Shown one piece after another: positions 1 through 64,000 of a stretch of DNA of 64,000 nt. The notes under the pieces were generated by a model, which was given only the letters and a program-made list of their open reading frames with translations, was not told the origin of the DNA and did no database searches. The translations under genes and the position numbers were made by a program. The DNA is from Bryobacteraceae bacterium (GTDB lineage Bacteria; Acidobacteriota; Terriglobia; Bryobacterales; Bryobacteraceae), in the NCBI GenBank assembly GCA_030041495.1, contig JASHNT010000107.1, positions 1-64,000 on the forward strand. The letters run 5' to 3'. The first letter of the stretch is position 1. Every line of letters begins with the position of its first letter.

Positions 1-139
1 GCCGTTTGCGCCACTGATAAAAACTATGCTCGCTGGCCCCGCGCTGTCGGCAGATCGCCCGAACCGACATTCCGCTCTGCTGTTGCTCGGCCACCAACTG
101 ACGCCAGAACTCCCGCCGCGATTCCTGTGTCTTTGACAT
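1..139 (-). CDS. IS66-type transposase accessory protein (TnpA-like), partial
   Basis: The reverse strand from an ATG at 139 reads into the window edge and gives 46 residues starting MSKTQESRREFWRQLV. The pattern of a short N-terminal helix followed by a helix-turn-helix with GMSVRAICRQRG and SFYQWRKR is typical of the small DNA-binding TnpA-type protein of IS66-family elements. The C-terminus lies outside the window, so I cannot tell whether the element is intact. No terminal inverted repeat is recognisable in the 63 bases before the next gene. It suggests an insertion-sequence boundary just left of the surface-polysaccharide locus. Confidence 0.7.
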   Translation of the reverse strand, partial: MSKTQESRREFWRQLVAEQQQSGMSVRAICRQRGASEHSFYQWRKR

Positions 140-202
140 GCCGCCAGTATCGGCTAACAACTCCCGCCCGCCAAGTGGTGTTCATGTGATGCGTACCGAC
201 GT

Positions 203-1570
203 TCAGGGATTCTTGGCGAGAGTCGTCGGCAGGCTGAAGGAAATCTCCAAAACGACATCCACATCGACAGAAGCGCCATCAGTCGTGGCCGGCTGAAACT
301 GCCAGGAAGTAACGTCCTGAAGCACGGCTCGCTGGACCGCCGGGGAAACCTGAGTGAGAAACGTGACGCCTTCGAGCTTGCCGTTCTTGCCGAGGCTTGC
401 AGCAAGCTGAACTCTGGCTCTGGTCCGGTCGGCGGGTGGCGTATGATCCACGATCTCAAGTTTTCGCAATGGCACCGGAGCTCGCACTAAAGGCGTCTGG
501 CCCGGCTTGGTTTGGCGATCGGCAAACCACATAATCCAATCTCCGGAATAGATCGGCATGTGCTCCATCGGAATCACGATGGCATAAACGTCGCGCCCCT
601 GAAAGCGGGCGTCGACGGCCGGCGGAATTGAGCGGCTGGAAACCCGCAGCGGCGCCGACACAGTGGGCTGGGGAATGCCTCTGACAATATCGGCGTACAG
701 GATCTGTTGTGTCGGCGATGGTGGAGCGATGTCTGGTTTAGGTTGACGGATCGTAAGATTCGGTATCGTGACGGTAGCTTCATTGACCCCACCGCTCGCC
801 GCCGGCCCTTGCTCGGGGGCCTTGGAGAATTGGGCGGGCCGCTCACCGTTGGGCAGCGGGACATCGGCCTTATCGCTGGGGTGCAGGCTAGCGACGGCGA
901 TATCAGCAGTGGAGTTTCCCGCATGCGCATTGGCGGCCTCGGGAGCTTTCTTCGGGGGCGGAGGAGTCAGCGAGAAAACCGGTGAGGGAACCACCGGCGG
1001 CGGGGCGGTTGGGACAGAGGGTAGAGAAGGGCTATCGAGAACCTGAATTTGAAGCGGCAGGGGCGAATCCCGCTTGGCCGGCGGAGGCGGAACAAACGTC
1101 TTGGGCTTGGGCTGCTCGGGCGGAGGAGCAATGCTGTCGAGCTTGGCGACCAACAACGGCGCGGACAGGTCCCGAGTGACGTCCAGAGCCGGAACCGGTG
1201 TTGACACGAACATCTCTCTCGACTTGGGTTTGGGCGATGTAGCGATGATCGCCTGCTTGGACAATTCGACTCCGCGGGGAGTCGGGCGTTTGCCCGCGTT
1301 CTCCAGCGGCTTGACATCCGGCACTTTGGGCGGGAAGTGATAGTAGACAATCTTCACTTCGTGCGGCTTGATGAATTCGTCGTAGACCAGTCTGTCCGGC
1401 AGGGCGCCGGAGAACCTGGAAGCCGTGAACAGTAGGGCGATAATGCAGCCGTGCACAGCCACCGAAGCGAGGAACGACGAAACACGAAGCGGGTAGTCCG
1501 GCAGCGCTTCGTCCAAATCAGTTGCGATGCCGTTCAAGGGTTCGTTGGGGACCTTGACCTTAACCCGCAT
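203..1570 (-). CDS. TonB-like energy transducer, proline-rich
   Basis: 455 residues with the layout of a TonB protein. A cytoplasmic N-terminus is followed by one membrane segment (about residues 30-52), a long proline-rich periplasmic spacer with PPPP and PKP runs (about 90-320), and a C-terminal domain (about 380-450) with the TonB-type pattern LGKNGKLEGV...VQRAVLQDVTSWQFQPA. TonB proteins carry proton-motive energy from ExbB/ExbD to outer-membrane transporters; no exbBD is nearby. The gene starts at ATG 1570 and probably uses the extended -10 on the reverse strand at 1629-1637. It is unusually long for TonB. Acidobacteria have many TonB paralogues, so its partner transporter cannot be inferred. 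Confidence 0.75.
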   Translation of the reverse strand: MRVKVKVPNEPLNGIATDLDEALPDYPLRVSSFLASVAVHGCIIALLFTASRFSGALPDRLVYDEFIKPHEVKIVYYHFPPKVPDVKPLENAGKRPTPRGVELSKQAIIATSPKPKSREMFVSTPVPALDVTRDLSAPLLVAKLDSIAPPPEQPKPKTFVPPPPAKRDSPLPLQIQVLDSPSLPSVPTAPPPVVPSPVFSLTPPPPKKAPEAANAHAGNSTADIAVASLHPSDKADVPLPNGERPAQFSKAPEQGPAASGGVNEATVTIPNLTIRQPKPDIAPPSPTQQILYADIVRGIPQPTVSAPLRVSSRSIPPAVDARFQGRDVYAIVIPMEHMPIYSGDWIMWFADRQTKPGQTPLVRAPVPLRKLEIVDHTPPADRTRARVQLAASLGKNGKLEGVTFLTQVSPAVQRAVLQDVTSWQFQPATTDGASVDVDVVLEISFSLPTTLAKNP

Positions 1571-1628
1571 AGACGCTGAGACCCGAATTCGAGGGGACTC
1601 GGGGCAGGTGTCTTCCTCCTACTCTCGC

Positions 1629-1678
1629 AGGATAACAGAGCAATCGGTGGTCACTTTACCAGGGATTGGTACTGGGCT
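1629..1678 (-). promoter_or_regulatory. Probable promoter of the TonB gene with upstream 14-bp motif
   Basis: On the reverse strand an extended -10 (TGTTATCCT, 1629-1637) lies about 60 bases before the start codon. Upstream at 1665-1678 is a 14-bp sequence (forward ATTGGTACTGGGCT) that recurs exactly at 4063-4076, in the same orientation upstream of the SLH-protein gene. No good -35 is visible. Promoter function is inferred. Confidence 0.35.
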
Positions 1679-1745
1679 GAATCGCCGCCGTACCGGAACG
1701 AATCTGGGCGAGTCGAGCTCCCGCCACCAACCGCCAAGCCTCGCC

Positions 1746-4004
1746 TTAAGGCGCGCCCATGATCGCACGCATTACCATCGGGGCCATGTCCGCTCGAGTC
1801 ACGGCCGCCGTCGGGCAATATTGGCCGGAACCGCATCCCGTCCAAAACTGCAGATCCATCATCTTTTGAATGAACTTGAAGTAGGGGCTGCTAGCCGGGA
1901 CATCGCTGAAATAAGGTGTTTCTGTGTACGTGAAACTGGTCAGTCCATTGGCCTGCATCCAGGCTTCGATCATGAAAACAGCCATCTCCTCCTGCGTGAT
2001 CGTATTCGTGGGGCAAAAATCCGGCGGCGAGGTGGAACAACCCGCAGTGATCCCGAGCTGAGCAATCCGCTGCACAAACGGAAAGTAGTTGCTCGACGAC
2101 GGCACATCCTGGAAATAGGCAGTGGAAGGGTAACTCAACGTCGTGCCGGTCGCGAGATCGAGTCCCACGACTAGGAACACTGCCATTTCGGCACGCGTGA
2201 CGCTGGTTGTTGGGCAGTAATCTAGGGGTGACGTGCTGCATCCCGCGGTGATGCCGTCTTCGTACATCAGGGTAATATAATCGTAGAACTGTGATCCCAC
2301 TGCTACGTCGCCGAATATCTGAGTGGATCCGCCTTCCATAGCTTTGAACGACTGCCCTCCGGCGGAGACAGACCCAATTTGGGCGAGGCCGGTCGTGTTC
2401 GGCGCGGCGATCAGAGAGAACGTACCGTTCCCGCTTCCCGATCCTCCGCTGAACGAAATCCAACTGGCCGCGTTCGTCGTCGCCGTCCAAGAACAACCGC
2501 TACCGGTGGCGACGGTCACTGTGGTCGAGCCGCCGGTGACGGCAAATGAGCGCGTCGTGGGAACCAACGCTGTCTGGCAGTAGCTGGGCGCGAGGATCTC
2601 CACTGCCGTCAGATTGTACGCATCGGCTGTCGGCTCCAAATCGTTGATGCTAACCGCAGTGCCGCTCGAGGGAGTAGTGTTGATCTGGGTTTGCACCCAG
2701 TAGGCGTTGTTGCTGGTAGTGAGATCCTGATAAACCAGGTTCTGCAGCGGAGCGGTGGTTCGGGATATGCCGCTGGTTGGATCTTCTCCGACACCGATCA
2801 CGAGCGAACCGTCGCGGGTGGTGGTTAACGTAGCCGAAGGCGCCCCGGAAGCCGCGCTCGCGCTCACCGTCGCGCCGATTGCTCCGGAACCGCTTGATCC
2901 AGACGGGTCGATACCCTGAAAACTCATGACCGTGATCGACGAGTAGACACTGGCCGACAGGTTCGCCGTGACCGTCACGTTGCTGAGCACGACGGGAGAG
3001 AAAGCACGCCAGACCTCGGCCGTGCCGGCTTGGGCGTTGGTTCGCTGCACCAGCACCCAGGGGACGCCCGCTCCCGTTACTGAATTCACTGTAACTGCCG
3101 AAGTCGATGGGCCGGCTCCAACAAACGCCAGCAGCAGCTCGTTGGCTGCTGTGGTCGAAAACGCTGGCGATGCGATACTGGATACCGCACCGGTTGAGCT
3201 TTGGGAGACCGTCGCGTCTGGCGTAACGCCAATCGGCGAGGGGGCAACCAGCCACACCGCAGAATTTGCCGATGCTGTGCCCAGCGTAGCTGTGATGGTG
3301 ACTTTAGTGTCCGCAGTCACGGACGAAGTCGCGACCTGAAAGGTCGCCATGGTTCCGCTGGAAACAGTAACCGACGACGGAATAACCACGCTGGAGCTGT
3401 TGGCTCCAAGGGCGATTGACGTTCCGGAGACCGCTGAGCTTATGGTTGCCACGCAAGTGGACGGGGCTGGCGGAATGACCGAGTCCGGAGTGCACGACAA
3501 ACCTGTAAGCGTGGGGCCGCTCTGCTGAATCGTTACGGTGCCCCCCGTTACCGATGTCGGGATTGCGGAGCCGCCTAAGGAGGGGCCGACGCCGCCCGAA
3601 ACCTGAATCACCGATGAGGTATCCGTCGTCGTTCCGGAAAGCGTGAAGTTGAGCGTCGCCACCACGCCATTGGCGATGGTGTTGGAGTTGATGCCATAAA
3701 CGACGCAAGTGGCGACTCCAGATCCACCATTGCAAGAAATCGTTTTCCCGGCCGCCGAGGCAGCGGTGCCGAGGCTAAAAGACAGGGCAGTGAAGTCCTT
3801 CGTCGCGTAGCTCACCGTCCATTGAAGCGCTGCCGGTTGAGTAACAGTTGCGCTCAAAGAGAGGCTGAGACCGACAGCGCTCCCTGGGGTGCCGGTCGCG
3901 GAGGAGAGCCCCAATGATACGGTCTGAGCGGCAGCCAGGTTGATAAAGAGAACCCCGAGGGTCAGAGGGAAGATTCTTTTCGGCAGTTTAAAGTTATTCC
4001 GCAT
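1746..4004 (-). CDS. Secreted multidomain protein with cohesin-like, BACON-like and S-layer homology repeats
   Basis: 752 residues. A signal peptide ends near residue 26 (LFINLAAAQ). Residues about 27-160 resemble a cohesin-type beta-sandwich and 160-260 an Ig-like segment. A Ser/Thr/Ala-rich domain follows (about 265-470), then a BACON-like module (about 480-560; CSWTATTNAASWISF). The C-terminal 190 residues hold three SLH-like repeats, each with an F-x-D-V-x-x-x-S/F-x-F/Y-x-x-I core and a 'DYCPTTSVTRAEMAVFL'-like turn. SLH repeats normally anchor proteins to the envelope. It is probably a surface or adhesion protein of the neighbouring polysaccharide locus. The domain calls are by eye. Confidence 0.72.
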   Translation of the reverse strand: MRNNFKLPKRIFPLTLGVLFINLAAAQTVSLGLSSATGTPGSAVGLSLSLSATVTQPAALQWTVSYATKDFTALSFSLGTAASAAGKTISCNGGSGVATCVVYGINSNTIANGVVATLNFTLSGTTTDTSSVIQVSGGVGPSLGGSAIPTSVTGGTVTIQQSGPTLTGLSCTPDSVIPPAPSTCVATISSAVSGTSIALGANSSSVVIPSSVTVSSGTMATFQVATSSVTADTKVTITATLGTASANSAVWLVAPSPIGVTPDATVSQSSTGAVSSIASPAFSTTAANELLLAFVGAGPSTSAVTVNSVTGAGVPWVLVQRTNAQAGTAEVWRAFSPVVLSNVTVTANLSASVYSSITVMSFQGIDPSGSSGSGAIGATVSASAASGAPSATLTTTRDGSLVIGVGEDPTSGISRTTAPLQNLVYQDLTTSNNAYWVQTQINTTPSSGTAVSINDLEPTADAYNLTAVEILAPSYCQTALVPTTRSFAVTGGSTTVTVATGSGCSWTATTNAASWISFSGGSGSGNGTFSLIAAPNTTGLAQIGSVSAGGQSFKAMEGGSTQIFGDVAVGSQFYDYITLMYEDGITAGCSTSPLDYCPTTSVTRAEMAVFLVVGLDLATGTTLSYPSTAYFQDVPSSSNYFPFVQRIAQLGITAGCSTSPPDFCPTNTITQEEMAVFMIEAWMQANGLTSFTYTETPYFSDVPASSPYFKFIQKMMDLQFWTGCGSGQYCPTAAVTRADMAPMVMRAIMGAP

Positions 4005-4062
4005 TCCTTTTCTTTCCTACAACCCTCATCGTCAGATGGGTCCAGTACGATAGCTACAAACC

Positions 4063-4076
4063 ATTGGTACTGGGCT
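4063..4076 (-). promoter_or_regulatory. 14-bp motif upstream of the SLH-protein gene
   Basis: Forward ATTGGTACTGGGCT, identical to 1665-1678. In both places the motif lies 60-100 bases upstream of a reverse-strand gene, in the same orientation. A shorter version of its complement (AGTACCAA) sits just above the -35 of the glycosyltransferase gene at 15562-15569. It could be a regulator site shared by the surface genes; this is inference only. Confidence 0.3.
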
Positions 4077-4244
4077 CTGTGGATATGTTAGTTTTCTCCA
4101 ACGGACCGGTCGATTAGAGAAACCCCATGTCGATGCGCTAAAAACTACCTACTGAGTTTCGGGGTGGCCGTGCAATCGAGCCTCCATAAGCTATATCCTT
4201 CCAATCGAATTCGATACAAGCCTTGCTGGGCTTGTTCCCCAGAG

Positions 4245-4262
4245 AAAAGTACCGGTACTTTT
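4245..4262. promoter_or_regulatory. Perfect 18-bp palindrome in the divergent region between the SLH gene and the sugar operon
   Basis: AAAAGTACCGGTACTTTT is a perfect inverted repeat with no spacer. It lies in the 333-bp non-coding region (4005-4337) between the reverse SLH-protein gene and the forward glycosyltransferase operon, about 54 bases before a possible -10 (TAGACT, 4316-4321). A dimeric regulator site is the simplest reading. The rest of this region shows no coding potential but has several further GTAC tetramers. Confidence 0.4.
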
Positions 4263-4337
4263 ACCCGAGGACGGTAGTCTTTACACGGCGCGGTCCGTAC
4301 CCGGATGCCATCTGGTAGACTGCAAGTAAGCGCTGCG

Positions 4338-5330
4338 ATGCTTCCTCGGACGTTGCATATCGGAGGGTACTGGAGAGGTCCGAACGACATGGTCCGTCAA
4401 ATGATGCTGGGGCTTCGCGCGGCGGGCGCGCAAGTTTACGAATTCAATACAGACCTGAATCTTGAAGCGCTGGATTGCGATGGACGCGCTTATGATCGCG
4501 GTACGTTCGGTCCGGTCTGGCTCCGGTGGGAGGCTTTGCGCCCGGTAATCGAGGAGTTTGGTGCCGAGTTAATTATCTGTAACGCCGGAGGGCTTAGCTT
4601 TCAGCCCGAGGTGGCAGGCACGCTCCGGACACGAATGATGTTGTTGGGCATTGCGCTGAGCGATCCCGACGTTTTCCGTGCGGCCACCAGCCGGATTGCG
4701 AAAAATTTCGATTTGTTCCTCACCAACGCGGCCGGCATGATCCCCAACTACGAGGCGAGTGGAGCGACAGTGGACGTGCTTCCGCTGGCCACCAATGAGG
4801 AGTTCTTCCATCCCGTTCCGGCCCGGCCTGAATGCGCCTGTGATGTGCTGGTGATCGGCCGCGCCAACCCGGACCGTGTCGAACCGGTCCAGCGCCTTCA
4901 TCAGCATTTCAACGTGCACCTCTACGGAGAAGGCTGGGAGCTGCATGGACTTCCGAGCCGCGGCCTCCTGTATGGCGACGAGCTTCTGGCAGCCCTCAAC
5001 TCGGCCCAGATCTCGGTCATCTTCTCGTACACCCCTGCTGGACATGCGATCGGCAAAGTCGCGATCTTCGATTTCATCGCCGGTGGAGCGCTGCTGGCGA
5101 CAAATTATCTCGCAGAAGTCGAAAAGTACTTTGAATATGATCGGGAAATCATAGGCTTTAACGGTATTGAAGAACTCATTTCCAAGATTCGATTCTACAT
5201 TTCGCATCCCGCCGATGCCCGAGCGGTTCGAGAGGCGGGACGCAAACGGGTCTTGTCCGAACATGTATGGCGCAAGGTCTGGCCAGTGATCCTGGAACGG
5301 GTCCGGGCCGTGCGGGCAGCCCCATGCTAG
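4338..5330 (+). CDS. Glycosyltransferase, CgeB/GT-B-like
   Basis: 330 residues from ATG 4338 (MLPRTLHIGGYWRG); an in-frame start at 4305 would add 11 residues. The N-terminal half has the Rossmann-like pattern of a GT-B enzyme (RTLHIGGYW; VLVIGRANPDRVEPV). The C-terminal half carries the CgeB/spore-maturation-type glycosyltransferase region (LLYGDELLAALNSAQISV, then GKVAIFDFIAGGALLATNYLAEVEKYF), where the sugar nucleotide binds. It is the first of three overlapping genes with a GNAT acetyltransferase and a DegT aminotransferase, so it probably transfers or builds an N-acylated amino sugar in surface polysaccharide. Donor and acceptor are unknown. Confidence 0.75.
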   Translation: MLPRTLHIGGYWRGPNDMVRQMMLGLRAAGAQVYEFNTDLNLEALDCDGRAYDRGTFGPVWLRWEALRPVIEEFGAELIICNAGGLSFQPEVAGTLRTRMMLLGIALSDPDVFRAATSRIAKNFDLFLTNAAGMIPNYEASGATVDVLPLATNEEFFHPVPARPECACDVLVIGRANPDRVEPVQRLHQHFNVHLYGEGWELHGLPSRGLLYGDELLAALNSAQISVIFSYTPAGHAIGKVAIFDFIAGGALLATNYLAEVEKYFEYDREIIGFNGIEELISKIRFYISHPADARAVREAGRKRVLSEHVWRKVWPVILERVRAVRAAPC

Positions 5331-5842
5331 AAGGCGGCGTCGAGGCCATCGGCGACGGAGTGATTCGCCTCCGCGGTGTCTCCCCATCCGATACGGAGCT
5401 CTTATACGTTTGGAGGATGGATGAGAGCAGCCGGCTCATGTTTCGGCACACCGGGTTTGTCTCCTTCGACTCACACCGCGCGATGGTGGATCGTCACTTG
5501 GAATGGGGGCTGCCGGACCGTTGGTTCGTCGTTGAAGCGGCTGACAAGCGTGTCGGGACAGTCTCACTTTACAATTTCAGCGAGGACCGGAGAGTTTGCA
5601 AATGGGGCCGCTTCATCATTGCGCCCGAGGCACGCAACTTAGGCTATGGCAAGCGAGCCCTGAAACTTCTGATCCGTTACGCGCGAGGCATAGGCGTGAA
5701 GACGCTCAAGTGCGATGTCCTTGCGGCCAATGGCGTGGCGTTACGCCTGTACCGGGATCTGGGATTCACCGAGACGGGCGCTCAGGAGTGCGCGGGCCGC
5801 ACGTTCTTGACATTGGTAGTCGACTTGGGCTCTGAAGAGTGA
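5324..5842 (+). CDS. GNAT-family N-acetyltransferase (amino-sugar acetyltransferase candidate)
   Basis: 172 residues from ATG 5324, overlapping the end of the glycosyltransferase gene by 7 nt. The GNAT acyl-CoA-binding motif is visible as RNLGYGKRAL (about residues 104-113), preceded by the beta-4 strand WGRFIIAPEA and followed by VLAANGVALRLYRDLGF. These enzymes transfer an acyl group from CoA to an amine. Placed between a glycosyltransferase and a sugar aminotransferase, it most likely acetylates the 4-amino group of a nucleotide-linked sugar, as PseH/WecD-type enzymes do. The exact substrate is inference. Confidence 0.8.
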   Translation: MLEGGVEAIGDGVIRLRGVSPSDTELLYVWRMDESSRLMFRHTGFVSFDSHRAMVDRHLEWGLPDRWFVVEAADKRVGTVSLYNFSEDRRVCKWGRFIIAPEARNLGYGKRALKLLIRYARGIGVKTLKCDVLAANGVALRLYRDLGFTETGAQECAGRTFLTLVVDLGSEE

Positions 5843-7017
5843 TGGAACCGATTCATCTGTTTCGTCCGCAATACCGCACGGAGGAGGCTCTGGCTGAAAT
5901 TCGCGAATGTCTCGAGCAGGGCTGGACCGGTGCCGGAGCCAAGACGATCGAGTTCGAGCAAGCCTGGATAAGGTACTCCGGGTTTGCGCACGCGCATTTT
6001 GTGAATTCCTGCACCGCGGCGTTGCATCTTGCGCTCAAGTTGCTGAAGGAAGACGGCCGCTGGGCGGAGCACGACGAAATTATTACCACGCCATTCACAT
6101 TCGTCTCGACCAATCACGTCATTCTGTACGAGCGGCTCAAGCCCGTCTTCGCGGATATCGATGAGTATCTCTGCCTGGACCCTGCTTCGATCGAACGCCG
6201 GATTACGCCGCGAACACGCGCTGTCTGTTTTGTGGGAATCGGCGGAAACATCGGGCGTTACCGCCAGGTGCGTGATCTGTGCCGTGCGCGGGGGCTGGCT
6301 CTGATTCTCGATGGCGCGCACATGACCGGAACCTGGATCGGTTCAGAGCATGCCGGCGCGGATGCGGATGCCGTGGCGTTCTCTTTCCAGGCTGTGAAGA
6401 ATCTGCCGACGGCGGATGCCGGAATGGTGTGTTTTGCCCGGAAAGATCTCGACCAGGAGGTTCGGAGATGGTCCTGGCTCGGAATCGACAAGGACACCTA
6501 CATGCGCTCCGTGCAGCAAGCCGCGACGTACCGATGGCGCTACGACGTGCCGCACGTCGGCTTCAAATATCATGGGAACGCGGTAATGGCTGCGCTCGCC
6601 CTGGTCGGCCTCCGTCATGTGGAAGAAGACAACCACCGGCGCAGGGAAATCGCCGGCTGGTATGACGAAGCGTTAGAAGCTTTGAGCGCCATTTGCAAGA
6701 TTCCTCAACCAGATGGTTTTCGCTCTTCACGCCACCTTTATCAAGTGTTGGTGGACCGCCGCGATGAAGTTATTCTTGGCCTGAACCGCCGTGGTATTTT
6801 TCCAGGCATGCACTATGCAGACAATACGTGCTACCCGATGTACAGGTACGCGCACGGGAGCTGTCCGCGGGCTGAGCAGGCCTCCGCGAGGATCCTCTCG
6901 CTTCCGATGCACTTGGGATTGAATCGCGGACATATCCATCGGATCGCGGAGGCGCTTGACGAGACGACGGCTGAGCTACAAACCGACGGGTGTTCAGCGG
7001 GCTTGCAGCGTCCGTAG
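5842..7017 (+). CDS. DegT/DnrJ/EryC1-family PLP-dependent sugar aminotransferase
   Basis: 391 residues from ATG 5842, which shares its A with the GNAT stop codon. A GTG three bases upstream is also possible. It has the classic DegT architecture: NSCTAALHLAL for PLP phosphate binding (about residues 55-65), TTPFTFVSTNHVILY, the cofactor-contacting Asp in ILDGAH (157) and the Schiff-base lysine in FQAVKNLPT (186). Such enzymes aminate keto-sugars on nucleotide carriers with glutamate. Together with the two upstream genes it forms a compact amino-sugar modification operon. The C-terminal tail after about 380 looks unstructured. Confidence 0.88.
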   Translation: MEPIHLFRPQYRTEEALAEIRECLEQGWTGAGAKTIEFEQAWIRYSGFAHAHFVNSCTAALHLALKLLKEDGRWAEHDEIITTPFTFVSTNHVILYERLKPVFADIDEYLCLDPASIERRITPRTRAVCFVGIGGNIGRYRQVRDLCRARGLALILDGAHMTGTWIGSEHAGADADAVAFSFQAVKNLPTADAGMVCFARKDLDQEVRRWSWLGIDKDTYMRSVQQAATYRWRYDVPHVGFKYHGNAVMAALALVGLRHVEEDNHRRREIAGWYDEALEALSAICKIPQPDGFRSSRHLYQVLVDRRDEVILGLNRRGIFPGMHYADNTCYPMYRYAHGSCPRAEQASARILSLPMHLGLNRGHIHRIAEALDETTAELQTDGCSAGLQRP

Positions 7018-7018
7018 T

Positions 7019-9202
7019 TCACGGGGTGGCTTGCATCGAGGTGGAGGCGCCTAACTCGTTATTCACCGTTACCGAAACCGCGGAGACCGCGTTAACTATC
7101 GATTGGTTGGCCGCCAGCCCCTGGAATGTGAACGGAATCGACACCGTGAACTCGCCGCCATAGGCGTTGGAGGCGGTGCTCTGGAACCATAACGCCGATG
7201 CCTGGCTTAGGTCGAATGTGAATTGACTGTTGGGCATCGAAAAGCCCTTGGCCGGCGCGATCTGGATTGTAGATGATGTTAAGGTCCGCGTAGTCGCAAA
7301 ACCCGTAGCCTGGACAGTGAAGCCGTTCGCGGAGAGAGCAGTGAGCTGCACGGCGATGATCTGCGGAGCGGCCGGAGCTACCGTAAATTGCAGCGTGGAA
7401 GGAGTAGCAGGTGTTAGAGGGACGTTGCCAGCTTGGGTAGCGAATGAGGGCGTCAACGTGACGGTCTCAGCGACTGTTCCAGTTTGCAGCCCCAACTGAG
7501 TTCCCTGCGTGCCGAACATCGCCGCAGTCTGGTTCGCAGGAATGGTGAAAGATACTGTCGTCCCCCCACTCGCAAATTGCACTGCTGGATCGGCAGGGAG
7601 CATCCCCGTGGCGCTGATGGTCAGGGAACCTGAAATCGCCACAGGATATGCGTTTGCAAGGCTCAGGCCTATTGTGGGCTGGGCAAATGGAGCGGTGGTC
7701 CCGCTCGGTCCAGTGATCGTGTACGGAGGCAACGGCGGAGGTTGCGTTCCGGAGCCGACCAAAGCTACGGAGGTCGCATCGAGCATCAAAGTCCCGTTGG
7801 AGTATCCTAGCGCCGTTGGCGTGAACGTGATCTCAAGTTCAAAATCGCCATTCGGAGCTAAGGTGACGGGCAGCGGCGGTGTACCGGCGACCGAATAAGG
7901 CCCGCTCACCGGAGTCACACCAATATTTGAAATCGTCGCTGGAAGAGTCCCCGTGTTCTTTACGTCGAAGATCAATTGCTCAGACTGGGTGATCATCACT
8001 GGGCTGAATACCACGGAGCTGTTAGTCGTACTCAGCGTGATCGACGTCCCGTTGGCCAGGTAGGAGAACACCAAGAGCGGTCCCAATCCCGTGCCACTCA
8101 GCGTAAAGGTATCTGAGTTCACAAGTAGAGTTCCCGGGAAGCTTCCCGGCGTGGTCGGCGCGAAGTTGATTGTGAAGGTCAGGCTCCCGTTGGGCGCCAG
8201 TGTTTGCGGAACCACCGGCGGCGTTGCGAATTGATAACCCTGTCCGGCCAGCGCAATCGAATTCACGGTCCCGCTGGCAGTTCCGGAGTTGAGCACGTGA
8301 ACAGTTATGCTACTGCTGCCGCCGACGTTCGTCCCGGGGAAGGAGATCGTGCCGCCCGGAGATACGGTGGGTGGTGTCGTATTGAGGAGCTGATAGGTGA
8401 AACTTGGTGAAATTCCGGTACCAGCCAGATTCACCGTGACCGGCGGGCCCGACCCGAAAGAAATTGTGACCTGACCGGAATTCGAGCCAACGGCAGTAGG
8501 CGTGTACAAAACCAGAACCTGGAGGTTGCCCCCATTTGCAGCAACGGAGTACGGGAATGGAGGAGTGCCCTGTAAGCTGAATCCGCTGCCGGGGGTGATG
8601 GTAATCCCCGTCACAGTGCCTGCGCCGCTTCCAGTGTTGGTCACATTAAGCGATGCCTGGGAAGTGGCTCCCGCGACAGTTGCGGGGAAGGGAATCTGTC
8701 CGCCCGGCGCCAATGCAACCGCATTCAGATTGGTCTGCAGAATGTAATACAGCGAGAATGTTGGTGCGATGCCTTGCAAGGCGATCGAGATCGTGCCGCC
8801 ATTTGCCTGCGTCGCCGACAACGTCTCGACGTAAGAAAGGCTGAGTTGCGCTGTGTCCTGACTTCCGTTCGTCGGCGAAAACGTGACATTGAGAGTCGCG
8901 CCGCTACCCGGGCTCAGGCTCAGCGGGGGCTTTCCGCTTAGCGTCGCGGTGAAGACGCTGGATCCGACGATACTGGGCTGTTGTGGGATCGTGACTTGAC
9001 CGGTCCCGGTGTAGGTGATGAGGATTTGAGCTGTCTGGGTGCTGCCAACGGCCGCCCCCATCGTAACGGCGCCGCCGTTCTGGATGGTTATGGCGCTCAC
9101 ACCCGGCTGCGTGACCAGCAACGAGAAAGGAACCTGCGCTGCCGCCGTCGCACTCAGCACAAGCAGCAGAGTTCCGGCTAAGCTGCCTTTACCGGCGATC
9201 AC
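7019..9202 (-). CDS. Large secreted protein with Hydin/ASPM-like (choice-of-anchor D) beta-sandwich repeats
   Basis: 727 residues with a signal peptide (cut near TAAAQ, about residue 22), then repeated Ig-like beta-sandwich units of about 100 residues. Each unit has the pattern 'F...V.VG..S......NTG.....ISNI.....F.......P..LAPNG...L.I.F.PT..G...G.L......T..L.GTG'. This is the Abnormal-spindle/Hydin type common in acidobacterial secreted proteins. The last roughly 200 residues are a different beta-rich module. It is the last gene of the operon that starts with the NusG-like antiterminator and overlaps the previous gene by 4 nt (ATGA). It ends 1 nt from the convergent aminotransferase gene. Likely a surface or matrix protein; no enzymatic motif is visible. 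Confidence 0.7.
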   Translation of the reverse strand: MIAGKGSLAGTLLLVLSATAAAQVPFSLLVTQPGVSAITIQNGGAVTMGAAVGSTQTAQILITYTGTGQVTIPQQPSIVGSSVFTATLSGKPPLSLSPGSGATLNVTFSPTNGSQDTAQLSLSYVETLSATQANGGTISIALQGIAPTFSLYYILQTNLNAVALAPGGQIPFPATVAGATSQASLNVTNTGSGAGTVTGITITPGSGFSLQGTPPFPYSVAANGGNLQVLVLYTPTAVGSNSGQVTISFGSGPPVTVNLAGTGISPSFTYQLLNTTPPTVSPGGTISFPGTNVGGSSSITVHVLNSGTASGTVNSIALAGQGYQFATPPVVPQTLAPNGSLTFTINFAPTTPGSFPGTLLVNSDTFTLSGTGLGPLLVFSYLANGTSITLSTTNSSVVFSPVMITQSEQLIFDVKNTGTLPATISNIGVTPVSGPYSVAGTPPLPVTLAPNGDFELEITFTPTALGYSNGTLMLDATSVALVGSGTQPPPLPPYTITGPSGTTAPFAQPTIGLSLANAYPVAISGSLTISATGMLPADPAVQFASGGTTVSFTIPANQTAAMFGTQGTQLGLQTGTVAETVTLTPSFATQAGNVPLTPATPSTLQFTVAPAAPQIIAVQLTALSANGFTVQATGFATTRTLTSSTIQIAPAKGFSMPNSQFTFDLSQASALWFQSTASNAYGGEFTVSIPFTFQGLAANQSIVNAVSAVSVTVNNELGASTSMQATP

Positions 9203-10197
9203 TTTCGCAGCACCTCTTGTTGGTACTCGGATTCATTCGGCATGGCGGGGATAAAAGAGACGCTTGGCTGCCCACGATTGGTGAATGACCATAGCAGGTC
9301 GCCGGACGCAACCCGGGAATTCAATACGAAGCTCGATGTTCCAAGCGGGTCGATAACGGTCGGACTAAAAGTGAGAGGTACGCTTGCGACCACCTGCCGG
9401 GTAACGCGGCTATAAACCTGCAACAACTGACCGCTCCCAGAGGCCACGTACAGAACCTTCTGATTGGTCGCGTCAATGCCGGGCTGGATGGCAACGGCAT
9501 CCTTTGCCAAGGCTGGCCAGGTTTGGCTTGCCGAACTTGCAAGGTCGATCTCCGACACCGCGTTGGTAGACGCGTCGAGAGCATAAACTGTGCTGCCATC
9601 CTCAGAAAACGCGAGAGCGATCGGTTGGGACATCTGCAGCATGGGTGAGAAAGATGTATCCGGCTCCGTGAGCTTATAGACACCCGCGTATTCCCCCGTC
9701 ACGCCGATCACGATGGTCTGGCCATCCGAGTCGGCTGCAACGGTTGAGAGAGTCCCTCCGAGCGTCGTGATGCTGACCGGCGCCGACACGTTGATTGCCG
9801 CCGGAAGACCACTTAGGCTTTGAATCCACCCTCCAGTTTTTGAATAAACTACGGCGACGGAACCGTCGCCCGACCAAGCCACTCCCTCCGGCAGCGACGA
9901 AAGCCCTGAGACCGCCACGGCGGAAACTTGAGTGGATCCTAGTCCGGAAACGAGGAATGTACGCAGGCCCCGAACGGCGATGCCGTAATTTTGGCCCGGA
10001 GCAACGGAAGCAAAACTCAAGCTCGGGACGATCGCCGGTCCCAGCGTGGACGATCCCAGTAAGCCGACCACAGCTCGAATGCTGGCGGTGGGTGCATCAA
10101 AAGTGAAGCCCTCGATGGGCCCGGAGACAGCCGTTGGTTGTCCTCGAAGATGGGCAATCGTCAAAAGTGCCGCGGCGAACAGGTGAGGCCTCGGCAT
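9199..10197 (-). CDS. Secreted beta-propeller-like protein of unknown function
   Basis: 332 residues with an N-terminal signal peptide (MPRPHLFAAALLTIAH). The rest is a series of roughly 40-residue beta-rich units (for example GDGSVAVVYSKTGGWIQSL, SEDGSTVYALDASTNAVSEIDL, NQKVLYVASGSGQLLQVYS) that resemble YVTN/NHL-type propeller blades. No catalytic motif is visible. It starts directly after the stop of the upstream Ig-like gene (no spacer) and overlaps the downstream Hydin-like gene by 4 nt, so the three are probably translated together. It may bind or scaffold extracellular polymer; this is speculation. Confidence 0.6.
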   Translation of the reverse strand: MPRPHLFAAALLTIAHLRGQPTAVSGPIEGFTFDAPTASIRAVVGLLGSSTLGPAIVPSLSFASVAPGQNYGIAVRGLRTFLVSGLGSTQVSAVAVSGLSSLPEGVAWSGDGSVAVVYSKTGGWIQSLSGLPAAINVSAPVSITTLGGTLSTVAADSDGQTIVIGVTGEYAGVYKLTEPDTSFSPMLQMSQPIALAFSEDGSTVYALDASTNAVSEIDLASSASQTWPALAKDAVAIQPGIDATNQKVLYVASGSGQLLQVYSRVTRQVVASVPLTFSPTVIDPLGTSSFVLNSRVASGDLLWSFTNRGQPSVSFIPAMPNESEYQQEVLRK

Positions 10198-10827
10198 CTA
10201 TTGTGGCACCCCTATTGAAGGAGAACCCGGCGTGACGGTAATGACACGGGGGCTCGAGCCGCGCGTCGCCAGAATGGTTACGGCAACCACGGCAGCGACG
10301 CCTGCGCCAATAGCAATCTTCCCCCAGGTAGTGGACCACCAGTGCTTTTTGCCGATCTTTTTCTGCGCTTCCGTGATCCGGGTCACGTTCGTCATCGTTA
10401 TGACCGCTGAACCCTGTTCTCCTCCGCGCGAAGCGGTGACTTGAACGTGAAATGTCCCTACCTTGCCGTTCGCTACCCAACCTACTGCCGAGGCCTGGCC
10501 GTCGACGTTGGTGCGGAACGTCTCCGCGGTCTTCTGATCTGCGAACGTGGCGCTAGGCCCCGTTAGTGGGAACCTGAAAACAACATCAGCGCCTTCGACG
10601 GGTAAGTCATTCTGGTCGAGCACCTGAACCACAAGCGGAGCCATCACGCCATTTTGGAGGTCGTTCATCTCCTGATTTCCGGCCAATGGAACAACCTTTA
10701 AGCTTTGAACCGTTGCAGGTCGCCCCGGAGCGGGTTGCGGACTCGAAGGCGCTTGCGCCAGGACGGCTGGTAGCGTGAAAAGCAGAGGAACGCTGAAGAG
10801 AGCCCAGCGATGCACACACTTAAGCAT
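10198..10827 (-). CDS. Exported Ig-like (Big1/invasin-type) protein with C-terminal membrane helix
   Basis: 209 residues: signal peptide (1-25, ending AVLAQ), proline-rich linker, one bacterial Ig-like domain (about 45-145) with the Big1 signature VVQVLDQNDLPVEGADVVFRF and TNVDGQASAVGWVANGKVGTF, then a basic segment (KKIGKKHWW) and a hydrophobic helix (about 170-190) followed by a short tail. Thus the Ig domain probably sits in the periplasm, tethered by the C-terminal helix. It follows the Wza-like gene in the NusG-headed operon. A role in envelope organisation around the export channel is inferred. Confidence 0.6.
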   Translation of the reverse strand: MLKCVHRWALFSVPLLFTLPAVLAQAPSSPQPAPGRPATVQSLKVVPLAGNQEMNDLQNGVMAPLVVQVLDQNDLPVEGADVVFRFPLTGPSATFADQKTAETFRTNVDGQASAVGWVANGKVGTFHVQVTASRGGEQGSAVITMTNVTRITEAQKKIGKKHWWSTTWGKIAIGAGVAAVVAVTILATRGSSPRVITVTPGSPSIGVPQ

Positions 10828-10867
10828 TTCCCCTCAGCTCCCCCTTCCCTTGTGGCAACGGTCCAAT

Positions 10868-11881
10868 TCAGAGCGCGCCGGCAGCGAGCAATGCGACCAT
10901 AAGAGCTGGTAAAGTCGTGAGCATGGCGGTACCAACAGGCCCCGCCAGGACAGCTTTCGCTGAAGAAGTGCGGGGGACGTAGAGTTCGTCATTCGGTAGG
11001 AGTGGGAAGTCGTTGTCCTTTCCCTCATAAATTCGATTGAGATTTAGCTCAATCTCGGCTCGGCGCGTGGTTCCCAGAATCGGTCGCAGGACTCGGACCT
11101 TGCCGCGGCTCGCGGTTGCCGTGAAACCCCCCGCTTGTGCCAATGCCTGTGTGACAGATATCGATGTTTGTTCTCCAAGCGGGACCGGGCCGGGCTTAGT
11201 AACTTCACCACTCACGAAGACAGGTTGCGCAGTTTCGGCGGTCACTCTGTCATAAGCTTTGAGAACAATGTTTTCAACAGGGTTAATATTCTGAGTTAGG
11301 CTGTCTAGGCTGATATCGACGAAACTGACTCCCTTTTGAGGATCCCTAACAGCGCTAGGGAGATCAATCGTCCCATATTCGGCTTGGCGCGTAACCCTGA
11401 TTCTACGCCCAGCGGTCGGCTCGAGACCGCCCGCCACTGCCAGCATCTCCACGAGCGTGCCCCCTCCTTGAAGCGCGTAGACTCCGGGCGCCTTAAATGC
11501 GCCCAGGAAAAAGACCGGCTCACTGCGGAAGGCCGTCATGGTAATGCTGACCCGCGGTTCCCGGATGAAGTCGCTCAGCTTACTAGTAATTAGGGTTTCT
11601 AAGCCGCGCACCGTCAATCCGGCGGCGTGGAGTTGGTCAATAAGGGGCAGGTCGACATTGCCGTCTGAATCGATCCGAAACGGCCGTCCATTGATCTCCG
11701 CAGTCTCAGGCACGACGTTGATCAGAAACTGATCGTTCGGTCCCAATTGGTAATCGGGCCGGAGCGCGGGCTGTTGACCGGCGGGCGCCTGAGGATTCGG
11801 CACCGCCGGAGGCTGGACTTGAGCAGACGCCCAGCCCACAAATAAGCATCCCAACAGAACGGCCTTGCGGGTGCAAATCAT
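10868..11881 (-). CDS. Polysaccharide export protein, Wza-like (Poly_export plus SLBB domains)
   Basis: 337 residues. A signal peptide ends near ASAQ (residue 21). A Poly_export domain covers about 40-125, with DYQLGPNDQFLINV, FRIDSDGNVDLPLI and VSITMTAF. Two SLBB-type ligand-binding folds follow (about 130-205 and 225-300: VYALQGGGTLVEMLAVAGGL; VPLGEQTSISVTQALAQAGGF). A hydrophobic C-terminal helix (about 310-337) could form the outer-membrane barrel helix, as in Wza. The family forms the outer-membrane pore for capsule or exopolysaccharide. No lipobox cysteine is visible. No Wzc/Wzx/Wzy partner is in the window, so the rest of the machinery must lie elsewhere. Confidence 0.85.
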   Translation of the reverse strand: MICTRKAVLLGCLFVGWASAQVQPPAVPNPQAPAGQQPALRPDYQLGPNDQFLINVVPETAEINGRPFRIDSDGNVDLPLIDQLHAAGLTVRGLETLITSKLSDFIREPRVSITMTAFRSEPVFFLGAFKAPGVYALQGGGTLVEMLAVAGGLEPTAGRRIRVTRQAEYGTIDLPSAVRDPQKGVSFVDISLDSLTQNINPVENIVLKAYDRVTAETAQPVFVSGEVTKPGPVPLGEQTSISVTQALAQAGGFTATASRGKVRVLRPILGTTRRAEIELNLNRIYEGKDNDFPLLPNDELYVPRTSSAKAVLAGPVGTAMLTTLPALMVALLAAGAL

Positions 11882-11893
11882 TAACGGATTCTA

Positions 11894-12484
11894 TCACATC
11901 CCGGCGGCGACCAACGACGCAGTCTGCGCCGCGGGCGGGACCCGCTGAACGGATCCTACAGGGCGGACCCAGCTGCGATCCACTTCGGCGTAAACCGAGC
12001 GCTGCAGCAAATTCACCGACACCACCAGCCGAAAGCCCTTCTTGATCTCCTGCAGAACTCCCTCCACGCCACGAAGAGGACCGCGCTCGATTGCCACGGT
12101 CTGTCCGGCGGCAATGAGCGGCCATGGTCCCACCAGCAAGCCGGCGCCAACCATCTTCCGAACCGACTCGATTTCGTTCTCAGGAATCGCCGTAGGGCCT
12201 TTACCAAAACCTACCAGCCCCACCGCGCCAGGGATGGTCAAAACAGGCAGACGATCCTCAGGGTTCAGGCGGCAGAATACGTACCCAGGAAACAGGAACT
12301 GGTCGATCTGCTTTTTGCGGTCCGACCATTGACGCTCGGCTTTAAACGTCGGTGAGAATTCCTCAAAGCCACGTTCCCTGAGATGGAGCGCAGCGACTCG
12401 CTCATGGTTAGAACGAACCCGCAGCGCAAACCAAGGATAGACACTATCGGTCTGCTCCTGTCCGAGACCAGGTGCAAAATCCAT
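11894..12484 (-). CDS. NusG-family specialised antiterminator (UpxY/RfaH-like)
   Basis: 196 residues. Residues 15-110 are the NusG N-terminal domain (PWFALRVRSNHERVAALHLRERGF, then FLFPGYVFCRL and VPGAVGLVGF-like segments). A KOW-type C-terminal domain (about 125-180) includes AGQTVAIERGPLRGVEGVLQ. Such paralogues bind elongating RNA polymerase and prevent early termination in long surface-polysaccharide operons. It is the first gene of its operon, 12 nt before the Wza-like gene, which is the usual position for UpxY proteins. A Shine-Dalgarno GGAGGA precedes the ATG at 12484. No ops-like element is recognisable. Confidence 0.85.
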   Translation of the reverse strand: MDFAPGLGQEQTDSVYPWFALRVRSNHERVAALHLRERGFEEFSPTFKAERQWSDRKKQIDQFLFPGYVFCRLNPEDRLPVLTIPGAVGLVGFGKGPTAIPENEIESVRKMVGAGLLVGPWPLIAAGQTVAIERGPLRGVEGVLQEIKKGFRLVVSVNLLQRSVYAEVDRSWVRPVGSVQRVPPAAQTASLVAAGM

Positions 12485-12522
12485 GACTACAATCCTCCGA
12501 CCACTCTTTTATATTTATGACC

Positions 12523-12552
12523 CAGCATTACCGATCTACCGGCCATTGTCAA
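12523..12552 (-). promoter_or_regulatory. Possible sigma-70 promoter of the NusG-like operon
   Basis: On the reverse strand a perfect TTGACA (-35; forward tgtcaa at 12547-12552) is followed about 17 bases on by an AATGCT/TAATGC-like -10 near 12523-12529. It lies in the 129-bp gap between the response regulator and the NusG-like gene, so the surface operon probably has its own promoter downstream of the two-component genes. I found no sigma-54 (GG-N10-GC) match here. Confidence 0.35.
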
Positions 12553-12613
12553 TAGACATCGGGAGCCATTTACAACCCCTTTCCTGTGTGCTAGTGAACC
12601 GTCACATCGCGGC

Positions 12614-14029
12614 TCAAGCTGAAAGCGAAATCTTACGTGCGCGTTCCTCAATTGACATCTTCTTCATTTTGTAAAGCAGAGCTTTGTACTCAATATTGAG
12701 CATGGCAGCCGCCTGTTTGCGATTCCACCGCGACTTTTGCAAGGCGTCCAGGATGGCTGCCACCTCCGCCTCCTCCTTCGCCAGCGAAGCCTGCTTCAGA
12801 AGGGAACCCGACTCAATCTCCGGCCGCTTGCGAACCGGCTTCCCCGATGAGTCCGAACCCGGAGCTTCGACTCCCTTCTCAAGCGCCTTCAACTCATTCA
12901 CGATCAGGTTCTGTTCGCGCAGAACCATTAACTTTCGCACGATGTTCTCAAGCTGGCGAATATTACCGGGCCAGGGGAAGGCGGTGAGAGCCGCCTGCAA
13001 CTGTGGCGTCAGCGTCGGCGGCTGACTGTCTTCAGGGCTATGCCGGCGAATCAGGAACTCGGTGAGGCCCGCAATGTCTTCCTTGCGTTCGCGAAGCGAC
13101 GGCAAGTTGAGCGTAAAAACGTTGAGCCGGTAGTAGAGGTCTTCGCGGAAGGTGCGGTCTCGAATCGCCTGCGAAAGATCGCGGTGCGTGGCGGCGATCA
13201 CGCGGACTTGCACGCGCACGATCTCGGTACCGCCGAGCCTGCGGAACTCCTGGTCCTGGAGCACCTGCAGCAGCTTGGCTTGGAGCCGGACGTCCATGTC
13301 GCCGATCTCATCCAGAAAGATTGTCCCTTGATCGGCCAACTCGAACAGGCCGGCTTTCTTGTGAAAAGCGCCGGTGAACGCGCCACGCTCGTAGCCGAAC
13401 AGCTCGCTTTCGATCAACTCGGAAGGCATCGCGGCACAGTTCAATTTGACGAAAGGCCGGTTGGAGCGGGGGGACAGCTCATGCAAAAGGCGAGCCAGAA
13501 CTTCCTTCCCAGTGCCGGTCTCCCCTTGGATCAGGACGGGAACATCGCTGGACGCCACCTTCGGAAGAGAGGCCTTCAAATGGTTCATGGCCGGATTCCG
13601 GCCGAAGAACATGGCGGTCTCCCAGTCGGTTGAGGGCTCCAGCAAGGGATGATCGGCGGGCCGGCCGGCGAGCGCCTGCTCGATGGCCCGCCCCAAATCG
13701 TCATGACTGACGGGCTTGGCAAGAAAGTCCGTGGCGCCGTTTTTCATCGCTTGCACCACGTTGGGGGGCGAGAACATTCCCGACAACATGATCACCGGCG
13801 TGTCGAGCCGCATGTTGCGGATGTCTCGCAGCGTCTCCCATCCGTCCTTGTTCGGCATCATGATGTCTAGCAAGACCAGCGACGCGGGCCTACCGGCCTG
13901 CAAATGACTAACGACCTCTTCTCCATCCACGGCTAGCTGAACGTCATAGCCGCGGCAGCGCAAGGTCATTCCGAGGTATTCTCTAACCTCTGCGTCGTCC
14001 TCTCCGACAAGAATAGTTCTCCGTATCAC
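12614..14029 (-). CDS. Sigma-54-dependent response regulator, NtrC family
   Basis: 471 residues with three clear domains. The receiver (1-125) has acidic residues 10-12, phospho-acceptor Asp55 in LVLLDIMMP and the LAKP lysine. The AAA+ domain (about 145-375) has Walker A GETGTGKE, the sigma-54 contact loop GAFTGA and Walker B IFLDEIGD. The C-terminus is a Fis-type helix-turn-helix (about 425-465: AAILDALQKSRWNRKQAAAMLNIEYKALLYKMKKM). It is encoded 29 nt downstream of a histidine kinase gene on the same strand. It probably controls the surrounding surface genes through sigma-54 RNA polymerase, though no convincing -24/-12 promoter was found nearby. Confidence 0.92.
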   Translation of the reverse strand: MIRRTILVGEDDAEVREYLGMTLRCRGYDVQLAVDGEEVVSHLQAGRPASLVLLDIMMPNKDGWETLRDIRNMRLDTPVIMLSGMFSPPNVVQAMKNGATDFLAKPVSHDDLGRAIEQALAGRPADHPLLEPSTDWETAMFFGRNPAMNHLKASLPKVASSDVPVLIQGETGTGKEVLARLLHELSPRSNRPFVKLNCAAMPSELIESELFGYERGAFTGAFHKKAGLFELADQGTIFLDEIGDMDVRLQAKLLQVLQDQEFRRLGGTEIVRVQVRVIAATHRDLSQAIRDRTFREDLYYRLNVFTLNLPSLRERKEDIAGLTEFLIRRHSPEDSQPPTLTPQLQAALTAFPWPGNIRQLENIVRKLMVLREQNLIVNELKALEKGVEAPGSDSSGKPVRKRPEIESGSLLKQASLAKEEAEVAAILDALQKSRWNRKQAAAMLNIEYKALLYKMKKMSIEERARKISLSA

Positions 14030-14058
14030 TCCGACCAGTTCCTCCGGCTTTTTTTATG

Positions 14059-15333
14059 TTACGCGGGAATGGCCCGCGGCAGATCGCCGTGATGTTTTGT
14101 CTGTCGATAGGGCAGAACAAAAGAGAATGTAGTGCCCGTCTCATCTGTCTCTGCCCAAATGCGCCCTTCGTGACGGCCGATCACCATCCGGCAGATGGCC
14201 AGCCCCAGCCCGCCGCCAGACCGGTCTTGGGGGCCAGCGTAGGAAATGTATTCCTCAAAAATATGATCCAAACGATGGGGAGGAATCCCCGGGCCGGTGT
14301 CCTTGATATCGATCCGGTAACTATTGGGGAGCCGGATGTCGTCCGCGCGCCTCTCCCCCGGGGAGCTGCCCGCAATCAGGAATCTTCGCTCCCAGAAATA
14401 CGGATATCCGCGCAACTCGATGCACCCTCCGCGATGCGTGAACTTGCACGCGTTATCGAGCAGGTTTACCAGAGCCTGCTCGATCAGAGAGGCCTCAAAG
14501 TAGAGTGGCTCTCCGGGAGCCGTGATCTCGTCGAACTTGAGAAGTATCTCCTTCTCCAGAGCCAGCGGCAGGATCTCGTGCAAGGCCTGTTTGATCGGGT
14601 CTTGAATGTTGCCTTCCCGCAAATCCACCTTGCGATCCACCTTGGCGCCCAGGCTGAGCTCGAACATCGCCGAAGCCATGCGCGAAATACGCTTGGCGCT
14701 GTGCTCCATCCGGCCCAAAGCTTCCTTCTGCTGTGGGTTCAGCGGTCCCAATTGCCCACTCACCAAGAGGCCGCAAAATCCGGATAAAGTCGTTAGGGGA
14801 GCGCGAAAGTCGTGAACGGCTCGGGCAATAAAATGAGTTCGCTGCTGATCGTACTCCTGCAGCCGCAGGTTGGCTTGGAGTAGACGTTGTAACAGATCGT
14901 CACGGTTTGCGCGCAGCGTTCCTACTTCCGATGCTGCGGCCTGTTCCTTGGGTGGGACCACCGCAGCCAGGAATGCTCGCAGGACGGCGCGCGTGACCGG
15001 TTTGAGCAGGATATGTCCCGCCGCCGACGGAGCGCTCTCGAGTAGAGATTCGAGCTGTGAAGCTGGCACGAGGTAAAAGATCGCGCAATCCGCCAATTCG
15101 CTCATTGACGGGGTCTGTTGCTGGGATTCGTAATCCCAGAGACAGATTTTGGGTTGCTTGTCGGATTGCGGCTGGGCCGCCCGAGCCCCGGCAGCGGTTA
15201 CTTCCCCCCATTCCCGAAGCACGTCACGGCACAGCACGGTCACGCGTGGGTCAGAAGACACAACTACACAACTGATCCCGCATCCGACCAAGACCACACG
15301 TTCTCCCCCTCCGATTTGGACGGAATTGGACAT
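14059..15333 (-). CDS. Histidine kinase with N-terminal receiver-like domain
   Basis: 424 residues. Residues 15-125 resemble a degenerate receiver: CLWDYES (Asp67) in place of the phosphorylation site and LLKPV (Lys111) at the end. A short coiled coil (140-165) follows. The HisKA box holds His174 in ARAVHDFRAPL, and the ATPase domain shows NLLDNACKF, DTGPGIP and GGGLGLAIC. There is no membrane segment, so it is soluble. It immediately precedes the sigma-54 regulator and is its likely partner. The signal is unknown; the receiver-like domain may take input from another kinase. Confidence 0.88.
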   Translation of the reverse strand: MSNSVQIGGGERVVLVGCGISCVVVSSDPRVTVLCRDVLREWGEVTAAGARAAQPQSDKQPKICLWDYESQQQTPSMSELADCAIFYLVPASQLESLLESAPSAAGHILLKPVTRAVLRAFLAAVVPPKEQAAASEVGTLRANRDDLLQRLLQANLRLQEYDQQRTHFIARAVHDFRAPLTTLSGFCGLLVSGQLGPLNPQQKEALGRMEHSAKRISRMASAMFELSLGAKVDRKVDLREGNIQDPIKQALHEILPLALEKEILLKFDEITAPGEPLYFEASLIEQALVNLLDNACKFTHRGGCIELRGYPYFWERRFLIAGSSPGERRADDIRLPNSYRIDIKDTGPGIPPHRLDHIFEEYISYAGPQDRSGGGLGLAICRMVIGRHEGRIWAETDETGTTFSFVLPYRQTKHHGDLPRAIPA

Positions 15334-15650
15334 ACGGACGGATGATACTAGTAAGCCACCAAAAACGTTGAAGCCTCAGAATAAGCTTTAGAGTCAGACC
15401 TGTCAATGGAGAATGGGAAGGATTGCAAAATATCGGGACTAGATCCCACTTTGTACTAGTACGGGGTGACAGGCCAATCGCACGCGGGGCGGCCCCAAAG
15501 CTCAAGATTCTTCCGATGTTTTGCCGTTTGGCCCTACTACCCTATGAGTGACTAGCGTACAAGTACCAAAGGCTGGACACTGGGTGACGCATGGGCTATA
15601 CTTGGGCAGTCTGAATCATTTTTGCCCAGAAATGTATTAATCCAATCGAG
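15334..15650. other. Divergent intergenic region between the histidine kinase and glycosyltransferase genes
   Basis: 317 bp without coding potential. It holds the palindrome GTACTAGTAC (about 15454-15463) and the AGTACCAA motif (15562-15569), which is directly followed by the sigma-70-like promoter listed separately. Nothing resembling an RNA gene or a terminator is visible. Confidence 0.45.
15574..15602 (+). promoter_or_regulatory. Sigma-70-like promoter of the glycosyltransferase gene
   Basis: TGGACA (15574-15579) and TATACT (15597-15602) are separated by exactly 17 bases, a near-consensus promoter 49 bases before the ATG at 15651. AGTACCAA ends five bases upstream of the -35, where an activator could bind. 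Confidence 0.55.
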
Positions 15651-17021
15651 ATGCAGGAGCGGGGTGCTGTGAACGGCCGGGGCCCGTTTCGTTCAGCCCT
15701 AAAAATGCCCTCTGTAGCCAAAGAATGGGTTCGCCCGTACTATCTGAAGTGGGGCTACGCCCGCATGTTTGCGGATCGCTATCCCCCCGAATTCGCGCAG
15801 TGCTGGGAGTATCCGGCCCACCCGTTAGACCCCCGTCTCGGCGCTTGGGTGGAAAAGGCTGGAGAGAGAACCGATATTCTGTTTCTGCCTGCGGCGGACT
15901 GGCATACACGGATGCAACGGTCCCAGCATTTGGCCGTCGAACTGGCGCGGATGGGTCATCGCTGCTTCTATTTGAATCCTCACCTTGGCCGCGAGTTTCC
16001 GCATCCCTATCCGCTGAGCCGCCGGGCGATGATTTCCCGCCTGCTTCCCAGAGTGTACGAGCTGCATGTCCATCTTCCCCGCGAGCCTGTCTACCACCAT
16101 CGGCCGCTGACCCTGCGCGAGAGTGCAACGATTGCCTCAACCATCGGCACCTGCTTCCAGTCTGTCGACAGGATCAAGCCAGTCATCGTAGCGGGTCTCC
16201 CACTGTGGGTCCCGGTGGCGCAGAGCCTTAAGCGCCGATACGGATGCCGGGTGGTTTACGATTGTCACGATCTGTGGTCTGGGTTTGGCAGGATGCACGA
16301 AGGCATTGTTGCGGCTGAACCCGCAATGTTTGCGTCGAGCGACGCTGTGGTGTTTTCCGCGCACTGGCTGAGGGAGGAAAAATGCGCGCTGCATCAGGGA
16401 CTTCAATTCAAGTCGGCAACCATCCGGAATGCGGTTCAGCCGGGGGATTTCGATTTCCTGAATCAACGCCCCAGAGCGGGTAGGAAAACTGTGGCGTACA
16501 GCGGGTCGCTGGACTTTTGGTTCGACGTGGAAAGCGTAAGGTTCGCAGCTACCCGGCATCCCGAATGGGACTTTCTGCTGCTCGGGCGTATCGAAAATGA
16601 AAGAGTCCGCCGGCTCCAGAGCCTTCCCAATGTTCGCATGACCGGGGAGGTTCCCTACTCAAGTCTGCGCGAACATTTTGCGGCCGCCGACGTGTGCATG
16701 ATTCCCTTCCGCCTGTGCCCGCTCACAATGGCTACCAATCCTCTCAAATTATACGAGTACTTCGCTTGCGGACATCCCGTGGTGAGCAGCCCTTTGCCGG
16801 AGGTTCTCGAGTTCGGCAACCTGGTCTATGTGGCCCGCGGCCCAAGGGAGTTCACGGCTCAGTTGGAGGCAGCGATGGCGGAGAACGATTTGAGCGCCCG
16901 GCGCGAGCGCCGTCGGATAGCCGAGCAGGAGACCTGGACCGCCAGATGCCATCTTCTGATCGATCATCTTGAACCTGAGCGAACCGCCATACATGGCTAT
17001 CCGGTCGCCGCAGCCGGTTGA
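15651..17021 (+). CDS. Glycosyltransferase, GT-B fold (GT1/GT4-like)
   Basis: 456 residues from ATG 15651; starts at GTG 15669 or ATG 15705 are also possible. The N-terminal domain has ADWHTRMQRSQHLAVELARMGHRCFYLNPH, a pattern of glycosyltransferases found beside methyltransferases and EPS genes. The middle has VVYDCHDLWSGF. The C-terminal GT-B domain has VAYSGSLDFWFD, LLGRIENERV and the donor-binding region ATNPLKLYEYFACGHPVVSSPLPEV with its E-x7-E-like spacing. It probably adds a sugar to the exopolysaccharide built by this locus. It stands alone on the forward strand, divergent from the kinase gene. Confidence 0.82.
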   Translation: MQERGAVNGRGPFRSALKMPSVAKEWVRPYYLKWGYARMFADRYPPEFAQCWEYPAHPLDPRLGAWVEKAGERTDILFLPAADWHTRMQRSQHLAVELARMGHRCFYLNPHLGREFPHPYPLSRRAMISRLLPRVYELHVHLPREPVYHHRPLTLRESATIASTIGTCFQSVDRIKPVIVAGLPLWVPVAQSLKRRYGCRVVYDCHDLWSGFGRMHEGIVAAEPAMFASSDAVVFSAHWLREEKCALHQGLQFKSATIRNAVQPGDFDFLNQRPRAGRKTVAYSGSLDFWFDVESVRFAATRHPEWDFLLLGRIENERVRRLQSLPNVRMTGEVPYSSLREHFAAADVCMIPFRLCPLTMATNPLKLYEYFACGHPVVSSPLPEVLEFGNLVYVARGPREFTAQLEAAMAENDLSARRERRRIAEQETWTARCHLLIDHLEPERTAIHGYPVAAAG

Positions 17022-17203
17022 GGATGCCGCCGGTTTTCGCCACCAGGTCACTACGGAAGCCGCGTTTCCGGATTACCGGCGGAGCGCTCGATTCAAGCCC
17101 GCGCCGCAGCGGAGGAGATCGCTGGCCAGTCGCGCAAGCGCAAAGCCGGGCGGCACGCGGGAATCAAAAAGACCGACAGGAATGATGGCCGCGTAAGGAC
17201 CGC

Positions 17204-17563
17204 TTAGTCCAGAGGGACCTCAACGCGTTCCAGTCCGACGGCGTCGGGCAAAACCTCATTCAGGGTTCTCTGAAGGAGATGGGATAAATCGGTTGCGCCC
17301 AACTGAACCGCCTGCACGTCGATCCCCGTGCGGAACAGGGAGGCTTCCGGGTTCGAATATGCGACCCGGCCCGACACCACGCTATCCGCCATCTCTATAC
17401 GAACCGGATCGCCTGGGGTGAGTGGCGCCGGAATGATCACGCAAAGACCAGACTTGGAAATGTCCGATACCGTTGTCCAGAAACCGCTCGGGCTCTTCGA
17501 GGTCGTGACCCTCGCCTCAAATTGAACCGCAACGCGTGGGTGTAGTCTCCGATCCATGGCCAT
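17204..17563 (-). CDS. PilZ-domain protein (putative c-di-GMP receptor)
   Basis: 119 residues forming a single PilZ domain. The RxxxR motif is RRLHPR (residues 5-10) and the D/N-x-S-x-x-G motif appears as SDISKSG (about 33-39); both contact cyclic di-GMP. The barrel strand VSGRVAYSNPEASLFRTGIDV is also typical. Single-domain PilZ proteins often tune exopolysaccharide production or motility, which fits the adjacent polysaccharide genes, but no direct link can be shown. The 182 bp between it and the glycosyltransferase gene show no convincing gene. Confidence 0.85.
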   Translation of the reverse strand: MAMDRRLHPRVAVQFEARVTTSKSPSGFWTTVSDISKSGLCVIIPAPLTPGDPVRIEMADSVVSGRVAYSNPEASLFRTGIDVQAVQLGATDLSHLLQRTLNEVLPDAVGLERVEVPLD

Positions 17564-17640
17564 CCATCGGCGGGTTGGTGATTATCCTGTAGAGCGGTCC
17601 AGAATTCGGGAGCGTTCCGCCCGTAAATCCCTGAAAGGAA

Positions 17641-17716
17641 TGGAGCCACCCGCCAGGATTGAACTGGCGACCTGCTGATTACGAATCAGCCGCTCTACCA
17701 ACTGAGCTAGGGTGGC
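17641..17716 (-). tRNA. tRNA-Thr (anticodon CGU)
   Basis: The reverse strand folds into a full cloverleaf. A 7-bp acceptor pairs GCCACCC with GGGTGGC. The D-arm is GCTCAGTTGGTAGAGC, the anticodon arm GCTGA/TTCGTAA/TCAGC and the T-arm GCCAG/TTCAATC/CTGGC. The anticodon CGU reads ACG (threonine) and lies at forward 17681-17683. The 3' CCA is encoded (17641-17643). No IS or integrase lies next to it. Confidence 0.95.
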
Positions 17717-17784
17717 CCGCAGATTGAATCCAGAATATCATGGCGGGCGCAAACCCGCCGATAAGGAGATTAAGCTGATTGCCC

Positions 17785-18129
17785 ATGAACACTCCTCGAA
17801 CTGCGTCACTCGACCGTGAAGTCGCGATGGCGCGCGTCGGCGGCGATGCCGAGCTGCTCAAAGAGATCGCCGTGCTGTTCCTCGATAATTATGAAATCTG
17901 GCTCAAGGAGCTGCGTGAGGCCGGCGCCAAGGGCGATGCAGCCGCCGTGCAGCGCACCGCGCACGGATTGAAAGGCTCGGTGGCCAACTTCGGCGCGAGC
18001 GATGCGGTCGCTGCGGCGCTTCAGCTCGAAAATCTCGGGCGGGACGGCGATCTCACCGGAATGCCGGAATCCCTGGCCGCGCTCGAAGCCGCACTCGAAA
18101 CTTTGCGCGGAGACCTCGAAAGCCTCTAA
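17785..18129 (+). CDS. Hpt-domain (histidine phosphotransfer) protein
   Basis: 114 residues, essentially one Hpt domain. The phosphorylatable histidine lies in AAVQRTAHGLKGSVANFGA, the standard H-G/x-L-K-G-x-x-x-x-x-G pattern. The rest is a four-helix bundle. It would shuttle phosphate between a hybrid kinase and a response regulator. An AAGGAG (17763-17768) lies 16 nt before this ATG but 10 nt before an in-frame TTG at 17779, so the true start may be the TTG. No partner is adjacent. Confidence 0.85.
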   Translation: MNTPRTASLDREVAMARVGGDAELLKEIAVLFLDNYEIWLKELREAGAKGDAAAVQRTAHGLKGSVANFGASDAVAAALQLENLGRDGDLTGMPESLAALEAALETLRGDLESL

Positions 18130-18143
18130 ACTACTGAGTAGGG

Positions 18144-18986
18144 ATGCCTACTCAAGTCGCCGAAATTGTTTGCGCGCACAGCCCCGATTCCGACGACGCG
18201 TATATGTTCTACGCCTTGGCCACCGGCAAGGTCCGCTCGCCTCTGGTCGAGTTCCGTCACGTGCTGGGCGACATACAGACGCTGAACCAGAAAGCCCGCG
18301 AAGGCGAATATGAGCTGACCGCGGTCTCCTATCACGCCTATCCCTACATCGCCGACAAATACACGCTGATGGCCGCCGGCTCCAGCGTCGGCGACGGCTA
18401 TGGCCCCATGGTGGTGGCTTTATCGCCGATGACGCCGGACCAGTTCAAAGGCAAACGCATCGCCGTGCCCGGCAAGCTGACCACGGCGTACCTCACCCTG
18501 CGCCTGATGCAGCCGGATTTCGAGGCCGTTGTGGTTCCCTTCGATCAGATTCTGGATGTCGTTCGCCGCCGTGAAGCCGAAGCCGGACTGGTGATCCACG
18601 AAGCGCAGCTCACCCACCAACGCGGCGGATTCTATACTGTGGTCGATTTGGGCCGCTGGTGGAAGGACCAATACGATCTGCCCCTGCCGCTGGGCGCCAA
18701 CGTGCTGCGCCGCGGCCTGAGTCCCGACCTCGCCCGGGAATGTTGCCGGATGATGCGGGAAAGCATTCAATATGCGCTCGACCATCGCGAGGAAGCACTC
18801 GCGTACGCCATGCGATTTGCCCGCGACCTGGAAGCCGAACAGGCCGAAACATTCGTGGGCATGTATGTAAATCACTTTACCGTGGATTGCGGGGAGCTGG
18901 TGCCCAAGGCGGCGCAGAAACTGCTCGATCTGGGCCACGAGGCAGGGCTGATCCCGCACCGCGTTTCCCTCGAGTTTGTACGGTGA
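18144..18986 (+). CDS. mqnD: 1,4-dihydroxy-6-naphthoate synthase (futalosine pathway)
   Basis: 280 residues, the usual length of MqnD. It has the periplasmic-binding-protein-like fold of the MqnA/MqnD family. The N-terminal AHSPDSDDAYMFYALATGKV corresponds to the S-P-x-x-D-D/T-x-x-F/Y motif, ELTAVSYHAYPYI and GYGPMVVAL follow, and a conserved HEAQLT lies near residue 153 (known MqnD mechanism: a histidine acts on cyclic dehypoxanthine futalosine). MqnD makes 1,4-dihydroxy-6-naphthoate in menaquinone synthesis. No other mqn gene is nearby. The downstream HEAT gene starts within its stop codon (GTGA). Confidence 0.87.
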   Translation: MPTQVAEIVCAHSPDSDDAYMFYALATGKVRSPLVEFRHVLGDIQTLNQKAREGEYELTAVSYHAYPYIADKYTLMAAGSSVGDGYGPMVVALSPMTPDQFKGKRIAVPGKLTTAYLTLRLMQPDFEAVVVPFDQILDVVRRREAEAGLVIHEAQLTHQRGGFYTVVDLGRWWKDQYDLPLPLGANVLRRGLSPDLARECCRMMRESIQYALDHREEALAYAMRFARDLEAEQAETFVGMYVNHFTVDCGELVPKAAQKLLDLGHEAGLIPHRVSLEFVR

Positions 18987-20275
18987 AACAAACCATACTT
19001 TTTCTCATCAGCGCAGCATTTCTTTCGTCTCAGATTCTCTTCTCCCAGGTTCCAGGCGACACTAAGCAGCGGGCCCGCACCGCCCGCGACCTGGGCCATC
19101 AGGGAGAGCCGGCCATCCCCAAGTTGGCGTCTTACGTCACCGACACCGACCTGAGCGTGCGGGTGGAGGCGGTCAAGTCACTGGTCGAAATTGGCGGGCC
19201 CAAGACCGTGGACCTGCTGGTGAAAGCCGCGGCCGATCCCGACGCCGAAATCCAGATCCGCGCCACGGACGGCCTGGTGAACGTCTACCTTCCTGGATAC
19301 ATCAAGACCGGAGTTAGCGGCTCATTGCAGCGGGCTGGCACCGTCGTCAAAGCCAAATTCAGCGACACCAACACGCAGGCGATCGACCCGTATGTGACGG
19401 TGAGGCCGGAAGTGATCGACGCGCTGGGCAAGCTGGCGGTCTCCGGAGCTACTCTCGACAGCCGCGCCAACGCCTGCCGTGCCCTGGGGATTCTGCGTGG
19501 CTCCGCCGCGATTCCGCAGTTGGGGGAGGCCTTGCATTCCAAGGACAACCAGACCATCTATGAGGCTCTGGTGGCGCTGCAGAAGATTCGCGATCCCTCC
19601 TCCGGCGACCGCGTCACCTTCCTGGTGCGCGACCTGGATGAGCGGATTCAGGAGACCGCCATCCAAACCGCCGGATTGCTGCTGGACAAGGACGCCGCAC
19701 CGGACCTGCGCGAGGTGATCGGGCGCGGCAAAAACCTGCGCATCCGCCGCGCCGCCATGTCCTCGCTGGCGATGATCGCCGATCCCACCGATCATGAGCT
19801 ATTCCTGCACGCCCTTTCCGATAACGACGAGGGACTACGCGCGGCCGGCGGCGAAGGCTTGGCCCGGCTTAAGAACCAAGCCGATCTGATGACCGTCGAG
19901 AAGGCGTTCGCGGCGGAGCACAAAATCTCGCCCCGCCTGGCGGAGGCCTTCGCTGTGGTGGATTTGGGCAATCTGGATACGGGCGAGTTCAGTTCACTGC
20001 GCTACCTGGTGGACACTTTGAACGAAAAACTGTATCAGGGCGTCGCGCTGGCATATTTAGTGGAACTGGCGCGCCAGCAACCCGTGCGGCATGCAGTGTA
20101 TCCGCTGCTGACGGGTGCGACCAAGGACGAAAGACTCAACCTCGGAACCGTACTGGCTCGCTCCGGGGACAAAGACAGCATCCCCTATCTACAGGCTCTG
20201 TCGACGGACCCCGACCCGGATCTAGCGAAAGCTGGAATCAGCGATTTGCGGACGCTCAACGCGCGGCTGCCCTAA
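18983..20275 (+). CDS. Exported HEAT-repeat protein
   Basis: 430 residues from GTG 18983, overlapping the mqnD stop by 4 nt; longer in-frame starts inside mqnD are unlikely because a good signal peptide begins here (MKQTILFLISAAFLSSQILFSQ). The mature protein is built of HEAT/PBS-lyase-type helical repeats, such as PKLASYVTDTDLSVRVEAVKSLVEIG, ACRALGILRGSAAIPQL and LVARVD-like units with conserved Asp/Arg. No catalytic motif is visible. It is probably a periplasmic scaffold. The overlap implies co-translation with mqnD but not a functional link. Confidence 0.75.
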   Translation: MKQTILFLISAAFLSSQILFSQVPGDTKQRARTARDLGHQGEPAIPKLASYVTDTDLSVRVEAVKSLVEIGGPKTVDLLVKAAADPDAEIQIRATDGLVNVYLPGYIKTGVSGSLQRAGTVVKAKFSDTNTQAIDPYVTVRPEVIDALGKLAVSGATLDSRANACRALGILRGSAAIPQLGEALHSKDNQTIYEALVALQKIRDPSSGDRVTFLVRDLDERIQETAIQTAGLLLDKDAAPDLREVIGRGKNLRIRRAAMSSLAMIADPTDHELFLHALSDNDEGLRAAGGEGLARLKNQADLMTVEKAFAAEHKISPRLAEAFAVVDLGNLDTGEFSSLRYLVDTLNEKLYQGVALAYLVELARQQPVRHAVYPLLTGATKDERLNLGTVLARSGDKDSIPYLQALSTDPDPDLAKAGISDLRTLNARLP

Positions 20276-20317
20276 AGGGGGATGATCCCTCGCGGCAAGC
20301 AAAAGGGCAAAAGCTCC

Positions 20318-20527
20318 CTACTTCGCCTTCTTCTGCTTCTGCTGGCCGACGCGGATCTTGAACTGCTTCTGCTGGGCCTCTGCGTGCCCCTTCCAGTCGA
20401 AGCGCTTAGCGGCGTCGGAGAGATAAGCGGTCACGTCGACGTCCTTGGGCAGCACCGCCATCAACGAAGCCGTCTGGGTGCCGTCGGGACTGGTGATGCG
20501 ATACCGCTTAACATTGGGGATGGACAT
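20318..20527 (-). CDS. Small basic hypothetical protein
   Basis: 69 residues, beginning MSIPNVKRYRITSPDG and ending in a Gln/Lys-rich tail (QQKQFKIRVGQQKQKKAK). A TATTCT -10-like hexamer lies 9 nt before the ATG. The composition is coherent and the gene fills the gap between two forward operons, so it is probably real. The beta-strand-rich start followed by a charged tail could be nucleic-acid binding. I do not recognise the family. Confidence 0.45.
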   Translation of the reverse strand: MSIPNVKRYRITSPDGTQTASLMAVLPKDVDVTAYLSDAAKRFDWKGHAEAQQKQFKIRVGQQKQKKAK

Positions 20528-20590
20528 AACATCCCCAGAATAGCAGCAAAACGCTGCCTGAGTTTGCTATCCTTCCCGACGAGGTGTCTC

Positions 20591-21646
20591 ATGAGCCGCC
20601 TGGCCGCCGCCGTGCTCGCCCTCTGTTACTGCGCGAGCTTGGCCCATGCTGCTGATTACGCGATCGGCGCGGATCTTTCGTTCCTCAAGCAGGCCGAGGA
20701 TCAGGGCAAGGTTTTCAGGGACAACAACCAGCCACTGCCGGGCCTCGAAATCTTCAGAAATCACGGCTACAACTGGATCCGGCTGCGATTGTTCCACACG
20801 CCTACGCAGCTCCCGAATAATCTGCCCTACACCATTGCTGTGGCGCAGGACGCGAAAAAGCTGGGCTTCAAGTTCCTGCTGGACCTTCACTATTCCGACA
20901 CCTGGGCCGATCCCGGCAAGCAGGGCATCCCCAAAGCCTGGCAAGGCATGAGCCACGCGCAACTGGTCGAGGCGGTCGGCAATTACACGCGCGATACCAT
21001 CGCCGCTTTTCGCGAGGCCGGCGTGTTACCGGACATGGTGCAGATCGGCAACGAGATCACCAACGGCATGCTGTGGCCGGATGGCCGTTTGAACTTCCCC
21101 GATCGCAGCCAGCCGCCCAACTGGGACAACTTCGCGGAGCTGATCAAAGCGGGCATCGCCGGAGTCGATGCGGGCCGCGGCGATCAGCCCAAGCCGCGCA
21201 TCATGATTCACATCGATAAGGGGGGCGACAAGAAAGCCACCCAGGCTTTCTTCGACAAGCTAAACACCTATCACGTGGATTTCGACGTCATCGGCCAGTC
21301 ATATTATCCGTGGTGGCACGGCAGCCTGAATGACCTGCGCGAGAACCTGATCTTCATGGCCCATGCCTACAAGCAGGACATCATTGTGGTCGAGGCAGCC
21401 TACAACTGGCGTCCGGCCGAATATCGTAAGCGCGCCGGTCCGTTCACGGAAACTCCCGAAGGCCAGAAGGATTTCTGGGACGAACTCAACCGCGAGGTGC
21501 AGGCCGCGCCGGATGGACGCGGCATGGGCGTGTTCTGGTGGGAACCCGCCGTGCCCGGCGGAGCCATCGCCTCGCGCGGTATGTTTGACGAGAACGGTAA
21601 CGCTCTGCCGGTCATCACCGTCTTCGATAAATTCACCCGGCATTAG
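20591..21646 (+). CDS. Arabinogalactan endo-beta-1,4-galactanase, GH53
   Basis: 351 residues from ATG 20591 with a signal peptide (cut near AHAAD, residue 20). GH53 landmarks are present: IGADLSFLKQAEDQG, FRNHGYNWIRLRLF, LDLHYSDTWADPGKQ, the acid/base Glu155 in QIGNEITNGMLWP, and the nucleophile Glu268 in IIVVEAAYNW. The family cuts beta-1,4-galactan side chains of pectin outside the cytoplasm. It lies 9 nt upstream of a GH2 enzyme, forming a two-gene galactan-degrading operon. Length and motifs are complete. Confidence 0.93.
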   Translation: MSRLAAAVLALCYCASLAHAADYAIGADLSFLKQAEDQGKVFRDNNQPLPGLEIFRNHGYNWIRLRLFHTPTQLPNNLPYTIAVAQDAKKLGFKFLLDLHYSDTWADPGKQGIPKAWQGMSHAQLVEAVGNYTRDTIAAFREAGVLPDMVQIGNEITNGMLWPDGRLNFPDRSQPPNWDNFAELIKAGIAGVDAGRGDQPKPRIMIHIDKGGDKKATQAFFDKLNTYHVDFDVIGQSYYPWWHGSLNDLRENLIFMAHAYKQDIIVVEAAYNWRPAEYRKRAGPFTETPEGQKDFWDELNREVQAAPDGRGMGVFWWEPAVPGGAIASRGMFDENGNALPVITVFDKFTRH

Positions 21647-21655
21647 CACATTGGT

Positions 21656-24121
21656 ATGAAGCGGCTCTGGTTCCTGCTCACTGTGTTCTCGTTCGGCCTC
21701 CGCGCGGCTGTTCCCGTCCCGGTCCAGATTGGCGCGGACCGGCGCATCAATTTCGACGACGGCTGGCGCTTCCTTAAAGGCGATGCGCCCGGCGCCGAAC
21801 AGCCTGGCTTTGATGATTCCTCCTGGCGCGAAGTTCGATTGCCGCATGATTGGGCCATCGAAGGACCATTCGACGCGAAGTTCGGCACAAGCACCGGCGG
21901 ACTTCCTGTTGCGGGCACCGGGTGGTATCGCAAGACCTTCACTCTCCCCGAGCCTTCCCGCGGCCGTGAATTCACCATCATGTTCGACGGTGCGATGGCC
22001 AACGCGCACGTATGGCTGAACGGGCAGGAGCTGGGCTCGCGCCCTTACGGCTACAGTAGTTTTTTCTTCGATCTGACCGGCAAGCTGCACTTCGGGAATG
22101 AGGCCAATGTCATTGCCGTGCGCCTCACGCCGGAGGCGCGAGCTTCGCGCTTCTATCCCGGCGCCGGAATCTATCGCAACGTCTGGCTCGACGTGACCGA
22201 TCCGGTGCACGTGAGCGAGTGGGGAACTTACGTCACCACTCCGCAAGTCACGGCCGTACTGGCATCCGTCGAGGTGAAGACCGAAGTCGAGAATCGCTCC
22301 GCGCGGCCGGCTCGCGTGACCCTCCGTACTTCGGTGATGGATGCGAACGGGCGGCGGGTCGCGAACCACACCGGCGATGCGGACCTTCCGGCTAATGGCT
22401 CGCAGACGGTGTCTTCGACTCTCGCCGTCGCGCGGCCCGAGCTTTGGGATATCGGCCGTCCGTATCTCTACAATCTGGTCACCGAAGTCATGGCGGGCGA
22501 CCGCGTGCTCGATCGTTATGTCACGCCCTTCGGCATCCGCTCGATCGAGTTCAACCAGGACCGCGGCTTCGAATTGAACGGCCGCCAGGTAAAGTTTCAA
22601 GGCGTCTGCCTGCACTCCGATCTCGGCGCGCTAGGCATGGCGGTGAATCGCCGCGCCATCGAACGCGAGCTCGAAATCCTTAAGGCCGCCGGAGTCAACG
22701 CCGTCCGCACCAGCCACAATCCGCCATCGCCGGAGTTTTTGGAGGAAGCGGACCGTCTCGGTTTCCTAGTCATCGATGAAGCCTTCGATATGTGGCGCAT
22801 TCCGAAGGTCCCCAACGGCTATGCGAAATATTTCGACGAATGGTCGGAGCGCGATGCGCGTGACATGGCCCGCCGCGACCGCAATCATCCGAGCATCATG
22901 ATGTGGAGCGTCGGCAATGAGGTCGGCGAGCAGGGCCGCGCCGATGGATGGGAAGTCGCCAAACGGCTGGTGGATTTCTTCCACCAAGAGGACCCCACGC
23001 GTCCCACCACTGCGGCATTCGACAACTGGCAGGCCGCGATTAAGAACCGGCTTGCCGAGACCGTGGACATTCCCGGCTTCAATTACAAACCGGAACATTA
23101 TAAAGAGATTTTGAAGGATCATCCGGGCTGGCTGATCTACGGCTCCGAGACCGCATCCACGGTGAGCTCCCGCGGCGTCTATCATCTGCCCATCCAGAAT
23201 TACGGCAAGCATCCTTCGAAGCAAGTCACCAGTTACGATGTTGTCGCTCCCTTCTGGTCGAACCCTCCCGACGTCGATTTCTATTACGAGGACCAGAGCT
23301 CGAACCGGTTCCTCGGCGAGTTCGTCTGGACCGGCTTCGACTATCTGGGCGAGCCGACTCCCTACAACGGCGGACGCGACGGCGCGCAGGATTGGCCCGC
23401 GCGCAGCTCCTATTTCGGCATGGTGGACCTCGCCGGGTTTCCGAAGGACCGCTATTACTTCTACCAAAGCCGCTGGACCAGTAAGCCAATGGTCCACGTG
23501 CTGCCGAGCTGGAATTGGGAACCGGGCATGACGATTCCCGTGATGGCTTACTCGAACGCGGAAGAAGTGGAGTTGTTTCTCAATGGTAAATCGCTGGGCC
23601 GCAAGAAACGCTTCGCCGGGACGTTTACCATTCCCGTCGGTCTCAACGTCAGCCCTACGCTGAAATTCGACACCAAGTACCGCTTCGTCTGGCAGGTCGA
23701 TTATGAGCCGGGAACTCTGCGCGCGGTCGCTTACAACGGAGGCAGGCAAGCCGCGGCGGATGAGCAACGCACAGCCGGCGCTCCCGCACAAATCAAGATC
23801 ACTCCGGACCGCACCACGATCCGGGCCGATGGCGACGACCTTTCTTACATCACCGTCCGCATCGAAGACAAAGACGGCAATCTCTGCCCCTCCGCGAACA
23901 ACATGGTCCACTTCGCGGTTACCGGCCCCGGTTCCATCGCCGCAGTCGATAACGGCAACGCGGCTTCAGATGAGCCTTTCCAGGCCGACCATCACACCGC
24001 CTTCAACGGGTTGGCTCTGATAATCGTCCGCTCCAAACCCGGCGAAACGGGCCGGATTCACGTGGCCGCGTCCGCGGACGGCTTAGCTCAAGCGGCCGCC
24101 GATTTGACGACCGTAGAGTAG
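21656..24121 (+). CDS. Exported GH2 beta-galactosidase-like enzyme
   Basis: 821 residues with a signal peptide (1-18). Domains in order: sugar-binding jelly roll (25-180; DDGWRFLKGDA, RLPHDWAIEGPF), Ig-like (190-295), TIM barrel (300-600) and two C-terminal beta domains of DUF4982/Big type (from about 620; NAEEVELFLNGKSLG, then an invasin-like Ig from 725). The acid/base is Glu422 in SVGNEVGEQ and the likely nucleophile is Glu498 in IYGSETAST. It follows the GH53 gene and probably releases galactose from galacto-oligosaccharides in the periplasm. Related GH2 enzymes cleave other beta-glycosides, so specificity is inferred from context. Confidence 0.9.
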   Translation: MKRLWFLLTVFSFGLRAAVPVPVQIGADRRINFDDGWRFLKGDAPGAEQPGFDDSSWREVRLPHDWAIEGPFDAKFGTSTGGLPVAGTGWYRKTFTLPEPSRGREFTIMFDGAMANAHVWLNGQELGSRPYGYSSFFFDLTGKLHFGNEANVIAVRLTPEARASRFYPGAGIYRNVWLDVTDPVHVSEWGTYVTTPQVTAVLASVEVKTEVENRSARPARVTLRTSVMDANGRRVANHTGDADLPANGSQTVSSTLAVARPELWDIGRPYLYNLVTEVMAGDRVLDRYVTPFGIRSIEFNQDRGFELNGRQVKFQGVCLHSDLGALGMAVNRRAIERELEILKAAGVNAVRTSHNPPSPEFLEEADRLGFLVIDEAFDMWRIPKVPNGYAKYFDEWSERDARDMARRDRNHPSIMMWSVGNEVGEQGRADGWEVAKRLVDFFHQEDPTRPTTAAFDNWQAAIKNRLAETVDIPGFNYKPEHYKEILKDHPGWLIYGSETASTVSSRGVYHLPIQNYGKHPSKQVTSYDVVAPFWSNPPDVDFYYEDQSSNRFLGEFVWTGFDYLGEPTPYNGGRDGAQDWPARSSYFGMVDLAGFPKDRYYFYQSRWTSKPMVHVLPSWNWEPGMTIPVMAYSNAEEVELFLNGKSLGRKKRFAGTFTIPVGLNVSPTLKFDTKYRFVWQVDYEPGTLRAVAYNGGRQAAADEQRTAGAPAQIKITPDRTTIRADGDDLSYITVRIEDKDGNLCPSANNMVHFAVTGPGSIAAVDNGNAASDEPFQADHHTAFNGLALIIVRSKPGETGRIHVAASADGLAQAAADLTTVE

Positions 24122-24130
24122 CGCGGTTGC

Positions 24131-25036
24131 TCACCGCTGGAACGCCGCGATGTGCAGTCCGGCCGGGAGCTTCGCGTGAGCCAGATCCAGGTCGTCATTG
24201 GCGACCGGTACTGTGATGGAGATGGTGTCCGGCTGCGAAGGGAAATTCTGGCTGATGGAGAGTGCCAAGCTCTGCTGCGTGGCGCCCGGCATCGGCCCAG
24301 CGAGCGTCCGCGTCGCATCCGCAAACGACCGCAGCAGCTTGGCGCGTTCGGCATCGTCGCAGGTGATCAGCGCCTCGCGGATCATGTTCTCCGCGGAAGC
24401 GTATTCCAGCACGCCCACCACGTGCGGGTCGCGCAGCTTTACTTCGCGTGTATCGTCCTCCGGAACTTGTAGCCCGGCGTAGCGCCACATCAGCGTCTCG
24501 CGCGAGATGCTGAAGTGCACCAGTGGCACATAGGTGTCGAACAGCCGCTGCGTGGTCGAGAGCTTCAACACGGTCCACCATTCGGTTTCTTCCAAGCCGC
24601 GGCTCACCACCCAGACCGCGTCGTCGACAACCTGGGCATCGGTACCGGTGATGGTCGGGTTGTAAATGGGCCTCGACTTTGGGTCGCTGCCCAGCGGCCA
24701 AGCTTCCAGCATCACGGTGCCTCGCACGCCGGCTTCATCGATGACTTCGCGGACGCGCGTGGAAATCCGCAGCAGCAGGCTCTGATCCTTCGGCAGCCCA
24801 GGCACACCCTGCCCCGTTTTGCCGTAACGCACGTTGCGAATGTCAATAATCTTCTGGCCGTCTTTATTGGTCGACTCCGTGAAGGTCGAATACGATTGCG
24901 CCTGGAGCGGTTTGGCCGGCGCGGCGGGAGGCGGTTGCTGGGCGGCTAGCTCTATTGTGAATGCCGCGGCAAGCAGCGCCACAGCCGCAGACCCCGCGAT
25001 CCTGGTTGCCTTGGTCACTCCGTTATGAGACCACAT
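24131..25036 (-). CDS. Exported protein of unknown function
   Basis: 301 residues with a signal peptide (KATRIAGSAAVALLAAAF, cut near LAAQQ), a proline-rich linker and a mixed alpha/beta body. I do not recognise the family. Readable features are a RYGKTGQGVPGLPKDQSLLLRI segment, EETEWWTVLKLSTTQRLFDTYVPL and a C-terminal beta-rich part with evenly spaced charged residues. A GTG 18 nt downstream of the ATG (VTKATRIAG) would give a more normal signal peptide. It is convergent with the GH2 gene (9 nt apart) and probably periplasmic. Confidence 0.55.
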   Translation of the reverse strand: MWSHNGVTKATRIAGSAAVALLAAAFTIELAAQQPPPAAPAKPLQAQSYSTFTESTNKDGQKIIDIRNVRYGKTGQGVPGLPKDQSLLLRISTRVREVIDEAGVRGTVMLEAWPLGSDPKSRPIYNPTITGTDAQVVDDAVWVVSRGLEETEWWTVLKLSTTQRLFDTYVPLVHFSISRETLMWRYAGLQVPEDDTREVKLRDPHVVGVLEYASAENMIREALITCDDAERAKLLRSFADATRTLAGPMPGATQQSLALSISQNFPSQPDTISITVPVANDDLDLAHAKLPAGLHIAAFQR

Positions 25037-25058
25037 TTCGCCCGTCCCAATGGCATCC

Positions 25059-25685
25059 TCAACTGTTCATGCCGCAGTAGCCGGCCTTGTACAAGCGCCG
25101 GTCCATGCGGGCCAGCTTGCGCGCCAGACTCGGCGGAAAAATAGGCGTGTGCGGAATCTCGCACAGGTGGTTCGGAATCTCCCAGACGTCCCGATCCGCC
25201 GTCATCCAACCCCAGGAGTCGAAGCGCGCCAGATTGACCGGCCGCGAATAGGCTCGAAGTGTTTTTTCACCGGCGGGATTGTAGTAGTGCTCGAAGTAGC
25301 TCATCACGAGCTCGCGCAGAGTGCGATACACCGGTTCGCGCGAGCGCAAACCTGAGTAAGCCGATTTTGCCAGAGCGCCCCACAGTCCTCCCACGCGGTA
25401 CACGGCGAGTACGTGATCGGAATCGCGGACGGCTTCGAGGTCCAGGATCAGCGGCGGGTATCCCAGCAAGCGGAGAGCGGTCGCGGCGACCAGAGCCCCT
25501 TCCATGCAATGCGCGACTTCGTTCTTCAACGCCAGGCGTGGCGAGTAGCAAGTGTCGCCTTTGGGCTCGTGGTTGTAGTGCAGCTCATCATCTAGAAAAC
25601 GCTGTATTCGCTCTGGGGTTCTCAGGCGCGAATACACCTTGCGTTCGCACGGCTCAAAAGGGTCCATAGTAATCGCTCGCGCCAT
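25059..25685 (-). CDS. Transglutaminase-like cysteine-hydrolase-fold protein
   Basis: 208 residues from ATG 25685 (MARAITMDPFEPCER); the ATG of MDPF is an alternative. The central segment NEVAHCMEGALVAATALRLLGYPPLI followed by RDSDHVLAVYRVGGLWGALAKS matches the transglutaminase-like core. The nucleophile would be Cys60 at the helix start and the catalytic His91 in the next strand. There is no signal peptide, so it is cytoplasmic. Members of this fold include amidases, proteases and non-catalytic scaffolds, so the substrate is unknown. It shares a 22-bp divergent promoter region with a zinc-ribbon protein. Confidence 0.6.
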   Translation of the reverse strand: MARAITMDPFEPCERKVYSRLRTPERIQRFLDDELHYNHEPKGDTCYSPRLALKNEVAHCMEGALVAATALRLLGYPPLILDLEAVRDSDHVLAVYRVGGLWGALAKSAYSGLRSREPVYRTLRELVMSYFEHYYNPAGEKTLRAYSRPVNLARFDSWGWMTADRDVWEIPNHLCEIPHTPIFPPSLARKLARMDRRLYKAGYCGMNS

Positions 25686-25707
25686 TGTTATATACTCACC
25701 GTGTCGT

Positions 25708-26037
25708 ATGCGTGATTTGCGGCTGGGTGATGTCCTCGACGATTTTTGCACAAAATGCCGTCGGCTGACGAACCATTCCATCGTCTCGTTGCTGGACGGC
25801 AGGGCCGCCAAAGTGCGCTGCCGGACGTGTTACAACGATCACGATTTCCGCAATGAGCAGGCTCCGCCGTCCAAGAAGGATTTGAAGAAGGCGGCCTTGT
25901 TCAATCAGGTTCTGGCCACAGCCGGTGTTCCCCAAGCCGATCCTGTGGCCGCCCCAGCCGACCCACCTGGAGACACCAACCTGCCTCCCGCCGATGCTAA
26001 GCCTGCGCCGAAGAAGGCGACCCGCAAGAAAGCGTAG
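25708..26037 (+). CDS. Small zinc-ribbon protein with basic tail
   Basis: 109 residues from ATG 25708 (MRDLRLGDVLDDFCTKC). Two CxxC pairs (CTKC and CRTC, about 22 residues apart) form a zinc ribbon. The C-terminal half is an Ala/Pro-rich linker ending in a Lys-rich tail (PAPKKATRKKA) that could bind nucleic acid. A TATACT -10 hexamer lies 11 nt before the ATG, overlapping the divergent gene's promoter region. It has the look of a small RNA- or DNA-associated protein; no family is recognised. Confidence 0.6.
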   Translation: MRDLRLGDVLDDFCTKCRRLTNHSIVSLLDGRAAKVRCRTCYNDHDFRNEQAPPSKKDLKKAALFNQVLATAGVPQADPVAAPADPPGDTNLPPADAKPAPKKATRKKA

Positions 26038-26533
26038 CGATTCCTGACATCTCGCGTGATAAGTCCGGCGATTGTCGCCCACATTACTTGTGGGAGACAA
26101 GGCGATTGCATCCATCAAGTCCGAAGCTACGTTTGCTCCATTGCGAGAGGGCATTGAGCGCTGCAAAGCTTGCGGCGTTCCGTCGTCTTCCGGCGGAGAT
26201 CTTGCGATTCTCGCTTTGACCTGGCGAGCCAGGAGCCTTGAAGGTCCGGCCAGACGGGACGGACTGGATGGGCACCATCGGCTCGCCGCCTTGGTGGAGC
26301 GCGGCGGGGACATCGGCCAACCTCCGCGGGAGATAATAGAGCGGCCCCCTGAGCTGTGTAGGATCTCCGGCCGTGGCGGGCAAGCTTGCCGTCATCGCCA
26401 TCGAGAGTCCTCGCTCACGCTGGAATTGAACCGGAGCGCGCAATCAAAGTCGTGAGCGCGGCTCGCGGGCAAAGTGATTCCCGAGACTGCCGGGCAACGT
26501 TCCTGGATCCTGCGGCTCCCGGCCAGCGTCTGG
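26038..26533. other. 496-bp non-coding gap
   Basis: Both strands carry only short, low-quality reading frames with no recognisable domain, start context or codon pattern like the neighbours. No tRNA, repeat array or clear hairpin terminator is seen. It may hold decayed coding sequence. Confidence 0.5.
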
Positions 26534-27517
26534 CTACGCCTTTAAGAACGCCTGCAACTCCGCCAGCGTCTCCTTCGGAGCAGTCTCCTGGAGGTTGTGC
26601 CCGCCCTGTATGGCCTTGCCCGACACGTTCACGCCTTCCTCTTTCCACACGGCGAGGTTGTCGTAAATGTGGTTCACGCGATTGGTGGCTGACCACAACG
26701 TGATCAGCGGGCACTGAATCTTTTTGCCCGCTTTCACATCATCCTCGTCGAGCTTCAAATCCACCGAAGCCGAGGCGCGGTAATCCTCGCACATGCAGTG
26801 TTCCATCGAGAGCTCGGTGCGATGGCGTAGATACTCCTTCTGCGCGTCGTCAGTGACGCGGGCGAGCATTTGTTCGGCTTGCATCTGGAGCTGCGTCTCC
26901 GGACCCGGCGCCCGTTGGAGGTAATTGAACCAGTGCGGATACGCCCGCACGAAATCGAGATTGACGTGCGAATAAAGATAGTGCGCCGGTATAATATCCA
27001 GCACCGCCAGCTTCAGCACCTTGTCCGGATGCTCCAAGGCCATGCGCCGCCCCACGCGTCCTCCGCGGTCGTGGCCCACCATGCGGAACTGTGCGTAGCC
27101 CAGATGTTGCATCACCTCCACGCCGTCCAGAGCCATCGGACGTTTGGATTGCTGCGAATGATCGTCCTTGTCTTCCGGGCGGCTGGAATCGCCATAGCCG
27201 CGCAGATCGCACATCACCAGCGTGTAGTCCTTGGCCAGGTCGCCGGCGATGAGCCTCCAACTGATGACTGAATCCGGCGCTCCGTGAAACATCAGTACGG
27301 GAGGTCCCGACCCGCCGATCACCGCGTTGATCTGAGCGCCGGAGGTTTTGATGCGCTCATTACGGAATCCCGAGCTGAAGAACTTCATGCACGGCGAGGG
27401 CGTACCGGATTCGGGAGTCCATTTCGCCTCATCCGCGCGAGCCTTGCTCTGCAGGAATGCGGCTGCTCCCGCGGCCACCATACTCTTTCGCAACATTCCT
27501 CGACGGGTATCAAACAT
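26534..27517 (-). CDS. Exported alpha/beta hydrolase, haloacetate/fluoroacetate-dehalogenase-like
   Basis: 327 residues. The N-terminus has a twin arginine and hydrophobic stretch (TRRGMLRKSMVAAGAAA), probably a Tat signal. The hydrolase fold shows the oxyanion region MFHGAPDS, CDLRGYGDSSRP, and the nucleophile elbow GHDRGGR, with Asp150 instead of the usual Ser. The catalytic His lies in QGGHNL. An Asp nucleophile with DLRGYGDSS and HDRG is typical of haloacetate dehalogenases and epoxide hydrolases. A strong Shine-Dalgarno (AAGGAG) precedes the ATG. It lies 12 nt downstream of the DUF1552 gene in the same operon. The real substrate is unknown. Confidence 0.75.
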   Translation of the reverse strand: MFDTRRGMLRKSMVAAGAAAFLQSKARADEAKWTPESGTPSPCMKFFSSGFRNERIKTSGAQINAVIGGSGPPVLMFHGAPDSVISWRLIAGDLAKDYTLVMCDLRGYGDSSRPEDKDDHSQQSKRPMALDGVEVMQHLGYAQFRMVGHDRGGRVGRRMALEHPDKVLKLAVLDIIPAHYLYSHVNLDFVRAYPHWFNYLQRAPGPETQLQMQAEQMLARVTDDAQKEYLRHRTELSMEHCMCEDYRASASVDLKLDEDDVKAGKKIQCPLITLWSATNRVNHIYDNLAVWKEEGVNVSGKAIQGGHNLQETAPKETLAELQAFLKA

Positions 27518-27529
27518 CGCAATCTCCTT

Positions 27530-28645
27530 TTACGCCAGCGCCAGCGCGCCAGTGCTGTCGCCCAGCTTCTCGACCGGCACTCCGGCTCGATTCAAAATCG
27601 TCAGTAGCAGATTCGCCATGGGCGTATCCATCCTGCATTTGTAATGGTAGCCGGTCTTGAACCGGCCCCCGAGTTTTCCCGCCATCAGCACAGGCAGCTC
27701 GTTATGGCGATGCAGATTGCCATTGCCCATGCCGCTGCCATACAGAATCAGGCTATGATCCAGCAAGGACCCGCCGCCATCCGGCGTAGCCTGCATTTTT
27801 TCCAGCAGGCAGGCGAGCATCCGCACGTGACAGGTGTCGATCCGCGCCTTCTGCGTGACCAGGTCCGGATCGTCCCGGTGATGCGAAACCCCGTGGCTTC
27901 GCTCACTCAACTCCCGAGCCAGGATCATGGTCGCCACCTGCGTCTTGTCCGTGCGATACGCGAGCACCAGCAGGTCGAACATCACTCTGGCGCGCTCTTC
28001 GAAGCTCGCCGGGTCCAGGCGTTTTTCGATATCCCGCACCTCATCCAGATACCCGTCGAGGGTCATCTTGTCCCCGCTGCCCAGCCGGCCCGCCAGTCCG
28101 CGAGCCTGCTCTTTTACGGCATCGAGGATGCTGCCTTCTCCTTGCGCAGCGTGGCCGAACAGTCGCTCGAAGACCGCTCGCGGCCGATTCTCGGGAAAAT
28201 TGGGAGTGTTCTCATCGCGCCACGATATGCAGTCGAGTAACGCGCTCCCGCTCAGGGTGTCGGCGCTCAACTCCAGCGATTCGGTCCCCAGCGCTCGCGC
28301 TGCGATCTGGTCGGCGCTGACACCGACCCGTACCGGGTCCTCGGTTGCATGCACGCCGGTGAGCCAAGCCGCCGACGCCCGCTCGTGGTCGCCGCTGCCT
28401 TGCCCGTCCGCTTCCCGGTGCGAGAGGCCGCTGACCACGTTGAAAAGGCCATCGACCTTTTCGAGCGGCTTCAGATTCTCCGTTAGCCAGCGATCCCGGA
28501 TGACGCCGTGCGAAACGTACACAAAGCCCAGCCTGGGGGTCTGAGCTGCCTGGGCGTTACGCGCCGCACCCATCGCATCCAGCATCGGCAGGGCGATCGT
28601 GGCTCCCAGCCCTTTCAGCAGTGTTCGCCGCGCCAAGTAGGCCAT
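27530..28645 (-). CDS. DUF1552 family protein, short variant
   Basis: 371 residues from ATG 28645. The N-terminus is Tat-like (ARRTLLKGLGATIALPMLDAM), as usual in DUF1552. Family landmarks are present: LGFVYVSHGVIRDRW, DQIAARALG, a CISW segment, LDGYLDEVRDIEKRL, SHHRDDP and ILYGSGMGNGNLHRHNELPVLMAG. Planctomycetes and Acidobacteria usually encode DUF1552 beside DUF1592-type cytochrome proteins; here a different cytochrome c-type protein is divergent. It is shorter than the roughly 420-450 residues I recall for the family, with the loss mostly in the first third. Function is unknown, exported. Confidence 0.8.
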   Translation of the reverse strand: MAYLARRTLLKGLGATIALPMLDAMGAARNAQAAQTPRLGFVYVSHGVIRDRWLTENLKPLEKVDGLFNVVSGLSHREADGQGSGDHERASAAWLTGVHATEDPVRVGVSADQIAARALGTESLELSADTLSGSALLDCISWRDENTPNFPENRPRAVFERLFGHAAQGEGSILDAVKEQARGLAGRLGSGDKMTLDGYLDEVRDIEKRLDPASFEERARVMFDLLVLAYRTDKTQVATMILARELSERSHGVSHHRDDPDLVTQKARIDTCHVRMLACLLEKMQATPDGGGSLLDHSLILYGSGMGNGNLHRHNELPVLMAGKLGGRFKTGYHYKCRMDTPMANLLLTILNRAGVPVEKLGDSTGALALA

Positions 28646-28656
28646 GAAAACGCCAG

Positions 28657-28662
28657 TATGAT
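28657..28662 (+). promoter_or_regulatory. -10-like hexamer implying a leaderless start for the cytochrome gene
   Basis: TATGAT (28657-28662) is followed by exactly 7 bases and then ATG 28670. With normal spacing transcription would begin at or next to that ATG. No Shine-Dalgarno is visible. This favours 28670 over the later ATG at 28691. Confidence 0.4.
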
Positions 28663-28669
28663 ATCTTGT

Positions 28670-30019
28670 ATGCAACAAATGCAAGCCGCCATGAAAACCC
28701 GGAACAGTATATTCATTTCCTGTTTTTTGCTCGGGGCGGCGGCCCTCAACGCCGCTACGCCGACCTTTGACAAGGACGTCCTGCCCATCCTTCAAAAGCG
28801 CTGCCAGGATTGCCACCGCCCTGGCGAGCTTGCGCCGATGTCTCTGCTCACCTACACCGACGCACGCCCTTGGGCGAAGGCGATGAAGACCGCGGTGCTC
28901 ACCGACAAGATGCCGCCGTGGTTCGCAGATCCCAACTACGGCCATTTCGCCAACGACCGTACCTTGAGCAAAGCCGAGATCGACACTCTGGTCGCGTGGG
29001 CCGATGGCGGAGCTCCGGAAGGCAACCCCAAGGACGCGCCTCCGCCGCGCACGTTTCAGGACGGCTGGAACATTAAGCCGGACATGATCATTGAAATGCC
29101 CGCTGATTTCCACGTTCCCGCCAAGGGCACCATCAACTACCAGAACATCCTGGTGAAGGCGCATTTCGATCAGGACACCTGGGTCGTCGCCGCGGAAATG
29201 CGCGCAGGCAATCCGAAAGTCGTGCACCACATGCGAGCCAACGTGCGGCCTCCCGGATCCACTTGGATGAAAAACGCGATTCCGGGCCAGGCCTATGAAG
29301 AGGGCTCTGAGGCGATGGCGGGCGCGAAGGAAGGCGCGGATCTGCTGGGCAAGTACAACCCCGGTCTGGGCGCACAGACATTCGATGTCGGCGATTCGGC
29401 TAAGTTCATTCCGAAAGGCTCCGACATCGTTTTCAACATCCATTACACGGCCGTCGGCACGCCGCAGACGGACCGTTCCAAGGTTGGGTTGGTTTTCGCG
29501 AAGCATCCTCCCAAGCAGCGTTACTGGATGTCGCCGGGCACCCCCGCGGCGTTCAACTTGGCGATTCCCGCGGGCGATTCCAACGCCGAAGTGGTCAGCG
29601 AAGTCACCGTCGGCGTCGAAGGAGCCAAGCTGGTCTACATCCAGCCGCACATGCACCTGCGCGGCAAGGATTATGAGCTGCGCCTGCTGTATCCCAGCGG
29701 CGAGTCCGAAACCGTCTTCAAGGGCAAATGGAATTTCGATTGGCAGGTGGGCTACCAGCTCGCCAAGCCGATTCTGCTGCCCAAGGGCACCCGCATCCGG
29801 GCCATCGCGCATTACGACAATTCGGCAAACAACAAGTACAATCCCGATCCCACCAAGACCATCTGGTGGGGCGATCAAAATTGGGACGAGATGCAGTCCG
29901 GCTTCCTTGGTTTAGTGTTCGACGTCAATACGGATGTCGACAAGGTGCTCATCCCCAGCGGCCCGAGCCTGCTCCCGCGCGCAGCCTTCGGCCCGACGCT
30001 GGCCACGCTGGGCAAGTAG
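28670..30019 (+). CDS. Exported cytochrome c / copper type II monooxygenase-like protein
   Basis: 449 residues from ATG 28670; ATG 28691 (MKTRNSIFIS) is an alternative start of the signal peptide. The N-terminal domain (about 30-130) has the haem-binding CQDCH (45-49) and MPPWFADP, as in planctomycete-type cytochrome c domains. The rest resembles the two beta-sandwich domains of peptidylglycine/dopamine-type copper monooxygenases. Likely copper ligands are the His pair in VVHHMRA and the motif HMHLRGKDYELRL, with the trailing NPDPTKTIWWGDQNWDEMQ block. It may be a periplasmic redox enzyme. Its substrate is not known. Confidence 0.75.
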   Translation: MQQMQAAMKTRNSIFISCFLLGAAALNAATPTFDKDVLPILQKRCQDCHRPGELAPMSLLTYTDARPWAKAMKTAVLTDKMPPWFADPNYGHFANDRTLSKAEIDTLVAWADGGAPEGNPKDAPPPRTFQDGWNIKPDMIIEMPADFHVPAKGTINYQNILVKAHFDQDTWVVAAEMRAGNPKVVHHMRANVRPPGSTWMKNAIPGQAYEEGSEAMAGAKEGADLLGKYNPGLGAQTFDVGDSAKFIPKGSDIVFNIHYTAVGTPQTDRSKVGLVFAKHPPKQRYWMSPGTPAAFNLAIPAGDSNAEVVSEVTVGVEGAKLVYIQPHMHLRGKDYELRLLYPSGESETVFKGKWNFDWQVGYQLAKPILLPKGTRIRAIAHYDNSANNKYNPDPTKTIWWGDQNWDEMQSGFLGLVFDVNTDVDKVLIPSGPSLLPRAAFGPTLATLGK

Positions 30020-30052
30020 GCGCACGCTCTCCAGTTGATAAACTGGACGGCC

Positions 30053-31684
30053 ATGAGAAGTTCTCTCGCCGTCCTTTTGCTTTCCTGCGCCACTCCCGCG
30101 CTCGCGCAAGATGCTTGCGCCGGCTCGCGCGATCTGCGCATCGTCAATGCTCGCATCCATACCATGGACGCGAAGGACACCATCCTCAATGAGATCGCTA
30201 TCCAGGACGGAAAATTCGCCACCGGGACGAAGCTCAGCCCCTGCACCAAGACCATCAACCTACGCGGGCGCACTGTGGTGCCGGGCCTGATCGACAATCA
30301 CAATCACATCGTGTTGTTCGGCATGCGCCCGGGGCACGACGTGCGTATCGAGACCGCGTCCTCGATCGCGGAAGTTCAGGCAATCCTCCGCGACCGCGCC
30401 AAAACTCTGCCGTCCGGAGCTTTCATCACCACGCTCGGCGATTGGAACGCCAAGCAGTTCGCCGAGAAGCGCGCGCCTACGCTTGAGGAGCTGGATCAAG
30501 CCTTGCCCAACAATCCTTACGTGATGAACGGCAGCGGGACCATCACCAACACTCTGGGAAAGAAATTCTTCGAGTCGAAAGGCGTCATGGTCAATCCCAG
30601 CGGCACCATCACGGGACAGCAATTCACTGCCGCGCTTCATGCTCTCCGCGACATCCAGACCTTCGACGACATGAAGCAGGGCACGATGTACGCGATGCAG
30701 TATCTGGTGAGCTTTGGGCTGACCACCAGCGCCGATATGGGAGCGTTCACGATTCCAGGGACTCCGGACATGCAGGGTGCGGCCGAGAGCGACGGCGTCG
30801 AGAGTCTCAACCCGTGGACCATGTACGACGCGTTCATGGCGCTCCATCGCGAAGGAAAAATGATCGAGCGCCTGCGCATCTACTATCTTTCGCAGGACAC
30901 CGCGCCGGACGTTCCCATCTTGAAGGAGCGGATGCTGAACGCGTTTCCAGGCTTCGGCGACGACATGCTGCGTTCCACCGGTATCGGCGAATTCGCAGCG
31001 GCGTGGCGATTCCAAGGGCGCGGCCGCGGAGCGCAAGGACCCGGGCCATCGAATTATGAAACCGCCTTGCAGATGGTCGCCAAGCATGGATGGGCGTTCC
31101 AGCAGCACACTTTGTCACTGAACGAGGATCAGTTCACCACATCGACATTTGAAAAAGTGAACGCCGTTACGCCGATCGCAGACCTGCGCTGGTCCATCGC
31201 GCACGTGCCGAAAATCGATCTGCCTACGCTGCTGCGGCTGAAAGCCATCGGCGCGGGGGTTGCCGTGCACGGATGGTTGTATCTTTCGGGCACACCCAAC
31301 AACGGAGGCCCTCCCTACCGCACCATCGTCGATAGCGGCATCCACGTGGGCGCAGGGTCGGACGCGGCGGCGGTTTCGGTGTTCGATCCGTGGTTCGAGA
31401 TTTATTACATGGTGACCGGCAAGAACGCCGCGGGCGAGCTGATCAACGACAAGCAGCAGCTTACTCGGCAGGAAGCTATCCGCCTCTACACGGCGAACAA
31501 CGGATGGTTCCTGCACGAAGAAGACAAGCTGGGGACCATCGAGGGAGGAAAGCTCGGCGACTTGGTGGCGTTGAACGACGATTACTTCGATCCGAAGAAA
31601 GTATCCGACGAAGGCATCAAGAAGCTGAAATCGGTGCTGACGGTCGTCGGCGGACAAATCGTCTACGATCAGCTTCCGAAGTGA
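30053..31684 (+). CDS. Exported amidohydrolase (YtcJ-like, amidohydrolase 3 family)
   Basis: 543 residues from ATG 30053, with a signal peptide (MRSSLAVLLLSCATPALAQ). The beta-sandwich plus TIM-barrel layout is visible: VNARIHTMDAKD and LRGRTVVPGLIDNHNHIVLFG (metal-binding HNH near residue 83), TTLGDWNAKQF, WSIAHVPK, GAGSDAAAVSVFDPW with the conserved Asp, and the C-terminal GTIEGGKLGDLVALN strand. The family hydrolyses C-N bonds of amides or cyclic imides. It follows the cytochrome/copper gene by 33 nt and is probably co-transcribed, but no metabolic link is clear. Confidence 0.85.
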   Translation: MRSSLAVLLLSCATPALAQDACAGSRDLRIVNARIHTMDAKDTILNEIAIQDGKFATGTKLSPCTKTINLRGRTVVPGLIDNHNHIVLFGMRPGHDVRIETASSIAEVQAILRDRAKTLPSGAFITTLGDWNAKQFAEKRAPTLEELDQALPNNPYVMNGSGTITNTLGKKFFESKGVMVNPSGTITGQQFTAALHALRDIQTFDDMKQGTMYAMQYLVSFGLTTSADMGAFTIPGTPDMQGAAESDGVESLNPWTMYDAFMALHREGKMIERLRIYYLSQDTAPDVPILKERMLNAFPGFGDDMLRSTGIGEFAAAWRFQGRGRGAQGPGPSNYETALQMVAKHGWAFQQHTLSLNEDQFTTSTFEKVNAVTPIADLRWSIAHVPKIDLPTLLRLKAIGAGVAVHGWLYLSGTPNNGGPPYRTIVDSGIHVGAGSDAAAVSVFDPWFEIYYMVTGKNAAGELINDKQQLTRQEAIRLYTANNGWFLHEEDKLGTIEGGKLGDLVALNDDYFDPKKVSDEGIKKLKSVLTVVGGQIVYDQLPK

Positions 31685-32242
31685 TCATTCCTCCGTCAAT
31701 TTCGATGCCGGGTAGGTCACGCGTTTTGCGCGCACCTTCGCAAAGGGCGTCAACGAATGCGGTTCTGAGCGCGTCCGGCTCATGATGTGGCGCGCCTCGA
31801 TGCCGCGGGCGAGCAGCGCATCGGCGATCATCGACCGGTGACAGCGCCACGGCACGGCTTCCGCGCACATGATCGCGACCGGCTTCTTCGCCGCGGCTGC
31901 GATCAATTTCTCCAGGCCGGCTTCGAACTCCTCAGTCTGCATAAAATCGGCGAAGCCGCGAAACGACGCATTGTGCCAACCAGCGTTGATCGAATCCGGC
32001 CGGGCGTGGCGCAGCCCGCCGAGCTGCTTCAGGTGCTGGTAGGCAATCTTCGCCTGTTTCAACGAATCCGGCAGGGAATCGCCGTTGAATTGCGGATTGT
32101 GGCGTGAGCGCGGAACCGTGCGGATGTCGATCAGCCGCTTGACGCCGTGAGCCTTCAGAAGCTCGATGAAGTTTTCGATGCTTCGCGTCGAGTGTCCGAC
32201 CGTGAAGATTGGTGCGCGATCCGCACCGTCACCCTTTTTCAA
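31685..32242 (-). CDS. DUF488 family protein
   Basis: 185 residues. It shows the DUF488 pattern: IFTVGHSTRSIENFIELLKAHGVKRLIDIRTVPRSRHNPQFN, YQHLKQLGGLR, FADFM and the conserved cysteine/arginine segment VAIMCAEAVPWRCHRSMIADAL near residue 125-145. The function is not established. The start codon appears to be TTG at 32242, overlapping the end of the decarboxylase-like gene by 14 nt, so the two are likely translated together. The stop abuts the convergent amidohydrolase gene. Confidence 0.85.
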   Translation of the reverse strand: MKKGDGADRAPIFTVGHSTRSIENFIELLKAHGVKRLIDIRTVPRSRHNPQFNGDSLPDSLKQAKIAYQHLKQLGGLRHARPDSINAGWHNASFRGFADFMQTEEFEAGLEKLIAAAAKKPVAIMCAEAVPWRCHRSMIADALLARGIEARHIMSRTRSEPHSLTPFAKVRAKRVTYPASKLTEE

Positions 32243-33011
32243 GGAGCGTGCCGTAACCCTTCACCCTCCCGCTCAACCCGAGCAAGCGCACTCCCGCCCA
32301 CAAAGCATGGGGCGTGCTGGAAACCGCCGGCACGTGCGTTTGCTTTTCCAGCGGCGCGAGAATCTCCAATGTCCGCAGACCGCCGCAGGACACCAGTATC
32401 GCGTTCGCCTGCGGCGCCGATTCGCGCACGTCCACGCTGAACTTCAGTAGCTCCGGCTGCGTGACCTGATTCACCCCAGCCACAGCTTCAATGCCGAGCC
32501 CCTTTATCTTCAAAACCTCGAAGCCGTTCTCTTTGAGGAACGCCGCGAGCCGGCCGTTGACCACGTCGTCGTAGGCCGTCGCCACAGCCAGGCGCTTCGC
32601 GCCGACGGTTTTCAACCCTTCGATCACTGCCGTGCTCATGGTGGTGGCGGGAAGGCCGGTTGCGCTCTTGATCGTATCGGTGAGCTGCTGGTTGAACGCC
32701 GAACCTTTATAAAACGTGAGCGAAGTTCCCATCAGCACGATGGCCTTGACGCCTTCATGGGCCAGTTTTTCTGCCGCGGGCTTAATCTCGGGGATGACCT
32801 TGTCGTAGCCCTCCGGGGTCATCGTTTTGAGGTCGAGGTGCGTGATGACGAACTTGACCTCAGTCGGGTACATGATGAGACCTTCCGGCGGAACCGGACG
32901 GTCGACCGGGAAGATCAGTCCTAACTTGGGCGGCTCCGCGGCCGTCAAGGCGCCCGCGCCGGCAAACGACACGGCCGCAGTCTTCAAGAAATCACGGCGA
33001 TTGTGACTCAT
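32229..33011 (-). CDS. Tat-exported arylmalonate decarboxylase-like protein (Asp/Glu racemase superfamily)
   Basis: 260 residues from ATG 33011 with a preceding AAAGGA. Residues 1-25 are a twin-arginine signal (NRRDFLKTAAVSFAGAGALTAA). The body closely follows my memory of Bordetella arylmalonate decarboxylase: LGLIFPV, TPEGYD (Tyr69), LMGTSLTFYKGSAFN (Gly95-Thr96-Ser97, dioxyanion pocket), TGLPATTMSTAV, VATAYDD (Tyr147) and the catalytic Cys209 in LVSCGGL. In the enzyme a single Cys protonates the enediolate after CO2 loss. Unlike racemases, only one active-site Cys is present (Gly95 replaces the other). The known enzyme is cytoplasmic, so export is odd. It lies 7 nt after an aldo/keto reductase gene. 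Confidence 0.82.
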   Translation of the reverse strand: MSHNRRDFLKTAAVSFAGAGALTAAEPPKLGLIFPVDRPVPPEGLIMYPTEVKFVITHLDLKTMTPEGYDKVIPEIKPAAEKLAHEGVKAIVLMGTSLTFYKGSAFNQQLTDTIKSATGLPATTMSTAVIEGLKTVGAKRLAVATAYDDVVNGRLAAFLKENGFEVLKIKGLGIEAVAGVNQVTQPELLKFSVDVRESAPQANAILVSCGGLRTLEILAPLEKQTHVPAVSSTPHALWAGVRLLGLSGRVKGYGTLLEKG

Positions 33012-33018
33012 CGTCCTT

Positions 33019-34038
33019 TCATCCTCTTCTGTCCTTGATGAAAAATTGCTGATGCCAATAAGGGTATGCCAACGGGACGGCACTTACGGCGTCGAGCTTG
33101 GCGACCTGCTCCGCAGTTAGACTCCAGCCCACAGCGCCCAAGTTCTCGCGCAACTGCTCCTCGTTACGCGCGCCCATGATGACGGAAGAAACCGTGGGCT
33201 GCTGCGTCAGCCAGTTCAGAGCGATCTGTGGCACGCTTTTGCCCGTCTCCCGCGCGATCTCATCGATCGCCTCGACGACCTTGTAGAGATGGTCGTCCGG
33301 AACCGGAGGGCCGATGGAAGCCGTGGCAGGCAGGCGGCTGACCTCGGGCCTCGGCTGATTGCGGCGGATCTTGCCGGTGAGCCGGCCCCAGCCCAATGGA
33401 CTCCACACCAGCAGCCCGACTTTTTGATCGAGCCCCAGTGGCATCAGCTCCCATTCGTAATCGCGCCCCACTAGCGAGTAATATGCTTGATGCGCTACGT
33501 AGCGTGCCCAGCCGTAGCGGTCGGAGACGGCTAGGGATTTCATCAAGTGCCAGCCGGAGAAATTGGAGCAGCCGATGTAGCGGATCTTGCCCGCGCGCAC
33601 CATGTCGTTGAGCGTCGCCAGCGTCTCTTCCACCGGAGTCGCCACGTCGAAACCGTGCAGTTGGTAGATGTCGATGTAATCCGTGTTGAGGCGCTTGAGG
33701 CTCGAGTGAATCGCATCCGTGAGATGATGGCGGGAACTGCCGGAATCATTCGGTCCGGTTCCGGAGCGGAAAGAGCCTTTGGTCGAGATGAGGACGCTAG
33801 CTCGCCGGCCCGCGACGGCCTTGCCTAGAATCTCTTCCGACATTCCGCTCGAATAAATGTCCGCGGTGTCGAACAGATTGACGCCCGCGTCGAGGCAGAT
33901 GTCGACCAGACGCGTGGCTTCCGCGACGTCCGTAGCTCCCCACGCACGAAAAATTTCGCCGCTGCCGCCGAACGTACCCGCACCGAAGCTCAACACCGGC
34001 ACTTTGAGGCCGGAACCGCCAAGTTGTCTGAATTCCAC
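33019..34038 (-). CDS. Aldo/keto reductase
   Basis: 339 residues with the (beta/alpha)8 fold of the family. The catalytic Asp and Tyr are in FDTADIYSSGMSEEILG, the Lys in LISTKGSF and the His in YQLHGFD. NADPH-binding segments are VIMGARNEEQLRENLGA and WSPLGWGRLTGK. It reduces aldehydes or ketones with NADPH. The start is GTG 34038, with TAAGAT 7 nt upstream and no Shine-Dalgarno, so probably leaderless. It heads the operon with the decarboxylase-like and DUF488 genes. Confidence 0.9.
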   Translation of the reverse strand: MEFRQLGGSGLKVPVLSFGAGTFGGSGEIFRAWGATDVAEATRLVDICLDAGVNLFDTADIYSSGMSEEILGKAVAGRRASVLISTKGSFRSGTGPNDSGSSRHHLTDAIHSSLKRLNTDYIDIYQLHGFDVATPVEETLATLNDMVRAGKIRYIGCSNFSGWHLMKSLAVSDRYGWARYVAHQAYYSLVGRDYEWELMPLGLDQKVGLLVWSPLGWGRLTGKIRRNQPRPEVSRLPATASIGPPVPDDHLYKVVEAIDEIARETGKSVPQIALNWLTQQPTVSSVIMGARNEEQLRENLGAVGWSLTAEQVAKLDAVSAVPLAYPYWHQQFFIKDRRG

Positions 34039-34045
34039 GTTCTTT

Positions 34046-34087
34046 ATCTTAGTCCGATAGGCTTGCGCGACGGCGGTATCTTACAAT
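34046..34087. promoter_or_regulatory. Compact divergent promoter pair
   Basis: Only 55 bp separate GTG 34038 (reverse) and TTG 34094 (forward). TAAGAT on the reverse strand (34046-34051) lies 7 nt before the reductase start. TACAAT (34082-34087) lies 6 nt before the membrane glycosyltransferase start. Both imply leaderless mRNAs. Confidence 0.45.
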
Positions 34088-34093
34088 TGCAAC

Positions 34094-35449
34094 TTGAAAC
34101 CGGCGATCTCCCTTCGCTACTCGGCGGCTATCGCGCTTTATGGTGCGCTGCTTCTCTGGCTCGCGACGCTGCTGCCCTTCTGGCTGGATGAGGTTCTGAC
34201 GCTGATCGGCGCGGCGAAGCCCACCGTGCACGAGTTGCTTACCTGGGTGGGCTATAACCCCGGCTCATCGCCACTGGCGTTCCTGATCGAGCAGCCGTTC
34301 ATTCACGTTTTGGGACTGACCCAGCTAGGCGCGCGGCTTCCTTCCATTCTGTGCAGCGTGCTTGGCGCCATGGCGCTGCTTGGGTTTGCGCGCGAATTGA
34401 ATCTGCGCGCGCGCGCGCTGTTGCTCGTGGTGTATCTGGCGCTGCCCTTTCAACTCCGCTATGCGGTCGAGGCGCGGCCCTATGCGGCGGCGCTCGCGCT
34501 GACCATCGCTGCGCTGTGGTGCCTGTGGCGCTTGCTCGATCGGCCGAGCCCCGGCCTCGCCATTCTGTACGCCCTGCTGATCGCGGCGGGCTTGTATGTG
34601 CAACCGTTTGCTGCGTTCGTGCAGATAGGTGCTTTGGCCGGGCTCGCTTTCTCTTCGCAAAAGAAGACCGTAGCGCTCGCGGCGGCTGCACTCGCGGCCG
34701 GGTGCCTCCTATTCACGCCTTGGTATTGGCACGTGCGAGCCGCGTGGCAGAGGGAGATCGCCGTTAGCGGTTACGCCGGGGCGCTGGCTTGGCGAACTCC
34801 GCTGGTTCTGCTGCGCGAGATCGCCGGAGGAGGCTATTGGCAATCCATCCCTTTAGTTGTGGGCGCTGCACTGGGGTGGAAAGAATTGCCCACCCGCTTG
34901 CGTCACTTCCTGCTCGGCGTGATTTTGTGCGGAACGCTGGGTGCGATGGCAGCCGATGCGGTCTCCGGCTACTTCTTCGCGACTCGCCACGCGCTGTTCG
35001 TAATTCCGGCTCTGGCGATGCTGGCGTCGGCGGGTTTCGCGGCGAATCGCTACCGCCGGGCGGGCGCGGTTCTGGCGGCGATCTTCTTCGTTGCCTCGAT
35101 CGCGAAAAGCTCGGCCTATTTTCGCAGCGGCTCGGAGGACTGGCCTGGAGCCGCGCGAGCCATACTCGACCAGGCTCGCACGGGAGCGTGTGTGATCGTG
35201 CCGCCGCCGGAGCCGGAGGACATGTACGCCGTGTTTGAGCCCGAACTGCGCTCGCATTTCTGTACTGCGGCTTCAGCGTCTGGTCCAGCGGTGGTGGCCG
35301 TGAGCCAGTATAGTGTTCCGGCTCGGGTCGCGGAAACCGCCACCATTCTGGCGTCGCGAGGCCTCCGGCCGTCTGGCGAGGTCGAGGCTTCGGGCGGTGT
35401 GAGCCTTCTTGTGTACGCCGGCTTCCCCGTCCAGCAGCCAAATAATTGA
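34094..35449 (+). CDS. Polytopic membrane protein, GT39/ArnT-like (GT-C) glycosyltransferase candidate
   Basis: 451 residues from TTG 34094, with about ten hydrophobic segments. The first loop has the acidic pair FWLDEVLTLI, typical of GT-C enzymes that use polyprenyl-phosphate sugars. Further support comes from ARLPSILCSVLGAMALLGFARELN, LRYAVEARPYAAALAL and FFATRHALFVIPALAMLASAGF. The C-terminal 100 residues are a soluble domain (CVIVPPPEPEDMYAVF). It may glycosylate lipid or protein at the outer face of the membrane. No partner is adjacent. Confidence 0.7.
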   Translation: MKPAISLRYSAAIALYGALLLWLATLLPFWLDEVLTLIGAAKPTVHELLTWVGYNPGSSPLAFLIEQPFIHVLGLTQLGARLPSILCSVLGAMALLGFARELNLRARALLLVVYLALPFQLRYAVEARPYAAALALTIAALWCLWRLLDRPSPGLAILYALLIAAGLYVQPFAAFVQIGALAGLAFSSQKKTVALAAAALAAGCLLFTPWYWHVRAAWQREIAVSGYAGALAWRTPLVLLREIAGGGYWQSIPLVVGAALGWKELPTRLRHFLLGVILCGTLGAMAADAVSGYFFATRHALFVIPALAMLASAGFAANRYRRAGAVLAAIFFVASIAKSSAYFRSGSEDWPGAARAILDQARTGACVIVPPPEPEDMYAVFEPELRSHFCTAASASGPAVVAVSQYSVPARVAETATILASRGLRPSGEVEASGGVSLLVYAGFPVQQPNN

Positions 35450-35602
35450 TAATACGGTCTTTATTAGCAGACCATGAGCACGCCTCCAGATCTCTAATGA
35501 ACTACTTTTAATGGTCGCTTAAGCCCCAGTTCATGTGCGGCTGCAATGATCGAGACTGGAGGCGGCCGTGGCCGCTACATAGACATAAGGAGAACTACTT
35601 CA

Positions 35603-35749
35603 ATGAAGAAGATCATGGGTTTGGTGTTGGGTATGTCGATTGCGATCGGCGCCTTCAGCTTCGTGTTCGCGCAGGACGGCGGCAAGAACACCACCAAGCA
35701 GACGGGCAAAAAGGGCGGCAAGAAGGGCAAGAAGGATACCACCAAGTAA
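35603..35749 (+). CDS. Small secreted lysine-rich peptide
   Basis: 48 residues from ATG 35603 with an ATAAGGAG Shine-Dalgarno at 35585-35592. The first 23 residues are a signal peptide (MKKIMGLVLGMSIAIGAFSF, cut near FAQ). The mature part is about 25 residues, very rich in Lys, Gly and Thr (TTKQTGKKGGKKGKKDTTK). A strong terminator follows at 35776-35824. The complete unit of ribosome site, signal and terminator supports a real single-gene transcript. The function is unknown; a polycationic peptide could bind polysaccharide, DNA or membranes. Confidence 0.7.
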   Translation: MKKIMGLVLGMSIAIGAFSFVFAQDGGKNTTKQTGKKGGKKGKKDTTK

Positions 35750-35775
35750 CTTCTCCCGCCTAAAGGAGAAATCGA

Positions 35776-35824
35776 AAACGCCGCGTCAGGCTTTTGATTG
35801 AGCCGGGCGCGGCGTTTGCTTTTT
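35776..35824 (+). terminator. Rho-independent terminator
   Basis: A 10-bp stem pairs AAACGCCGCG (35776-35785) with CGCGGCGTTT (35808-35817) around a 22-nt loop, followed by GCTTTTT. It lies 27 nt after the small peptide stop and just before the convergent gene end at 35835, so it may act in both directions. Confidence 0.75.
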
Positions 35825-35834
35825 AGGGGACTAA

Positions 35835-36680
35835 TTAACGCCAGCGTCCGCGGAAGCCAAAACCCGGACCCCACACTCCACCGAAGTACAGTCCAACCCC
35901 GGGACCCCAATAATACGGGTAGTAGGGATACGGATACGCATAATACGGGTAACCGTAGTACGGATATCCGGCGTAGAAGCCTGCGGGAGCCGGACGGCCG
36001 GCTTGGAGCGGAGGCCGGCCATAGTCGTTCGGACTCACCGGGCGAAAAGCTTGCGGTGCTCGATCCGTGGCGATGCTCACGTCGGAGTCGATCTTGAAGG
36101 TCAGAATGGCTTCCGGTTTGACCACCGTAGACCTGCCCCGAGTCAGAAGCTCGCCCGGGATGGAGCCTGTGCCGGCCGCGCCGCTGGCGACGGTTGTGTT
36201 GCTCGACCGGTTCGGCTCATTAATCGCCACCAATTCGGATTGGATGGCCGCGTGTTGCCCGTCTACAAACATCAAGTCGGTCAATTGCAGACCCAGGTGC
36301 GATACGCCATGAGCCTTGCTCGCCTTGATCGCGTCGGCTACTTTGCCGCCGAAGGTCTGCGCCGGGCGCGACGCGATAAACCCGTCCACCACCAGAGGCT
36401 GAACGAGAGTCGCGGTGAAGGTATCGCCGCTCTGGTTCTTGTCCGAAGACAAGGTCTGATTCACCCGCACCATGACGTAGGTGCCCGCCTTCAGATTCAG
36501 TTGTGATGGCAACGCCGGAGCCGCTGCAGGCGGCGGCCCAGCCGGCGGTCCGTTCTGCTGCAAAGCCGGAGCCTGGCCCGAGCTGCCGATCGGCTTCCAG
36601 CCCGATGAATTCGTATCCTGCGCGAAAATAAAGCTCGCCGCCGCGAGCATCGTCAATGTGATTTTCAATCCTGGTTTCAT
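35835..36680 (-). CDS. Exported protein with Tyr/Pro/Gly-rich C-terminus, function unknown
   Basis: 281 residues with a signal peptide (MKPGLKITLTMLAAASFIFAQ), a proline-rich linker (40-60), and a beta-rich domain (about 60-210). That domain has LKAGTYVMVRVNQTLSSDKNQSGDTFTATL and a conserved-looking QTFGGKVADAIKASKAHGVSHLGLQL segment, resembling acidobacterial exported proteins that contain a bacterial SH3/TrbI-like fold. The last 60 residues are a repetitive YPYYGYPYYAYPYP-type tail ending in Gly/Trp/Arg. Such low-complexity aromatic tails suggest surface exposure or self-assembly. No enzyme motif is seen. Confidence 0.6.
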   Translation of the reverse strand: MKPGLKITLTMLAAASFIFAQDTNSSGWKPIGSSGQAPALQQNGPPAGPPPAAAPALPSQLNLKAGTYVMVRVNQTLSSDKNQSGDTFTATLVQPLVVDGFIASRPAQTFGGKVADAIKASKAHGVSHLGLQLTDLMFVDGQHAAIQSELVAINEPNRSSNTTVASGAAGTGSIPGELLTRGRSTVVKPEAILTFKIDSDVSIATDRAPQAFRPVSPNDYGRPPLQAGRPAPAGFYAGYPYYGYPYYAYPYPYYPYYWGPGVGLYFGGVWGPGFGFRGRWR

Positions 36681-36847
36681 GCGTGTCCTACGCCTCTCTT
36701 TGCCTTCGGTTCGTGCATGTCACATGCCAAGCACAACCCATTGATAACGCAGGCTTGGGACCGCTGACATCTGTCTGAAAAGCACCGGAGTGGTGGTTTT
36801 GGGCCAACCGCGCCAGATAGAATTACCGGGGTAGAATTACAGGGAGC

Positions 36848-38308
36848 GTGCGGCAGATCTTGAATTTGGAGACGGCGTTCGCCGTGGCGGTGCTGGTTGC
36901 GCTGCTGTGGCGCCGCGACGCCGAACCCAGTGAGCCCAAGGCCGGATTCAGCGCCGCACCCGGTATCGGCCGCGGCGACATCGCGCGGATGGCTGCCGTG
37001 GCGTTGCTCACCGCGCTGGCCTACTGGCACGCGGCGCAGTTGTACTTCCTCTCTGACGATTTCGTGCTGGTAAACATGGCTCGCGCCTTTCACGCGAGCG
37101 CTGGGGCCGGCAAGTACGCCGTCATGTTCACGCGCGGCGGAGGCGACGGATTCTTTCGGCCTCTCGGGTACCTCTCGCTTTTTGGGATGTGGCCGTGGGC
37201 GGGCTTCGATCCGGCGCGCTGGCATGCCGTCGCGCTGAGCCTGCACATCGTGAACGCGCTCCTGGTGTACGTGCTGGCCGCCACAATCGGCTCGACCAGG
37301 ACGGGCGCGTGGCTTGCGTCGGCTTTGTTCGCGATGGACGGAGCTCATCCGGAAGCCGTGGCGTGGGTCGCGGGACGCTTCGATGTGCTCGCGGCGATGT
37401 TCGTGCTGGTTTCGCTCATCGCCTTTATTCGATTGTGGGAGAAGCCTTCGGCGCTATCGGGAGCAATAGCCGCTCTGGCGATGACGCTTGGAATCCTGAC
37501 CAAAGAATCCGCCTACGCCGCGCCGCTGATGATGCTGGTGTTGGTCGCATCGAACAAGGCAAGCTGGGCTCGGCGGATGCGGTTCGTCGCGCCATTCTTC
37601 GCGCTGGCAGCCGCACTTTTCTCGTACCGTTGGGCTCTGCAAGGCGGGATCGGAGGGTACGTCACCGCGGCGGGAACTCCGCAGATCTTCGAGTTGAGTC
37701 CGGTTTCGGCGGCTGAAGCACTCCTGCTGCGGCTGTGGGCGGTTCTGTTTTTTCCGGTCGATTGGGCAGCCGGTGCACGGGCGTGGCTGGTCACCGCGGC
37801 AGTGGTGTACGCAGCCGTCTGGGTTGCCGTGGCCATGACCGCGCGCGCCAGGCGCGCCGGCCTCGCCCTTGGATTCGTGCTTGCCGCAGCGCTCCCTCCC
37901 GTGCAGCAGTTGTTAATCGGAGCGGATCTGGAGAAAGCCCGCCTGCTGTATCTGCCGTCGGTGGGATTTTGTCTGTTGGCGGCGGCTGCGCTGGAAGGCA
38001 TGCGAATCGAAGCGCGGATCCCGGCCAGCTTCGGCATGCTCGCCTTTAGCGCAATCGTCTTGATGCACAATCTGAGCGTGCGGGAAGCGGTCGCCGGCAA
38101 AGCCAGGACCGTCTGTGAAGCGGTAGCCTCCTGCTCGAACCCGGAGGCGGTCCGCGGAATCCCCGGTAGCATCGACGGCGTCTACTTCTTCGCCAACGGA
38201 ATACCTGAGTGCGTGCGCCTGGAGCGGAATCAACACCCGGATGGGCCGCAACACGCCTGCTCTCTTGCCTGGGATGAGAAGGCTCGCGAGCTTCGGCCCG
38301 CTCCCTAA
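36848..38308 (+). CDS. Polytopic membrane protein, TMTC/PMT-like GT-C family
   Basis: 486 residues from GTG 36848, with ten or more hydrophobic segments. The early luminal-loop motif LSDDFVLVNMARAFH resembles the D-D/E motif of dolichyl-/polyprenyl-phosphate mannosyltransferases. LHIVNALLVYVLAATIGSTRTGAWLASALFAMDGAHPEAVAWVAGRFDVLAAMF is characteristic of TMTC-type GT-C proteins (family knowledge). Unlike many bacterial members it has no TPR tail. A tandem TAGAATTAC repeat lies upstream (36817-36840), one copy in -10 position. Substrate unknown. Confidence 0.7.
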   Translation: MRQILNLETAFAVAVLVALLWRRDAEPSEPKAGFSAAPGIGRGDIARMAAVALLTALAYWHAAQLYFLSDDFVLVNMARAFHASAGAGKYAVMFTRGGGDGFFRPLGYLSLFGMWPWAGFDPARWHAVALSLHIVNALLVYVLAATIGSTRTGAWLASALFAMDGAHPEAVAWVAGRFDVLAAMFVLVSLIAFIRLWEKPSALSGAIAALAMTLGILTKESAYAAPLMMLVLVASNKASWARRMRFVAPFFALAAALFSYRWALQGGIGGYVTAAGTPQIFELSPVSAAEALLLRLWAVLFFPVDWAAGARAWLVTAAVVYAAVWVAVAMTARARRAGLALGFVLAAALPPVQQLLIGADLEKARLLYLPSVGFCLLAAAALEGMRIEARIPASFGMLAFSAIVLMHNLSVREAVAGKARTVCEAVASCSNPEAVRGIPGSIDGVYFFANGIPECVRLERNQHPDGPQHACSLAWDEKARELRPAP

Positions 38309-38396
38309 GCAACCGCCCGCAAAACGGAACGCGCGGGCAGCTTGCCTGAAGCGCGACGAGGGCGCCGGCGCACCGTTTGCAGGCCCCGTAGCGCCT

Positions 38397-40892
38397 TTAC
38401 CGGCGCGCGCCCGGCGCGGAGCGCAGAGCGTCCTCCATGGCTTGCAAAGTTCCCGAGGAGCCGAAGAACATCCCCGCCGGAATCTCACGGTGATACATGA
38501 TCTGCTCGTAGAGATAATTTTCCAATTGCGAGTTGATGCCCCAGCCGCCGATGTATTGCAGCCGCAAATCGGCGTCGGTGTTGAGGTCGGAATCCTGCAC
38601 CCACGGACCTAAATCCGGCTTGCCGCCGGCGTAGGTCGAAAACAAATCGACCGCCGAACCGATGCCGACATCCTTCAGAGATTGTGCCACCAGCGTATAG
38701 TCCGGGCGGTCCAGCCGCGCTTGAATTTCGTCCACGTTGATCTTCAGGGGTTCATTCTGGCCGAGGAATACCATGTCGTAGCCCTGTCCATCGCGCGTGT
38801 TGGCCCAGATGGTGCCATTGGGGAAAGCGGCCAGGAACGTCGCGATCTCGCTCTTGATGGTCCGCTCATCGGTTTCATACAGGGGTACGTAAAGGCTGAA
38901 GTAGCCCCCCGGATTCAGATGCTGCTTGATCATGTTGAAGTACTCGACCGAGTAGATCGCGGCAGTTCCCTTCACAAATACATCCAAAGGATCGGAGGCG
39001 ATCACGTCGTACTTTTCTTTGGTGGTCAGGATGTAATGGCGCGCGTCGTCGTAAACGATGTGGGTGCGCGGGTTGTGATAGACGTCGTAATCCTGCGGCG
39101 CGAAGAAGCGCGTGGAAGTCGGAGGAATCACGGGCTCGATTTCGCACACGGTGATGTGCTCCAAGCCTGGATAGCGCGTGAAGGTTCCGGCCGAGACTCC
39201 CGCACCGAAGCCGATCCCGAGCACCGATTTCGGATTGGGATGCAGCAGCGCCGGCAGATGGCCGACCATGCGCTGCAGCTTCATATCGAAGATCTCCGTG
39301 GTGGCTTCGACGTGGCCGTTCACATCCACCTCGATCGCGTTATCGTTATACTGCGTGATCGCAACCGAGGAATTGCGGCCCTCGACCGTATACAGGACCT
39401 TGGATCCACCCGAGACGGCGATGCGGCGGCCATAAGCGATCAGCTCACCGGGGATCTTATCGACGTTCATCGCCAGATAGCCCGCAAAGATCAATGTCAA
39501 TGTCAGCACGGACGACGTGACGGTGGAAGAGCGCTCCCACGCATACGGACCCAGCACCACCGCCGCGCCGATCGCGGCCATGACGAGGATCACTCGCTCG
39601 GTGTCCTGCGTCCCGATCCACGGAACCAGTGCCAGGCTGACGATCAACGCGCCCAAGATTGCGCCCAGCGTGTTGGCCGCGTAAATTCCGCCGACCAGTT
39701 TGCCCGAGTCCTCGCCCGGCCGCGCGACAGCGGCTAGAGCCAGTGGGAAGCTCGCGCCCCAGAACAGAGCCGAAGGCAGAATCGCCCACAGGCAGCGAGC
39801 CAGGTCGAGCTGGAAAGTGTGCCACGGGCTGATGGTCAGCATCGGATTGACCGGCCAGTAGGGCAGCGAATCGGCGATCATATAGGCGGTCCAGAAAACC
39901 GCGATTGCCAGCAGGGCCTGGCACCATCCCAGAGCCGCTCGCGGATTGAGGGAGCGCGCCAGAGCGGCGCCCGCTCCGCTACCCACGGCGATGCCGATCA
40001 GGAATACCGCCAGAATAATCGAGAACACGTAGACGGTCGAGCCTAGCAGCATGCCCATCAGCCGCGTCCACACCACTTCGGCTCCCAGTGCCCCTGCGCC
40101 CGACAGGCCGATCGCAAGATAGATCGACCATTCGTAACCCAAAGGCTTCGCGGGATCAAGCGGCAGTGCAGGCTCTTCGGCCACGTTGTCCAAGTCGGAA
40201 CGCGCCGGAAGGCGGCTCGCCATCAGCAGGCTGAGCAGTGCGACAGCGAAGTTGATCGCGGCGGCGGCGTATGTAGCCGTTGCGACGTTATAAAGCCGCA
40301 ATAAATAGAACCCGGCGAGCAGGCATCCGAACACGGCGCCGAGCGTGTTGCCGCCGTAGAGCCAGCCCCACCAGGAGACTCCCCGCTGGTTGAGTTCGAT
40401 CCAGCGCGAAAGAGCGGGGAGCGATGCGCCCATCAGCACGGTCGGCGGCATCAGGCAAACGGCGGCAAGCAGGCCACGAAGAATCTGATTCGAGAGGCCG
40501 CTCTGAAATCCGGCGATGTATGCCCGCTCGATCAGGGGAATGCCCCACAGCACCAGCAGGCCAAGGATGCCGATGCCGGTCTCCAGCGCGGCGTAGACAC
40601 GCAGCGGGTGCACTTTCGCGTAGCGCTGAATCCGCGGCCATAGGATGCTGCCGAGCCCCAGGCCGCCCATGAACGCGGCCAGCAGGAAGCCCATCGACAC
40701 GGCGGTCGCGCCGACCGCCAGTTGCAGCATCTGGTACCAGACGACCTCGTAAATCAGCGCGGCACAACCGCTGCCTGCAAACAGGATCAGAAGGATGGGC
40801 AAGAAGCGCGAGGCGTCGCGCCGTTCGGCCGCGCCCTCCGCAGAGAAGGAAGAAGTGGAAGAAGTGGTGAGGGGGAGTTCAGTTTCTTGCAT
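38397..40892 (-). CDS. Membrane-fused spermidine synthase-like protein
   Basis: 831 residues. The first 560 contain about 14 hydrophobic helices in two MFS/SpeE-transporter-like blocks (LIYEVVWYQMLQLAVGATAVSMGFLLAAFMGGLGLGS; GAEVVWTRLMGMLLGSTVYVFS). The C-terminal part is a Rossmann aminopropyltransferase-like domain with VLGIGFGAGVSAG, HITVCEIEPVI, YDDARHYI and DVIASDPLDVFVKG. In true spermidine synthases the last motif carries catalytic acids that take up putrescine; here only D-P-L-D is seen. The function of this fused family is not established. A role in making or moving polyamine-like compounds is inference. Confidence 0.82.
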   Translation of the reverse strand: MQETELPLTTSSTSSFSAEGAAERRDASRFLPILLILFAGSGCAALIYEVVWYQMLQLAVGATAVSMGFLLAAFMGGLGLGSILWPRIQRYAKVHPLRVYAALETGIGILGLLVLWGIPLIERAYIAGFQSGLSNQILRGLLAAVCLMPPTVLMGASLPALSRWIELNQRGVSWWGWLYGGNTLGAVFGCLLAGFYLLRLYNVATATYAAAAINFAVALLSLLMASRLPARSDLDNVAEEPALPLDPAKPLGYEWSIYLAIGLSGAGALGAEVVWTRLMGMLLGSTVYVFSIILAVFLIGIAVGSGAGAALARSLNPRAALGWCQALLAIAVFWTAYMIADSLPYWPVNPMLTISPWHTFQLDLARCLWAILPSALFWGASFPLALAAVARPGEDSGKLVGGIYAANTLGAILGALIVSLALVPWIGTQDTERVILVMAAIGAAVVLGPYAWERSSTVTSSVLTLTLIFAGYLAMNVDKIPGELIAYGRRIAVSGGSKVLYTVEGRNSSVAITQYNDNAIEVDVNGHVEATTEIFDMKLQRMVGHLPALLHPNPKSVLGIGFGAGVSAGTFTRYPGLEHITVCEIEPVIPPTSTRFFAPQDYDVYHNPRTHIVYDDARHYILTTKEKYDVIASDPLDVFVKGTAAIYSVEYFNMIKQHLNPGGYFSLYVPLYETDERTIKSEIATFLAAFPNGTIWANTRDGQGYDMVFLGQNEPLKINVDEIQARLDRPDYTLVAQSLKDVGIGSAVDLFSTYAGGKPDLGPWVQDSDLNTDADLRLQYIGGWGINSQLENYLYEQIMYHREIPAGMFFGSSGTLQAMEDALRSAPGARR

Positions 40893-41101
40893 ATACCAAA
40901 AAGGCCGGTTTCTGAGTATGGCACAGTTTTCCGACGGTGGCCAACTCGCACGAAGGCAGTTTCAATCCCGTCCGGACATGAAAACCGCCTACTGTCTAGA
41001 CGCGAGTTTCCCGCTGCAGGTTGGCAGGGCCGGGAGAGTGAAACGCGCTCCCTTGGAGTGAGAGTGGCTCAAGCCGCCGGCCACTCAATCAGCAACGGCC
41101 G

Positions 41102-41276
41102 ATAAAGATTCGAGACATGATTGTATTCATTGAGAGACATGGATGGAGGCTAGCGCGGACCCGCGGAAGCCATCGAGACCGTCACGGTCGCCGGCAAGCC
41201 GGGAAAGGATCTTTCACAGGGCATGATGAGCAGTATCCTGAAACAAGCGGGGCTCACCAGGAAGGATTTGTCATGA
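41102..41276 (+). pseudogene. hicA: Broken hicA toxin gene
   Basis: From 41105 the codons read KIRDMIVFIERHGWRLARTRGSH, the HicA N-terminus, but the expected start codon is ATA at 41102. After GSH the HicA reading moves to another frame: ETVTVAGKPGKDLSQGMMSSILKQAGLTRKDLS, ending in TGA at 41274-41276, which overlaps the hicB ATG as in intact hicAB operons. The segment normally between (about 7-9 residues) is missing. So the gene has lost its start codon and suffered a frameshifting deletion. The toxin, an mRNA interferase, cannot be made from this copy. Confidence 0.8.
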
Positions 41277-41494
41277 GGCGCTACGCCGTGGTGATTGAAA
41301 AGACGGAAAACGGATATGGAGCTTTCGTTCCCGACCTTCCCGGCTGCGTCGCGGCCGGCGACTCCTATGAAGAGACCATGCAGTCGATCCGCGAGGCGAT
41401 TCCGTTCCACATCGAAAGCCTGCTCGAGCATGGGGACCCGGTTCCCGAGCCGACCACCGGCGTCGAATTCGTGGACGCGGAAACGGCAGCGTAG
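41273..41494 (+). CDS. hicB: HicB-family antitoxin (intact) beside a broken hicA
   Basis: 73 residues from ATG 41273: RRYAVVIEKTENGYGAFVPDLPGCVAAGDSYEETMQSIREAI is the HicB RNase-H-like fold. The C-terminus is short and lacks an obvious DNA-binding domain, as in short HicB types. Because hicA is frameshifted, its first part (from 41117) is now in frame with hicB, giving a possible 125-residue fusion ORF. The antitoxin may persist without its toxin or serve as an anti-addiction factor. Confidence 0.85.
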   Translation: MRRYAVVIEKTENGYGAFVPDLPGCVAAGDSYEETMQSIREAIPFHIESLLEHGDPVPEPTTGVEFVDAETAA

Positions 41495-41675
41495 CCAGCG
41501 GGTGCGGCCTGGAACGCGACGCCCCGTGCCGTCCGCGCCCAGGGCTAACGCGGCGCGTCCTCTTTCTTGAGGCTAGACGTTAGCGGGAGGGTTCCGCGCG
41601 TGGCGATCTGGAAGCGGTCGCAATAGCGCTGCCGGATCTCCGGCACAGATTTAAAGATGTAAAACTAGTGGATGA

Positions 41676-42140
41676 TCAGATCGCCGAGTACGCAGTACCC
41701 AAAGGTGTTCCGGTCCCGATGTCCCCGAGTTCGCGGTCGAACTCCGGCGAGCTCTCGAACCCGCGCTCGACGATCTTCCGATTGCGGAGGAGCGGTGCCC
41801 ACGCGGACTGCTCGGGGCAGGAGTAGCGGCGACCGGCGTACAAGAACCCGCACGACCTCCCCAGTTTCGCCTCGCCGTCCACCAAGACCACGTTGAGTCC
41901 AGTCTCGGTCTCGCGCGTGTCCCACATTGCCCGCCCCTCCAGGAACGTATCGGCGTCCCCGTTCGGGCGGATCTTTATATACGCGTCTGATACGTGCTCG
42001 TACCCTGTGAGCACCAAGTCTGAGCGTTCCTCGACGAAGACCTTGAACTCCCGCGCGTTCTGGGGCTCGAGCCAACCGTAGGGGTGGTGGAACATCGACA
42101 CTTCAAGTTCGGCCGGCGTCTCAGCGGGCCCACGACGCAC
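41676..42140 (-). pseudogene. Metallophosphoesterase C-terminal remnant
   Basis: 154 residues from GTG 42140, with an in-frame stop 4 codons upstream. MFHHPYGWLEPQNAREFKVFVEERSDLVLTGYEHVSD matches the last metal-binding region of calcineurin-like phosphoesterases (consensus HHP...W...LTGHEH), but the final motif has GYEH for GHEH. The earlier motifs (DxH, GDxxD, GNHE) are absent, so about half the catalytic domain is missing. The remaining sequence is coherent. It sits in a remnant-rich stretch with the broken hicA, which suggests genome decay rather than a functional gene. Confidence 0.45.
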
Positions 42141-42346
42141 CCATCCAGCTCAACGTGGAGGCCCGTATCGCGGCGACAACCTAGTCCACCCGCGAAACGG
42201 CAGTCGTCTCGAGGTTGCTTATATGGATATCGCCTATTTGGAGGATTGCGAACTGCATGCGGTTCTGTTCGGGTGCGACTAAGCCGCAGTTTACACCGAA
42301 ACAGGCCAGCCCGGAGCCTGGGCCTGGGCCGTGGAGCCGAAAGTGA

Positions 42347-42352
42347 TAGACT
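42347..42352 (+). promoter_or_regulatory. -10-like hexamer 7 nt before the cupin start
   Basis: TAGACT (42347-42352) is followed by 7 bases and ATG 42360. No Shine-Dalgarno is present. The cupin-oxidase operon is therefore probably leaderless. Confidence 0.4.
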
Positions 42353-42359
42353 CCCTCAC

Positions 42360-42767
42360 ATGAGATTCTTGTGTGCTGCAGCGTTGCTGGCCACCGGAGG
42401 CCTGACCTTCCTGTTCGCGCAGGGCGACAAAAACTTCACCGGCGGCGAGGTGACCAAGCTCGGTTCCGGCGCCGCTCCCGCGATCGCCCACTTCCGTTTC
42501 GGCCCCGGCTCGCGAACTAAGTGGCACAGCCATTCCGGCGGCCAGATCATCCTGGTCGAGGAAGGCGTGGCACTGACACAAGTGAAAGGCGGCCCGGTGA
42601 TCGAGCTGCACGCCGGCGAGACCACCTATGTCGGCCCTGGCGTGATGCATTGGCACGGAGGCGGCGTTAAAGAAGGCGGAGTGCAGTACAACGTCACGCG
42701 CGGCGACATCACCTGGGGCGCGGAAGTCACCGACGCCGAGTACAAAGCCAAACCGAAGCGTCCATGA
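42360..42767 (+). CDS. Exported cupin-fold protein
   Basis: 135 residues from ATG 42360 with a signal peptide (RFLCAAALLATGGLTFLFAQ). A single cupin barrel carries the metal-site motif GSRTKWHSHSGGQIILVEEG (two His and later a Glu/Gln) and the second motif GPGVMHWHGG. Such small exported cupins resemble quercetinase-like or carboxymuconolactone-associated proteins; the substrate is unknown. The stop codon overlaps the start of the FMN-oxidase gene (ATGA), so the two are probably co-translated. Confidence 0.82.
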   Translation: MRFLCAAALLATGGLTFLFAQGDKNFTGGEVTKLGSGAAPAIAHFRFGPGSRTKWHSHSGGQIILVEEGVALTQVKGGPVIELHAGETTYVGPGVMHWHGGGVKEGGVQYNVTRGDITWGAEVTDAEYKAKPKRP

Positions 42768-43939
42768 CCCGGGTCTTTCGGAACGAATCCCGCCGCCGGT
42801 TCCTGCAATTCCTCGCCGCGAGCCCGCTGTTGAAGGAAGCCTGGGCGCAGCAGCCTCCCGCGTCCGCAGCGGATGTGCTCGCCCTGATGGACTTTGAGGA
42901 ACTGGCGCATCAGAAGCTGCCGCCCGCACATTGGGGGTATTTGGCGAGCGGTGTCGACGACAATCTTACTCGCGACGCTAACAACGCGGCGTACCGGCGT
43001 ATCGAATTGCATCCGCGCAAATTGGTGGACGTCTCGAAACCCGATCTACGCGTGACGCTGTTTGGCGAAGAATTCAATAGCCCCATTTTTTTGTGTCCCT
43101 TGGGCGGGCAGAAAATGTTCAACCCGGAGGGCGAGGTCGCCTCAGCGCGAGCCGCGCAAGCCAAGAATACGCTGCAGATTCTATCTACGCAAACCTCGGC
43201 TTCGCTCGAGGACGTGGCCAAGGCGCTGGGAAGGCCACCCTGGTATCAGCTCTACATGCCGGTGAAATGGGAGGACACGGAAAAACTGGTGCGCCGCGTG
43301 GAAAACGCCGGCTGCACGGTGATGGCGTGGACCATTGACCTGTTGGCCGGCCGCAACACCGAGACGGCCGTGCGCCTGGCTCGCACCGATACGCGCGACT
43401 GCTATAGCTGCCACGTCAAGGGGCAAGGGCCGACCGGACAAGTCGCTCGGCCTCCCGGTCACGCCCCGATGTTCGCGGGGTTAAGCAGCACCGCGATCAA
43501 TCCGCCCGCGGCCACTTGGGATTACGTCGACCGGCTCAAGAAGCTGACCAAGATGAAGCTGCTGCTCAAGGGCCTTGAAACGCGCGAAGACGCGAGGCTC
43601 GCGCGCGAGCACGGTGTGGATGGCATCATCGTCTCCAACCACGGCGGCCGCGCCACCGAGGACATGCGCCCGACGATCGAGAGCTTGCCGGAAGTCATCG
43701 ATGGAGCCGGGCCCGAGATGCCGGTGCTGGTCGACGGCGGAGTGCGCCGTGGTACCGACGCCTACAAAGCTCTGGCGCGAGGCGCGCGCGCGGTCGGCAT
43801 CGGCCGCCCGTACGTGTGGGGCCTGACCGCGTTCGGACAGCCCGGCGTCGAGCGCGTGCTCGACATCCTGCATGCCGAGCTGCAGCGCACCATGCAGCAG
43901 TGCGGCACGCCGACCATCCGTTCCATCGCGAAAGTCTGA
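42764..43939 (+). CDS. Exported FMN-dependent alpha-hydroxy-acid oxidase with CxxCH motif
   Basis: 391 residues from ATG 42764. A twin-arginine signal (SRRRFLQFLAAS) starts the protein. FMN/TIM-barrel landmarks are PLGGQKMF, STQTSASLEDV, YQLYMPVKWEDTEKLVRRVENAG, KGLETREDARLAREHGVDGIIVSNHGGR (catalytic His293, Arg296) and VLVDGGVRRGTDAYKALARGARAVGIGRPYVWG. These enzymes oxidise 2-hydroxy acids such as lactate. An extra CYSCH at 213-217 inside the barrel could bind haem c covalently in the periplasm, giving a flavocytochrome. Encoded with an exported cupin. Confidence 0.88.
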   Translation: MTRVFRNESRRRFLQFLAASPLLKEAWAQQPPASAADVLALMDFEELAHQKLPPAHWGYLASGVDDNLTRDANNAAYRRIELHPRKLVDVSKPDLRVTLFGEEFNSPIFLCPLGGQKMFNPEGEVASARAAQAKNTLQILSTQTSASLEDVAKALGRPPWYQLYMPVKWEDTEKLVRRVENAGCTVMAWTIDLLAGRNTETAVRLARTDTRDCYSCHVKGQGPTGQVARPPGHAPMFAGLSSTAINPPAATWDYVDRLKKLTKMKLLLKGLETREDARLAREHGVDGIIVSNHGGRATEDMRPTIESLPEVIDGAGPEMPVLVDGGVRRGTDAYKALARGARAVGIGRPYVWGLTAFGQPGVERVLDILHAELQRTMQQCGTPTIRSIAKV

Positions 43940-43943
43940 GGTT

Positions 43944-45872
43944 TTACTCGGGCTCTTTCGCCCGCCCCAAGGCGACCGTGAAGTGGAACGTACTGCCAAG
44001 CCCGGGCGCGCTGTCCACCCAGATCTTTCCGTCCATCATTTGAACCAGCCGGTTGGAAATGGTCAATCCCAACCCTGTTCCGCCGAATTTGCGGGTCATG
44101 GAGCCGTCGGCCTGTGCGAAAGCCTCGAAGATCACGCGCTGCTTGTCGGCGGGGATGCCGATGCCGCTATCGCGCACATCGACGCGCAAGTACACCTGGC
44201 CGGCCTCTTCCAAGTTCGCGCGAACCGTCAACGCGACTTCTCCCCGTTTGGTGAACTTGATCGCGTTGCCCGTCAGGTTCACGATCACTTGCTTCAGCCG
44301 GACCGGGTCGCCGTGGAGCAGTCGCGGGACTTCCTCGGCAACCTCGCAGCCCAACTCCAGACCCTTTTGACGAGCGGAGGGCGTTAGCAACTTGATGGTC
44401 TCCTCCAGCATCGCGCGAGGATCGAAATCGATCGGGTCCAGCTCCAGCTTGCCGGCTTCGATCTTGGAGAAATCCAGAATGTCGTTGATGATCCGCAAGA
44501 GCGTGTTAGCGGAATCCTTCGCGGTTTCCAGGTAGTCCCGCTGCTCCGCGGTGAGCTCCGTATCCAGCGCCAGGTCCGTCATTCCCATGATGCCGTTCAT
44601 CGGCGTGCGAATCTCATGGCTCATGTTGGCCAGGAATTCGCTCTTGAGGCGGTTGGCCATTTCCGCGGCTTCCTTGGCCTGGAGCAGGCTCTGTTCGGCG
44701 CGCTTGCGGTCGCTGATGTCATGCATGACGGCGCCCAGGGAAAAGCGGCCGTCGCCGCCCGGTGTCTGTACCAGGAATGCACTTAGCAAAACGTCGATGT
44801 TTTCGCCGGTCTTGAAATTGCGCAATTGCGTTTCGCCGCGCCAGAGGCCATCGCGAGCCGCTGCCGGGATCACTTCCATCTTGAGTTTGGCCCACTCTTC
44901 CTGGGGATGAAAGTCGGAAATCTGCCGGTCCTTGGCGTCGCAGGGACTGTCGAGTCCCACCAGCCGGCTTCCTCCTTCGTTCAGAAACGTGACCTTCCCG
45001 TCGGCCGAGGCCACAGCGATGAAATCGCCGCTCGACTCCACCAACGAGGCAAGCATTTGGCGCGCACGTTCTGCTTTCTTGCGCTCCGTGATGTCCCGCA
45101 TGATGGTGGCTTGGCCCAGGACCTCGCCGGTATCCGGCTGCTTCACCAGGAACGAATTCGCCAGCACCTCCACCACGCCGCCGGACGCCGTGCGCAGTTG
45201 CAGCTCGCCTTTCCAGTGACGGCCGCCCTCGACCTTCGGCCATGCCTCGCGCAACAGCGTCTGTTGCGCCTCCTCCGTGAGGAACTCGCAGATGTCGTGG
45301 CCCAGCGCTTCCTCAGGGCCGACGAGTCCCGCCATCCTGGCGCCGCCCAGATTCAGGAAGCTGACCTTCATGTCGGCCGAGCCCATACCGATCAGGTCCT
45401 CACTGCTGTCGATCAAGGCTCCCAACTTGTCCAATTCTTGTTTCAGTCTGTTGCATTTTGTGACATCGTGGACCGTCACCACCGCGCCAACCAGTTCGCC
45501 GCGGCGAACGAGCGGCTCGCACGAATACTCGGCGTGCAGCCGCATACCATCGGGGCGCCAGAGGCTTTCGGCAACGAAACTAGCGGACCGTCCCTGGCGC
45601 ACAGCGCGCTCGAGCGGGCACTCCTCCGCCGCGTGGGTGTTCTCTTTGCCATGCGCCGCGTGCAGAATCGAGTGCAGGCTCCTACCGAGCAGCTCTTGGG
45701 GGTGATCCTTCACAGCCATCAGCCGCAACAGGGCGCGGTTTGCGTAGGTACACTCGCCCGCCAGGTCGACAGCCACAACCGGAGCCGCGACGGTTTCGAG
45801 CATCGCAAGGTCCAGCGCGAGTTCGCTGTCCCGCTCCTGCCCAACCCATTCGTCGAGGCTAGCTACGCTCAT
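43944..45872 (-). CDS. Multi-PAS soluble sensor histidine kinase
   Basis: 642 residues without membrane segments. Three PAS-type domains lie at about 25-140, 150-270 and 275-395 ([54 protein letters not shown]), each followed by a PAC-like DIT/DIS-E/D-R-K linker. The HisKA box is [15 protein letters not shown], and the ATPase domain has [17 protein letters not shown] and [16 protein letters not shown]. There is no receiver domain. The first PAS could bind a cofactor or ligand, but none can be named. The cognate regulator is not nearby. Its start overlaps a small ORF by 14 nt. Confidence 0.9.
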
Positions 45873-46026
45873 GGTTAGTCCTCAGCATGTAGACGGCCAA
45901 CTTTTGCGCGGCCCTGATCGCGCCTTCGCGGAGGCTCTGCGCGAAATCGCTCATCGCTGCTGGAATGGCTGCGCTGGTATCGCATAGCGTGAAGTACCTG
46001 GTTCTAAGGCCTTCCCATGAGCTCAT
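45859..46026 (-). CDS. Possible small linking ORF between protease and kinase genes
   Basis: 55 residues (MSSWEGLRTRYFTLCDTSAA...). Its ATG overlaps the protease stop codon (ATGA) and its end overlaps the kinase start by 14 nt, the arrangement of a translationally coupled operon gene. The sequence looks helical and amphipathic but matches no family I know. It may also be a chance frame that only couples translation. Confidence 0.35.
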   Translation of the reverse strand: MSSWEGLRTRYFTLCDTSAAIPAAMSDFAQSLREGAIRAAQKLAVYMLRTNHERS

Positions 46027-47621
46027 TGCCGGCTTACCACCACGCTGCGCCAAGCCGTATTGCCGGAAGTGTCCGTCGCCGTGATGGTGACCGTGTTCGA
46101 ACCCACCAGTAGCGGGATCGATGCACTCCAGTGAGCTGTTCCAGACGCGGTCCCCGAAGATCCGGTATTGGTTTGCCATGTCACTGCCGCCACCGCGACG
46201 TTATCGGTGGCGGTTCCCGAGAACGTGAGCGTCGCCGCGCTGGTGGATACGGTCGAACCTCCCGGAGACGAAATCGTCAAGGTCGGCGGCGTGGTGTCCT
46301 TGCTGCCGCCCGATCCCGGATTGGCCGGCGTCGGCGTTGGGGCGGGAGACGGAGCGGGTACCGGAGTGGGGCTCGGTGTGGGCGCTGGAGTGGGGCTTGG
46401 GGTGGGAGCGGGAGCAGGCACCGGAGCCGGTATAGGGGCAGGACTGGCATTCGCCGCCGGGCCGGGCGCGTACAGAGTCTGAATTGCGGCGATATCGCCC
46501 GAGTTCAGCGTGCTCACGCGTTTGTAATAGGGATACATGACATCGCTGGGGTCGTCCGAATGACCCAGGCCGAGCGCGTGCCCCAACTCGTGCAGCGCCA
46601 CGCTGAACACGTCGGTATCCGTACCGATGTGCCAGCTTTCCGAATCGTTGAAGTGCATGTCGCCGGCGATGGGCTCCGGATTCGGAGGCGCGGGATAGAA
46701 CGTGTGCGCCAGTACCCCTCCGGGACCGGTGAACGGGTAGCCATCGCCGTGCGCGTAGCTGGCGAAGAAAATGTTGACGGTTTGGGGAGCGGTTGGATTT
46801 GTGCCTTGGGTCCAGGTCACATGCACCACTTGCGACCACTGCGCCATCGCCTGCTGGATCGCGGCTTCGGTTTGGCTGGAGGGAAGCTGTTCGGTCATTT
46901 GGCTGAACACATAGCCAACGGTGGCGGCGCCATGGCTTGGGCCGGCCCAGCCGTTGCCGTAGGTCGGGATGTTCTGCGTCACGTCGCCGGCGGTGGTCTC
47001 CGGACTCGCATACGCTCGCGTGGGAACGGCTTTGACCAATTCCGGCGAAGCAGGGAAAATGTAGTTGACTTCGTCTTGCTTGGCCAACTCCGCGAGGGTG
47101 CCCGGCACCGCCGCCGGATTTTCCACCTGGATCATCAGGTGCTCCGGCGCGAGGTCCGGATTCTCCTGGACAGTGAGGCCCAGACGCAGCAGCACTCCGC
47201 GCGCGTCGCCAGGCGCTACGTCTTCATGAAATTCGACCAGAAAGTGGCCCTGCCACTGGGCCGCATTGGCGGTGATAAGGGGACTGATCTTGTCGGAGGG
47301 CGCAATAGGTTCGGCGTAAATCGCGCCTAAACCTTCCAGCGAAACACGCCCGCTGAGCGTCACCAGCAGTCCGTTCTCCGGAATCCCCTGCAGCACGTGA
47401 ATGCCGCGCGATTCCAGCTCCGCGATAGTGCTCCGCGCCGGCGCTTGCGCGAACTGCAACAGCAGGTGGCCGGAGCGGAACGGCACCGGGGTGTCCGCCT
47501 GGCGCACCATGTGGCTGGGATCCGAGTGGATGTCGCGAGTCTTCAACCGCAGAACCGGTTGAGCGAAGCAGGTTCCCATGGCAAGGAGAAGGATTAGAGA
47601 ACAACCAGAAGTTCGTCGCAT
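46023..47621 (-). CDS. Secreted matrixin-like zinc metalloprotease with C-terminal Ig domain
   Basis: 532 residues from ATG 47621, with a signal peptide (cut near CFAQ, residue 21). Residues 40-200 form a propeptide-like region (HLLLQFAQAPARSTIAELESRGIHVL) resembling inhibitory subtilase-type prodomains. The catalytic domain (about 220-375) has the metzincin zinc motif HELGHALGLGH (344-354) and the Met-turn DVMYPYY (Met362). A Pro-rich (PAPTPSP) linker (about 385-430) leads to an Ig-like domain (about 440-530) of the glucodextranase/Big type. It is secreted and probably attached to polymer or cell surface via the Ig domain. Confidence 0.88.
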   Translation of the reverse strand: MRRTSGCSLILLLAMGTCFAQPVLRLKTRDIHSDPSHMVRQADTPVPFRSGHLLLQFAQAPARSTIAELESRGIHVLQGIPENGLLVTLSGRVSLEGLGAIYAEPIAPSDKISPLITANAAQWQGHFLVEFHEDVAPGDARGVLLRLGLTVQENPDLAPEHLMIQVENPAAVPGTLAELAKQDEVNYIFPASPELVKAVPTRAYASPETTAGDVTQNIPTYGNGWAGPSHGAATVGYVFSQMTEQLPSSQTEAAIQQAMAQWSQVVHVTWTQGTNPTAPQTVNIFFASYAHGDGYPFTGPGGVLAHTFYPAPPNPEPIAGDMHFNDSESWHIGTDTDVFSVALHELGHALGLGHSDDPSDVMYPYYKRVSTLNSGDIAAIQTLYAPGPAANASPAPIPAPVPAPAPTPSPTPAPTPSPTPVPAPSPAPTPTPANPGSGGSKDTTPPTLTISSPGGSTVSTSAATLTFSGTATDNVAVAAVTWQTNTGSSGTASGTAHWSASIPLLVGSNTVTITATDTSGNTAWRSVVVSRQ

Positions 47622-47713
47622 CAACTGTTTATCGCCTTAACTCCTCATCGACTCGCGATGAGAGCTTTCCGGTCCAAATACCACTCAGTACAGGTAAGTC
47701 GATTACCACTCAA

Positions 47714-50188
47714 ATGCGCGCGAGTTTTGCCGTTATGTACTTGGCTGTGGCTTTCTGCGGCGAAGCCGCTTCCGCGCAGGGCCCGGCATCCTACACCATC
47801 AACACCGTCGCCGGAAGCGATTGGGTGGGGGACGGAGGCGCGGCGACAAGCGCGATTTTGATCCAAGCCCAAGGCTTGGCGACCGATGGCAAGGGTAATC
47901 TCTACATTGCCGATGCGGGCGACCATCGCGTGCGCAAGGTTGCTTCCAACGGAAGCATTCAGACCATCGCCGGCACAGGAATCCTGGGGTTTTCGGGTGA
48001 CGGCGGCCCGGCCACCGAGGCGCAGCTCGACTCACCCTACGGGCTTGCGCTGGATGCCCAAGGCAACTTGTACATCGCCGATCTGGGCAATGCGCGCATT
48101 CGCCGCGTCGGACTGGATGGAACCATCGCCACGGTTGCGGGCGGTGGGTCGTTGCCGGCAGGCGGCGCGAATAACGGGAGCCTCGCCACCACGGTATCTC
48201 TTTCCGCCCCGCGCAATCTGGCTTTCGATCACACCGGCAATCTCTACATTTCGGACTTTGGCGCGGCGCAGGTTTATGTGATGTCACCGCAAGGCTCGCT
48301 TTCGACAGTCGCGGGTAACGGCAACGCGGGCGCATCGGGCGACAACGGCCCGGCCATCGACGCCGAGCTCAACCATCCCGCGGGCCTCGCCTTCGATCCA
48401 CAAGGCAACCTGTACATCGCCGATAGCGGCAATCATCTGATCCGGTGCGTGAAGTTGGGGGTGATCACTTCCTATGCCCGTGCCGCCACGCCGACCGGGC
48501 TTACTTTCGACCCGACCGGCACTCTGTATGTGGCCGACCCTTCCGCCGGCGATATCGCCGTCGTACCGCCCTCAAGCGCTGCATGGTCGATCCCCATCGA
48601 CGCTCTCGATGTGTCCTATTCAAGCGGTCTGGGTTTGTACGTATCGGCGGGCAACGAAGTGGTGGTGGCCGTGGGCAACACCCCGGTGACTCTCGCCGGG
48701 GGCGGCAATCTGGCGCATGGCGATGGCGGCCTGGCCACTGAGGCGCGCCTCAATCATCCCGCGGGAACCAGCATCGATTCTTCGGGCAACATCTATATCG
48801 CCGACCGCGACAACAACCGCATCCGCCGCGTTGCTCCGGATGGAACCATCACGACCCTCGCCGGTACCGGTGTGGCGGGACTCTCCGGCGACGGCGGACT
48901 CGCTTCAGACGCGCAGCTAAGCGGGCCGTCTGCGGTCACCATCGACGTGTCCGGAAACCTGTACATCGCCGACACCGGCAACGCGTGCATCCGCAAAGTC
49001 ACGCCCGACGGCACTATCTCCACGGTCACCAAACTGGGGTTGATTGCGCCGGTCTACGCGGTTGCCGATTCCTCCGGCAACCTGTACATCGCCGACTCCG
49101 GCGCTGGGAAAATTCTCACCGCCGGCGCCAACGGCGTTCCGGCGACTCTGTTGAGCGGGCTCACTTCGCCACGCGGACTCGCCCTCGACGCGCAGGGCGA
49201 TCTCTACTTCACGGACGCCGGAGCGGCGCGCGTCGCCTACCTTTCACCGGCAGGCGTGGTGACGAATGTCGGCTCGCAATGGAATATTCCGCGCGGCGTC
49301 GCCGTCGACGCCTCGGGCGATGTATTCGTCGCCGATACCGGTTTGCAGCAGATCGTCGAAGTCCCCGCCGGCGGAGGCTCAATCGTGATCGCCGGCACGG
49401 GCACGGCTGGATTTTCCGGTGACGGAGGCGCCGCTCAATTGGCCCAGCTCGGCTTTCCCTGGGACATCGCGATCGGCTCCAGCGGCGCGATCCTGGTCGC
49501 CGACCTGGAAAACAACCGCATCCGCTCTGTCACTCCCCCCGCGCCGGCATCGTCGCAGATCCAAACCACCTCACCTGCGCCAGTCGCCGGAGCCGTCACC
49601 GTGCTCAATGCGGCCAGCCTCGCTCCCGGACCCGTCGCGCCCGCGATGCTGCTGCTGATTTCCGGCACGGGCTTGAGCCCGGCGCAGATTCCCGGCACCA
49701 TCGTCGCCTTTGGCCCCACCCCAGCCCTGATCTTGTCGGGCGACGCGAACGGCATCCTGGTGCTTACGCCGGCGGCCATCGCCGGCTCCAGTAGCGTGAC
49801 TCTCGATATCATCTATCAGAATGCGGTCATCGCCAGCGTTGCCCTGGCCGTGGCGAATGAAGCTCCGGCGCTGTTCACCGCGTCCGCCGGCCAGGCGGCG
49901 GCGAACAATCAAGACGGCACCCTCAACTCGCAGTCCAACCCCGCCGCACGCGGCTCAATCATCTCGCTGTATGGAACTGGACTAGGCATTGCCGGTGATC
50001 CCGTCAGCGTGACCTTCGATAATTACCCGGCCCAGGTGCTGTACGCCGGCCCGGCTGGCAACTATTCCGGTCTGTTCCAGATCAACGCTCAAATTCCCTC
50101 CGGTTATCTCCCGACCGGGAATCTCGCGGTCATCGTTACGGTTGGAAGCTCGCCCAGCCAAGCCGGCGTCTCGGTCTGGGTAGATTGA
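47714..50188 (+). CDS. Secreted NHL-repeat protein with Solibacter-type C-terminal domain
   Basis: 824 residues with a signal peptide (1-22). About 12 NHL-like propeller blades fill residues 25-620; typical units read NLYIADAGDHRVRKVASNGSIQTIAGTG and LALDAQGNLYIADLGNARIRRV, with the glycine-rich AGTGxxGFSGDGGPATEAQL signature of acidobacterial NHL proteins. The last 190 residues match the TIGR03437-type 'Solibacter uncharacterised C-terminal domain' (VTVLNAASLAPGPVAPAMLLLISGTGLSP...; FQINAQIPSGY). The domain's role is unknown. It may sense or bind extracellular ligands. Confidence 0.85.
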   Translation: MRASFAVMYLAVAFCGEAASAQGPASYTINTVAGSDWVGDGGAATSAILIQAQGLATDGKGNLYIADAGDHRVRKVASNGSIQTIAGTGILGFSGDGGPATEAQLDSPYGLALDAQGNLYIADLGNARIRRVGLDGTIATVAGGGSLPAGGANNGSLATTVSLSAPRNLAFDHTGNLYISDFGAAQVYVMSPQGSLSTVAGNGNAGASGDNGPAIDAELNHPAGLAFDPQGNLYIADSGNHLIRCVKLGVITSYARAATPTGLTFDPTGTLYVADPSAGDIAVVPPSSAAWSIPIDALDVSYSSGLGLYVSAGNEVVVAVGNTPVTLAGGGNLAHGDGGLATEARLNHPAGTSIDSSGNIYIADRDNNRIRRVAPDGTITTLAGTGVAGLSGDGGLASDAQLSGPSAVTIDVSGNLYIADTGNACIRKVTPDGTISTVTKLGLIAPVYAVADSSGNLYIADSGAGKILTAGANGVPATLLSGLTSPRGLALDAQGDLYFTDAGAARVAYLSPAGVVTNVGSQWNIPRGVAVDASGDVFVADTGLQQIVEVPAGGGSIVIAGTGTAGFSGDGGAAQLAQLGFPWDIAIGSSGAILVADLENNRIRSVTPPAPASSQIQTTSPAPVAGAVTVLNAASLAPGPVAPAMLLLISGTGLSPAQIPGTIVAFGPTPALILSGDANGILVLTPAAIAGSSSVTLDIIYQNAVIASVALAVANEAPALFTASAGQAAANNQDGTLNSQSNPAARGSIISLYGTGLGIAGDPVSVTFDNYPAQVLYAGPAGNYSGLFQINAQIPSGYLPTGNLAVIVTVGSSPSQAGVSVWVD

Positions 50189-50212
50189 TTTCCTCCGCTT
50201 TCGCTTTTTCGC

Positions 50213-50241
50213 TTGACACTAGCACATTTTAGTACTAAACA
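50213..50241 (+). promoter_or_regulatory. Promoter and probable BlaI operator
   Basis: TTGACA (50213-50218), 17 bases, then TAAACA (50236-50241) form a sigma-70-like promoter. A perfect 12-bp palindrome TTTAGTACTAAA (50228-50239) overlaps the -10, and a further TTAGT half-site lies at 50243-50247. Transcription would start at about the ATG (50248), so the mRNA is probably leaderless. Binding by the encoded BlaI-type repressor (autoregulation) is the expected arrangement for this family. Confidence 0.6.
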
Positions 50242-50247
50242 ATTAGT

Positions 50248-50640
50248 ATGCGTCCCGGCAAAGGCGCCCTCACGGGGCAGGAACTGGAAATCATGAAGGT
50301 GGTCTGGAAGCTCGATTCCGCCACCGTGCGCCAGGTGTACGAAATCCTGCTCAAGAAGCGCCACGTCGCTTACACCACCGTCATGACCATGATGAAGATC
50401 TTGGAGCAGAAAGGTTTCCTCAAGAAGCGCCAAGAGGATCGCGCCTATATCTACACTCCCACCCAGCCGCAGAAGCAGGTGTTGGGCGGCATGGTGCGCG
50501 AGTTCATCAATCGCGTCTTCAACGGCTCGGCCGAGCCACTGTTGCTGCACCTGGTGGAGGATCAGCACCTCACCGAAGCCGACCTCGAGGAAATCCGCCG
50601 CCTTATCCGTGGCGCGCGTCCAACCAAGGGAGAAAAGTAA
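50248..50640 (+). CDS. BlaI/MecI-family transcriptional repressor
   Basis: 130 residues. The winged-helix domain reads GALTGQELEIMKVVWKLDSATVRQVYEILLKKRHVAYTTVMTMMKILEQKGFLKK, followed by the wing EDRAYIYTPT and a C-terminal dimerisation helix (LLHLVEDQHLTEADLEEIRRLI). BlaI repressors are inactivated by cleavage after a BlaR1-type sensor is triggered. The two downstream genes, 2 nt and a further 1 nt apart, include an M56 BlaR1-like protease, so repressor and sensor form one operon, with a TIGR03435 protein in between. Confidence 0.92.
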   Translation: MRPGKGALTGQELEIMKVVWKLDSATVRQVYEILLKKRHVAYTTVMTMMKILEQKGFLKKRQEDRAYIYTPTQPQKQVLGGMVREFINRVFNGSAEPLLLHLVEDQHLTEADLEEIRRLIRGARPTKGEK

Positions 50641-50642
50641 GC

Positions 50643-51380
50643 ATGCTTGCGGGGAATTTCTTGCTCGCCGTGCTGGGCGCCTCCGGAGCTTTCGCTCAGT
50701 CCTTCGAAGTCGCCTCCATCCGGCCGCACCAGGACCGCGCGGGGCGACAGTTCGTCGGTTTCATGCCCTCCGGCCCGCGACTCACGGTTTCCTCGGTCAG
50801 CCTTCAGGGGCTGGTCACATACGCGTATTCGCTCCAGGGATATCAACTCGCAGGCGCTTCCCGATGGGAAAGCACGGACGCATGGGATATCTCCGCAAAA
50901 GCCGAAGGCGAAACCGCTTTAACTCCCGATCAATTCCACCTGGCGATGCGCGGCCTGCTTGCGCACCGGTTCCAGCTTAAGTTCCATCGCGACACCAAGG
51001 AGCTTCCCGTCTACGCTCTGGTGCTCGGCAAGAATCCGCCCAAGCTCAAAGAGAACACCGATCCAAACGCGCGGTTCAGCATGACCTTTCGCAACCCCTC
51101 GCGAGCTGTTACCGGCATCTTCACTAAGGTCACCCTGGATCAATTGGCCAACCATCTCTCCAACCAAGCCGGCCGTCCCGTGCTCAACCAAACCGGTCTC
51201 CCCGGAACCTACGATTTCACGCTGGATTGGACTCCCGGCGGCGGCAACCCCGGCGAACCCGCCGCCAACGCTTCTGAGCTCGATGCGGTCCAGGAACAGC
51301 TCGGTCTTAAGCTGGAATCGCGCAAAGCGCCCATCGAAACCTTCGTCATCGACCACGCCGAAAAACCTTCCGAGGACTAA
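50643..51380 (+). CDS. TIGR03435-type exported protein
   Basis: 245 residues from ATG 50643, with a signal peptide (1-19, ending AFAQS). It follows the TIGR03435 pattern of Solibacter: FEVASIRPH at the mature start, LTVSSVSLQGLVTYAYSLQGYQLAGASRWESTDAWDISAKAEG, LLAHRFQLKFHRDTKELPVYALVLGKN, LANHLSNQAGRPVLNQTGLPGTYDFTLDW. The function is unknown; it is often found with M56/BlaR1 genes. It overlaps neither neighbour but is tightly spaced within the BlaI operon. It may be the ligand-binding partner or substrate of the sensor. Confidence 0.85.
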   Translation: MLAGNFLLAVLGASGAFAQSFEVASIRPHQDRAGRQFVGFMPSGPRLTVSSVSLQGLVTYAYSLQGYQLAGASRWESTDAWDISAKAEGETALTPDQFHLAMRGLLAHRFQLKFHRDTKELPVYALVLGKNPPKLKENTDPNARFSMTFRNPSRAVTGIFTKVTLDQLANHLSNQAGRPVLNQTGLPGTYDFTLDWTPGGGNPGEPAANASELDAVQEQLGLKLESRKAPIETFVIDHAEKPSED

Positions 51381-51381
51381 T

Positions 51382-52623
51382 ATGCACCCCATCCTCAATC
51401 CGTCGCTCTTGCTTCCTGCTGTGCTGGCATGGAGCGCGCAAGCATGCGTGCTCGCCGCTGCCGGAGCGCTGACGGCTCTGACGATCGCAAATCCGAAAAT
51501 CCGTCTGGCGATGTGGCAAGGCCTTTTGTTGATACTCTTGCTGCTGCCGGCCATCGAGCCATGGAAAACCCCACCAAGGCTCCCCGCCGCCGTGACCCTC
51601 TCGGCCGTCGCCAGCCCTGCGTCCGCCAACCAGGCGAGCTTCCATTGGCGCGCGGAATACTGGCTCTGGATCATCGTTCTCGGAGCCGCCCTCCGGCTCT
51701 GTCTTGTCATCGCCGGATTCCTGCGTCTGCGCTGCTACCGCCAACAAGCACAGCCACTCCCGGAGCCGCCCTTGCGCTTCGCCTCCGATATCGCCCATTG
51801 GTATGCGAGCAATGCCGTCAGTGGCCCCGTGACCTACGGCTGGCGTCGTCCGGTAATCCTGCTTCCTTCGAAGACCCTGGAGCTTCCCGCCGAACTGCGC
51901 GAGGTGATCGAATGCCATGAGCTGATCCACGTGCACCGCCGGGATTGGTTGTGGGTTCTGGCGGAGACCGCAGTGCGCAGCTTGCTGTGGTTTCATCCGG
52001 CAGTGTGGTTCGTGCTGAACCGCATCCTGCTCACGCGGGAACAGGCAGTGGACCGGGAAGTGGTCCAGGTGCTACAGAATCGCGACCGGTATCTCGAAGC
52101 TTTAGTCGCTGTCGCGGGCCACCAGCTCCCATCCAGCTTCGCGCCCGCATTTGTGAGAAAGCGCCAACTCGCGGAACGAGTTCGTGCGCTCATTGAGGAG
52201 GTTCCTATGTCACGCGCTCGTATCGCCGCCGGGTTTCTGGCGGCGGGTTCAATCCTTCCCCTCGCAGTTGTGGGGGCGATGTGGTTCTTTCCGTTCGTTG
52301 GGGCTGCGCAGACAACGCAGACTGGGGGGACTGTCTATCGCCCTGGTGATGGCGTCACCAATCCCGTGCCGATCAGCCGTCCTAAGCCGCAATATTCCGA
52401 GCAAGCCACTAAGGCCCACTGGGGCGGCACGGTCGTCCTCTCTATAGTGGTCGACGAAAAAGGCGTGCCCAGGAACGTCAAGGTCGTCAAACCTCTCGGC
52501 TTGGGCTTAGACGAGAAGGCCATCGAAGCGGCGCAACAATGGCGATTCCGCCCCGGGATGAAAAACGGCGTCCCCGTGCCGGTGAGGGCGCAGATCGAAA
52601 TGATCTTCCGGCCTGACGAATAA
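51382..52623 (+). CDS. M56 (BlaR1-like) membrane protease fused to a TonB C-terminal domain
   Basis: 413 residues from ATG 51382. Four membrane segments (about 10-33, 40-58, 92-115 and 295-318) surround a cytoplasmic gluzincin M56 domain. The zinc site is HELIH (179-183) with the third ligand probably Glu220 in REQAVD. After the last membrane helix, a periplasmic TonB-type domain (about 330-413) reads PKPQYSEQATKAHWGGTVVLSIVVDEKGVPRNVKVV and EAAQQWRFRPGMKNGVPV. BlaR1 itself has a penicillin-binding sensor here; the TonB fold replaces it. It presumably senses something other than a beta-lactam and cleaves BlaI. Confidence 0.88.
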   Translation: MHPILNPSLLLPAVLAWSAQACVLAAAGALTALTIANPKIRLAMWQGLLLILLLLPAIEPWKTPPRLPAAVTLSAVASPASANQASFHWRAEYWLWIIVLGAALRLCLVIAGFLRLRCYRQQAQPLPEPPLRFASDIAHWYASNAVSGPVTYGWRRPVILLPSKTLELPAELREVIECHELIHVHRRDWLWVLAETAVRSLLWFHPAVWFVLNRILLTREQAVDREVVQVLQNRDRYLEALVAVAGHQLPSSFAPAFVRKRQLAERVRALIEEVPMSRARIAAGFLAAGSILPLAVVGAMWFFPFVGAAQTTQTGGTVYRPGDGVTNPVPISRPKPQYSEQATKAHWGGTVVLSIVVDEKGVPRNVKVVKPLGLGLDEKAIEAAQQWRFRPGMKNGVPVPVRAQIEMIFRPDE

Positions 52624-52669
52624 CTTCTGGAGCACACCTCGCGCGTGGTATATTGCGATGTAGTCGTCG

Positions 52670-53392
52670 ATGCAGCGCGAAGCGTCCACTACAGACCACT
52701 ACACCCTTCTGGATCAGCAACTTATGAGCCGGGCCAGGCGCTATTTCGCGTGGCAGGCGCGCACCGTCAAGCCTCATTTGGGCCGACGGGTGCTCGAAAC
52801 CGGGTGCGGCGTCGGCAACTTCACGCGCCATCTTACCGACCGCGATCTGGTGGTCAGCATGGACGTCGTCGAAGAATGCGTGGAGCGCAATCGCTCCCAC
52901 TTCGCACGCCATCCCAACATGCAGTTCCGCTGGCTGGATGTGCAGGACCCCTCCTTCCTCGACTTGAAATCCGTGCGCGCCGACACCGTTGTGTGCCTCA
53001 ACGTTCTGGAGCATGTCCGTGACGATCGCCTCGCCCTGAAGCACATGCATCACGTCCTGGTTCCCGGCGGCAAGGCGATTTTTCTGCTGCCCGCTTTCGA
53101 ATCGCTCTACGGGCCCATCGATGCGAATCTCGGGCACTTTCGCCGCTACTCCAAGGGCTCCTGGCGCAGGATGGCGGAGGAAGTTGGCTTCCGTGTGGCG
53201 GAATCGCGCTACTCGAATCCGATTGGTTTCGCCGGATGGTGGATTGGCGCACGCATCCTCCACCGCCAGACCCATTCCGCCGCGATGATCCGGATCTTTG
53301 ACAGGTTCGCCGTTCCCGTTCAAGCCCGCATGGAAAGATGGATTGAGCCGCCTTTCGGCCAGTCCATCTTCACCGTGCTTGAGAAGCCCTGA
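52670..53392 (+). CDS. Class I SAM-dependent methyltransferase
   Basis: 240 residues. The SAM-binding glycine loop is VLETGCGVGNFTRHL (about residues 40-54), followed by the acidic strand end VVSMDVVEECV and VCLNVLEHVRDDRLALKHMHHVLVPGGKAIFLLPA (motifs IV and V). These are small-molecule or sugar methyltransferases. The C-terminus has a conserved-looking YGPIDANLGHFRRYSKGSWRRMAEEVGFRV, also seen in UbiG-like and lipid-carrier-modifying members. The substrate is unknown. It stands alone between two operons. Confidence 0.82.
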   Translation: MQREASTTDHYTLLDQQLMSRARRYFAWQARTVKPHLGRRVLETGCGVGNFTRHLTDRDLVVSMDVVEECVERNRSHFARHPNMQFRWLDVQDPSFLDLKSVRADTVVCLNVLEHVRDDRLALKHMHHVLVPGGKAIFLLPAFESLYGPIDANLGHFRRYSKGSWRRMAEEVGFRVAESRYSNPIGFAGWWIGARILHRQTHSAAMIRIFDRFAVPVQARMERWIEPPFGQSIFTVLEKP

Positions 53393-53400
53393 AAACCGGA

Positions 53401-53423
53401 TATAATCACCCCCTGGAGGTGAG
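53401..53423 (+). promoter_or_regulatory. -10 element and strong ribosome binding site of the MBL-fold hydrolase
   Basis: TATAAT (53401-53406) and GGAGGTGAG (53415-53423), 2 nt before ATG 53426, show a short-leader mRNA with a classical Shine-Dalgarno. This contrasts with the leaderless starts elsewhere in the window. Confidence 0.5.
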
Positions 53424-53425
53424 AG

Positions 53426-54343
53426 ATGAATCGTAATGGGATTGTGTGTGCATTGGCGGCCGTAGGCGCTTTTGCGGTTATCGCAGTCACCGCGCGTGGT
53501 CAAGCTCAAACCGATTACAGCAAGGTCCAAATCAAGACCACCAAGCTCAGCGGCAACTTCTATACTCTCGAAGGCTCGGGCGGCACCATCGGCGCGCTCG
53601 TGGGGCCCGACGGAGTCTTCATGGTGGATGGCGAATTCGCTCCCCTCACGGAAAAGATCCTGGCCGCGATCCGGCAGATCTCCAATACTCCGCCGCGCTT
53701 CATGATCAACACTCACGTCCACGGTGATCACACCGGCGGCAACGCGAATTTCGCCAAGGCGGGCGTGACCATCCTGGCGCGGCCTGAGCTGCGCGAGCGC
53801 CTCATGCATCCGGCGCCGGGAGCCAACGGCGCTCCCGGGACTCCGGCGCCCGCCGCCGCTCTGCCCGTCATCACCTATGACGCGCCCATCGCCTTCCACA
53901 TGAACGGCGAGGAAATCGACGCCATCCCCGTTCCGCGCGCCCACACCGACGGCGACACCATGGTCCACTTCGTCAATGCCGACGTGATCATGACCGGCGA
54001 TTTCTACCGCTCGATCCAATATCCGAATATCGACCGCACTAATGGCGGCTCGCTCAAAGGAATGCTGGCCGGCTTGATTGAAGTGATCGCGATGGCCGGC
54101 CCTAACACCAAGATCGTTCCTGGCCACGGCCCGGTGGTCGACCGTAACGCAGTGGCCGCGCATCGTGACATGATTCTGGTGCTGCGCGATCGCGTCGCCG
54201 AGCAGATCAAGCAAGGTAAGACGCAGGAGCAGGTAATCGCTGCCAAGCTGACTTCGGATTACGATTCCAAAGTCGCCGAGGCCGGCACCACCGGGGATCG
54301 CTTCATCGGGCAGCTTTATCAGGAGCTGAAAGCTGCTCAGTAA
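53426..54343 (+). CDS. Exported metallo-beta-lactamase-fold hydrolase
   Basis: 305 residues, signal peptide 1-26 (ending ARGQAQ). The metal motif is HVHGDH (97-102). Further ligands are suggested by the His in RAHTDGDTMVHF, the Asp in MTGDFY and the His in PGHGP. The long Pro/Ala loop (PGANGAPGTPAPAAA) before the fourth motif is typical of exported quinoprotein-relay/SoxH-like or B3-like members. Hydrolysis of esters, lactams or phosphates cannot be told apart. It is not obviously linked to the cluster that follows on the other strand. Confidence 0.83.
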   Translation: MNRNGIVCALAAVGAFAVIAVTARGQAQTDYSKVQIKTTKLSGNFYTLEGSGGTIGALVGPDGVFMVDGEFAPLTEKILAAIRQISNTPPRFMINTHVHGDHTGGNANFAKAGVTILARPELRERLMHPAPGANGAPGTPAPAAALPVITYDAPIAFHMNGEEIDAIPVPRAHTDGDTMVHFVNADVIMTGDFYRSIQYPNIDRTNGGSLKGMLAGLIEVIAMAGPNTKIVPGHGPVVDRNAVAAHRDMILVLRDRVAEQIKQGKTQEQVIAAKLTSDYDSKVAEAGTTGDRFIGQLYQELKAAQ

Positions 54344-54346
54344 GCC

Positions 54347-55600
54347 CTAACGCGGATCCGTGATTCTTCCGGCTAGCACCGAAGCGGCCACGGTGTCCGC
54401 CGACGCCAGATACACGCGCGCCTTGGGGTGCCCATTGCGTCCCGGAAAGTTGCGAGCCTGATTCGAGATCATGGCCTGCTCCTCGCTCATCGCGCCCATG
54501 TTGACGGCCTGATTGGAGCCAGCGCTGGGCGGGAAAAGGATCGCTCCGGCTTCAATCAGCGCTTCCACCAACCCCTCGCGCAAAGCCGCCAGCAAAATGC
54601 CGCGCGTGGCCGGCACAATCTGCAGCCGAACGCTGGGATGGACTTTCTTCCCGCGCAGCCGCGCCGCGGCGGTGCGGATGTCGCACAAACGTCCGCCGGT
54701 GCTCCCGCCGATTTCGGCCAACTGAATCTCGATTCCGGCTGCTTCACCAATGGGTCTCACGTTGCCGATGGTCGGAGGGCAGGCGACTTGCGGCTCGAGC
54801 TTGCTGACGTCGATATCGGCCACGCGCTCGTATTTGACGCCCACGTCGTTGGTGAACATCTCAAAGTCGCGCGTGCCGGCGTGCGCCAGCGCAAACTCGC
54901 GAGTCTTCTCGTCTGGATTGATGAAGCCGGCTTTCGCGCCCAGGTCGATCGCCATCAACGGAAACAGCAAACGGTCCTCCATCGAGAGGTCCCCGATGAA
55001 CGGTCCGGCGTATTCGACGGCTTGGTACACCGCGCCGTCCTCGCCGAGAAAGCCTTCCAGATACTGCGCGACATCCCGGGGCGTGACGCCGCACTGCAGT
55101 TCGCCGTGCAAGTGAATTTGAACTGTCTGCGGAACCTTGAACCAGCACTTGCCGTGCGCGTATCCCAGCGCCGCCATCGAATTGTTGCCCACGCCCGTCG
55201 AGAAGACTCCCAGCGCTCCGTAAACGGTCGTGTGGGAATCGCATCCGATGACGACCCGACCCGGAGCCCACAGGCGGTTTTCGATGATCACGTGGTGCAA
55301 GCTGCCGGATCCGGAATCAAACACATTTCTGATTCCGTGTTTCGCGGCAAACCCGCGGGCTTCCGTCAGCACTTCCGCGTCCCGTTGCGACGGAGGTGAA
55401 AAGGTGTGATCGAAAACGAAGGCGATGCGATCCGGATCGAAAATTTTTCCTCCGCCCATCTCCTGCTCAAAAACCTTCGCCACCAGATTCGAGCTCAAGT
55501 CGTGCAGAACCATCCGGTCGACGTTGGCGATCACGACATCGCCCGGCTCGACTTGTTTCCTGCCGCTGGCGTTGGCGAGGATTTTTTCGATCATGTTCAT
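54347..55600 (-). CDS. LeuC-like aconitase-superfamily large subunit lacking all three Fe-S cysteines
   Basis: 417 residues from ATG 55600, which overlaps the upstream stop (ATGA). It has the full three-domain LeuC fold, with GCDSHTTVYGALGVFSTGVGN, VEYAGPFIGDLSMEDRLLFPLMAIDLGAKAGFI and QVACPPTIGNV. The cluster-binding motifs are lost: GSC-T-N-G-R is IGGSTGGR (Ser300), and GCGAC is PSAGSN (Ala360, Asn363). The nearby intact paralogue (60891-62147) keeps Cys at all three positions. So this protein cannot hold a normal [4Fe-4S] cluster. It is the last gene of the operon and presumably pairs with the LeuD-like protein. Function unknown. Confidence 0.8.
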   Translation of the reverse strand: MNMIEKILANASGRKQVEPGDVVIANVDRMVLHDLSSNLVAKVFEQEMGGGKIFDPDRIAFVFDHTFSPPSQRDAEVLTEARGFAAKHGIRNVFDSGSGSLHHVIIENRLWAPGRVVIGCDSHTTVYGALGVFSTGVGNNSMAALGYAHGKCWFKVPQTVQIHLHGELQCGVTPRDVAQYLEGFLGEDGAVYQAVEYAGPFIGDLSMEDRLLFPLMAIDLGAKAGFINPDEKTREFALAHAGTRDFEMFTNDVGVKYERVADIDVSKLEPQVACPPTIGNVRPIGEAAGIEIQLAEIGGSTGGRLCDIRTAAARLRGKKVHPSVRLQIVPATRGILLAALREGLVEALIEAGAILFPPSAGSNQAVNMGAMSEEQAMISNQARNFPGRNGHPKARVYLASADTVAASVLAGRITDPR

Positions 55601-56433
55601 AGCAGGCTGCTTCCCGAACACGTGTCGCCGTAATATAAACCACGATGTTCCACGTGCAACGCGTAGATCGTGCCGGTTCCAGCTTCGTACGGCTGCGGAC
55701 CGGCGAGATTTTCGCGGAAGCCGCCGCCGTTTGTAACCGCGGCTTCAAAACGTTCGCGCAACTCGGCGATCTCCTCCGCTGGCCCGTGCGCCCGCGTCAC
55801 TTTCACCCAGTTCCCGCAGTACTCAAGCGCGAGCCCAACCGAATACGCGCGGTCCTCGCGGTGCTGGACGCGCAGGATTAGATCTTCCGCGCCGGCTCGT
55901 CGCAGCTTCCGTTCCAGATCACCGATTGCATCTGTCAACTCCACGCTTCGGGCCAATGCGAGCGCTTTGCGGCGCATCGCCAATTCAGCTTCATCCGGTT
56001 CGATGATTCCCGCCGAGGGAACGTCCACGATTTCGAGCCCGGGCAATCCGGAATAAATTTCGACCGGCAGCTTCGGCAAGTCTAGGACGCCGAGCTTCGA
56101 CCAACCGCGCTCCGCGCACAATTGTTCGAGCGAAGCCGTCAGCTTTGACGCCGGCCGGATGTCTTCCAAAATCGTCACCGACTTGATCCACGGATACACG
56201 CGCGGCGAAAGACCGCACAGCAGGACGGGCACGCCTTCGTGCGGAATCGCAATCAGAGACCGATTCCAGTACGGCATGAAGTTGGTCAGGAAGCGGCCCT
56301 GGTTGGATCGCCAGACGTCGGAATAAACCAGCAGTGCGGGGAGATCGCGCGCGGCCAGTGCTGCCTGCACGCGATCCAGGCGGAAGCGGAAAGCTTCGAG
56401 CGGCGTTTGACGCGCGATCAGTCCGCGCTTCAT
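55597..56433 (-). CDS. M24/creatinase-like protein without metal-site motifs
   Basis: 278 residues. The first 130 resemble a creatinase/prolidase N-terminal domain (RLDRVQAALAARDLPALLVYSDVWRSNQGRFLTNFMPYWNRS). The remainder resembles part of a pita-bread fold (LAMRRKALALARSVELTDAIGDLERKLRRAGAEDLIL) but has none of the D-D-H-E-E metal ligands and is shorter than complete M24 enzymes (about 350-400 residues). The start ATG overlaps the upstream M24 stop (ATGA). It may form a hetero-oligomer with that protein. Assignment to the family is moderate. Confidence 0.6.
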   Translation of the reverse strand: MKRGLIARQTPLEAFRFRLDRVQAALAARDLPALLVYSDVWRSNQGRFLTNFMPYWNRSLIAIPHEGVPVLLCGLSPRVYPWIKSVTILEDIRPASKLTASLEQLCAERGWSKLGVLDLPKLPVEIYSGLPGLEIVDVPSAGIIEPDEAELAMRRKALALARSVELTDAIGDLERKLRRAGAEDLILRVQHREDRAYSVGLALEYCGNWVKVTRAHGPAEEIAELRERFEAAVTNGGGFRENLAGPQPYEAGTGTIYALHVEHRGLYYGDTCSGSSLL

Positions 56434-57473
56434 GCCACGTCCTTCACGAAGAGCTTTCGCTCGGTTTGCGTCAAGCGCTCATTGCCCGTCTTTGTAACCA
56501 GCATCGGATCGCCGAAAACCATGTAGCCGGCCAGCGGCAGATAGGTGTTGGGATGCGCGATGATGACCATGTTTTCCTTCAGCACGTAATCGACGTCTTC
56601 CAAGATGTGCGGCGTCTCATCCGGGAACAGGCCCAGGCAATGGCCGCGCACGCGAGTGTATTTCGAGCCGGTGTAATCGCCGTAGCTATACTTGCGAAAC
56701 ACGTCGTTCTGTGCGCGCGCCACGTCGGAAGCTTTGATTCCCGGCTTGATCAAATCCTGCGCGGCCTGTTGCGCCTCATGAAATATCGCGAAGGATTCCA
56801 GTTGGCCTGCCGAAGGCGGGCCTAGAACAACGGTCCGGCAGATCTGCGCGTAATAGCCGTTGACGCACGGAGTGAGCTCCGTGATGACCGAATCGCCCTT
56901 TTGAAGCTTGCGATCGGTCGGAGGCTTCATCCCGACCACTTCCGTACCGCCGGAAGCGATCAGCATGAAGTTGTCTTCCGCACCGTTAGATTTCAAGAAG
57001 CCTTCGACTTCGGCAACGAGCTCGTACTCGCGCATTCCCACCGCGGCTGTTTGCACGAAGAATTGGTAGCCGCGATCAGCCAGCGCCGCGGCCTCGCGAA
57101 GGAAACCGACCTCTTCCGCGGTCTTGACGCGTCGCAGTTCTTCTATATCGGCGGTCGCGGAAACGGGCGAGCCGGCAACGAAACGGTTCTCCATCAACTC
57201 GAGCCCCGCGATGGCCAAGGCTTTCGGAAACTCGCCGGTGAATTCGCGCGAGCCGGAAAGCAGATCACGGTCCCAGGGATCGGCGAAAAACACCGTGAGA
57301 TCCCCGGATCGTGTCAGATGTGCCCCCGCATAGGGGCCGCAATAATTCACATTCACAAGGCAGCGGAAGTAGTCTTTGCGCCAGCCGTGGCCGTACAGTA
57401 AAATCGAATCCCATCCGCGCTCGGCCATCAAGTCCATCAACTGGCGGCGGCGATGTTCATTGACTATGCTCAC
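56430..57473 (-). CDS. M24-family creatinase/prolidase-like hydrolase with altered metal site
   Basis: 347 residues from GTG 57473, which overlaps the upstream stop (GTGA). The creatinase-type N-domain (YGHGWRKDYFRCLVNVNYC) and pita-bread C-domain are recognisable. Comparing with the M24 ligand motifs: D-x-G becomes ITELTP, S-D-x-T-R-T becomes AQICRT (Asp to Gln), G-H-G becomes RGHCLGL (His kept), E-P-G becomes AHPNTY (Glu to His) and the last Glu becomes Lys (VTKTGN). So four of five ligands differ. Creatinase is a known metal-independent member. The substrate may be a small C-N compound. Confidence 0.7.
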   Translation of the reverse strand: MSIVNEHRRRQLMDLMAERGWDSILLYGHGWRKDYFRCLVNVNYCGPYAGAHLTRSGDLTVFFADPWDRDLLSGSREFTGEFPKALAIAGLELMENRFVAGSPVSATADIEELRRVKTAEEVGFLREAAALADRGYQFFVQTAAVGMREYELVAEVEGFLKSNGAEDNFMLIASGGTEVVGMKPPTDRKLQKGDSVITELTPCVNGYYAQICRTVVLGPPSAGQLESFAIFHEAQQAAQDLIKPGIKASDVARAQNDVFRKYSYGDYTGSKYTRVRGHCLGLFPDETPHILEDVDYVLKENMVIIAHPNTYLPLAGYMVFGDPMLVTKTGNERLTQTERKLFVKDVA

Positions 57474-58549
57474 GGCGACACCGACTCCAGGAACCACTCG
57501 GTCGGCAGTTCGCGGCCGAGTCCCATCGCGCGGGCACGTTTCACCACCGCGGCTCCGACGGCGGCGAACTGCGTTCCCGCGCCGGTGTTGTTATTGAAGC
57601 AGGTGATCTGATCGGCGCTTACGCGGCCTTTGGCTTTGCCCGCAACCAGATCTTGCAGCTCGCCGATGTCTTCCCAGCGCTTGATGCCCTTCTGCGCCAC
57701 TTCCCACACGTCGGGGGATTGATCGTTCCTGGCGACCTCTTTCGAGTGCACAAAGTAGATGTCGGCGCGGCGGATGCATTCATCGTCGATCTCGCGGCGC
57801 TTGTTGCTCGCGTCGGAGCCGCCGATCGAGGCCACATACATCCCCTTTTCGACCCAATGGCCGTCGAAGACCGGGTCCCAAGCGGCGGTGGCGGCTTGAA
57901 TGAAGTCGCTACTCACGGCGCACTCCCTCGGAGTGCCCACGGCCCGTACATTGTCCCGGCCGAGCTTGCGGCTCATCTCCTTGCAGAACATTTTGCAGTG
58001 TTCCTGATTCGGGCTGTAGACCTTGATCTCGTCGAATCGATACTGTGCGGCCAGAAACTCCAGATGCGCGCTGGCCTGCCATCCGCTGCCGAACAATCCC
58101 AGTGTGCGAGGCTTCTCTGGAGCCAGATACTTCGCCCCCACCGCGCTCATGGCGGCTACGCGGACTTTCTGGATCACTCCGTCCGGCATGATCGCGACTG
58201 GCTCGATTTTCTCGACATCGAAAAGAATCACCAGACCGCAATAAGTATTGCCCGTGGCCACCGGCAGAATCCGGCGGCGCTTAACGCCAGCAGTATAGGA
58301 GAATCCGGCCATGTCCGAAGTCAGGCGCAGAGCCCACATTCCGCAGTCGAGGCTCCCGCCCTCTTGCGTCTTCATGCGGTAGTGAAAGCCGGGGTGTTGT
58401 TTCGATTCCGCCGGCAAATAAACTTGCGAGCGAGGCCGGTTCAGAGCCTTCCCTTCGGCCAGCTCACGATAGATGCTCTCCGTCGCCGCGATGGCTTCCT
58501 GCGGCAGCAGGGCTTTCTCGACTTCTTCATTATTGAGCAGCAGAGTCAT
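57470..58549 (-). CDS. Ornithine cyclodeaminase / mu-crystallin family protein
   Basis: 359 residues. The family pattern is clear: N-terminal RPRSQVYLP, HYRMKTQEGG, then the Rossmann NAD(P)-binding region DGVIQKVRVAAMSAVGAKYLAPEKPRTLGLFGSGWQASAHLEFLAAQ, VKVYSPN-type strand and CAVSSDFIQAATAAWDPV. Members include ornithine cyclodeaminase, ketimine reductase, alanine dehydrogenase and EutC-type proteins. Both its ends overlap neighbours (ATGA, GTGA), so it is a core operon member. It may reduce or deaminate an amino-acid-like or cyclic imine substrate. Confidence 0.88.
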   Translation of the reverse strand: MTLLLNNEEVEKALLPQEAIAATESIYRELAEGKALNRPRSQVYLPAESKQHPGFHYRMKTQEGGSLDCGMWALRLTSDMAGFSYTAGVKRRRILPVATGNTYCGLVILFDVEKIEPVAIMPDGVIQKVRVAAMSAVGAKYLAPEKPRTLGLFGSGWQASAHLEFLAAQYRFDEIKVYSPNQEHCKMFCKEMSRKLGRDNVRAVGTPRECAVSSDFIQAATAAWDPVFDGHWVEKGMYVASIGGSDASNKRREIDDECIRRADIYFVHSKEVARNDQSPDVWEVAQKGIKRWEDIGELQDLVAGKAKGRVSADQITCFNNNTGAGTQFAAVGAAVVKRARAMGLGRELPTEWFLESVSP

Positions 58550-59058
58550 TGCCCGAGCCAGCTCCTGCCGGCTTCCGATTTCAGTAGCGGAATCAATCCA
58601 CCCGCGCGCAGCATGTCGAGCAGGATGCCTCCGGGCGGAGTTCCTTGAATCGACGCGCCGGTGGTAAGGTTCTCCACCAGCCCGCGCTCGACATCCACGC
58701 GCAGGCGGTGACCGGTCTCGACGAAATCATGGATGCCGCGGACTTCAAGAATCGGCAAGCCGATTTCCGGCCCGTTGCGGTAAAACGTGCGCGAAAAGAA
58801 TTCGGCCAGCACCGCACCAACTCCAGTGGCCTTGATCGCCTTGGGCGCGATAGCGCGACCGGAGGAGCATCCGAAGTTGCGCCCGGCTACGATGATGTCG
58901 CCTTTTTGTACGTTCTTCGGGAAGTCAGGATTGGCGTTTTCGAGAACGTGCTTGACCATCTCAGGCATGCCGCGCATCACCAGATGCGTGGGCGTGATCA
59001 TGTCGGTGGGGATATTATGACCGAACTTCCAGCAGTTGCCTTCCAGAATCAGATTCAC
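58546..59058 (-). CDS. LeuD-like aconitase-superfamily small subunit
   Basis: 170 residues from GTG 59058, chosen because the swivelling domain begins at once (LILEGNCWKFGHNIPTDMITP) and no later start keeps it. The MFS gene end overlaps by 44 nt. The signature is GRNFGCSSGRAIAPKAIKATGVGAVLAEFFSRTFYRNGPEIGLPI. The specificity loop (THLVM after the TDMITP segment) does not match the YLRT-type loop of isopropylmalate isomerases, so the substrate probably differs. Its LeuC-like partner is encoded five genes away at the operon end. Confidence 0.82.
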   Translation of the reverse strand: MNLILEGNCWKFGHNIPTDMITPTHLVMRGMPEMVKHVLENANPDFPKNVQKGDIIVAGRNFGCSSGRAIAPKAIKATGVGAVLAEFFSRTFYRNGPEIGLPILEVRGIHDFVETGHRLRVDVERGLVENLTTGASIQGTPPGGILLDMLRAGGLIPLLKSEAGRSWLGQ

Positions 59059-60238
59059 GGGTTTTGCGCCCCACGGCGAGGAACAGAGCGAATGCCAGAA
59101 CGCAGGATAGCAGGTCCACGGTGAACGCCGTCGAATAGCGATGAGTGGAATCGTAGATTGCGCCCGCCACCACGCCGCCGGAACTCGTGCCCAGTCCGAA
59201 GAACAGCATGAAGAGGCCGAGGATGGTGCCAACGCGCTCAGTTCCGAAATATTCAAACGCGATGATCGAAGGTGCGTTGAAGATGCCGCCGTAGCCGAGG
59301 CCGAAGACCGCCGCAGTGAAGTAGACGGCGGTTGACTTGGGATCGGCTGCGATCAAGCCAGCGCAGCCCAGGATGAGGCAAGAGGTCGCGAGCAGCATGG
59401 AGACGCGGGTTGAAAATCGATCTGCCGCTGCGCCGCCCATCAGTTTGCCGAACGCGCTTGCGCCGAGCAGAGTGCTCAAAGCCTGCGCGGCATCCGGAGG
59501 CTTCACGCCCTGCCCACGCAGATACAAGACCAGGTGCTCCTGGACGCCCATCAGGGTGTGCGCCGCGAAGAACAAGCTAACACCGAAGATCCAAAAGAGA
59601 GGGCTCTTGAGAACGCCGCCTGCGTCGGAGATCGAATGGCGGGCATGACTCGCAGCGGCGCGCGGAGCATCTCTTGGTGCTTGCGGAGCGAGCACCAGCG
59701 TTACAACCAATGGAATCGCCAGGAATGCGCTCAGCGTAAGGAATGCCTGCGAGTAGCCTTGCTGGGCAATCAATTTCGTGGCCAGCTTCGGAAAGATGTA
59801 GCCGCCGAGTCCGACGCCTGCGTTGATCACGCCGACGGCGAGCCCGCGCTGCTTGGTGAACCACGGAGCGATCAGCATCGATGCCGGCACCAATGATGCC
59901 GCGGCGATCCCGATTCCCAGCAGCGTGCAGAACGCATACCACTGGATCTCCGTTTGCGTGGTGGACATCAGAGCCATCGCCGCAGCGCAGGTGACGCATC
60001 CGCCCAGGATCACGGCCTTCGGAGAATACTTGTCAGCGAGCCAGCCGATTAGCGGCCCCAGTACTCCGATCAGTAGCAGGACGACCGATCCTCCGCCCGC
60101 TGCTGCGGCGTGCGACCATCCGAACTTTTTCGGGTCGGCAAAGACGGCGTAGAAGACGGGGAGCGAGAATCGCCCCGCGCAGAACGCCACTGCGAGCACG
60201 GTGAAGGAGACGAATAATCCTCTTGCGCGCGGAATCAC
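59015..60238 (-). CDS. MFS transporter (monocarboxylate/oxalate-type)
   Basis: 407 residues from GTG 60238, which overlaps the upstream stop (GTGA). Twelve membrane helices are visible, with the MFS loop motif GWLADKYSPKAVILGG between helices 2 and 3 and GGAAADRFSTRVSMLL between 8 and 9. Helix features such as FGLGYGGIFNAPSIIAFEYFG and GVINAGVGLGGYIFPKLATKLI resemble oxalate:formate/monocarboxylate transporters. It probably imports the operon's substrate, likely an organic anion. A 23-bp repeat covers its start region. Confidence 0.87.
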   Translation of the reverse strand: MIPRARGLFVSFTVLAVAFCAGRFSLPVFYAVFADPKKFGWSHAAAAGGGSVVLLLIGVLGPLIGWLADKYSPKAVILGGCVTCAAAMALMSTTQTEIQWYAFCTLLGIGIAAASLVPASMLIAPWFTKQRGLAVGVINAGVGLGGYIFPKLATKLIAQQGYSQAFLTLSAFLAIPLVVTLVLAPQAPRDAPRAAASHARHSISDAGGVLKSPLFWIFGVSLFFAAHTLMGVQEHLVLYLRGQGVKPPDAAQALSTLLGASAFGKLMGGAAADRFSTRVSMLLATSCLILGCAGLIAADPKSTAVYFTAAVFGLGYGGIFNAPSIIAFEYFGTERVGTILGLFMLFFGLGTSSGGVVAGAIYDSTHRYSTAFTVDLLSCVLAFALFLAVGRKTRESDSGRQLLEVRS

Positions 60239-60256
60239 TGCCGCGATTCTATCGCA
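60234..60256 (-). repeat. 23-bp promoter/start repeat, copy 1 (MFS gene)
   Basis: Reverse-strand TGCGATAGAATCGC-N-GCAGTGAT covers the extended -10 (TGCGATAGAAT), a 7-nt spacer and the GTG start at 60238. It differs from copy 2 (60804-60826) at one base only. It contains the imperfect palindrome GCGAT-TCT-ATCGC (60243-60255). It may act as promoter and operator. Confidence 0.6.
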
Positions 60257-60808
60257 CGCCAGTCTCGTGCTGCTCTGAGCCGAGCGAGGATCTCCTGCTT
60301 CTCCGATGCGAGAATGTCGCTGGTCTCCAGGTCGTACCAACGGGCGGTCAGATATTGGTCTTCAAGGCGGTAGAGGTCCTGGTCAACAAACGAGGAGCCG
60401 TTGCGGACGCCGAAGAGGATGTATCGGTGCATCCCATAATGAGCTTCGTCAGGCACCCACTCAAAATCTGCCGTAACAAAGATTTTGGTGTCTGAAATGG
60501 ACGGCTCATCCCAGAACTCATGCTGGCTTTGGTTCGAGATCGAGACCCGAGAACAGCCGCGCCGGCCGCCCCGGTGCGGTCTCCACAACGTCCGCGTCCG
60601 GATCCCCTCCAAACTTGTCCGCCATCGTGAAGCACTGCCGAGAAGTCCCTTCCAGGCACAGCGTCGCCGGGCCATGGGGCCGTAACCCAGCCGGATCATC
60701 AGTCCCGGGACTCACTACCGTCACATCGCGGCCCATGAACTTCAGAGGCTCTTGCGCGGCGAGGCCCACAGCTAGCACGGCGAACGCGACCAACGCTCTA
60801 GCGATCAC
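60235..60808 (-). pseudogene. Frameshifted small exported protein heading the operon
   Basis: From GTG 60808 the frame reads a signal peptide (IARALVAFAVLAVGLAAQ) and FMGRDVTVVSPGTDDPAGLRPHG...CFTMADKFGGDPDADVVETAPGRPARLFSG, then reaches a stop at 60518. Another frame continues with VSISNQSQHEFWDEPSISDTKIFVTADFEW...YLTARWYDLETSDILASEKQEILARL to a TGA at 60235, overlapping the MFS start. The two coherent halves indicate one gene with a frameshift or deletion near 60560. It could be a sequencing error, a real pseudogene or, less likely, programmed frameshifting. I do not know the family. Confidence 0.6.
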
Positions 60809-60826
60809 TGCGGCGATTCTATCGCA
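60804..60826 (-). repeat. 23-bp promoter/start repeat, copy 2 (operon head)
   Basis: Same sequence as 60234-60256 with one mismatch, placed identically over the GTG start at 60808: extended -10 TGCGATAGAAT, 7-nt spacer, GTG. The palindrome GCGATTCTATCGC is at 60813-60825. Confidence 0.6.
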
Positions 60827-60843
60827 GCCACACGTCCGGATGC

Positions 60844-60849
60844 TATACT
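60844..60849 (+). promoter_or_regulatory. -10-like hexamer of the divergent leuC/leuD pair
   Basis: TATACT (60844-60849) lies 41 nt before ATG 60891, within the 82-bp divergent region shared with the reverse operon. The repeat copy 2 is 18 bp away, so one regulator could control both directions. Confidence 0.4.
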
Positions 60850-60890
60850 CATCGTCGCGTCTTCTCAAAAAGCTGCCAAGTAGGTCCTCC

Positions 60891-62147
60891 ATGGGATTCA
60901 CCATCGCTGAAAAAATCCTCGCTGCCAAGTGCGGGAAGTCGTCTGTCACCCCGGGCGAGATTGTCGAGGCTTATCCCGATCTGGTGATGAGCCACACGGC
61001 GACGTGGCGCTCGGTGAGCGTGATGAATAAGGTTGGCGCAACGAAGTTGTACGATCCGGATCGGCTCGCCGTGGTGCTGGATCATATTGCTCCGGCGAAG
61101 TCGGAGAAGAACGCCTCGGATCATCAAGCCTGCCGGACGTTCGTGCGCAAATATGGCGTGCAGAAATTCTACGACGTCGACGCGGGAATCGCGCACCTGG
61201 TGCTGATGGAGCACGGGCATGTCGCGCCCGGCGACCTGATCGTCGGCACCGATTCGCACTGCACGATTTATGGCAGCTTGGGTGCACTCGGCACGGGCAT
61301 CGGATACACGGAAGTGACGTCGGTGTGGATCACCGGAAAGCTGTGGATGAAGGTTCCGGAGACGTTCAAGATTACGCTATCAGGCCAGCTTCGCCCAGGT
61401 GTTTATTCGAAGGACCTAATGCTGCATTTGATCGGCACGCTGGGGGCGGATGGGTGCAGCTACAAATCGGTGGAATTTTACGGTTCGGCTGCGGGGTTGA
61501 GCGTGTCGGAGCGGATGACCATGACCAATCTCGCAATGGAGATGGGCGTCAAGTGCGCATTCATTCCGCCGGATGCGAACACCGAGGAGTATCTGCGGGG
61601 CCGGCTCAAGGATGCCTCACGATACCAGCCGGTGTTTGCCGATGGGGACGCGGTTTACGAGCGCGAACTCGGCGTCGACTTGTCGACGCTCGAGCCAATG
61701 GTCGCGTGCCCGCACGAGGTGCAGAACACCAAGCCCATCGGACAAGTGGAGGGCACGCGCATCGATCAGGCGTTCCTTGGTTCGTGCGCAAATGCGAAAT
61801 ACGAAGATCTGGTGGTCGCCGCGCGGATTCTCAAAGGCCGGCGCGTTCATCCTAACGTGCGTTTCATCATCACTCCGGGATCGAAGGAGATCATGCTGGA
61901 GGCGGTGAAGACGGGAGTCGCGACGACGTTGCTGGAGGCCGGAGGGTTGTTCACGAATCCGGGCTGCGGAGCTTGCGCGGGTGATGGAGGAGTGATGGCC
62001 GATGGCGAGGTGTGCCTCTCCACGGCCAATCGCAATTTCCTCGGGAGGATGGGCTCGAGCAAAGCGGAGATTTATCTCTCCAGCCCGGCGACGCTGGCGG
62101 CGTCGGCGATCAAGGGCGCGATTGCTGATCCCAGGGAGTTTTTTTGA
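60891..62147 (+). CDS. LeuC-type aconitase-superfamily large subunit with intact Fe-S ligands
   Basis: 418 residues from ATG 60891. Substrate and cluster motifs are present: VGTDSHCTIYGSLGALGTGIGYTEV, AFLGSCANAKYEDL (Cys299) and NPGCGACAG (Cys359 and Cys362), then STANRNFLGRMGS. It hydrates/dehydrates a 2-hydroxy acid, as in isopropylmalate, homoaconitate or dimethylmalate dehydratases. No leuA or leuB is adjacent, so leucine synthesis is not shown by context. The small subunit starts 3 nt downstream. It is divergent from the operon that encodes a second, cluster-less LeuC. Confidence 0.9.
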   Translation: MGFTIAEKILAAKCGKSSVTPGEIVEAYPDLVMSHTATWRSVSVMNKVGATKLYDPDRLAVVLDHIAPAKSEKNASDHQACRTFVRKYGVQKFYDVDAGIAHLVLMEHGHVAPGDLIVGTDSHCTIYGSLGALGTGIGYTEVTSVWITGKLWMKVPETFKITLSGQLRPGVYSKDLMLHLIGTLGADGCSYKSVEFYGSAAGLSVSERMTMTNLAMEMGVKCAFIPPDANTEEYLRGRLKDASRYQPVFADGDAVYERELGVDLSTLEPMVACPHEVQNTKPIGQVEGTRIDQAFLGSCANAKYEDLVVAARILKGRRVHPNVRFIITPGSKEIMLEAVKTGVATTLLEAGGLFTNPGCGACAGDGGVMADGEVCLSTANRNFLGRMGSSKAEIYLSSPATLAASAIKGAIADPREFF

Positions 62148-62150
62148 GGC

Positions 62151-62642
62151 ATGGAAGCAAGCATTCACGGCCGCGCCTACAAATTCGGCGACAACATCAA
62201 CTCCGATATCATCATCCCCGGACGCTATTTGATTTACATCGATCAGCAAAAGCTAGCCGAGCATGCATTCGAGGTGCTCGGGCCGGAGTTTCCGGCCAAG
62301 CTGCGCGACTTTCAGATCCTAGTGGCCGGGCGCAACTTCGGATGCGGCAGCGCACGAGAGCAGGCGGCCACCGCGATTCAGGGATTGGGTATCAAGGCGG
62401 TGATCGCCTGTTCCTTTGCGCGCACGTTTTACCGCAACGCGATCAACGATGGTCTGCCGATTTTCGAATGCCCCGATTTGTACCCGGCCGTTGAAGAAGG
62501 CGACGAACTCACCATCGATCTGGCGGCCAGCGCGATTCTGCACAAGGGCAAGGCTTATGGCTTCCCGCAGTTGCCTGAGTCGGTTCGCAAAATTCTGGAG
62601 CTGGGCGGGCTGGCAGCGTACTTGAAAACCCAGCTCTCTTAA
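62151..62642 (+). CDS. LeuD-type aconitase-superfamily small subunit
   Basis: 163 residues, starting 3 nt after the large-subunit gene. The swivelling-domain signature is GRAYKFGDNINSDIIIPGRYL, then VAGRNFGCGSAREQAATAIQGLGIKAVIACSFARTFYRNAINDGLPIFEC, with the active-site Ser/Arg in GCGSAR. The substrate-recognition loop is YLIYID, not the usual YLRT, so the substrate could be homoaconitate, dimethylmalate or another malate derivative rather than isopropylmalate. It is convergent with the GT2 gene 7 nt away. Confidence 0.88.
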   Translation: MEASIHGRAYKFGDNINSDIIIPGRYLIYIDQQKLAEHAFEVLGPEFPAKLRDFQILVAGRNFGCGSAREQAATAIQGLGIKAVIACSFARTFYRNAINDGLPIFECPDLYPAVEEGDELTIDLAASAILHKGKAYGFPQLPESVRKILELGGLAAYLKTQLS

Positions 62643-62649
62643 GAAACGG

Positions 62650-63441
62650 CTATCGTGAGGGCGCTTCCGCCCGCTGGGACCGGAGCTGCAGCTTCCGGGG
62701 GCTCAGGCGAAGCAGCGCGGGCAGCAACACAAGCCGCAGCCATAGCTGCGTCAACTGCGCGAAAGTCACCGCCAGCGACTTCACGCGGAAGAATTGCGAC
62801 CGTCCGTGCAGCCGAGGATAGTGGCGCACACCGACCTCGGCCACGCCGCATTGAGTCAGCTCCAGCTTGCGCACTAATTCCACACAGATGGTGCCGCTGG
62901 TGGAGCTGAGCTGAATCTCGTCCAGCAGGCTGCGGCGGATCAGACGGAAGTCACAATCCACGTCGCGCAGGCGAATGCCGAACAAGGCGCGGGCAAAGGC
63001 GTTATAGACTGCGCCGATGCAGACGCGGTGCCAGGGATCATTGCGCTCCAGCTTGTAGCCATTGACTAGGCCGACCTCAACGTCGAATGACGCCAGAAGG
63101 TTTACAAGCTCGCCTACATCATATTGGCCATCGCCGTCGGTGTAGAACACGAGCTCTTTGGATGCCGCTGCGAACCCGGAGCGCAGAGCTTGCCCATACC
63201 CCTGGTTCCGCGGGTGCGTGACCACTCGCATTCGGGGGCCGAACCTCTCAACCAGACATGCGAGGACCCGGGCGGTCGAATCCTGACTGCCGTCATTGAT
63301 GACGATCACTTCGTAGTCGGAGGTGCAAGTTGCTAGAACTGCAAAGGCTTTTTCGATCAAGCCGGGGAGAGATAGCGCGTCGTTATAAGCGGGGAAGAAT
63401 ACGCTCAGCGACGGAGCTAAAGCTGGACTTGTCTGTGCCAA
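62650..63441 (-). CDS. Glycosyltransferase family 2 (polyprenyl-phosphate sugar synthase-like)
   Basis: 263 residues. The GT-A fold begins LSVFFPAYNDALSLPGLIEKAF; VIVINDGSQDSTARVL and the DxD-type metal site FYTDGDGQYDVGELVNLL follow, then the RNDPWHRVCIGAVYNAFARALFGIRLRDVDCDFRLIRRSLL block typical of DPM1-like enzymes. It may make a lipid-phosphate sugar used by GT-C proteins such as those at 34 and 37 kb (inferred). The last 40 residues contain a weak hydrophobic segment and a basic tail. Confidence 0.87.
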   Translation of the reverse strand: MAQTSPALAPSLSVFFPAYNDALSLPGLIEKAFAVLATCTSDYEVIVINDGSQDSTARVLACLVERFGPRMRVVTHPRNQGYGQALRSGFAAASKELVFYTDGDGQYDVGELVNLLASFDVEVGLVNGYKLERNDPWHRVCIGAVYNAFARALFGIRLRDVDCDFRLIRRSLLDEIQLSSTSGTICVELVRKLELTQCGVAEVGVRHYPRLHGRSQFFRVKSLAVTFAQLTQLWLRLVLLPALLRLSPRKLQLRSQRAEAPSR

Positions 63442-63495
63442 ACCGGTTCATAGACTTTATCACAAACCGGAATCTGCCACATGGCAGCGTGAAGA

Positions 63496-64000
63496 TTAGG
63501 AACTATGGCTTTCAGCAGGTCTTTCCTTGTGTGTCTCGTGGCCCTTTGGCGGTGCTGCCGCTTTCACTGGGCTCAAGATGACATGGGCATTCCGGCCTTC
63601 CAGGCGTGGCTGCCCCTCGATGGATCCGACCTGAGCCAAATCGGCGGCGAACCGCAGAAGCAGCTTTTTGCCCAGGTCAACGTGGGCGATCTCGCGGCCG
63701 CGGAACTGGACCACGGCCTTGACCCGGTTGCCTTCGCTGAGGAAGCGGATGGCGTGGTTCCTTTTGAACTCGTAATCGTGATCGTCGGTGTTGGGGCGGA
63801 ACTTAATTTCCTTGACCTGGATTACGTGTTGTTTTTTTTTGGCCTCGTGCTGCTTCTTTTTGTTCTCGTACTGCCACTGGCCGTAGTCCATGGCTTTGGC
63901 CACGGGAGGCTCCGCAGTGGGCGCGATGAGAATAAGATCCAGACCCAACTCCTGCGCTTTGCGCACGGCCTGCGGCGTGGGCATGATCTCTACAGTGCCG
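63496..64000 (-). CDS. infC: Translation initiation factor IF-3, 5' part outside window
   Basis: The reading frame enters from the right edge as GTVEIMPTPQAVRKAQELGLDLILIAP, the end of the IF-3 N-domain, then the linker AMDYGQWQYENKKKQHEAKKKQ and the C-domain VIQVKEIKFRPNTDDHDYEFKRNHAIRFLSEGNRVKAVVQFRGREIAH. IF-3 binds the 30S subunit and checks start codons. The C-terminus carries an unusual polar extension of about 20 residues (APPKGHETHKERPAESHSS). rpmI and rplT do not follow on this side; the gene is transcribed leftward and its start is beyond the window. IF-3 is known to affect leaderless initiation, relevant to the starts seen here. Confidence 0.93.
   Translation of the reverse strand, partial: GTVEIMPTPQAVRKAQELGLDLILIAPTAEPPVAKAMDYGQWQYENKKKQHEAKKKQHVIQVKEIKFRPNTDDHDYEFKRNHAIRFLSEGNRVKAVVQFRGREIAHVDLGKKLLLRFAADLAQVGSIEGQPRLEGRNAHVILSPVKAAAPPKGHETHKERPAESHSS

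Follow-up and report, generated by a model that had tools for sequence, protein, structure and literature searches.

In which compartment does an arylmalonate decarboxylase (AMDase) work, and can its neighbouring genes tell what it does in nature? Both questions are raised by a stretch of 64,000 nucleotides from a Bryobacteraceae bacterium (the window in the following), which encodes an AMDase homologue with a twin-arginine (Tat)-like N-terminus in a tight run with an aldo/keto reductase (AKR) and a DUF488 protein (Table 1). AMDases, which serve to make enantiopure profens, expel a carboxylate from a hydrophobic pocket without any cofactor and protonate the product by a cysteine, giving the (R)-acid. 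In the 2016 census by Maimanakos et al. they were confined to Alpha-, Beta- and Gammaproteobacteria, the hallmark of their amd loci being TTT, TRAP, ABC or MR/MLE genes, and their natural substrate was called unidentified (PMC4996985). From the analysis described below, it appears that the enzyme leaves the cytoplasm in soil Acidobacteria, in contrast to the bacteria previously known to possess it.

Table 1: Features of the AMDase locus, given in window positions.
Feature	Position	Strand	Basis and remarks
AKR, first gene of the tight run	33019..34038	minus	PF00248; close to PDB 4xk2; no signal peptide seen
Tat-AMDase gene, 260 aa	32229..33011	minus	PF17645 / NF052327 AMDase homologue; ATG start at 33011, TGA stop ending at 32229
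Tat-like signal peptide (predicted), about residues 1–26 (MSHNRRDFLKTAAVSFAGAGALTAAE)	32934..33011	minus	TIGR01409; RR at residues 5–6
Gly95-Thr96-Ser97 (Bordetella G74-T75-S76), dioxyanion hole	32721..32729	minus	alignment; roles from PMC4996985, Tables 4–5
Tyr147 (Bordetella Y126)	32571..32573	minus	alignment
Cys209 (Bordetella C188), sole cysteine	32385..32387	minus	alignment
DUF488 protein	31685..32242	minus	PF04343; TTG start; 14 nt overlap with the 3' end of the AMDase gene

The query protein is an AMDase homologue and not a maleate isomerase. Its top match in Pfam is PF17645 (Amdase, 1e-79, 267.8 bits with a cut-off of 25.9) and its top match in NCBIfam the equivalog model NF052327 (arylmal_decarb), where it reaches 263.5 bits and exceeds the cut-off of 225, on a scale on which the AMDases from Bordetella, Aminobacter and Ponticoccus score 380, 303.6 and 271.9 bits. 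The top PDB match is the Bordetella AMDase 2vlb (1.5e-55), compared to 1.5e-11 for the best maleate isomerase. The homology proposed in the sequence-only reading was thereby confirmed, and a closer relationship to maleate isomerase, looked for by score and by structure, was not found. Over 236 aligned residues the protein is 44% identical to the AMDase from Bordetella bronchiseptica KU1201 (EC 4.1.1.76; PDB 2vlb, 3ip8, 3ixl) and it has the same fold, as its AlphaFold model (mean pLDDT 90) matches 3ixl with a Z score of 37.7 and 1.1 Å over 233 residues. With the maleate cis-trans isomerases (PDB 2xec, 4fq5) it shares the superfamily fold (Z about 32) at 18–23% identity. As the current NCBI model would already name this protein, the family assignment itself is not news.

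All active site residues that had been named from the sequence alone (Gly-Thr-Ser, Tyr69, Tyr147 and Cys209) proved to be correct, matching G74-T75-S76, Y48, Y126 and C188 of the Bordetella enzyme. Together with Gly210, which aligns with G189, the dioxyanion hole formed by T75, S76, Y126 and G189 is complete in the query (Thr96, Ser97, Tyr147 and Gly210). In characterised AMDases Cys188 is the proton donor to the enediolate (PMC4996985). Since its counterpart Cys209 is the sole cysteine of the query, a reaction with two cysteines, as in maleate isomerases and racemases, is impossible; a second active site cysteine was searched for and is absent, Gly95 occupying its position (the first of the two catalytic cysteine positions in maleate cis-trans isomerase). 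Score, single cysteine and Gly95 rule out an identity as maleate isomerase, EutA or racemase. The hydrophobic pocket at Bordetella positions 40, 43, 48, 156 and 159 consists of Leu, Met, Tyr, Val and Val, which are identical or similar to the Bordetella residues (M43 and V159 replace V43 and M159), and the motifs LMGTSLTF and ILVSCGGL are near-identical to LMGTSLSF and ILLSCGGL. The residues used for screening in PMC4996985 are thus present either exactly or as similar ones, with the exception of P14 P15 of the large pocket, the first item of that screen. Here the query reads F-P-V-D-R with one Pro fewer than the Bordetella enzyme, and as the loop is one residue shorter the alignment is ambiguous at this point; the sister sequence L011 has PP at this position.

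Of the 237 genomes of the bacterial family to which the query genome belongs, 15 were found to carry such genes, 19 of which score above the cut-off. Sampling across the class brought in six further genes, all from a single genus of another family, and three from a single genus of a third family, two of the latter scoring just below the cut-off, which gives a total of 28 Tat-AMDase-type genes in 24 genomes from three families of one acidobacterial class. The description of AMDase as known from few bacteria needs to be changed in view of these 24 sampled genomes. A single-sequence scan of genome contigs returned one named relative, from a Candidatus Acidiferrales MAG (L027, Acidobacteriota), and no relative was found in the viral contigs scanned. 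In a midpoint-rooted tree with the AMDases from Bordetella, Aminobacter and Ponticoccus as the three outside sequences, a branch with a support of 98/97 separates all 28 acidobacterial proteins from these three. The positions G74, S76, Y126, C188 and G189 are kept in every one of them and T75 in 25, the remaining three having Ser. The AMDases from Aminobacter (L071, ABC type) and Ponticoccus (L072, TTT, MR/MLE type) belong to the same family and possess the same catalytic set as the query. At Bordetella position 214 (His235 in the query) all 28 Tat-AMDases carry His, whereas the three proteobacterial AMDases compared, including that of Bordetella, carry Ala.

Within the acidobacterial branch the subgroup of the query (with L003, L004, L005 and L011) retains the hydrophobic pocket, whereas in most other subgroups position 156 is Phe or a gap and position 159 is occupied by Arg, Ser, Thr or His. 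Four genomes (G000, G171, G191 and G197) harbour two copies each, compared to one strain with two AMDases in the 2016 census (PMC4996985). A copy of the query type is paired with one from another subgroup in three of the four (G000, G191 and G197), and G171 combines two non-query subgroups. The second AMDase of the query genome is encoded on another contig, belongs to another subgroup and is also Tat-tagged (MTSRRRFVQSVAAATLAAPLASA). Judged from these pocket residues, different substrates among the subgroups are plausible, and arylmalonate activity is less certain for the subgroups with an altered pocket.

The same variation bears on an alternative in which the query shares the fold and the catalytic logic (a carboxylate hole plus one cysteine) and is Tat-exported, but in which its physiological reaction is not the decarboxylation of an aryl- or alkenylmalonate but, for example, that of another polar malonate or another enediolate reaction. 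Besides the changed leaving-carboxylate pocket in most other subgroups and the invariant His at position 214, it could be argued that arylmalonates are considered unlikely substrates for annotated AMDases in which the hydrophobic pocket is missing, and testing of such a protein from Acidianus hospitalis is reported by the authors (PMC4996985). However, the query retains V156 and V159, its two motifs are almost unchanged and it has no second cysteine for racemisation or cis-trans isomerisation. We regard this alternative as unlikely, though it is the strongest of those considered here.

Less probable still is the assumption that AKR, AMDase and DUF488 form one catabolic pathway whose first enzyme reveals the role of the AMDase, similar to the sequence-only reading, in which this operon was suggested to point to the physiological pathway. 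All three genes are on the same strand, with a gap of 7 nt between the AKR stop and the AMDase start and the 14 nt overlap at the other end. The AKR-AMDase pair is intact in one sister species (G187; AKR 86% and AMDase 70% identical) despite flanking genes that are rearranged relative to a common M10 peptidase/NHL pair, the AMDase of G197 is preceded at a distance of 4 nt by an iron alcohol dehydrogenase, and the ABC-type cluster of Aminobacter also contains an AKR. However, G187 is the only other place where the pair was found, and it lacks DUF488, which was seen beside AMDase in no other locus found. The proteobacterial AKRs are of a different subfamily (26–32% identity), close homologues of the query AKR are unlinked to AMDase in two AMDase-bearing genomes (G180 and G193), most other AMDase loci have unrelated and differing neighbours, and the signal peptide is present on the AMDase but not on AKR or DUF488. 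Thus the neighbourhood reveals no pathway, and the operon is a weak guide to the function of the AMDase.

Other genes near the AMDases did not lead further. No TTT, TRAP, ABC or MR/MLE gene was identified among the AMDase neighbours scanned, which sets the query locus apart from that of Bordetella and the acidobacterial AMDases, neither proteobacterial nor accompanied by adjoining transporters, from those of the 2016 census. Models for phenylacetate-CoA ligase (TIGR02155) and the PaaA epoxidase (TIGR02156) had no match in the query genome, which speaks against the phenylacetate-CoA route and leaves a phenylacetate-type product without an obvious route. PQQ-dependent dehydrogenases near several AMDase loci were considered as a periplasmic alcohol-to-acid route and rejected, as with at least 19–42 PQQ genes per genome their proximity is not informative. 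A family of exported proteins (c1), seen repeatedly in the vicinity of AMDase in two bacterial families, was also set aside, since it is multi-copy, with L057 alone containing two members. An exported-looking SnoaL-like protein was also seen near AMDase (L057 9877-10515, L061 6647-7165 and L097 7085-7585), 56–58% identical between two bacterial families. About 9 kb from the AMDase, the window itself encodes an enzyme of the FMN-dependent alpha-hydroxyacid dehydrogenase family (42764-43939, plus strand, PF01070), the N-terminus of which is Tat-like (MTRVFRNESRRRFLQFLAASPLLKEAWA). Another Tat-like N-terminus (MFDTRRGMLRKSMVAAGAAAF) is present on an alpha/beta hydrolase (26534-27517, minus strand). 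Between the hydrolase and the AMDase are a DUF1552-like ORF (27530-29878, minus strand) and a signal-bearing amidohydrolase (30035-31684, plus strand), so that several predicted exported proteins cluster here.

The N-terminus of the query (MSHNRRDFLKTAAVSFAGAGALTAA) passes the Tat model TIGR01409 with 18.4 bits (cut-off 16.7). Its motif N-R-R-D-F-L-K fits the S/T-R-R-x-F-L-K-like pattern and is followed by a hydrophobic region, with a predicted A-x-A-like end near residues 23–25. R5 and R6 are invariant across 20 aligned homologues and the rest of the presequence is variable. In all 27 acidobacterial homologues with a complete N-terminus, RR is located 3–6 residues from a start and precedes a hydrophobic stretch; one homologue was left out of this count because its contig ends inside the motif. 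The generic Tat model was matched at E ≤ 0.01 by only five of 20 homologues, but the motif itself is present in all. The twin-arginine signal proposed earlier is therefore borne out, and as far as can be judged from its conservation in all complete members of one clade it is no accident. Two tatC genes are located side by side on contig C41 of the query genome, and such a pair has also been reported for Solibacter (PMC3827258). In contrast, the plasmid-encoded AMDases from Aminobacter and Ponticoccus begin directly at the core domain, and a Tat-like N-terminus was looked for in both and found in neither; the Bordetella enzyme likewise differs from the query in this extension. Among about 30 non-AMDase homologues of the superfamily examined, one has a Tat-like N-terminus, a Tat-tagged member of the Asp/Glu-racemase superfamily from another acidobacterial family (L039 in G575) without the Gly74 and Cys188 residues of AMDase.

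That the query might be an ordinary cytoplasmic AMDase, its Tat-like N-terminus having no function or resulting from a wrongly assigned start, would agree with the open frame running on upstream to a GTG at 33083 and with neighbours (AKR and DUF488) without obvious signal, but is very improbable given the invariant RR close to a start in 27 homologues, the hydrophobic stretch reaching just up to the AMDase fold (the alignment to 3ixl starts at residue 27, and the presequence has low pLDDT and lies wholly outside the fold) and the Tat tag on the other AMDase encoded by the query genome.

We therefore consider it probable that the query is a Tat-exported enzyme of the AMDase family, which catalyses the cofactor-free decarboxylation of an alpha-substituted malonate outside the inner membrane with an (R)-monoacid as product. 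The protein would fold in the cytoplasm and be exported by Tat in its folded state. Outside the inner membrane it would strip one carboxylate from an aryl- or alkenyl-like substituted malonate without a cofactor, with the leaving carboxylate housed in the hydrophobic pocket and the other one held by Thr96, Ser97, Tyr147 and Gly210, before Cys209 would protonate the enediolate from one face to give the (R)-monoacid. Export, decarboxylase activity and stereochemistry are all properties that we infer for this protein, and the missing Pro in the P14-P15 loop, the cytoplasmic-looking neighbours, the lack of matches to the phenylacetate-CoA models and the few matches to the generic Tat model speak against them. 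As a speculation, 2-substituted malonates that arise by oxidation of 1,3-diols of plant or lignin origin would be fitting substrates for an enzyme outside the cytoplasm in soil.

A literature search for AMDase together with twin-arginine or with Acidobacteria found no paper, and as far as this search shows the novelty lies in the putatively exported clade of Acidobacteria, in its division by pocket residues and in the genomes with two copies. A tentative extension, which we put forward as possible and with less confidence than the reading of the query as an exported decarboxylase, is that a so far undescribed acidobacterial AMDase branch acts extracytoplasmically and has diverged into subgroups that differ in their substrate pocket, with two different malonate decarboxylases being exported by some species.

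If true, natural substituted malonates would be decarboxylated extracytoplasmically and the monoacid instead of the malonate would be taken up. What appears to be new thus concerns where AMDase works and not the reaction that it performs in nature. The clade provides 28 new sequences for assay, several with naturally altered pockets, and the Tat tag shifts the question from the malonate importer to which extracellular or periplasmic malonate gets decarboxylated.

Follow-up and report, generated by a model that had tools for sequence, protein, structure and literature searches.

What chemistry, if any, can be carried out by an aconitase-type enzyme that has lost the cysteines holding its iron-sulfur cluster? 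In the literature cited here the aconitase superfamily uses its Fe-S cluster as a Lewis acid, and in aconitase itself Ser642 is the base while the cluster acts only in that capacity (PMC8184944). The question is raised by an operon in the MAG of an acidobacterial soil bacterium, found on the reverse strand (54347-60238) of the window, i.e., the whole stretch of 64,000 nucleotides that was analysed, in which genes for an MFS transporter, a LeuD-like protein (LeuDx), an ornithine cyclodeaminase-family protein (OCD), two M24-fold proteins (M24a and M24b) and a LeuC-like protein (LeuCx) follow each other in that order. This gene set and order agree with the original prediction, and the ATGA/GTGA overlaps that it described were found at all four junctions from LeuDx through LeuCx (58549, 57473, 56433 and 55600). 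The MFS and LeuDx genes overlap too. The features are the following:

54347-55600, reverse strand: LeuCx, a large subunit of the LeuC/homoaconitase type lacking the three cluster cysteines, 417 aa (Pfam Aconitase, 2.4e-65)
55597-56433, reverse strand: M24b, a truncated protein of prolidase/creatinase fold without metal ligands, 278 aa (profile and AF2/Foldseek)
56430-57473, reverse strand: M24a, a full-length M24-fold protein (Pfam Peptidase_M24, 2e-34)
57470-58549, reverse strand: OCD, a protein of the ornithine cyclodeaminase/mu-crystallin family, similar to NAD(P)H imine reductases, 359 aa (Pfam OCD_Mu_crystall, 3e-39)
58546-59058, reverse strand: LeuDx, a LeuD-type small subunit with a remodelled catalytic loop (TIGR02087, 3.9e-42)
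59015-60238, reverse strand: MFS transporter of the monocarboxylate/oxalate-formate type (Pfam MFS_1, 3e-47)
60882-62147, forward strand: LeuC2, a LeuC of archaeal type in which the three Fe-S cysteines are all present (motifs, co-occurrence)
62151-62642, forward strand: LeuD2, a canonical-type LeuD (GCGSARE), partner of LeuC2 (loop sequence)

The limits of the unit had been predicted as 54347-60808, with a frameshifted "exported protein" counted as one of its members. This gene is a disrupted copy of a family of ca. 230-260 aa that has relatives elsewhere in related genomes and none in the operon of the other carriers, and we have therefore left it outside the unit. On the other hand, the Fe-S-competent LeuC/LeuD pair at 60882-62642, divergent to the LeuCx operon, belongs to it, so that the functional unit reaches 62642. 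LeuC2/LeuD2 were present in 8 of the 9 operon carriers versus 0 of 142 other relatives (Fisher p = 1.6e-12), and orthologues of LeuC2 at 75% identity or more were found only alongside the module. A housekeeping role in leucine biosynthesis does not fit LeuC2, which is neither the sole leuC of the genome nor linked to leuB; a separate bacterial-type leuC of 475 aa adjoins leuB in the same genome. Secondary LeuCD copies are used in catabolism. DmdAB (2,3-dimethylmalate dehydratase), from the same subfamily, is an Fe-S enzyme of nicotinate fermentation. Both LeuD2 and LeuDx fall in the same NCBIfam family, LeuD/DmdB (TIGR02087), LeuDx above its cut-off, and no other genes of the DmdAB route were recognised at the locus. 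A metallo-beta-lactamase-fold neighbour (53426-54343) is linked to the operon in the nearest relative only.

LeuCx lacks the three cluster cysteines, as had been claimed: the Fe-S motifs LGSC and NPGCGAC of the neighbouring LeuC read GGST and PPSAGSN. They are missing in 34 of 34 readable LeuCx sequences, while the neighbouring LeuC paralogues retain them, and the sites that they occupied have become conserved motifs of a different kind (GG[S/H]xGGR, P[P/A][S/G][A/T]G[S/A]NQ and RNFPGRNG). There is no invariant cysteine at any position of LeuCx. What is invariant (31 sequences) is D64-H65, H102, D121-S122-H123, D219, R383 and R388, so that, in aconitase numbering as read off alignments with canonical LeuC, the equivalents of Asp-His, His147, Asp165-Ser-His167, Arg447 and Arg452 are retained and those of Cys358, Cys421 and Cys424, the [4Fe-4S] ligands of mitochondrial aconitase, are absent. 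The fold is otherwise that of LeuC. The AF2 model (pLDDT 90.4) has 4kp1/4kp2 as nearest PDB entries (TM about 0.9), and LeuCx shares 34-38% identity, a separate LeuD subunit and the D-H, H, D-S-H and two Arg residues with LeuC/HacA of M. jannaschii (MJ0499, MJ1003), from which it differs by the missing cysteines and by Asp219, where ordinary LeuC has a conserved Glu. LeuCx forms a single clade (100/100 support) and scores at least 691 bits versus at most 372 bits for ordinary LeuC (12 genomes). It also exceeds the cut-off of the general LeuC/aconitase family NF001614 (424 against 385 bits), so that automatic annotation, which would call these genes isopropylmalate dehydratase or peptidase, needs correction.

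The small subunit has diverged together with the large one. LeuDx has GCSSGR where the canonical loop is GCGSARE, it does not match the general form G-x-G/N-S-A/S-R-E, and the loop FG[C/Q]SSGR is kept in all LeuCx partners; SSGR pairs with LeuCx and GSARE or NSSRE with LeuC2. The equivalents of Ser642 and Arg644 are retained. The original prediction had not mentioned this remodelling.

One alternative would be that LeuCx/LeuDx are a non-catalytic scaffold or regulator, paralogous to LeuC2/LeuD2, with M24b playing the same part for M24a. The loss of all three cluster ligands in LeuCx and the truncated, ligand-free M24b would fit this, and the M24 fold has been reused without catalysis elsewhere, e.g., in Spt16, which is among the matches of M24b. 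However, the pocket loops of LeuCx are more conserved than the protein as a whole (0.82-0.91 vs. a mean of 0.69), both subunits have co-diverged, and in two Betaproteobacterial loci LeuCx/LeuDx were found with no LeuC2/LeuD2 in the ca. 20 kb of sequence covered, all of which makes a purely non-catalytic role unlikely. The other possibility is that LeuCx is still a Lewis-acid hydro-lyase, with D64, H65, H102, D121, H123 or D219 as ligands of a different metal (mononuclear Fe, Zn or Mg), and this we also consider doubtful. These candidate residues are indeed invariant, and the metal centre does vary in the superfamily, as illustrated by AcnX, first taken for a mononuclear-Fe enzyme and later shown to have a [2Fe-2S] cluster (PMC5144071, PMC8184944). 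However, in ordinary aconitases the same residues hydrogen-bond around the open iron and are not sole metal holders (PMC8184944), and the new motifs contribute no invariant extra ligand, the His at position 300 being found in one subclade only. AcnX resembles LeuCx in departing from the [4Fe-4S] rule within the superfamily, but its cluster is bound via three cysteines and the similarity is low (12-14% identity, TM about 0.6).

The loss of metal ligands extends to the M24 proteins, where most or all of them had been reported as missing. By alignment to P. furiosus prolidase (1pv9), the metal-ligand positions D, D, H, E and E of that enzyme read E, Q, H, H and G in M24a, i.e., one of five is kept, and the replacements are conserved in its homologues (n=22). 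M24b retains none and has a shortened C-terminal half. It gave no Pfam match, but a profile of its alignment matched prolidase 9kw9 (hmmsearch, 3e-10), and its AF2 model (pLDDT 89.6) was matched by Foldseek to prolidase (2.5e-13) and creatinase (4e-9), which places it in the prolidase/creatinase fold. Creatinase and the ectoine hydrolase DoeA/EutD share the M24 fold and hydrolyse C-N bonds of small molecules, and creatinase is metal-independent. M24a differs from them by a profile closer to prolidases, by the truncated partner beside it and by the LeuC/LeuD genes nearby. OCD has the NAD(P) domain and belongs to the same family as Delta1-pyrroline-2-carboxylate reductase (6t3e, its closest solved relative), BhcD and EutC, and it stays below every NCBIfam equivalog cut-off. 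The MFS transporter, linked to the module in Acidobacteriota loci, matched the NCBIfam L-lactate MFS family at 5e-40, below the cut-off.

A search for co-occurrence showed that the gene set built around the cluster-less LeuC is not unique to this genome, since it recurs in six phyla, that of the host and five others. The carriers include isolates (Peristeroidobacter soli JW-3 and Pseudonocardia spp., among them P. alaniniphila and P. xinjiangensis) and are rare and patchily distributed in some groups, with 4 of 249 Pseudonocardiaceae genomes, a search that provided three new loci, all from this family. No further locus appeared in 250 genomes of the family of the Lachnospiraceae locus or in 300 of one Betaproteobacterial order, and the PLSDB plasmids contained no LeuCx, their best matches (39% identical) lying in the range of ordinary LeuC. 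The accompanying genes vary. Peristeroidobacter, Firmicutes, Spirochaetes and Betaproteobacteria have no OCD at their loci, the Betaproteobacterial ones have no M24 genes either, and so neither is essential to the LeuCx/LeuDx step. Other lineages have importer components of the TRAP, TctC or NMT1 type, and neighbours such as an HpcH-type aldolase, CoA-transferase, UbiD or LysR. These lineage-specific transporters and neighbours indicate a catabolic role, and the accessory enzymes differ so strongly between lineages that the module may have several substrates; among the loci compared, no gene neighbour fixes substrate or product.

The reading that we favour, with somewhat less than even confidence, is a horizontally spread module for the catabolism of a small organic anion that comes from outside the cell and most likely contains nitrogen. 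The anion would be taken up by the transporter, and a C-N bond would then be split without metal by the M24a/M24b pair, in the way of creatinase and ectoine hydrolase; the two proteins probably form a heterodimer with its active site in M24a only. OCD would reduce or form an imine or amine, LeuC2/LeuD2 would handle the carboxylic-acid skeleton as an ordinary Fe-S hydro-lyase, and LeuCx/LeuDx, with no cluster to serve as Lewis acid, would work on a skeleton of the same type by means of the acid-base residues that they have kept (in LeuCx, Asp-His, His, Asp-Ser-His and two Arg; in LeuDx, Ser and Arg). We infer for them either a double-bond or tautomer isomerisation or the elimination of a better leaving group than hydroxide, e.g., an amine. 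A precedent for dividing the steps of one pathway between two aconitase-family enzymes exists (PMC3556520). Uptake and metal-independent conversion of an organic anion had been put forward originally, and the transporters, the cluster-free LeuCx/LeuDx and the M24 pair are in keeping with it; however, an Fe-S-competent LeuC/LeuD is encoded too, and the module is therefore not metal-free. The amino or imino nature of the substrate is suggested by the OCD and M24 folds only. Still more tentatively, LeuCx/LeuDx may be a new class of aconitase fold free of a metal centre, a lyase or isomerase of amino- or imino-carboxylates within an undescribed catabolic pathway of six phyla that also has a metal-free M24 heterodimer. 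A subfamily that is conserved and selected without cluster ligands and keeps the acid-base residues would show which chemistry truly needs the cluster, and the module would point to a catabolic route of soil and gut bacteria that has so far not been described.

A biosynthetic module, for a specialised metabolite or an amino acid, is improbable. Its rarity and patchiness in groups such as the Pseudonocardiaceae would be compatible with this, and Fe-S LeuCD-type enzymes are also used for biosynthetic chain elongation, but the importers and the aldolase, CoA-transferase, UbiD or LysR neighbours speak against it, and no synthase, ligase or acyltransferase was recurrent among the neighbour families examined. 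A variant of ectoine degradation (DoeA/EutD, EutC) or of hydroxyproline degradation (AcnX) is disfavoured as highly improbable. To our knowledge, ectoine degradation involves no LeuC/LeuD. M24a and OCD do have profile matches to DoeA and EutC, but with scores far under the cut-offs (67.6 vs. 613 and 94.2 vs. 471.65 bits). AcnX can supply the imine for pyrroline-carboxylate reductase, a described pairing of an aconitase-family enzyme with an imine reductase (PMC5144071), but the sole Pfam match of LeuCx is Aconitase, not AcnX, and its TM is 0.91 to 4kp1 and only about 0.6 to AcnX structures. As originally stated, we know of no pathway with this gene set; neither it nor a Cys-less LeuC was found described in the open-licence literature, which is weak evidence of absence. 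Two other routes were considered and rejected: an iminodisuccinate-type degradation, from MmgE/PrpD and fumarase-type lyase neighbours seen in two Betaproteobacteria and unseen in most other lineages, and a pyrimidine/nicotinate-type reduction, from a PreA-like protein linked in gut bacteria and restricted to that lineage. Finally, that the ligand losses reflect pseudogene decay or errors of sequencing or assembly, as the frameshift in the adjacent gene could suggest, is refuted by the same losses in all 34 sequences, which come from separate assemblies and in part from isolates, and by the purifying selection acting on LeuCx (dN/dS 0.06; 0.06-0.14 over the five operon genes tested).

The original prediction had placed a unit in the reverse-strand operon alone. 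That operon stands, but the unit drawn was too small, as by co-occurrence the divergent pair LeuC2/LeuD2, competent for an Fe-S cluster, belongs to the module as well. Families were confirmed by Pfam/NCBIfam for all six operon genes except M24b, which has no match:

59015-60238, reverse: MFS transporter, first operon gene
58546-59058, reverse: LeuDx, remodelled LeuD-type partner, second
57470-58549, reverse: OCD, ornithine cyclodeaminase/mu-crystallin family, third
56430-57473, reverse: M24a, M24-fold protein, fourth
55597-56433, reverse: M24b, M24-fold protein, fifth
54347-55600, reverse: LeuCx, LeuC/homoaconitase-type large subunit, sixth
60882-62147, divergent from MFS: LeuC2, canonical
62151-62642, divergent from MFS: LeuD2, canonical

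The four junctions from LeuDx to LeuCx are ATGA or GTGA overlaps. The host genome is a 6.1 Mb acidobacterial MAG, and among its relatives found by search (Bryobacteraceae/Terriglobia) the operon, detected via M24b with full-strength matches alone counted, was present in 9 of 151. Of these 9 carriers 8 have a LeuC2 orthologue (identity of 75% or more), vs. none of the 142 others (Fisher p = 1.6e-12), and the ninth carrier's genome is 82% complete. Its housekeeping role in leucine synthesis falls to another leuC, a 475 aa gene adjoining leuB. Beside LeuCx/LeuDx in other phyla there is again LeuC2/LeuD2 or, where the carriers are gut bacteria, a more distantly related LeuC/LeuD of the Fe-S type; contig ends may account for the missing LeuC2 at some loci. 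At 60235-60949 (reverse) there is a frameshifted copy of a ca. 230-260 aa Bryobacteraceae protein, with relatives on other contigs of related genomes; most of it lies between the two copies (60234-60256 and 60804-60826) of a near-perfect 23-bp direct repeat, which suggests a local insertion or duplication. A metallo-beta-lactamase-fold protein (53426-54343, forward), with quinoprotein relay SoxH-type profiles closest but below cut-off, is convergent with leuCx, a linkage seen in the nearest relative (L019) only.

The ligand loss noted for LeuCx is real and conserved, the three cysteines being absent from 34/34 sequences covering the sites. LGSC and NPGCGAC of LeuC2 become GGST and PPSAGSN in its neighbour, and across the 34 the sites are taken over by GG[S/H]xGGR, P[P/A][S/G][A/T]G[S/A]NQ and RNFPGRNG; ordinary LeuC copies covering them keep all three cysteines. 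No invariant cysteine was found across the whole LeuCx alignment. Invariant are D64-H65, H102, D121-S122-H123, D219, R383 and R388, matched to aconitase numbering via alignment. The predicted model (pLDDT 90.4, pTM 0.90) is nearest to the M. jannaschii isopropylmalate isomerase and homoaconitase (TM about 0.9), whereas AcnX reaches only about 0.6. Decay or sequencing error is ruled out, since the losses are conserved and LeuCx dN/dS vs. the nearest relative is 0.06, similar to LeuC2 (0.076) and OCD (0.061), with 0.08-0.14 for LeuDx, M24a and M24b. A Treponema MAG copy (L057, G540:C132:17487-18737) has a single in-frame TAG. LeuDx has co-diverged with LeuCx: its motif is FG[C/Q]SSGR, whereas the LeuD that accompanies an Fe-S LeuC in the module has GSARE or NSSRE.

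At prolidase's five metal-ligand positions, M24a aligns E, Q, H, H and G, kept in 22 homologues. The predicted structure of M24b (240-357 aa across loci) is a prolidase/creatinase fold with a shortened C-terminal half. A similar pair lies about 10 kb from LeuCx at a Deltaproteobacterial locus.

Scanning the LeuCx alignment against 84,980 species genomes recovered 40 loci, in Acidobacteriota, Pseudomonadota (gamma and beta), 'Deltaproteobacteria'/Myxococcota, Bacillota, Spirochaetota and Actinomycetota (six phyla), with isolates among the carriers (Peristeroidobacter soli and three Pseudonocardia). The 34 LeuCx form one clade (support 100/100) separate from all ordinary LeuC, and in 12 genomes the profile scores leave nothing between 691 and 372 bits. 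Besides the 9 of 151 relatives above, carriers number 4/249 in Pseudonocardiaceae; in the family of the Lachnospiraceae locus (1/250 genomes) and in a Betaproteobacterial order (1/300) the one carrier is the query genome itself. Such rarity within groups is what an accessory module spread by transfer would show.

With a constant core, and transporters and accessory enzymes exchanged by lineage, the module looks like one for breaking down an organic anion taken up from outside. In aconitase the small-domain serine takes the proton and the cluster is the Lewis acid for the hydroxyl (PMC8184944). By alignment, LeuCx/LeuDx retain equivalents of the serine, arginines and D/H residues, not the cluster, and the simplest inference is that this putative enzyme would transfer a proton or eliminate a group that leaves more readily. 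Fungal lysine biosynthesis is a precedent for one pathway shared by two enzymes of the aconitase family (PMC3556520), and AcnX for an aconitase relative that supplies a pyrroline-carboxylate reductase (PMC5144071).

The transporter is MFS in Acidobacteriota, while Lachnospiraceae and Spirochaetes have TRAP and a PreA-like oxidoreductase. NMT1-type receptors and UbiD decarboxylases occur in Deltaproteobacteria and in a single genome of Pseudonocardiaceae; Betaproteobacteria have TctC, a fumarase-type lyase, MmgE/PrpD, enoyl-CoA hydratase and CoA-transferase; gammaproteobacteria have LysR, and an HpcH-type aldolase is close to four loci. Four gut and termite loci (L053, L054, L056, L057), with TRAP and the PreA-like protein, have LeuCx followed by two tandem LeuDx genes, and their third LeuD is of the canonical type. 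At two Betaproteobacterial loci (L063, L064) LeuCx/LeuDx lack LeuC2, M24 or OCD nearby. Their neighbours there are MmgE/PrpD, enoyl-CoA hydratase, CoA-transferase and a protein of cycloisomerase/adenylosuccinate-lyase type, so the enzyme is probably put to another use at these loci. In four Acidobacteriota loci (L034-L037) the gene that follows LeuCx immediately downstream belongs to the amidohydrolase-2 family; in L036 it was seen at 11278.

Follow-up and report, generated by a model that had tools for sequence, protein, structure and literature searches.

In the aconitase superfamily, the iron of the cluster binds and activates the substrate. The same fold is found in IRP2, which functions without a catalytic [4Fe-4S] cluster, and in the M24 family both creatinase and the ectoine hydrolase DoeA/EutD are metal-free proteins. 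The nearest precedent for the protein described here is aconitase X (AcnX), a mevalonate-5-phosphate dehydratase that, in the available excerpts of two papers (PMC8184944, PMC5144071), departs from the three-cysteine rule of the superfamily and, in those of the former, is still Fe-S dependent. The locus analyzed here encodes an aconitase-fold large subunit, designated LeuC', in which all three cluster cysteines are replaced. In the open-licence literature, nothing was recognized on a cysteine-free LeuC, on the LeuC' gene set, or on an aconitase-type enzyme in aromatic meta-cleavage.

Sequence features of LeuC'

The window, i.e., the whole 64,000-nucleotide stretch of DNA that was analyzed, comes from a draft genome of 144 contigs. 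It contains LeuC' as well as an intact LeuC-type paralogue:

54347..55600, minus strand: LeuC', aconitase-fold large subunit, 417 aa, with Ser300, Ala360, and Asn363 replacing the cluster cysteines
54689..54715, minus strand: EIGGSTGGR motif, residues 296-304 of LeuC'; Ser300 is at the place of Cys358
54512..54532, minus strand: PPSAGSN motif, residues 357-363 of LeuC'; Ala360 and Asn363 are at the places of Cys421 and Cys424
60891..62147, plus strand: intact LeuC-type paralogue, 418 aa, with Cys299, Cys359, and Cys362, transcribed divergently from the LeuC' operon
62151..62642, plus strand: LeuD partner of the intact paralogue, with the sequence NFGCGSAREQ

Re-extraction of both coding sequences confirmed, exactly as claimed in the initial annotation, that Ser300, Ala360, and Asn363 of LeuC' stand opposite the three cysteines of the intact paralogue, which lies ~5 kb away and is 37% identical to LeuC'. 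The further claim, that the SHTT active-site region and the rest of the fold are kept, agrees with the alignment, in which the GCDSHTT, DH, and ARNFPGR regions are all present. The LeuC' frame runs from an ATG start to a TAG stop. Its product matches the Aconitase domain PF00330 with 221.8 bits (cut-off, 28.7) and belongs to the homoaconitase/isopropylmalate isomerase (HACN/IPMI) large-subunit family NF001614 (424 bits; cut-off, 385).

The annotation of LeuC' that its family name would provide, isopropylmalate dehydratase, is very likely wrong. A role in leucine biosynthesis as isopropylmalate isomerase was rejected on the scores with TIGR02083 (LEU2), 378 bits versus 610.65, and TIGR00170 (leuC), 141.6 versus 560.25, and on the presence in the same genome, on contig C133, of another LeuC-like protein (a 477-aa frame with a PF00330 score of 579.6 bits). 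Elsewhere in the window, positions 46023-47624 (minus strand) encode a probable secreted metalloprotease that has a HELGHALGLGHS motif and whose long linker is rich in proline.

Conservation, spread, and selection

The initial annotation had proposed a multiple alignment to see if the loss is shared by a clade, with the possibility that close homologues all keep the three cysteines. The result was the opposite: the Ser/Ala/Asn (S/A/N) triad is present in all 15 full-length copies, including that of the window, and in one partial copy (from G653), i.e., in 16 of 16 copies, versus C/C/C in each of the 23 rows from more distant LeuC proteins. Among 257 genomes of the order, 12, including that of the window and representing 3 of the 84 genera, carry a LeuC' copy with at least 66% identity, and all 12 have S/A/N. 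In that search, the triad was read at 20 loci, namely, in the window, in 11 orthologues close to it (L007-L017), and at the next-best 8 loci in the order (L018-L025; 41-43% identity); these last 8 all have Cys/Cys/Cys. In tblastn rows, the intact paralogues are displayed as CCA through a one-residue gap; alignment A3, used below, gives CCC.

Two peptide patterns, which more divergent cysteine-free relatives may have escaped, were scanned against 84,980 species genomes. This added three full-length orthologues and one fragment, including one in a metagenome-assembled genome (MAG) labelled Gammaproteobacteria and others in MAGs labelled only Acidobacteria. In the class of MAG G650, LeuC' was found in 1 of 274 genomes, G650 itself. 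Within a sample of the phylum, 77 of 396 genomes match LeuC' at 1e-100, with scores over 408 bits in the window's genome alone, and the 29 loci inspected from these matches are all C/C/C. Matches at 1e-60 were seen in 37 of 72,556 plasmid records, the best being 39% identical, figures that refer to overall similarity and not to the triad. Among viral contigs, 79 stretches fit a pattern and none of them codes for a relative.

The GGSTGGR and AGSNQA motifs are invariant among the LeuC' copies, and the PPS residues vary (PAS in L048 and PPG in L049). The bases of the triad differ silently between species (AAT or AAC at codon 363; GCT, GCC, or GCG at codon 360; AGC, once AGT, at codon 300), so the amino acids themselves are being held. 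Ka/Ks of the window's LeuC' against 14 orthologues ranges from 0.06 to 0.22, with dS of 1.3 to 2.8 being near saturation, and is 0.02 to 0.07 in four close LeuC' pairs. LeuC' is therefore under purifying selection; the 417-aa frame and these low ratios bear out the earlier description of a full-length gene that is not decaying. In the tree, the S/A/N proteins form a monophyletic clade with support of 100/100; its branch is long (1.46 changes per site), of a kind that may attract other long branches. All LeuC'-bearing genomes are MAGs, and these are separate assemblies from different projects, so the recurrence of the same triad excludes an assembly error.

Active site

Residues were mapped through an alignment (A3) with mitochondrial aconitase and 23 Cys-bearing homologues. 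The equivalent of Asn258 (aconitase numbering) is Leu in 13 of 13 S/A/N rows and Asn in all 23 Cys-bearing rows, and that of Asn446 is Ala in 13 of 13 and Asn in 22 of 23, respectively; both asparagines are presumably contacts of the cluster. The Glu262 equivalent is Asp in all 13 S/A/N rows. The equivalents of Asp100, His101, His147, Asp165, Ser166, His167, Arg447, and Arg452 are kept in all 13. A cysteine, Cys120, directly precedes the Asp-Ser-His sequence in all 15 full-length LeuC' proteins and in none of the 23 Cys-bearing rows.

The AlphaFold model of LeuC' has a pLDDT of 92.0 and a pTM of 0.91, the weakest blocks being residues 361-370 (pLDDT, 63) and 381-390 (70), the loops expected to hold the cluster. 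It matches homoaconitase 4kp2 with a Z-score of 56.8, aconitase 7acn with 40.4, and AcnX (7cnq/7cnr) with ~20. Since the ligands and the second shell have been lost while the acid-base and carboxylate-binding residues stay, it is the predicted cluster site that is dismantled, and the remaining active site, as judged from the alignment, is not.

The LeuC' operon

LeuC' is the last gene of a six-gene operon that is transcribed in a single direction in the order MFS, LeuD', OCD, M24A, M24B, LeuC'. The other five genes are as follows:

59015..60238, minus strand: MFS transporter of the monocarboxylate/oxalate:formate group; the operon begins with this gene, whose frame opens at 60340 and whose start is estimated at 60238
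58546..59058, minus strand: LeuD', dedicated aconitase small subunit, 170 aa
57470..58549, minus strand: OCD, ornithine cyclodeaminase/mu-crystallin family protein, 359 aa
56430..57473, minus strand: M24A, creatinase/prolidase-fold protein, with a GTG start at 57473 or 57497
55597..56433, minus strand: M24B, degenerate pita-bread (M24) protein, 278 aa, matched to prolidases through AlphaFold/Foldseek

Successive genes overlap by 4 nucleotides (GTGA or ATGA), and MFS and LeuD' overlap by 44. The other genera keep this order on every contig that is long enough to show it; the LeuD'-OCD-M24A-M24B-LeuC' arrangement is also found in L048 and L049 and is kept in the MAG labelled Gammaproteobacteria.

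LeuD' matches the small-subunit domain PF00694. Its loop, NFGCSSGRA in 12 of 12 copies, replaces the usual NFGCGS(S/A)RE and, aligned with NFGCGSSRE of 3vba, retains the catalytic Ser and Arg. The cysteine in its G-x-CWKFG sequence is likewise invariant (12 of 12). In M24A, the metal-ligand columns defined by prolidase 1pv9 hold E207, Q218, H286, H315, and G329 in 11 of 11 rows and not D, D, H, E, and E, so that M24A appears, from its sequence, to be the second member of a metal-dependent family in this operon that is metal-free. The profile search gave no Pfam or NCBIfam match for M24B; its model (pLDDT, 83.7) matches prolidases (E value of 3e-12), which identifies it as a degenerate M24 protein. 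Its C-terminal part is absent in at least three copies. M24B evolves fast and always adjoins M24A, and it is possibly a pseudo-subunit of a heterodimer. A second M24A-M24B pair is found in G173 on the contig that carries the intact LeuC-LeuD genes (L107:528-2680, minus strand, and 10020-11776, plus strand); between the two regions lie genes for a probable regulator and for a binding protein of the NMT1 type. The relatives of the OCD protein include the SbnB siderophore enzyme family.

Co-inherited genes and pathway context

Among the 257 genomes of the order, an intact LeuC of the window's type (at 1e-150) is encoded in 11 of the 12 LeuC' genomes and in none of the 245 others; the sole LeuC' genome without it, G187, is 82% complete. 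The association holds when the intact pair is on another contig, as in G171, G011, G170, G173, and G177. M24B is encoded in 12 of the 12 and, again, in none of the 245. Hypergeometric probabilities for such co-inheritance are 1e-17 to 1e-21, a calculation that ignores relatedness and so indicates a strong association only. In G171, two MmgE/PrpD proteins and an ABC transporter adjoin the intact LeuC (L104:2059-7405, plus strand).

All 12 LeuC' genomes, versus 4 of the 245 others, also encode a LigY/LigJ-type amidohydrolase, and all 12 encode RraA-like proteins. At 1e-140, the amidohydrolase is detected in 15 of the 257 genomes, which are 11 of the LeuC' genomes and four others; in the twelfth LeuC' genome, G186, its gene is split across two contigs. 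As far as the contigs reach, the genes immediately downstream of LeuC' in L027, L028, and L030 code for the amidohydrolase, an NMT1/SsuA-type binding protein, an ABC ATPase and permease, and RraA-like proteins. In the window's genome, this module is on a different contig (G000:C95:18880-23838); in the wider region L119 (G000:C95:10000-29900), a gene for an Amidohydro_1 protein of the PRK08204 group precedes those for the amidohydrolase, two RraA-like proteins, and components of an ABC transporter. In two of the four LeuC'-free genomes, the amidohydrolase gene contains in-frame stops; these two genomes of the window's genus (G191:C60:6910-7917 and G195:C157:6232-7242) look as if the pathway were disappearing.

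The amidohydrolase matches LigY with an E value of 7e-120 and 4-oxalomesaconate hydratase with 2e-66. The match of the RraA-like protein to 4-carboxy-4-hydroxy-2-oxoadipate aldolase is weak (5e-15), and it scores under the NCBIfam cut-offs. A LigB-type class III extradiol dioxygenase is encoded within the module of G177 (L122:9230-10219, minus strand) and in that one module only. The L048 cluster includes a carrier similar to PcaK, a LysR regulator similar to PcaQ, and a TonB-dependent receptor. Taken together, the gene set points to a pathway that degrades an aromatic acid through meta-cleavage. The tricarboxylate intermediates of meta-cleavage are keto analogues of homoaconitate and homocitrate, which suits enzymes of the HACN/IPMI type. 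The OCD and M24 proteins suggest that the substrate also contains nitrogen. A hydroxyproline-type pathway that would combine AcnX with an OCD reductase was considered and rejected, the OCD gene being its only support at the locus.

Proposed function

The initial annotation had reasoned that a cluster-free version needs either another mechanism or a non-catalytic role, and this reasoning stands. We infer the former, with LeuC' being a cluster-free aconitase-fold enzyme that acts in the degradation of an aromatic-derived oxo-tricarboxylate, probably by proton transfer; the chances of this being correct are about even. LeuC' and LeuD' would form a heterodimer without a [4Fe-4S] cluster, to which LeuD' would contribute the catalytic serine and a carboxylate-binding arginine and LeuC' the Asp/His acid-base residues and further arginines. 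The substrate would have an already activated C-H bond and would most likely be a meta-cleavage oxo-tricarboxylate of the 4-oxalomesaconate or 4-carboxy-4-hydroxy-2-oxoadipate type. With the carboxylates held on arginines and Asp/His acting as general acids, the LeuD' serine could abstract the proton. With a keto group beside the acidic C-H, this could isomerize or dehydrate the substrate without a Lewis acid; the step would be a double-bond or keto-enol isomerization or an E1cB elimination. The exact reaction carries less weight than the reading as a whole. In such a pathway, the intact LeuC/LeuD would catalyze a cluster-dependent hydration and the RraA-type proteins would perform the final aldol cleavage.

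The full proposal is more tentative, its likelihood being somewhat below even. It holds that an aconitase-fold enzyme is active without an Fe-S cluster, through Ser/Arg/His proton transfer on a keto-activated tricarboxylate, beside an M24-fold enzyme that has shed its metal, in an undescribed catabolic pathway of ~14 genes that pairs a cluster-free aconitase with a cluster-bearing one. Several observations count against the cluster-free catabolic reading in general. Plain gallate or protocatechuate cleavage would have no need of OCD and M24-fold proteins. The LigB-type gene comes from a single module, and the RraA-like proteins resemble LigK weakly. The amidohydrolase is encoded off the contig in the window's genome and is present without LeuC' in four others. 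The same set includes the metal-dependent intact LeuC/LeuD, which makes a general flight from metals less likely. Finally, the invariant Cys120 of LeuC' and the CWKFG cysteine of LeuD' could hold a different metal.

If the reading is correct, a member of the superfamily that is conserved despite having no cluster would reveal the part of aconitase chemistry that the protein can do unaided, and it would make testable the proposal of a cluster-less ancestor of the superfamily found in the available text of PMC8184944. The locus also marks, in soil Acidobacteriota, an undescribed catabolic gene set in which two metal-dependent enzyme families seem to lack their metal sites; the intact LeuC/LeuD inherited alongside is a ready internal control.

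Alternative explanations

Two alternatives are serious: that LeuC' is a partner without catalytic activity, or that its metal site has been relocated and uses Cys120. The first would make LeuC' a pseudoenzyme, serving LeuD' or the intact LeuC/LeuD as a regulator or scaffold, or else an IRP1-like binder of nucleic acids. The absence of all three cluster ligands, the almost constant co-inheritance of intact LeuC, and the presence in the operon of the degenerate, pseudo-subunit-like M24B are in line with such a role, as is the moonlighting of apo-aconitases as RNA binders (PMC4150767, in the portion available). It is unlikely, however, given that a scaffold needs none of the substrate-binding arginines and acid-base residues that are invariant in 13 of 13 rows, that a dedicated LeuD' with its own invariant changes in the catalytic loop is co-encoded, and that Ka/Ks is low across the whole of LeuC'.

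The next alternative in line, also improbable, is that LeuC'/LeuD' is a metalloenzyme whose site (mononuclear Fe or Zn, or [2Fe-2S]) has moved to Cys120, His102/His123, and possibly the cysteines of LeuD'. The distribution of Cys120 and the invariance of the CWKFG cysteine argue for it, and AcnX provides a precedent for a relocated cluster (excerpts of PMC8184944). However, AcnX retains, in the same excerpts, cysteines at or near Cys421 and Cys424, where LeuC' has Ala and Asn; besides, LeuC' has gained a single new cysteine, and the second-shell residues of the cluster have become hydrophobic.

It is far less probable that the operon directs the biosynthesis, or the uptake and use, of a metal-binding compound and that LeuC'/LeuD' and M24A are metal-free because their substrate chelates. 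This would account for two proteins from metal-dependent families that lack their ligands, and it would agree with the TonB-dependent receptor of L048 and with SbnB among the OCD relatives. However, the same set contains an intact iron-sulfur LeuC/LeuD, no PLP, NRPS, or NIS genes were recognized by eye in the neighborhood ORF lists, and the amidohydrolase, RraA-like, LigB, PcaK, and PcaQ-like neighbors speak of catabolism. A mutation in a single genome, decay, or an assembly error is ruled out by the shared triad of all 16 copies, the synonymous codon turnover, and the low Ka/Ks.

Comparison with known systems

The closest relatives of LeuC' are the archaeal HACN/IPMI enzymes, such as MJ1003 and MJ0499 of Methanocaldococcus jannaschii, which it resembles in fold and length (Z-scores of 56.8 and 53.4) and with which it shares the type of small-subunit partner and the acid-base and carboxylate-binding residues. 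It differs from them in having neither the three cluster cysteines nor the equivalents of Asn258 and Asn446, and it scores under the equivalog cut-offs for LEU2 and HacA_Meth.

AcnX probably has a related fold (Z-score of ~20, well short of the 56.8 for HACN); LeuC' is far closer to HACN/IPMI. The [2Fe-2S] or [3Fe-4S]/[4Fe-4S] cluster of AcnX is bound by other cysteines. At the corresponding positions, LeuC' is devoid of cysteine and has His102, Ala360, and Asn363 (opposite His147, Cys421, and near Cys424, respectively, according to the available excerpts of PMC8184944), and membership in AcnX was rejected for this reason. Chains of IRP1 and IRP2 are among the structural matches of the LeuC' model. 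Unlike these proteins and the apo-aconitases, LeuC' is a split, two-subunit bacterial protein; its gene belongs to a metabolic operon, and its substrate-binding residues are conserved.

M24A has the same fold as creatinase and DoeA/EutD and likewise lacks the metal ligands, but its best alignment is with Xaa-Pro dipeptidases, and its score is far under the DoeA equivalog cut-off. In the lower pathway of protocatechuate 4,5-cleavage and gallate degradation (LigY, LigJ, LigK, LigU, and GalD), LigY/LigJ and LigK are matched by the proteins of the amidohydrolase/RraA module, whereas that pathway has no role for the OCD and M24 proteins.
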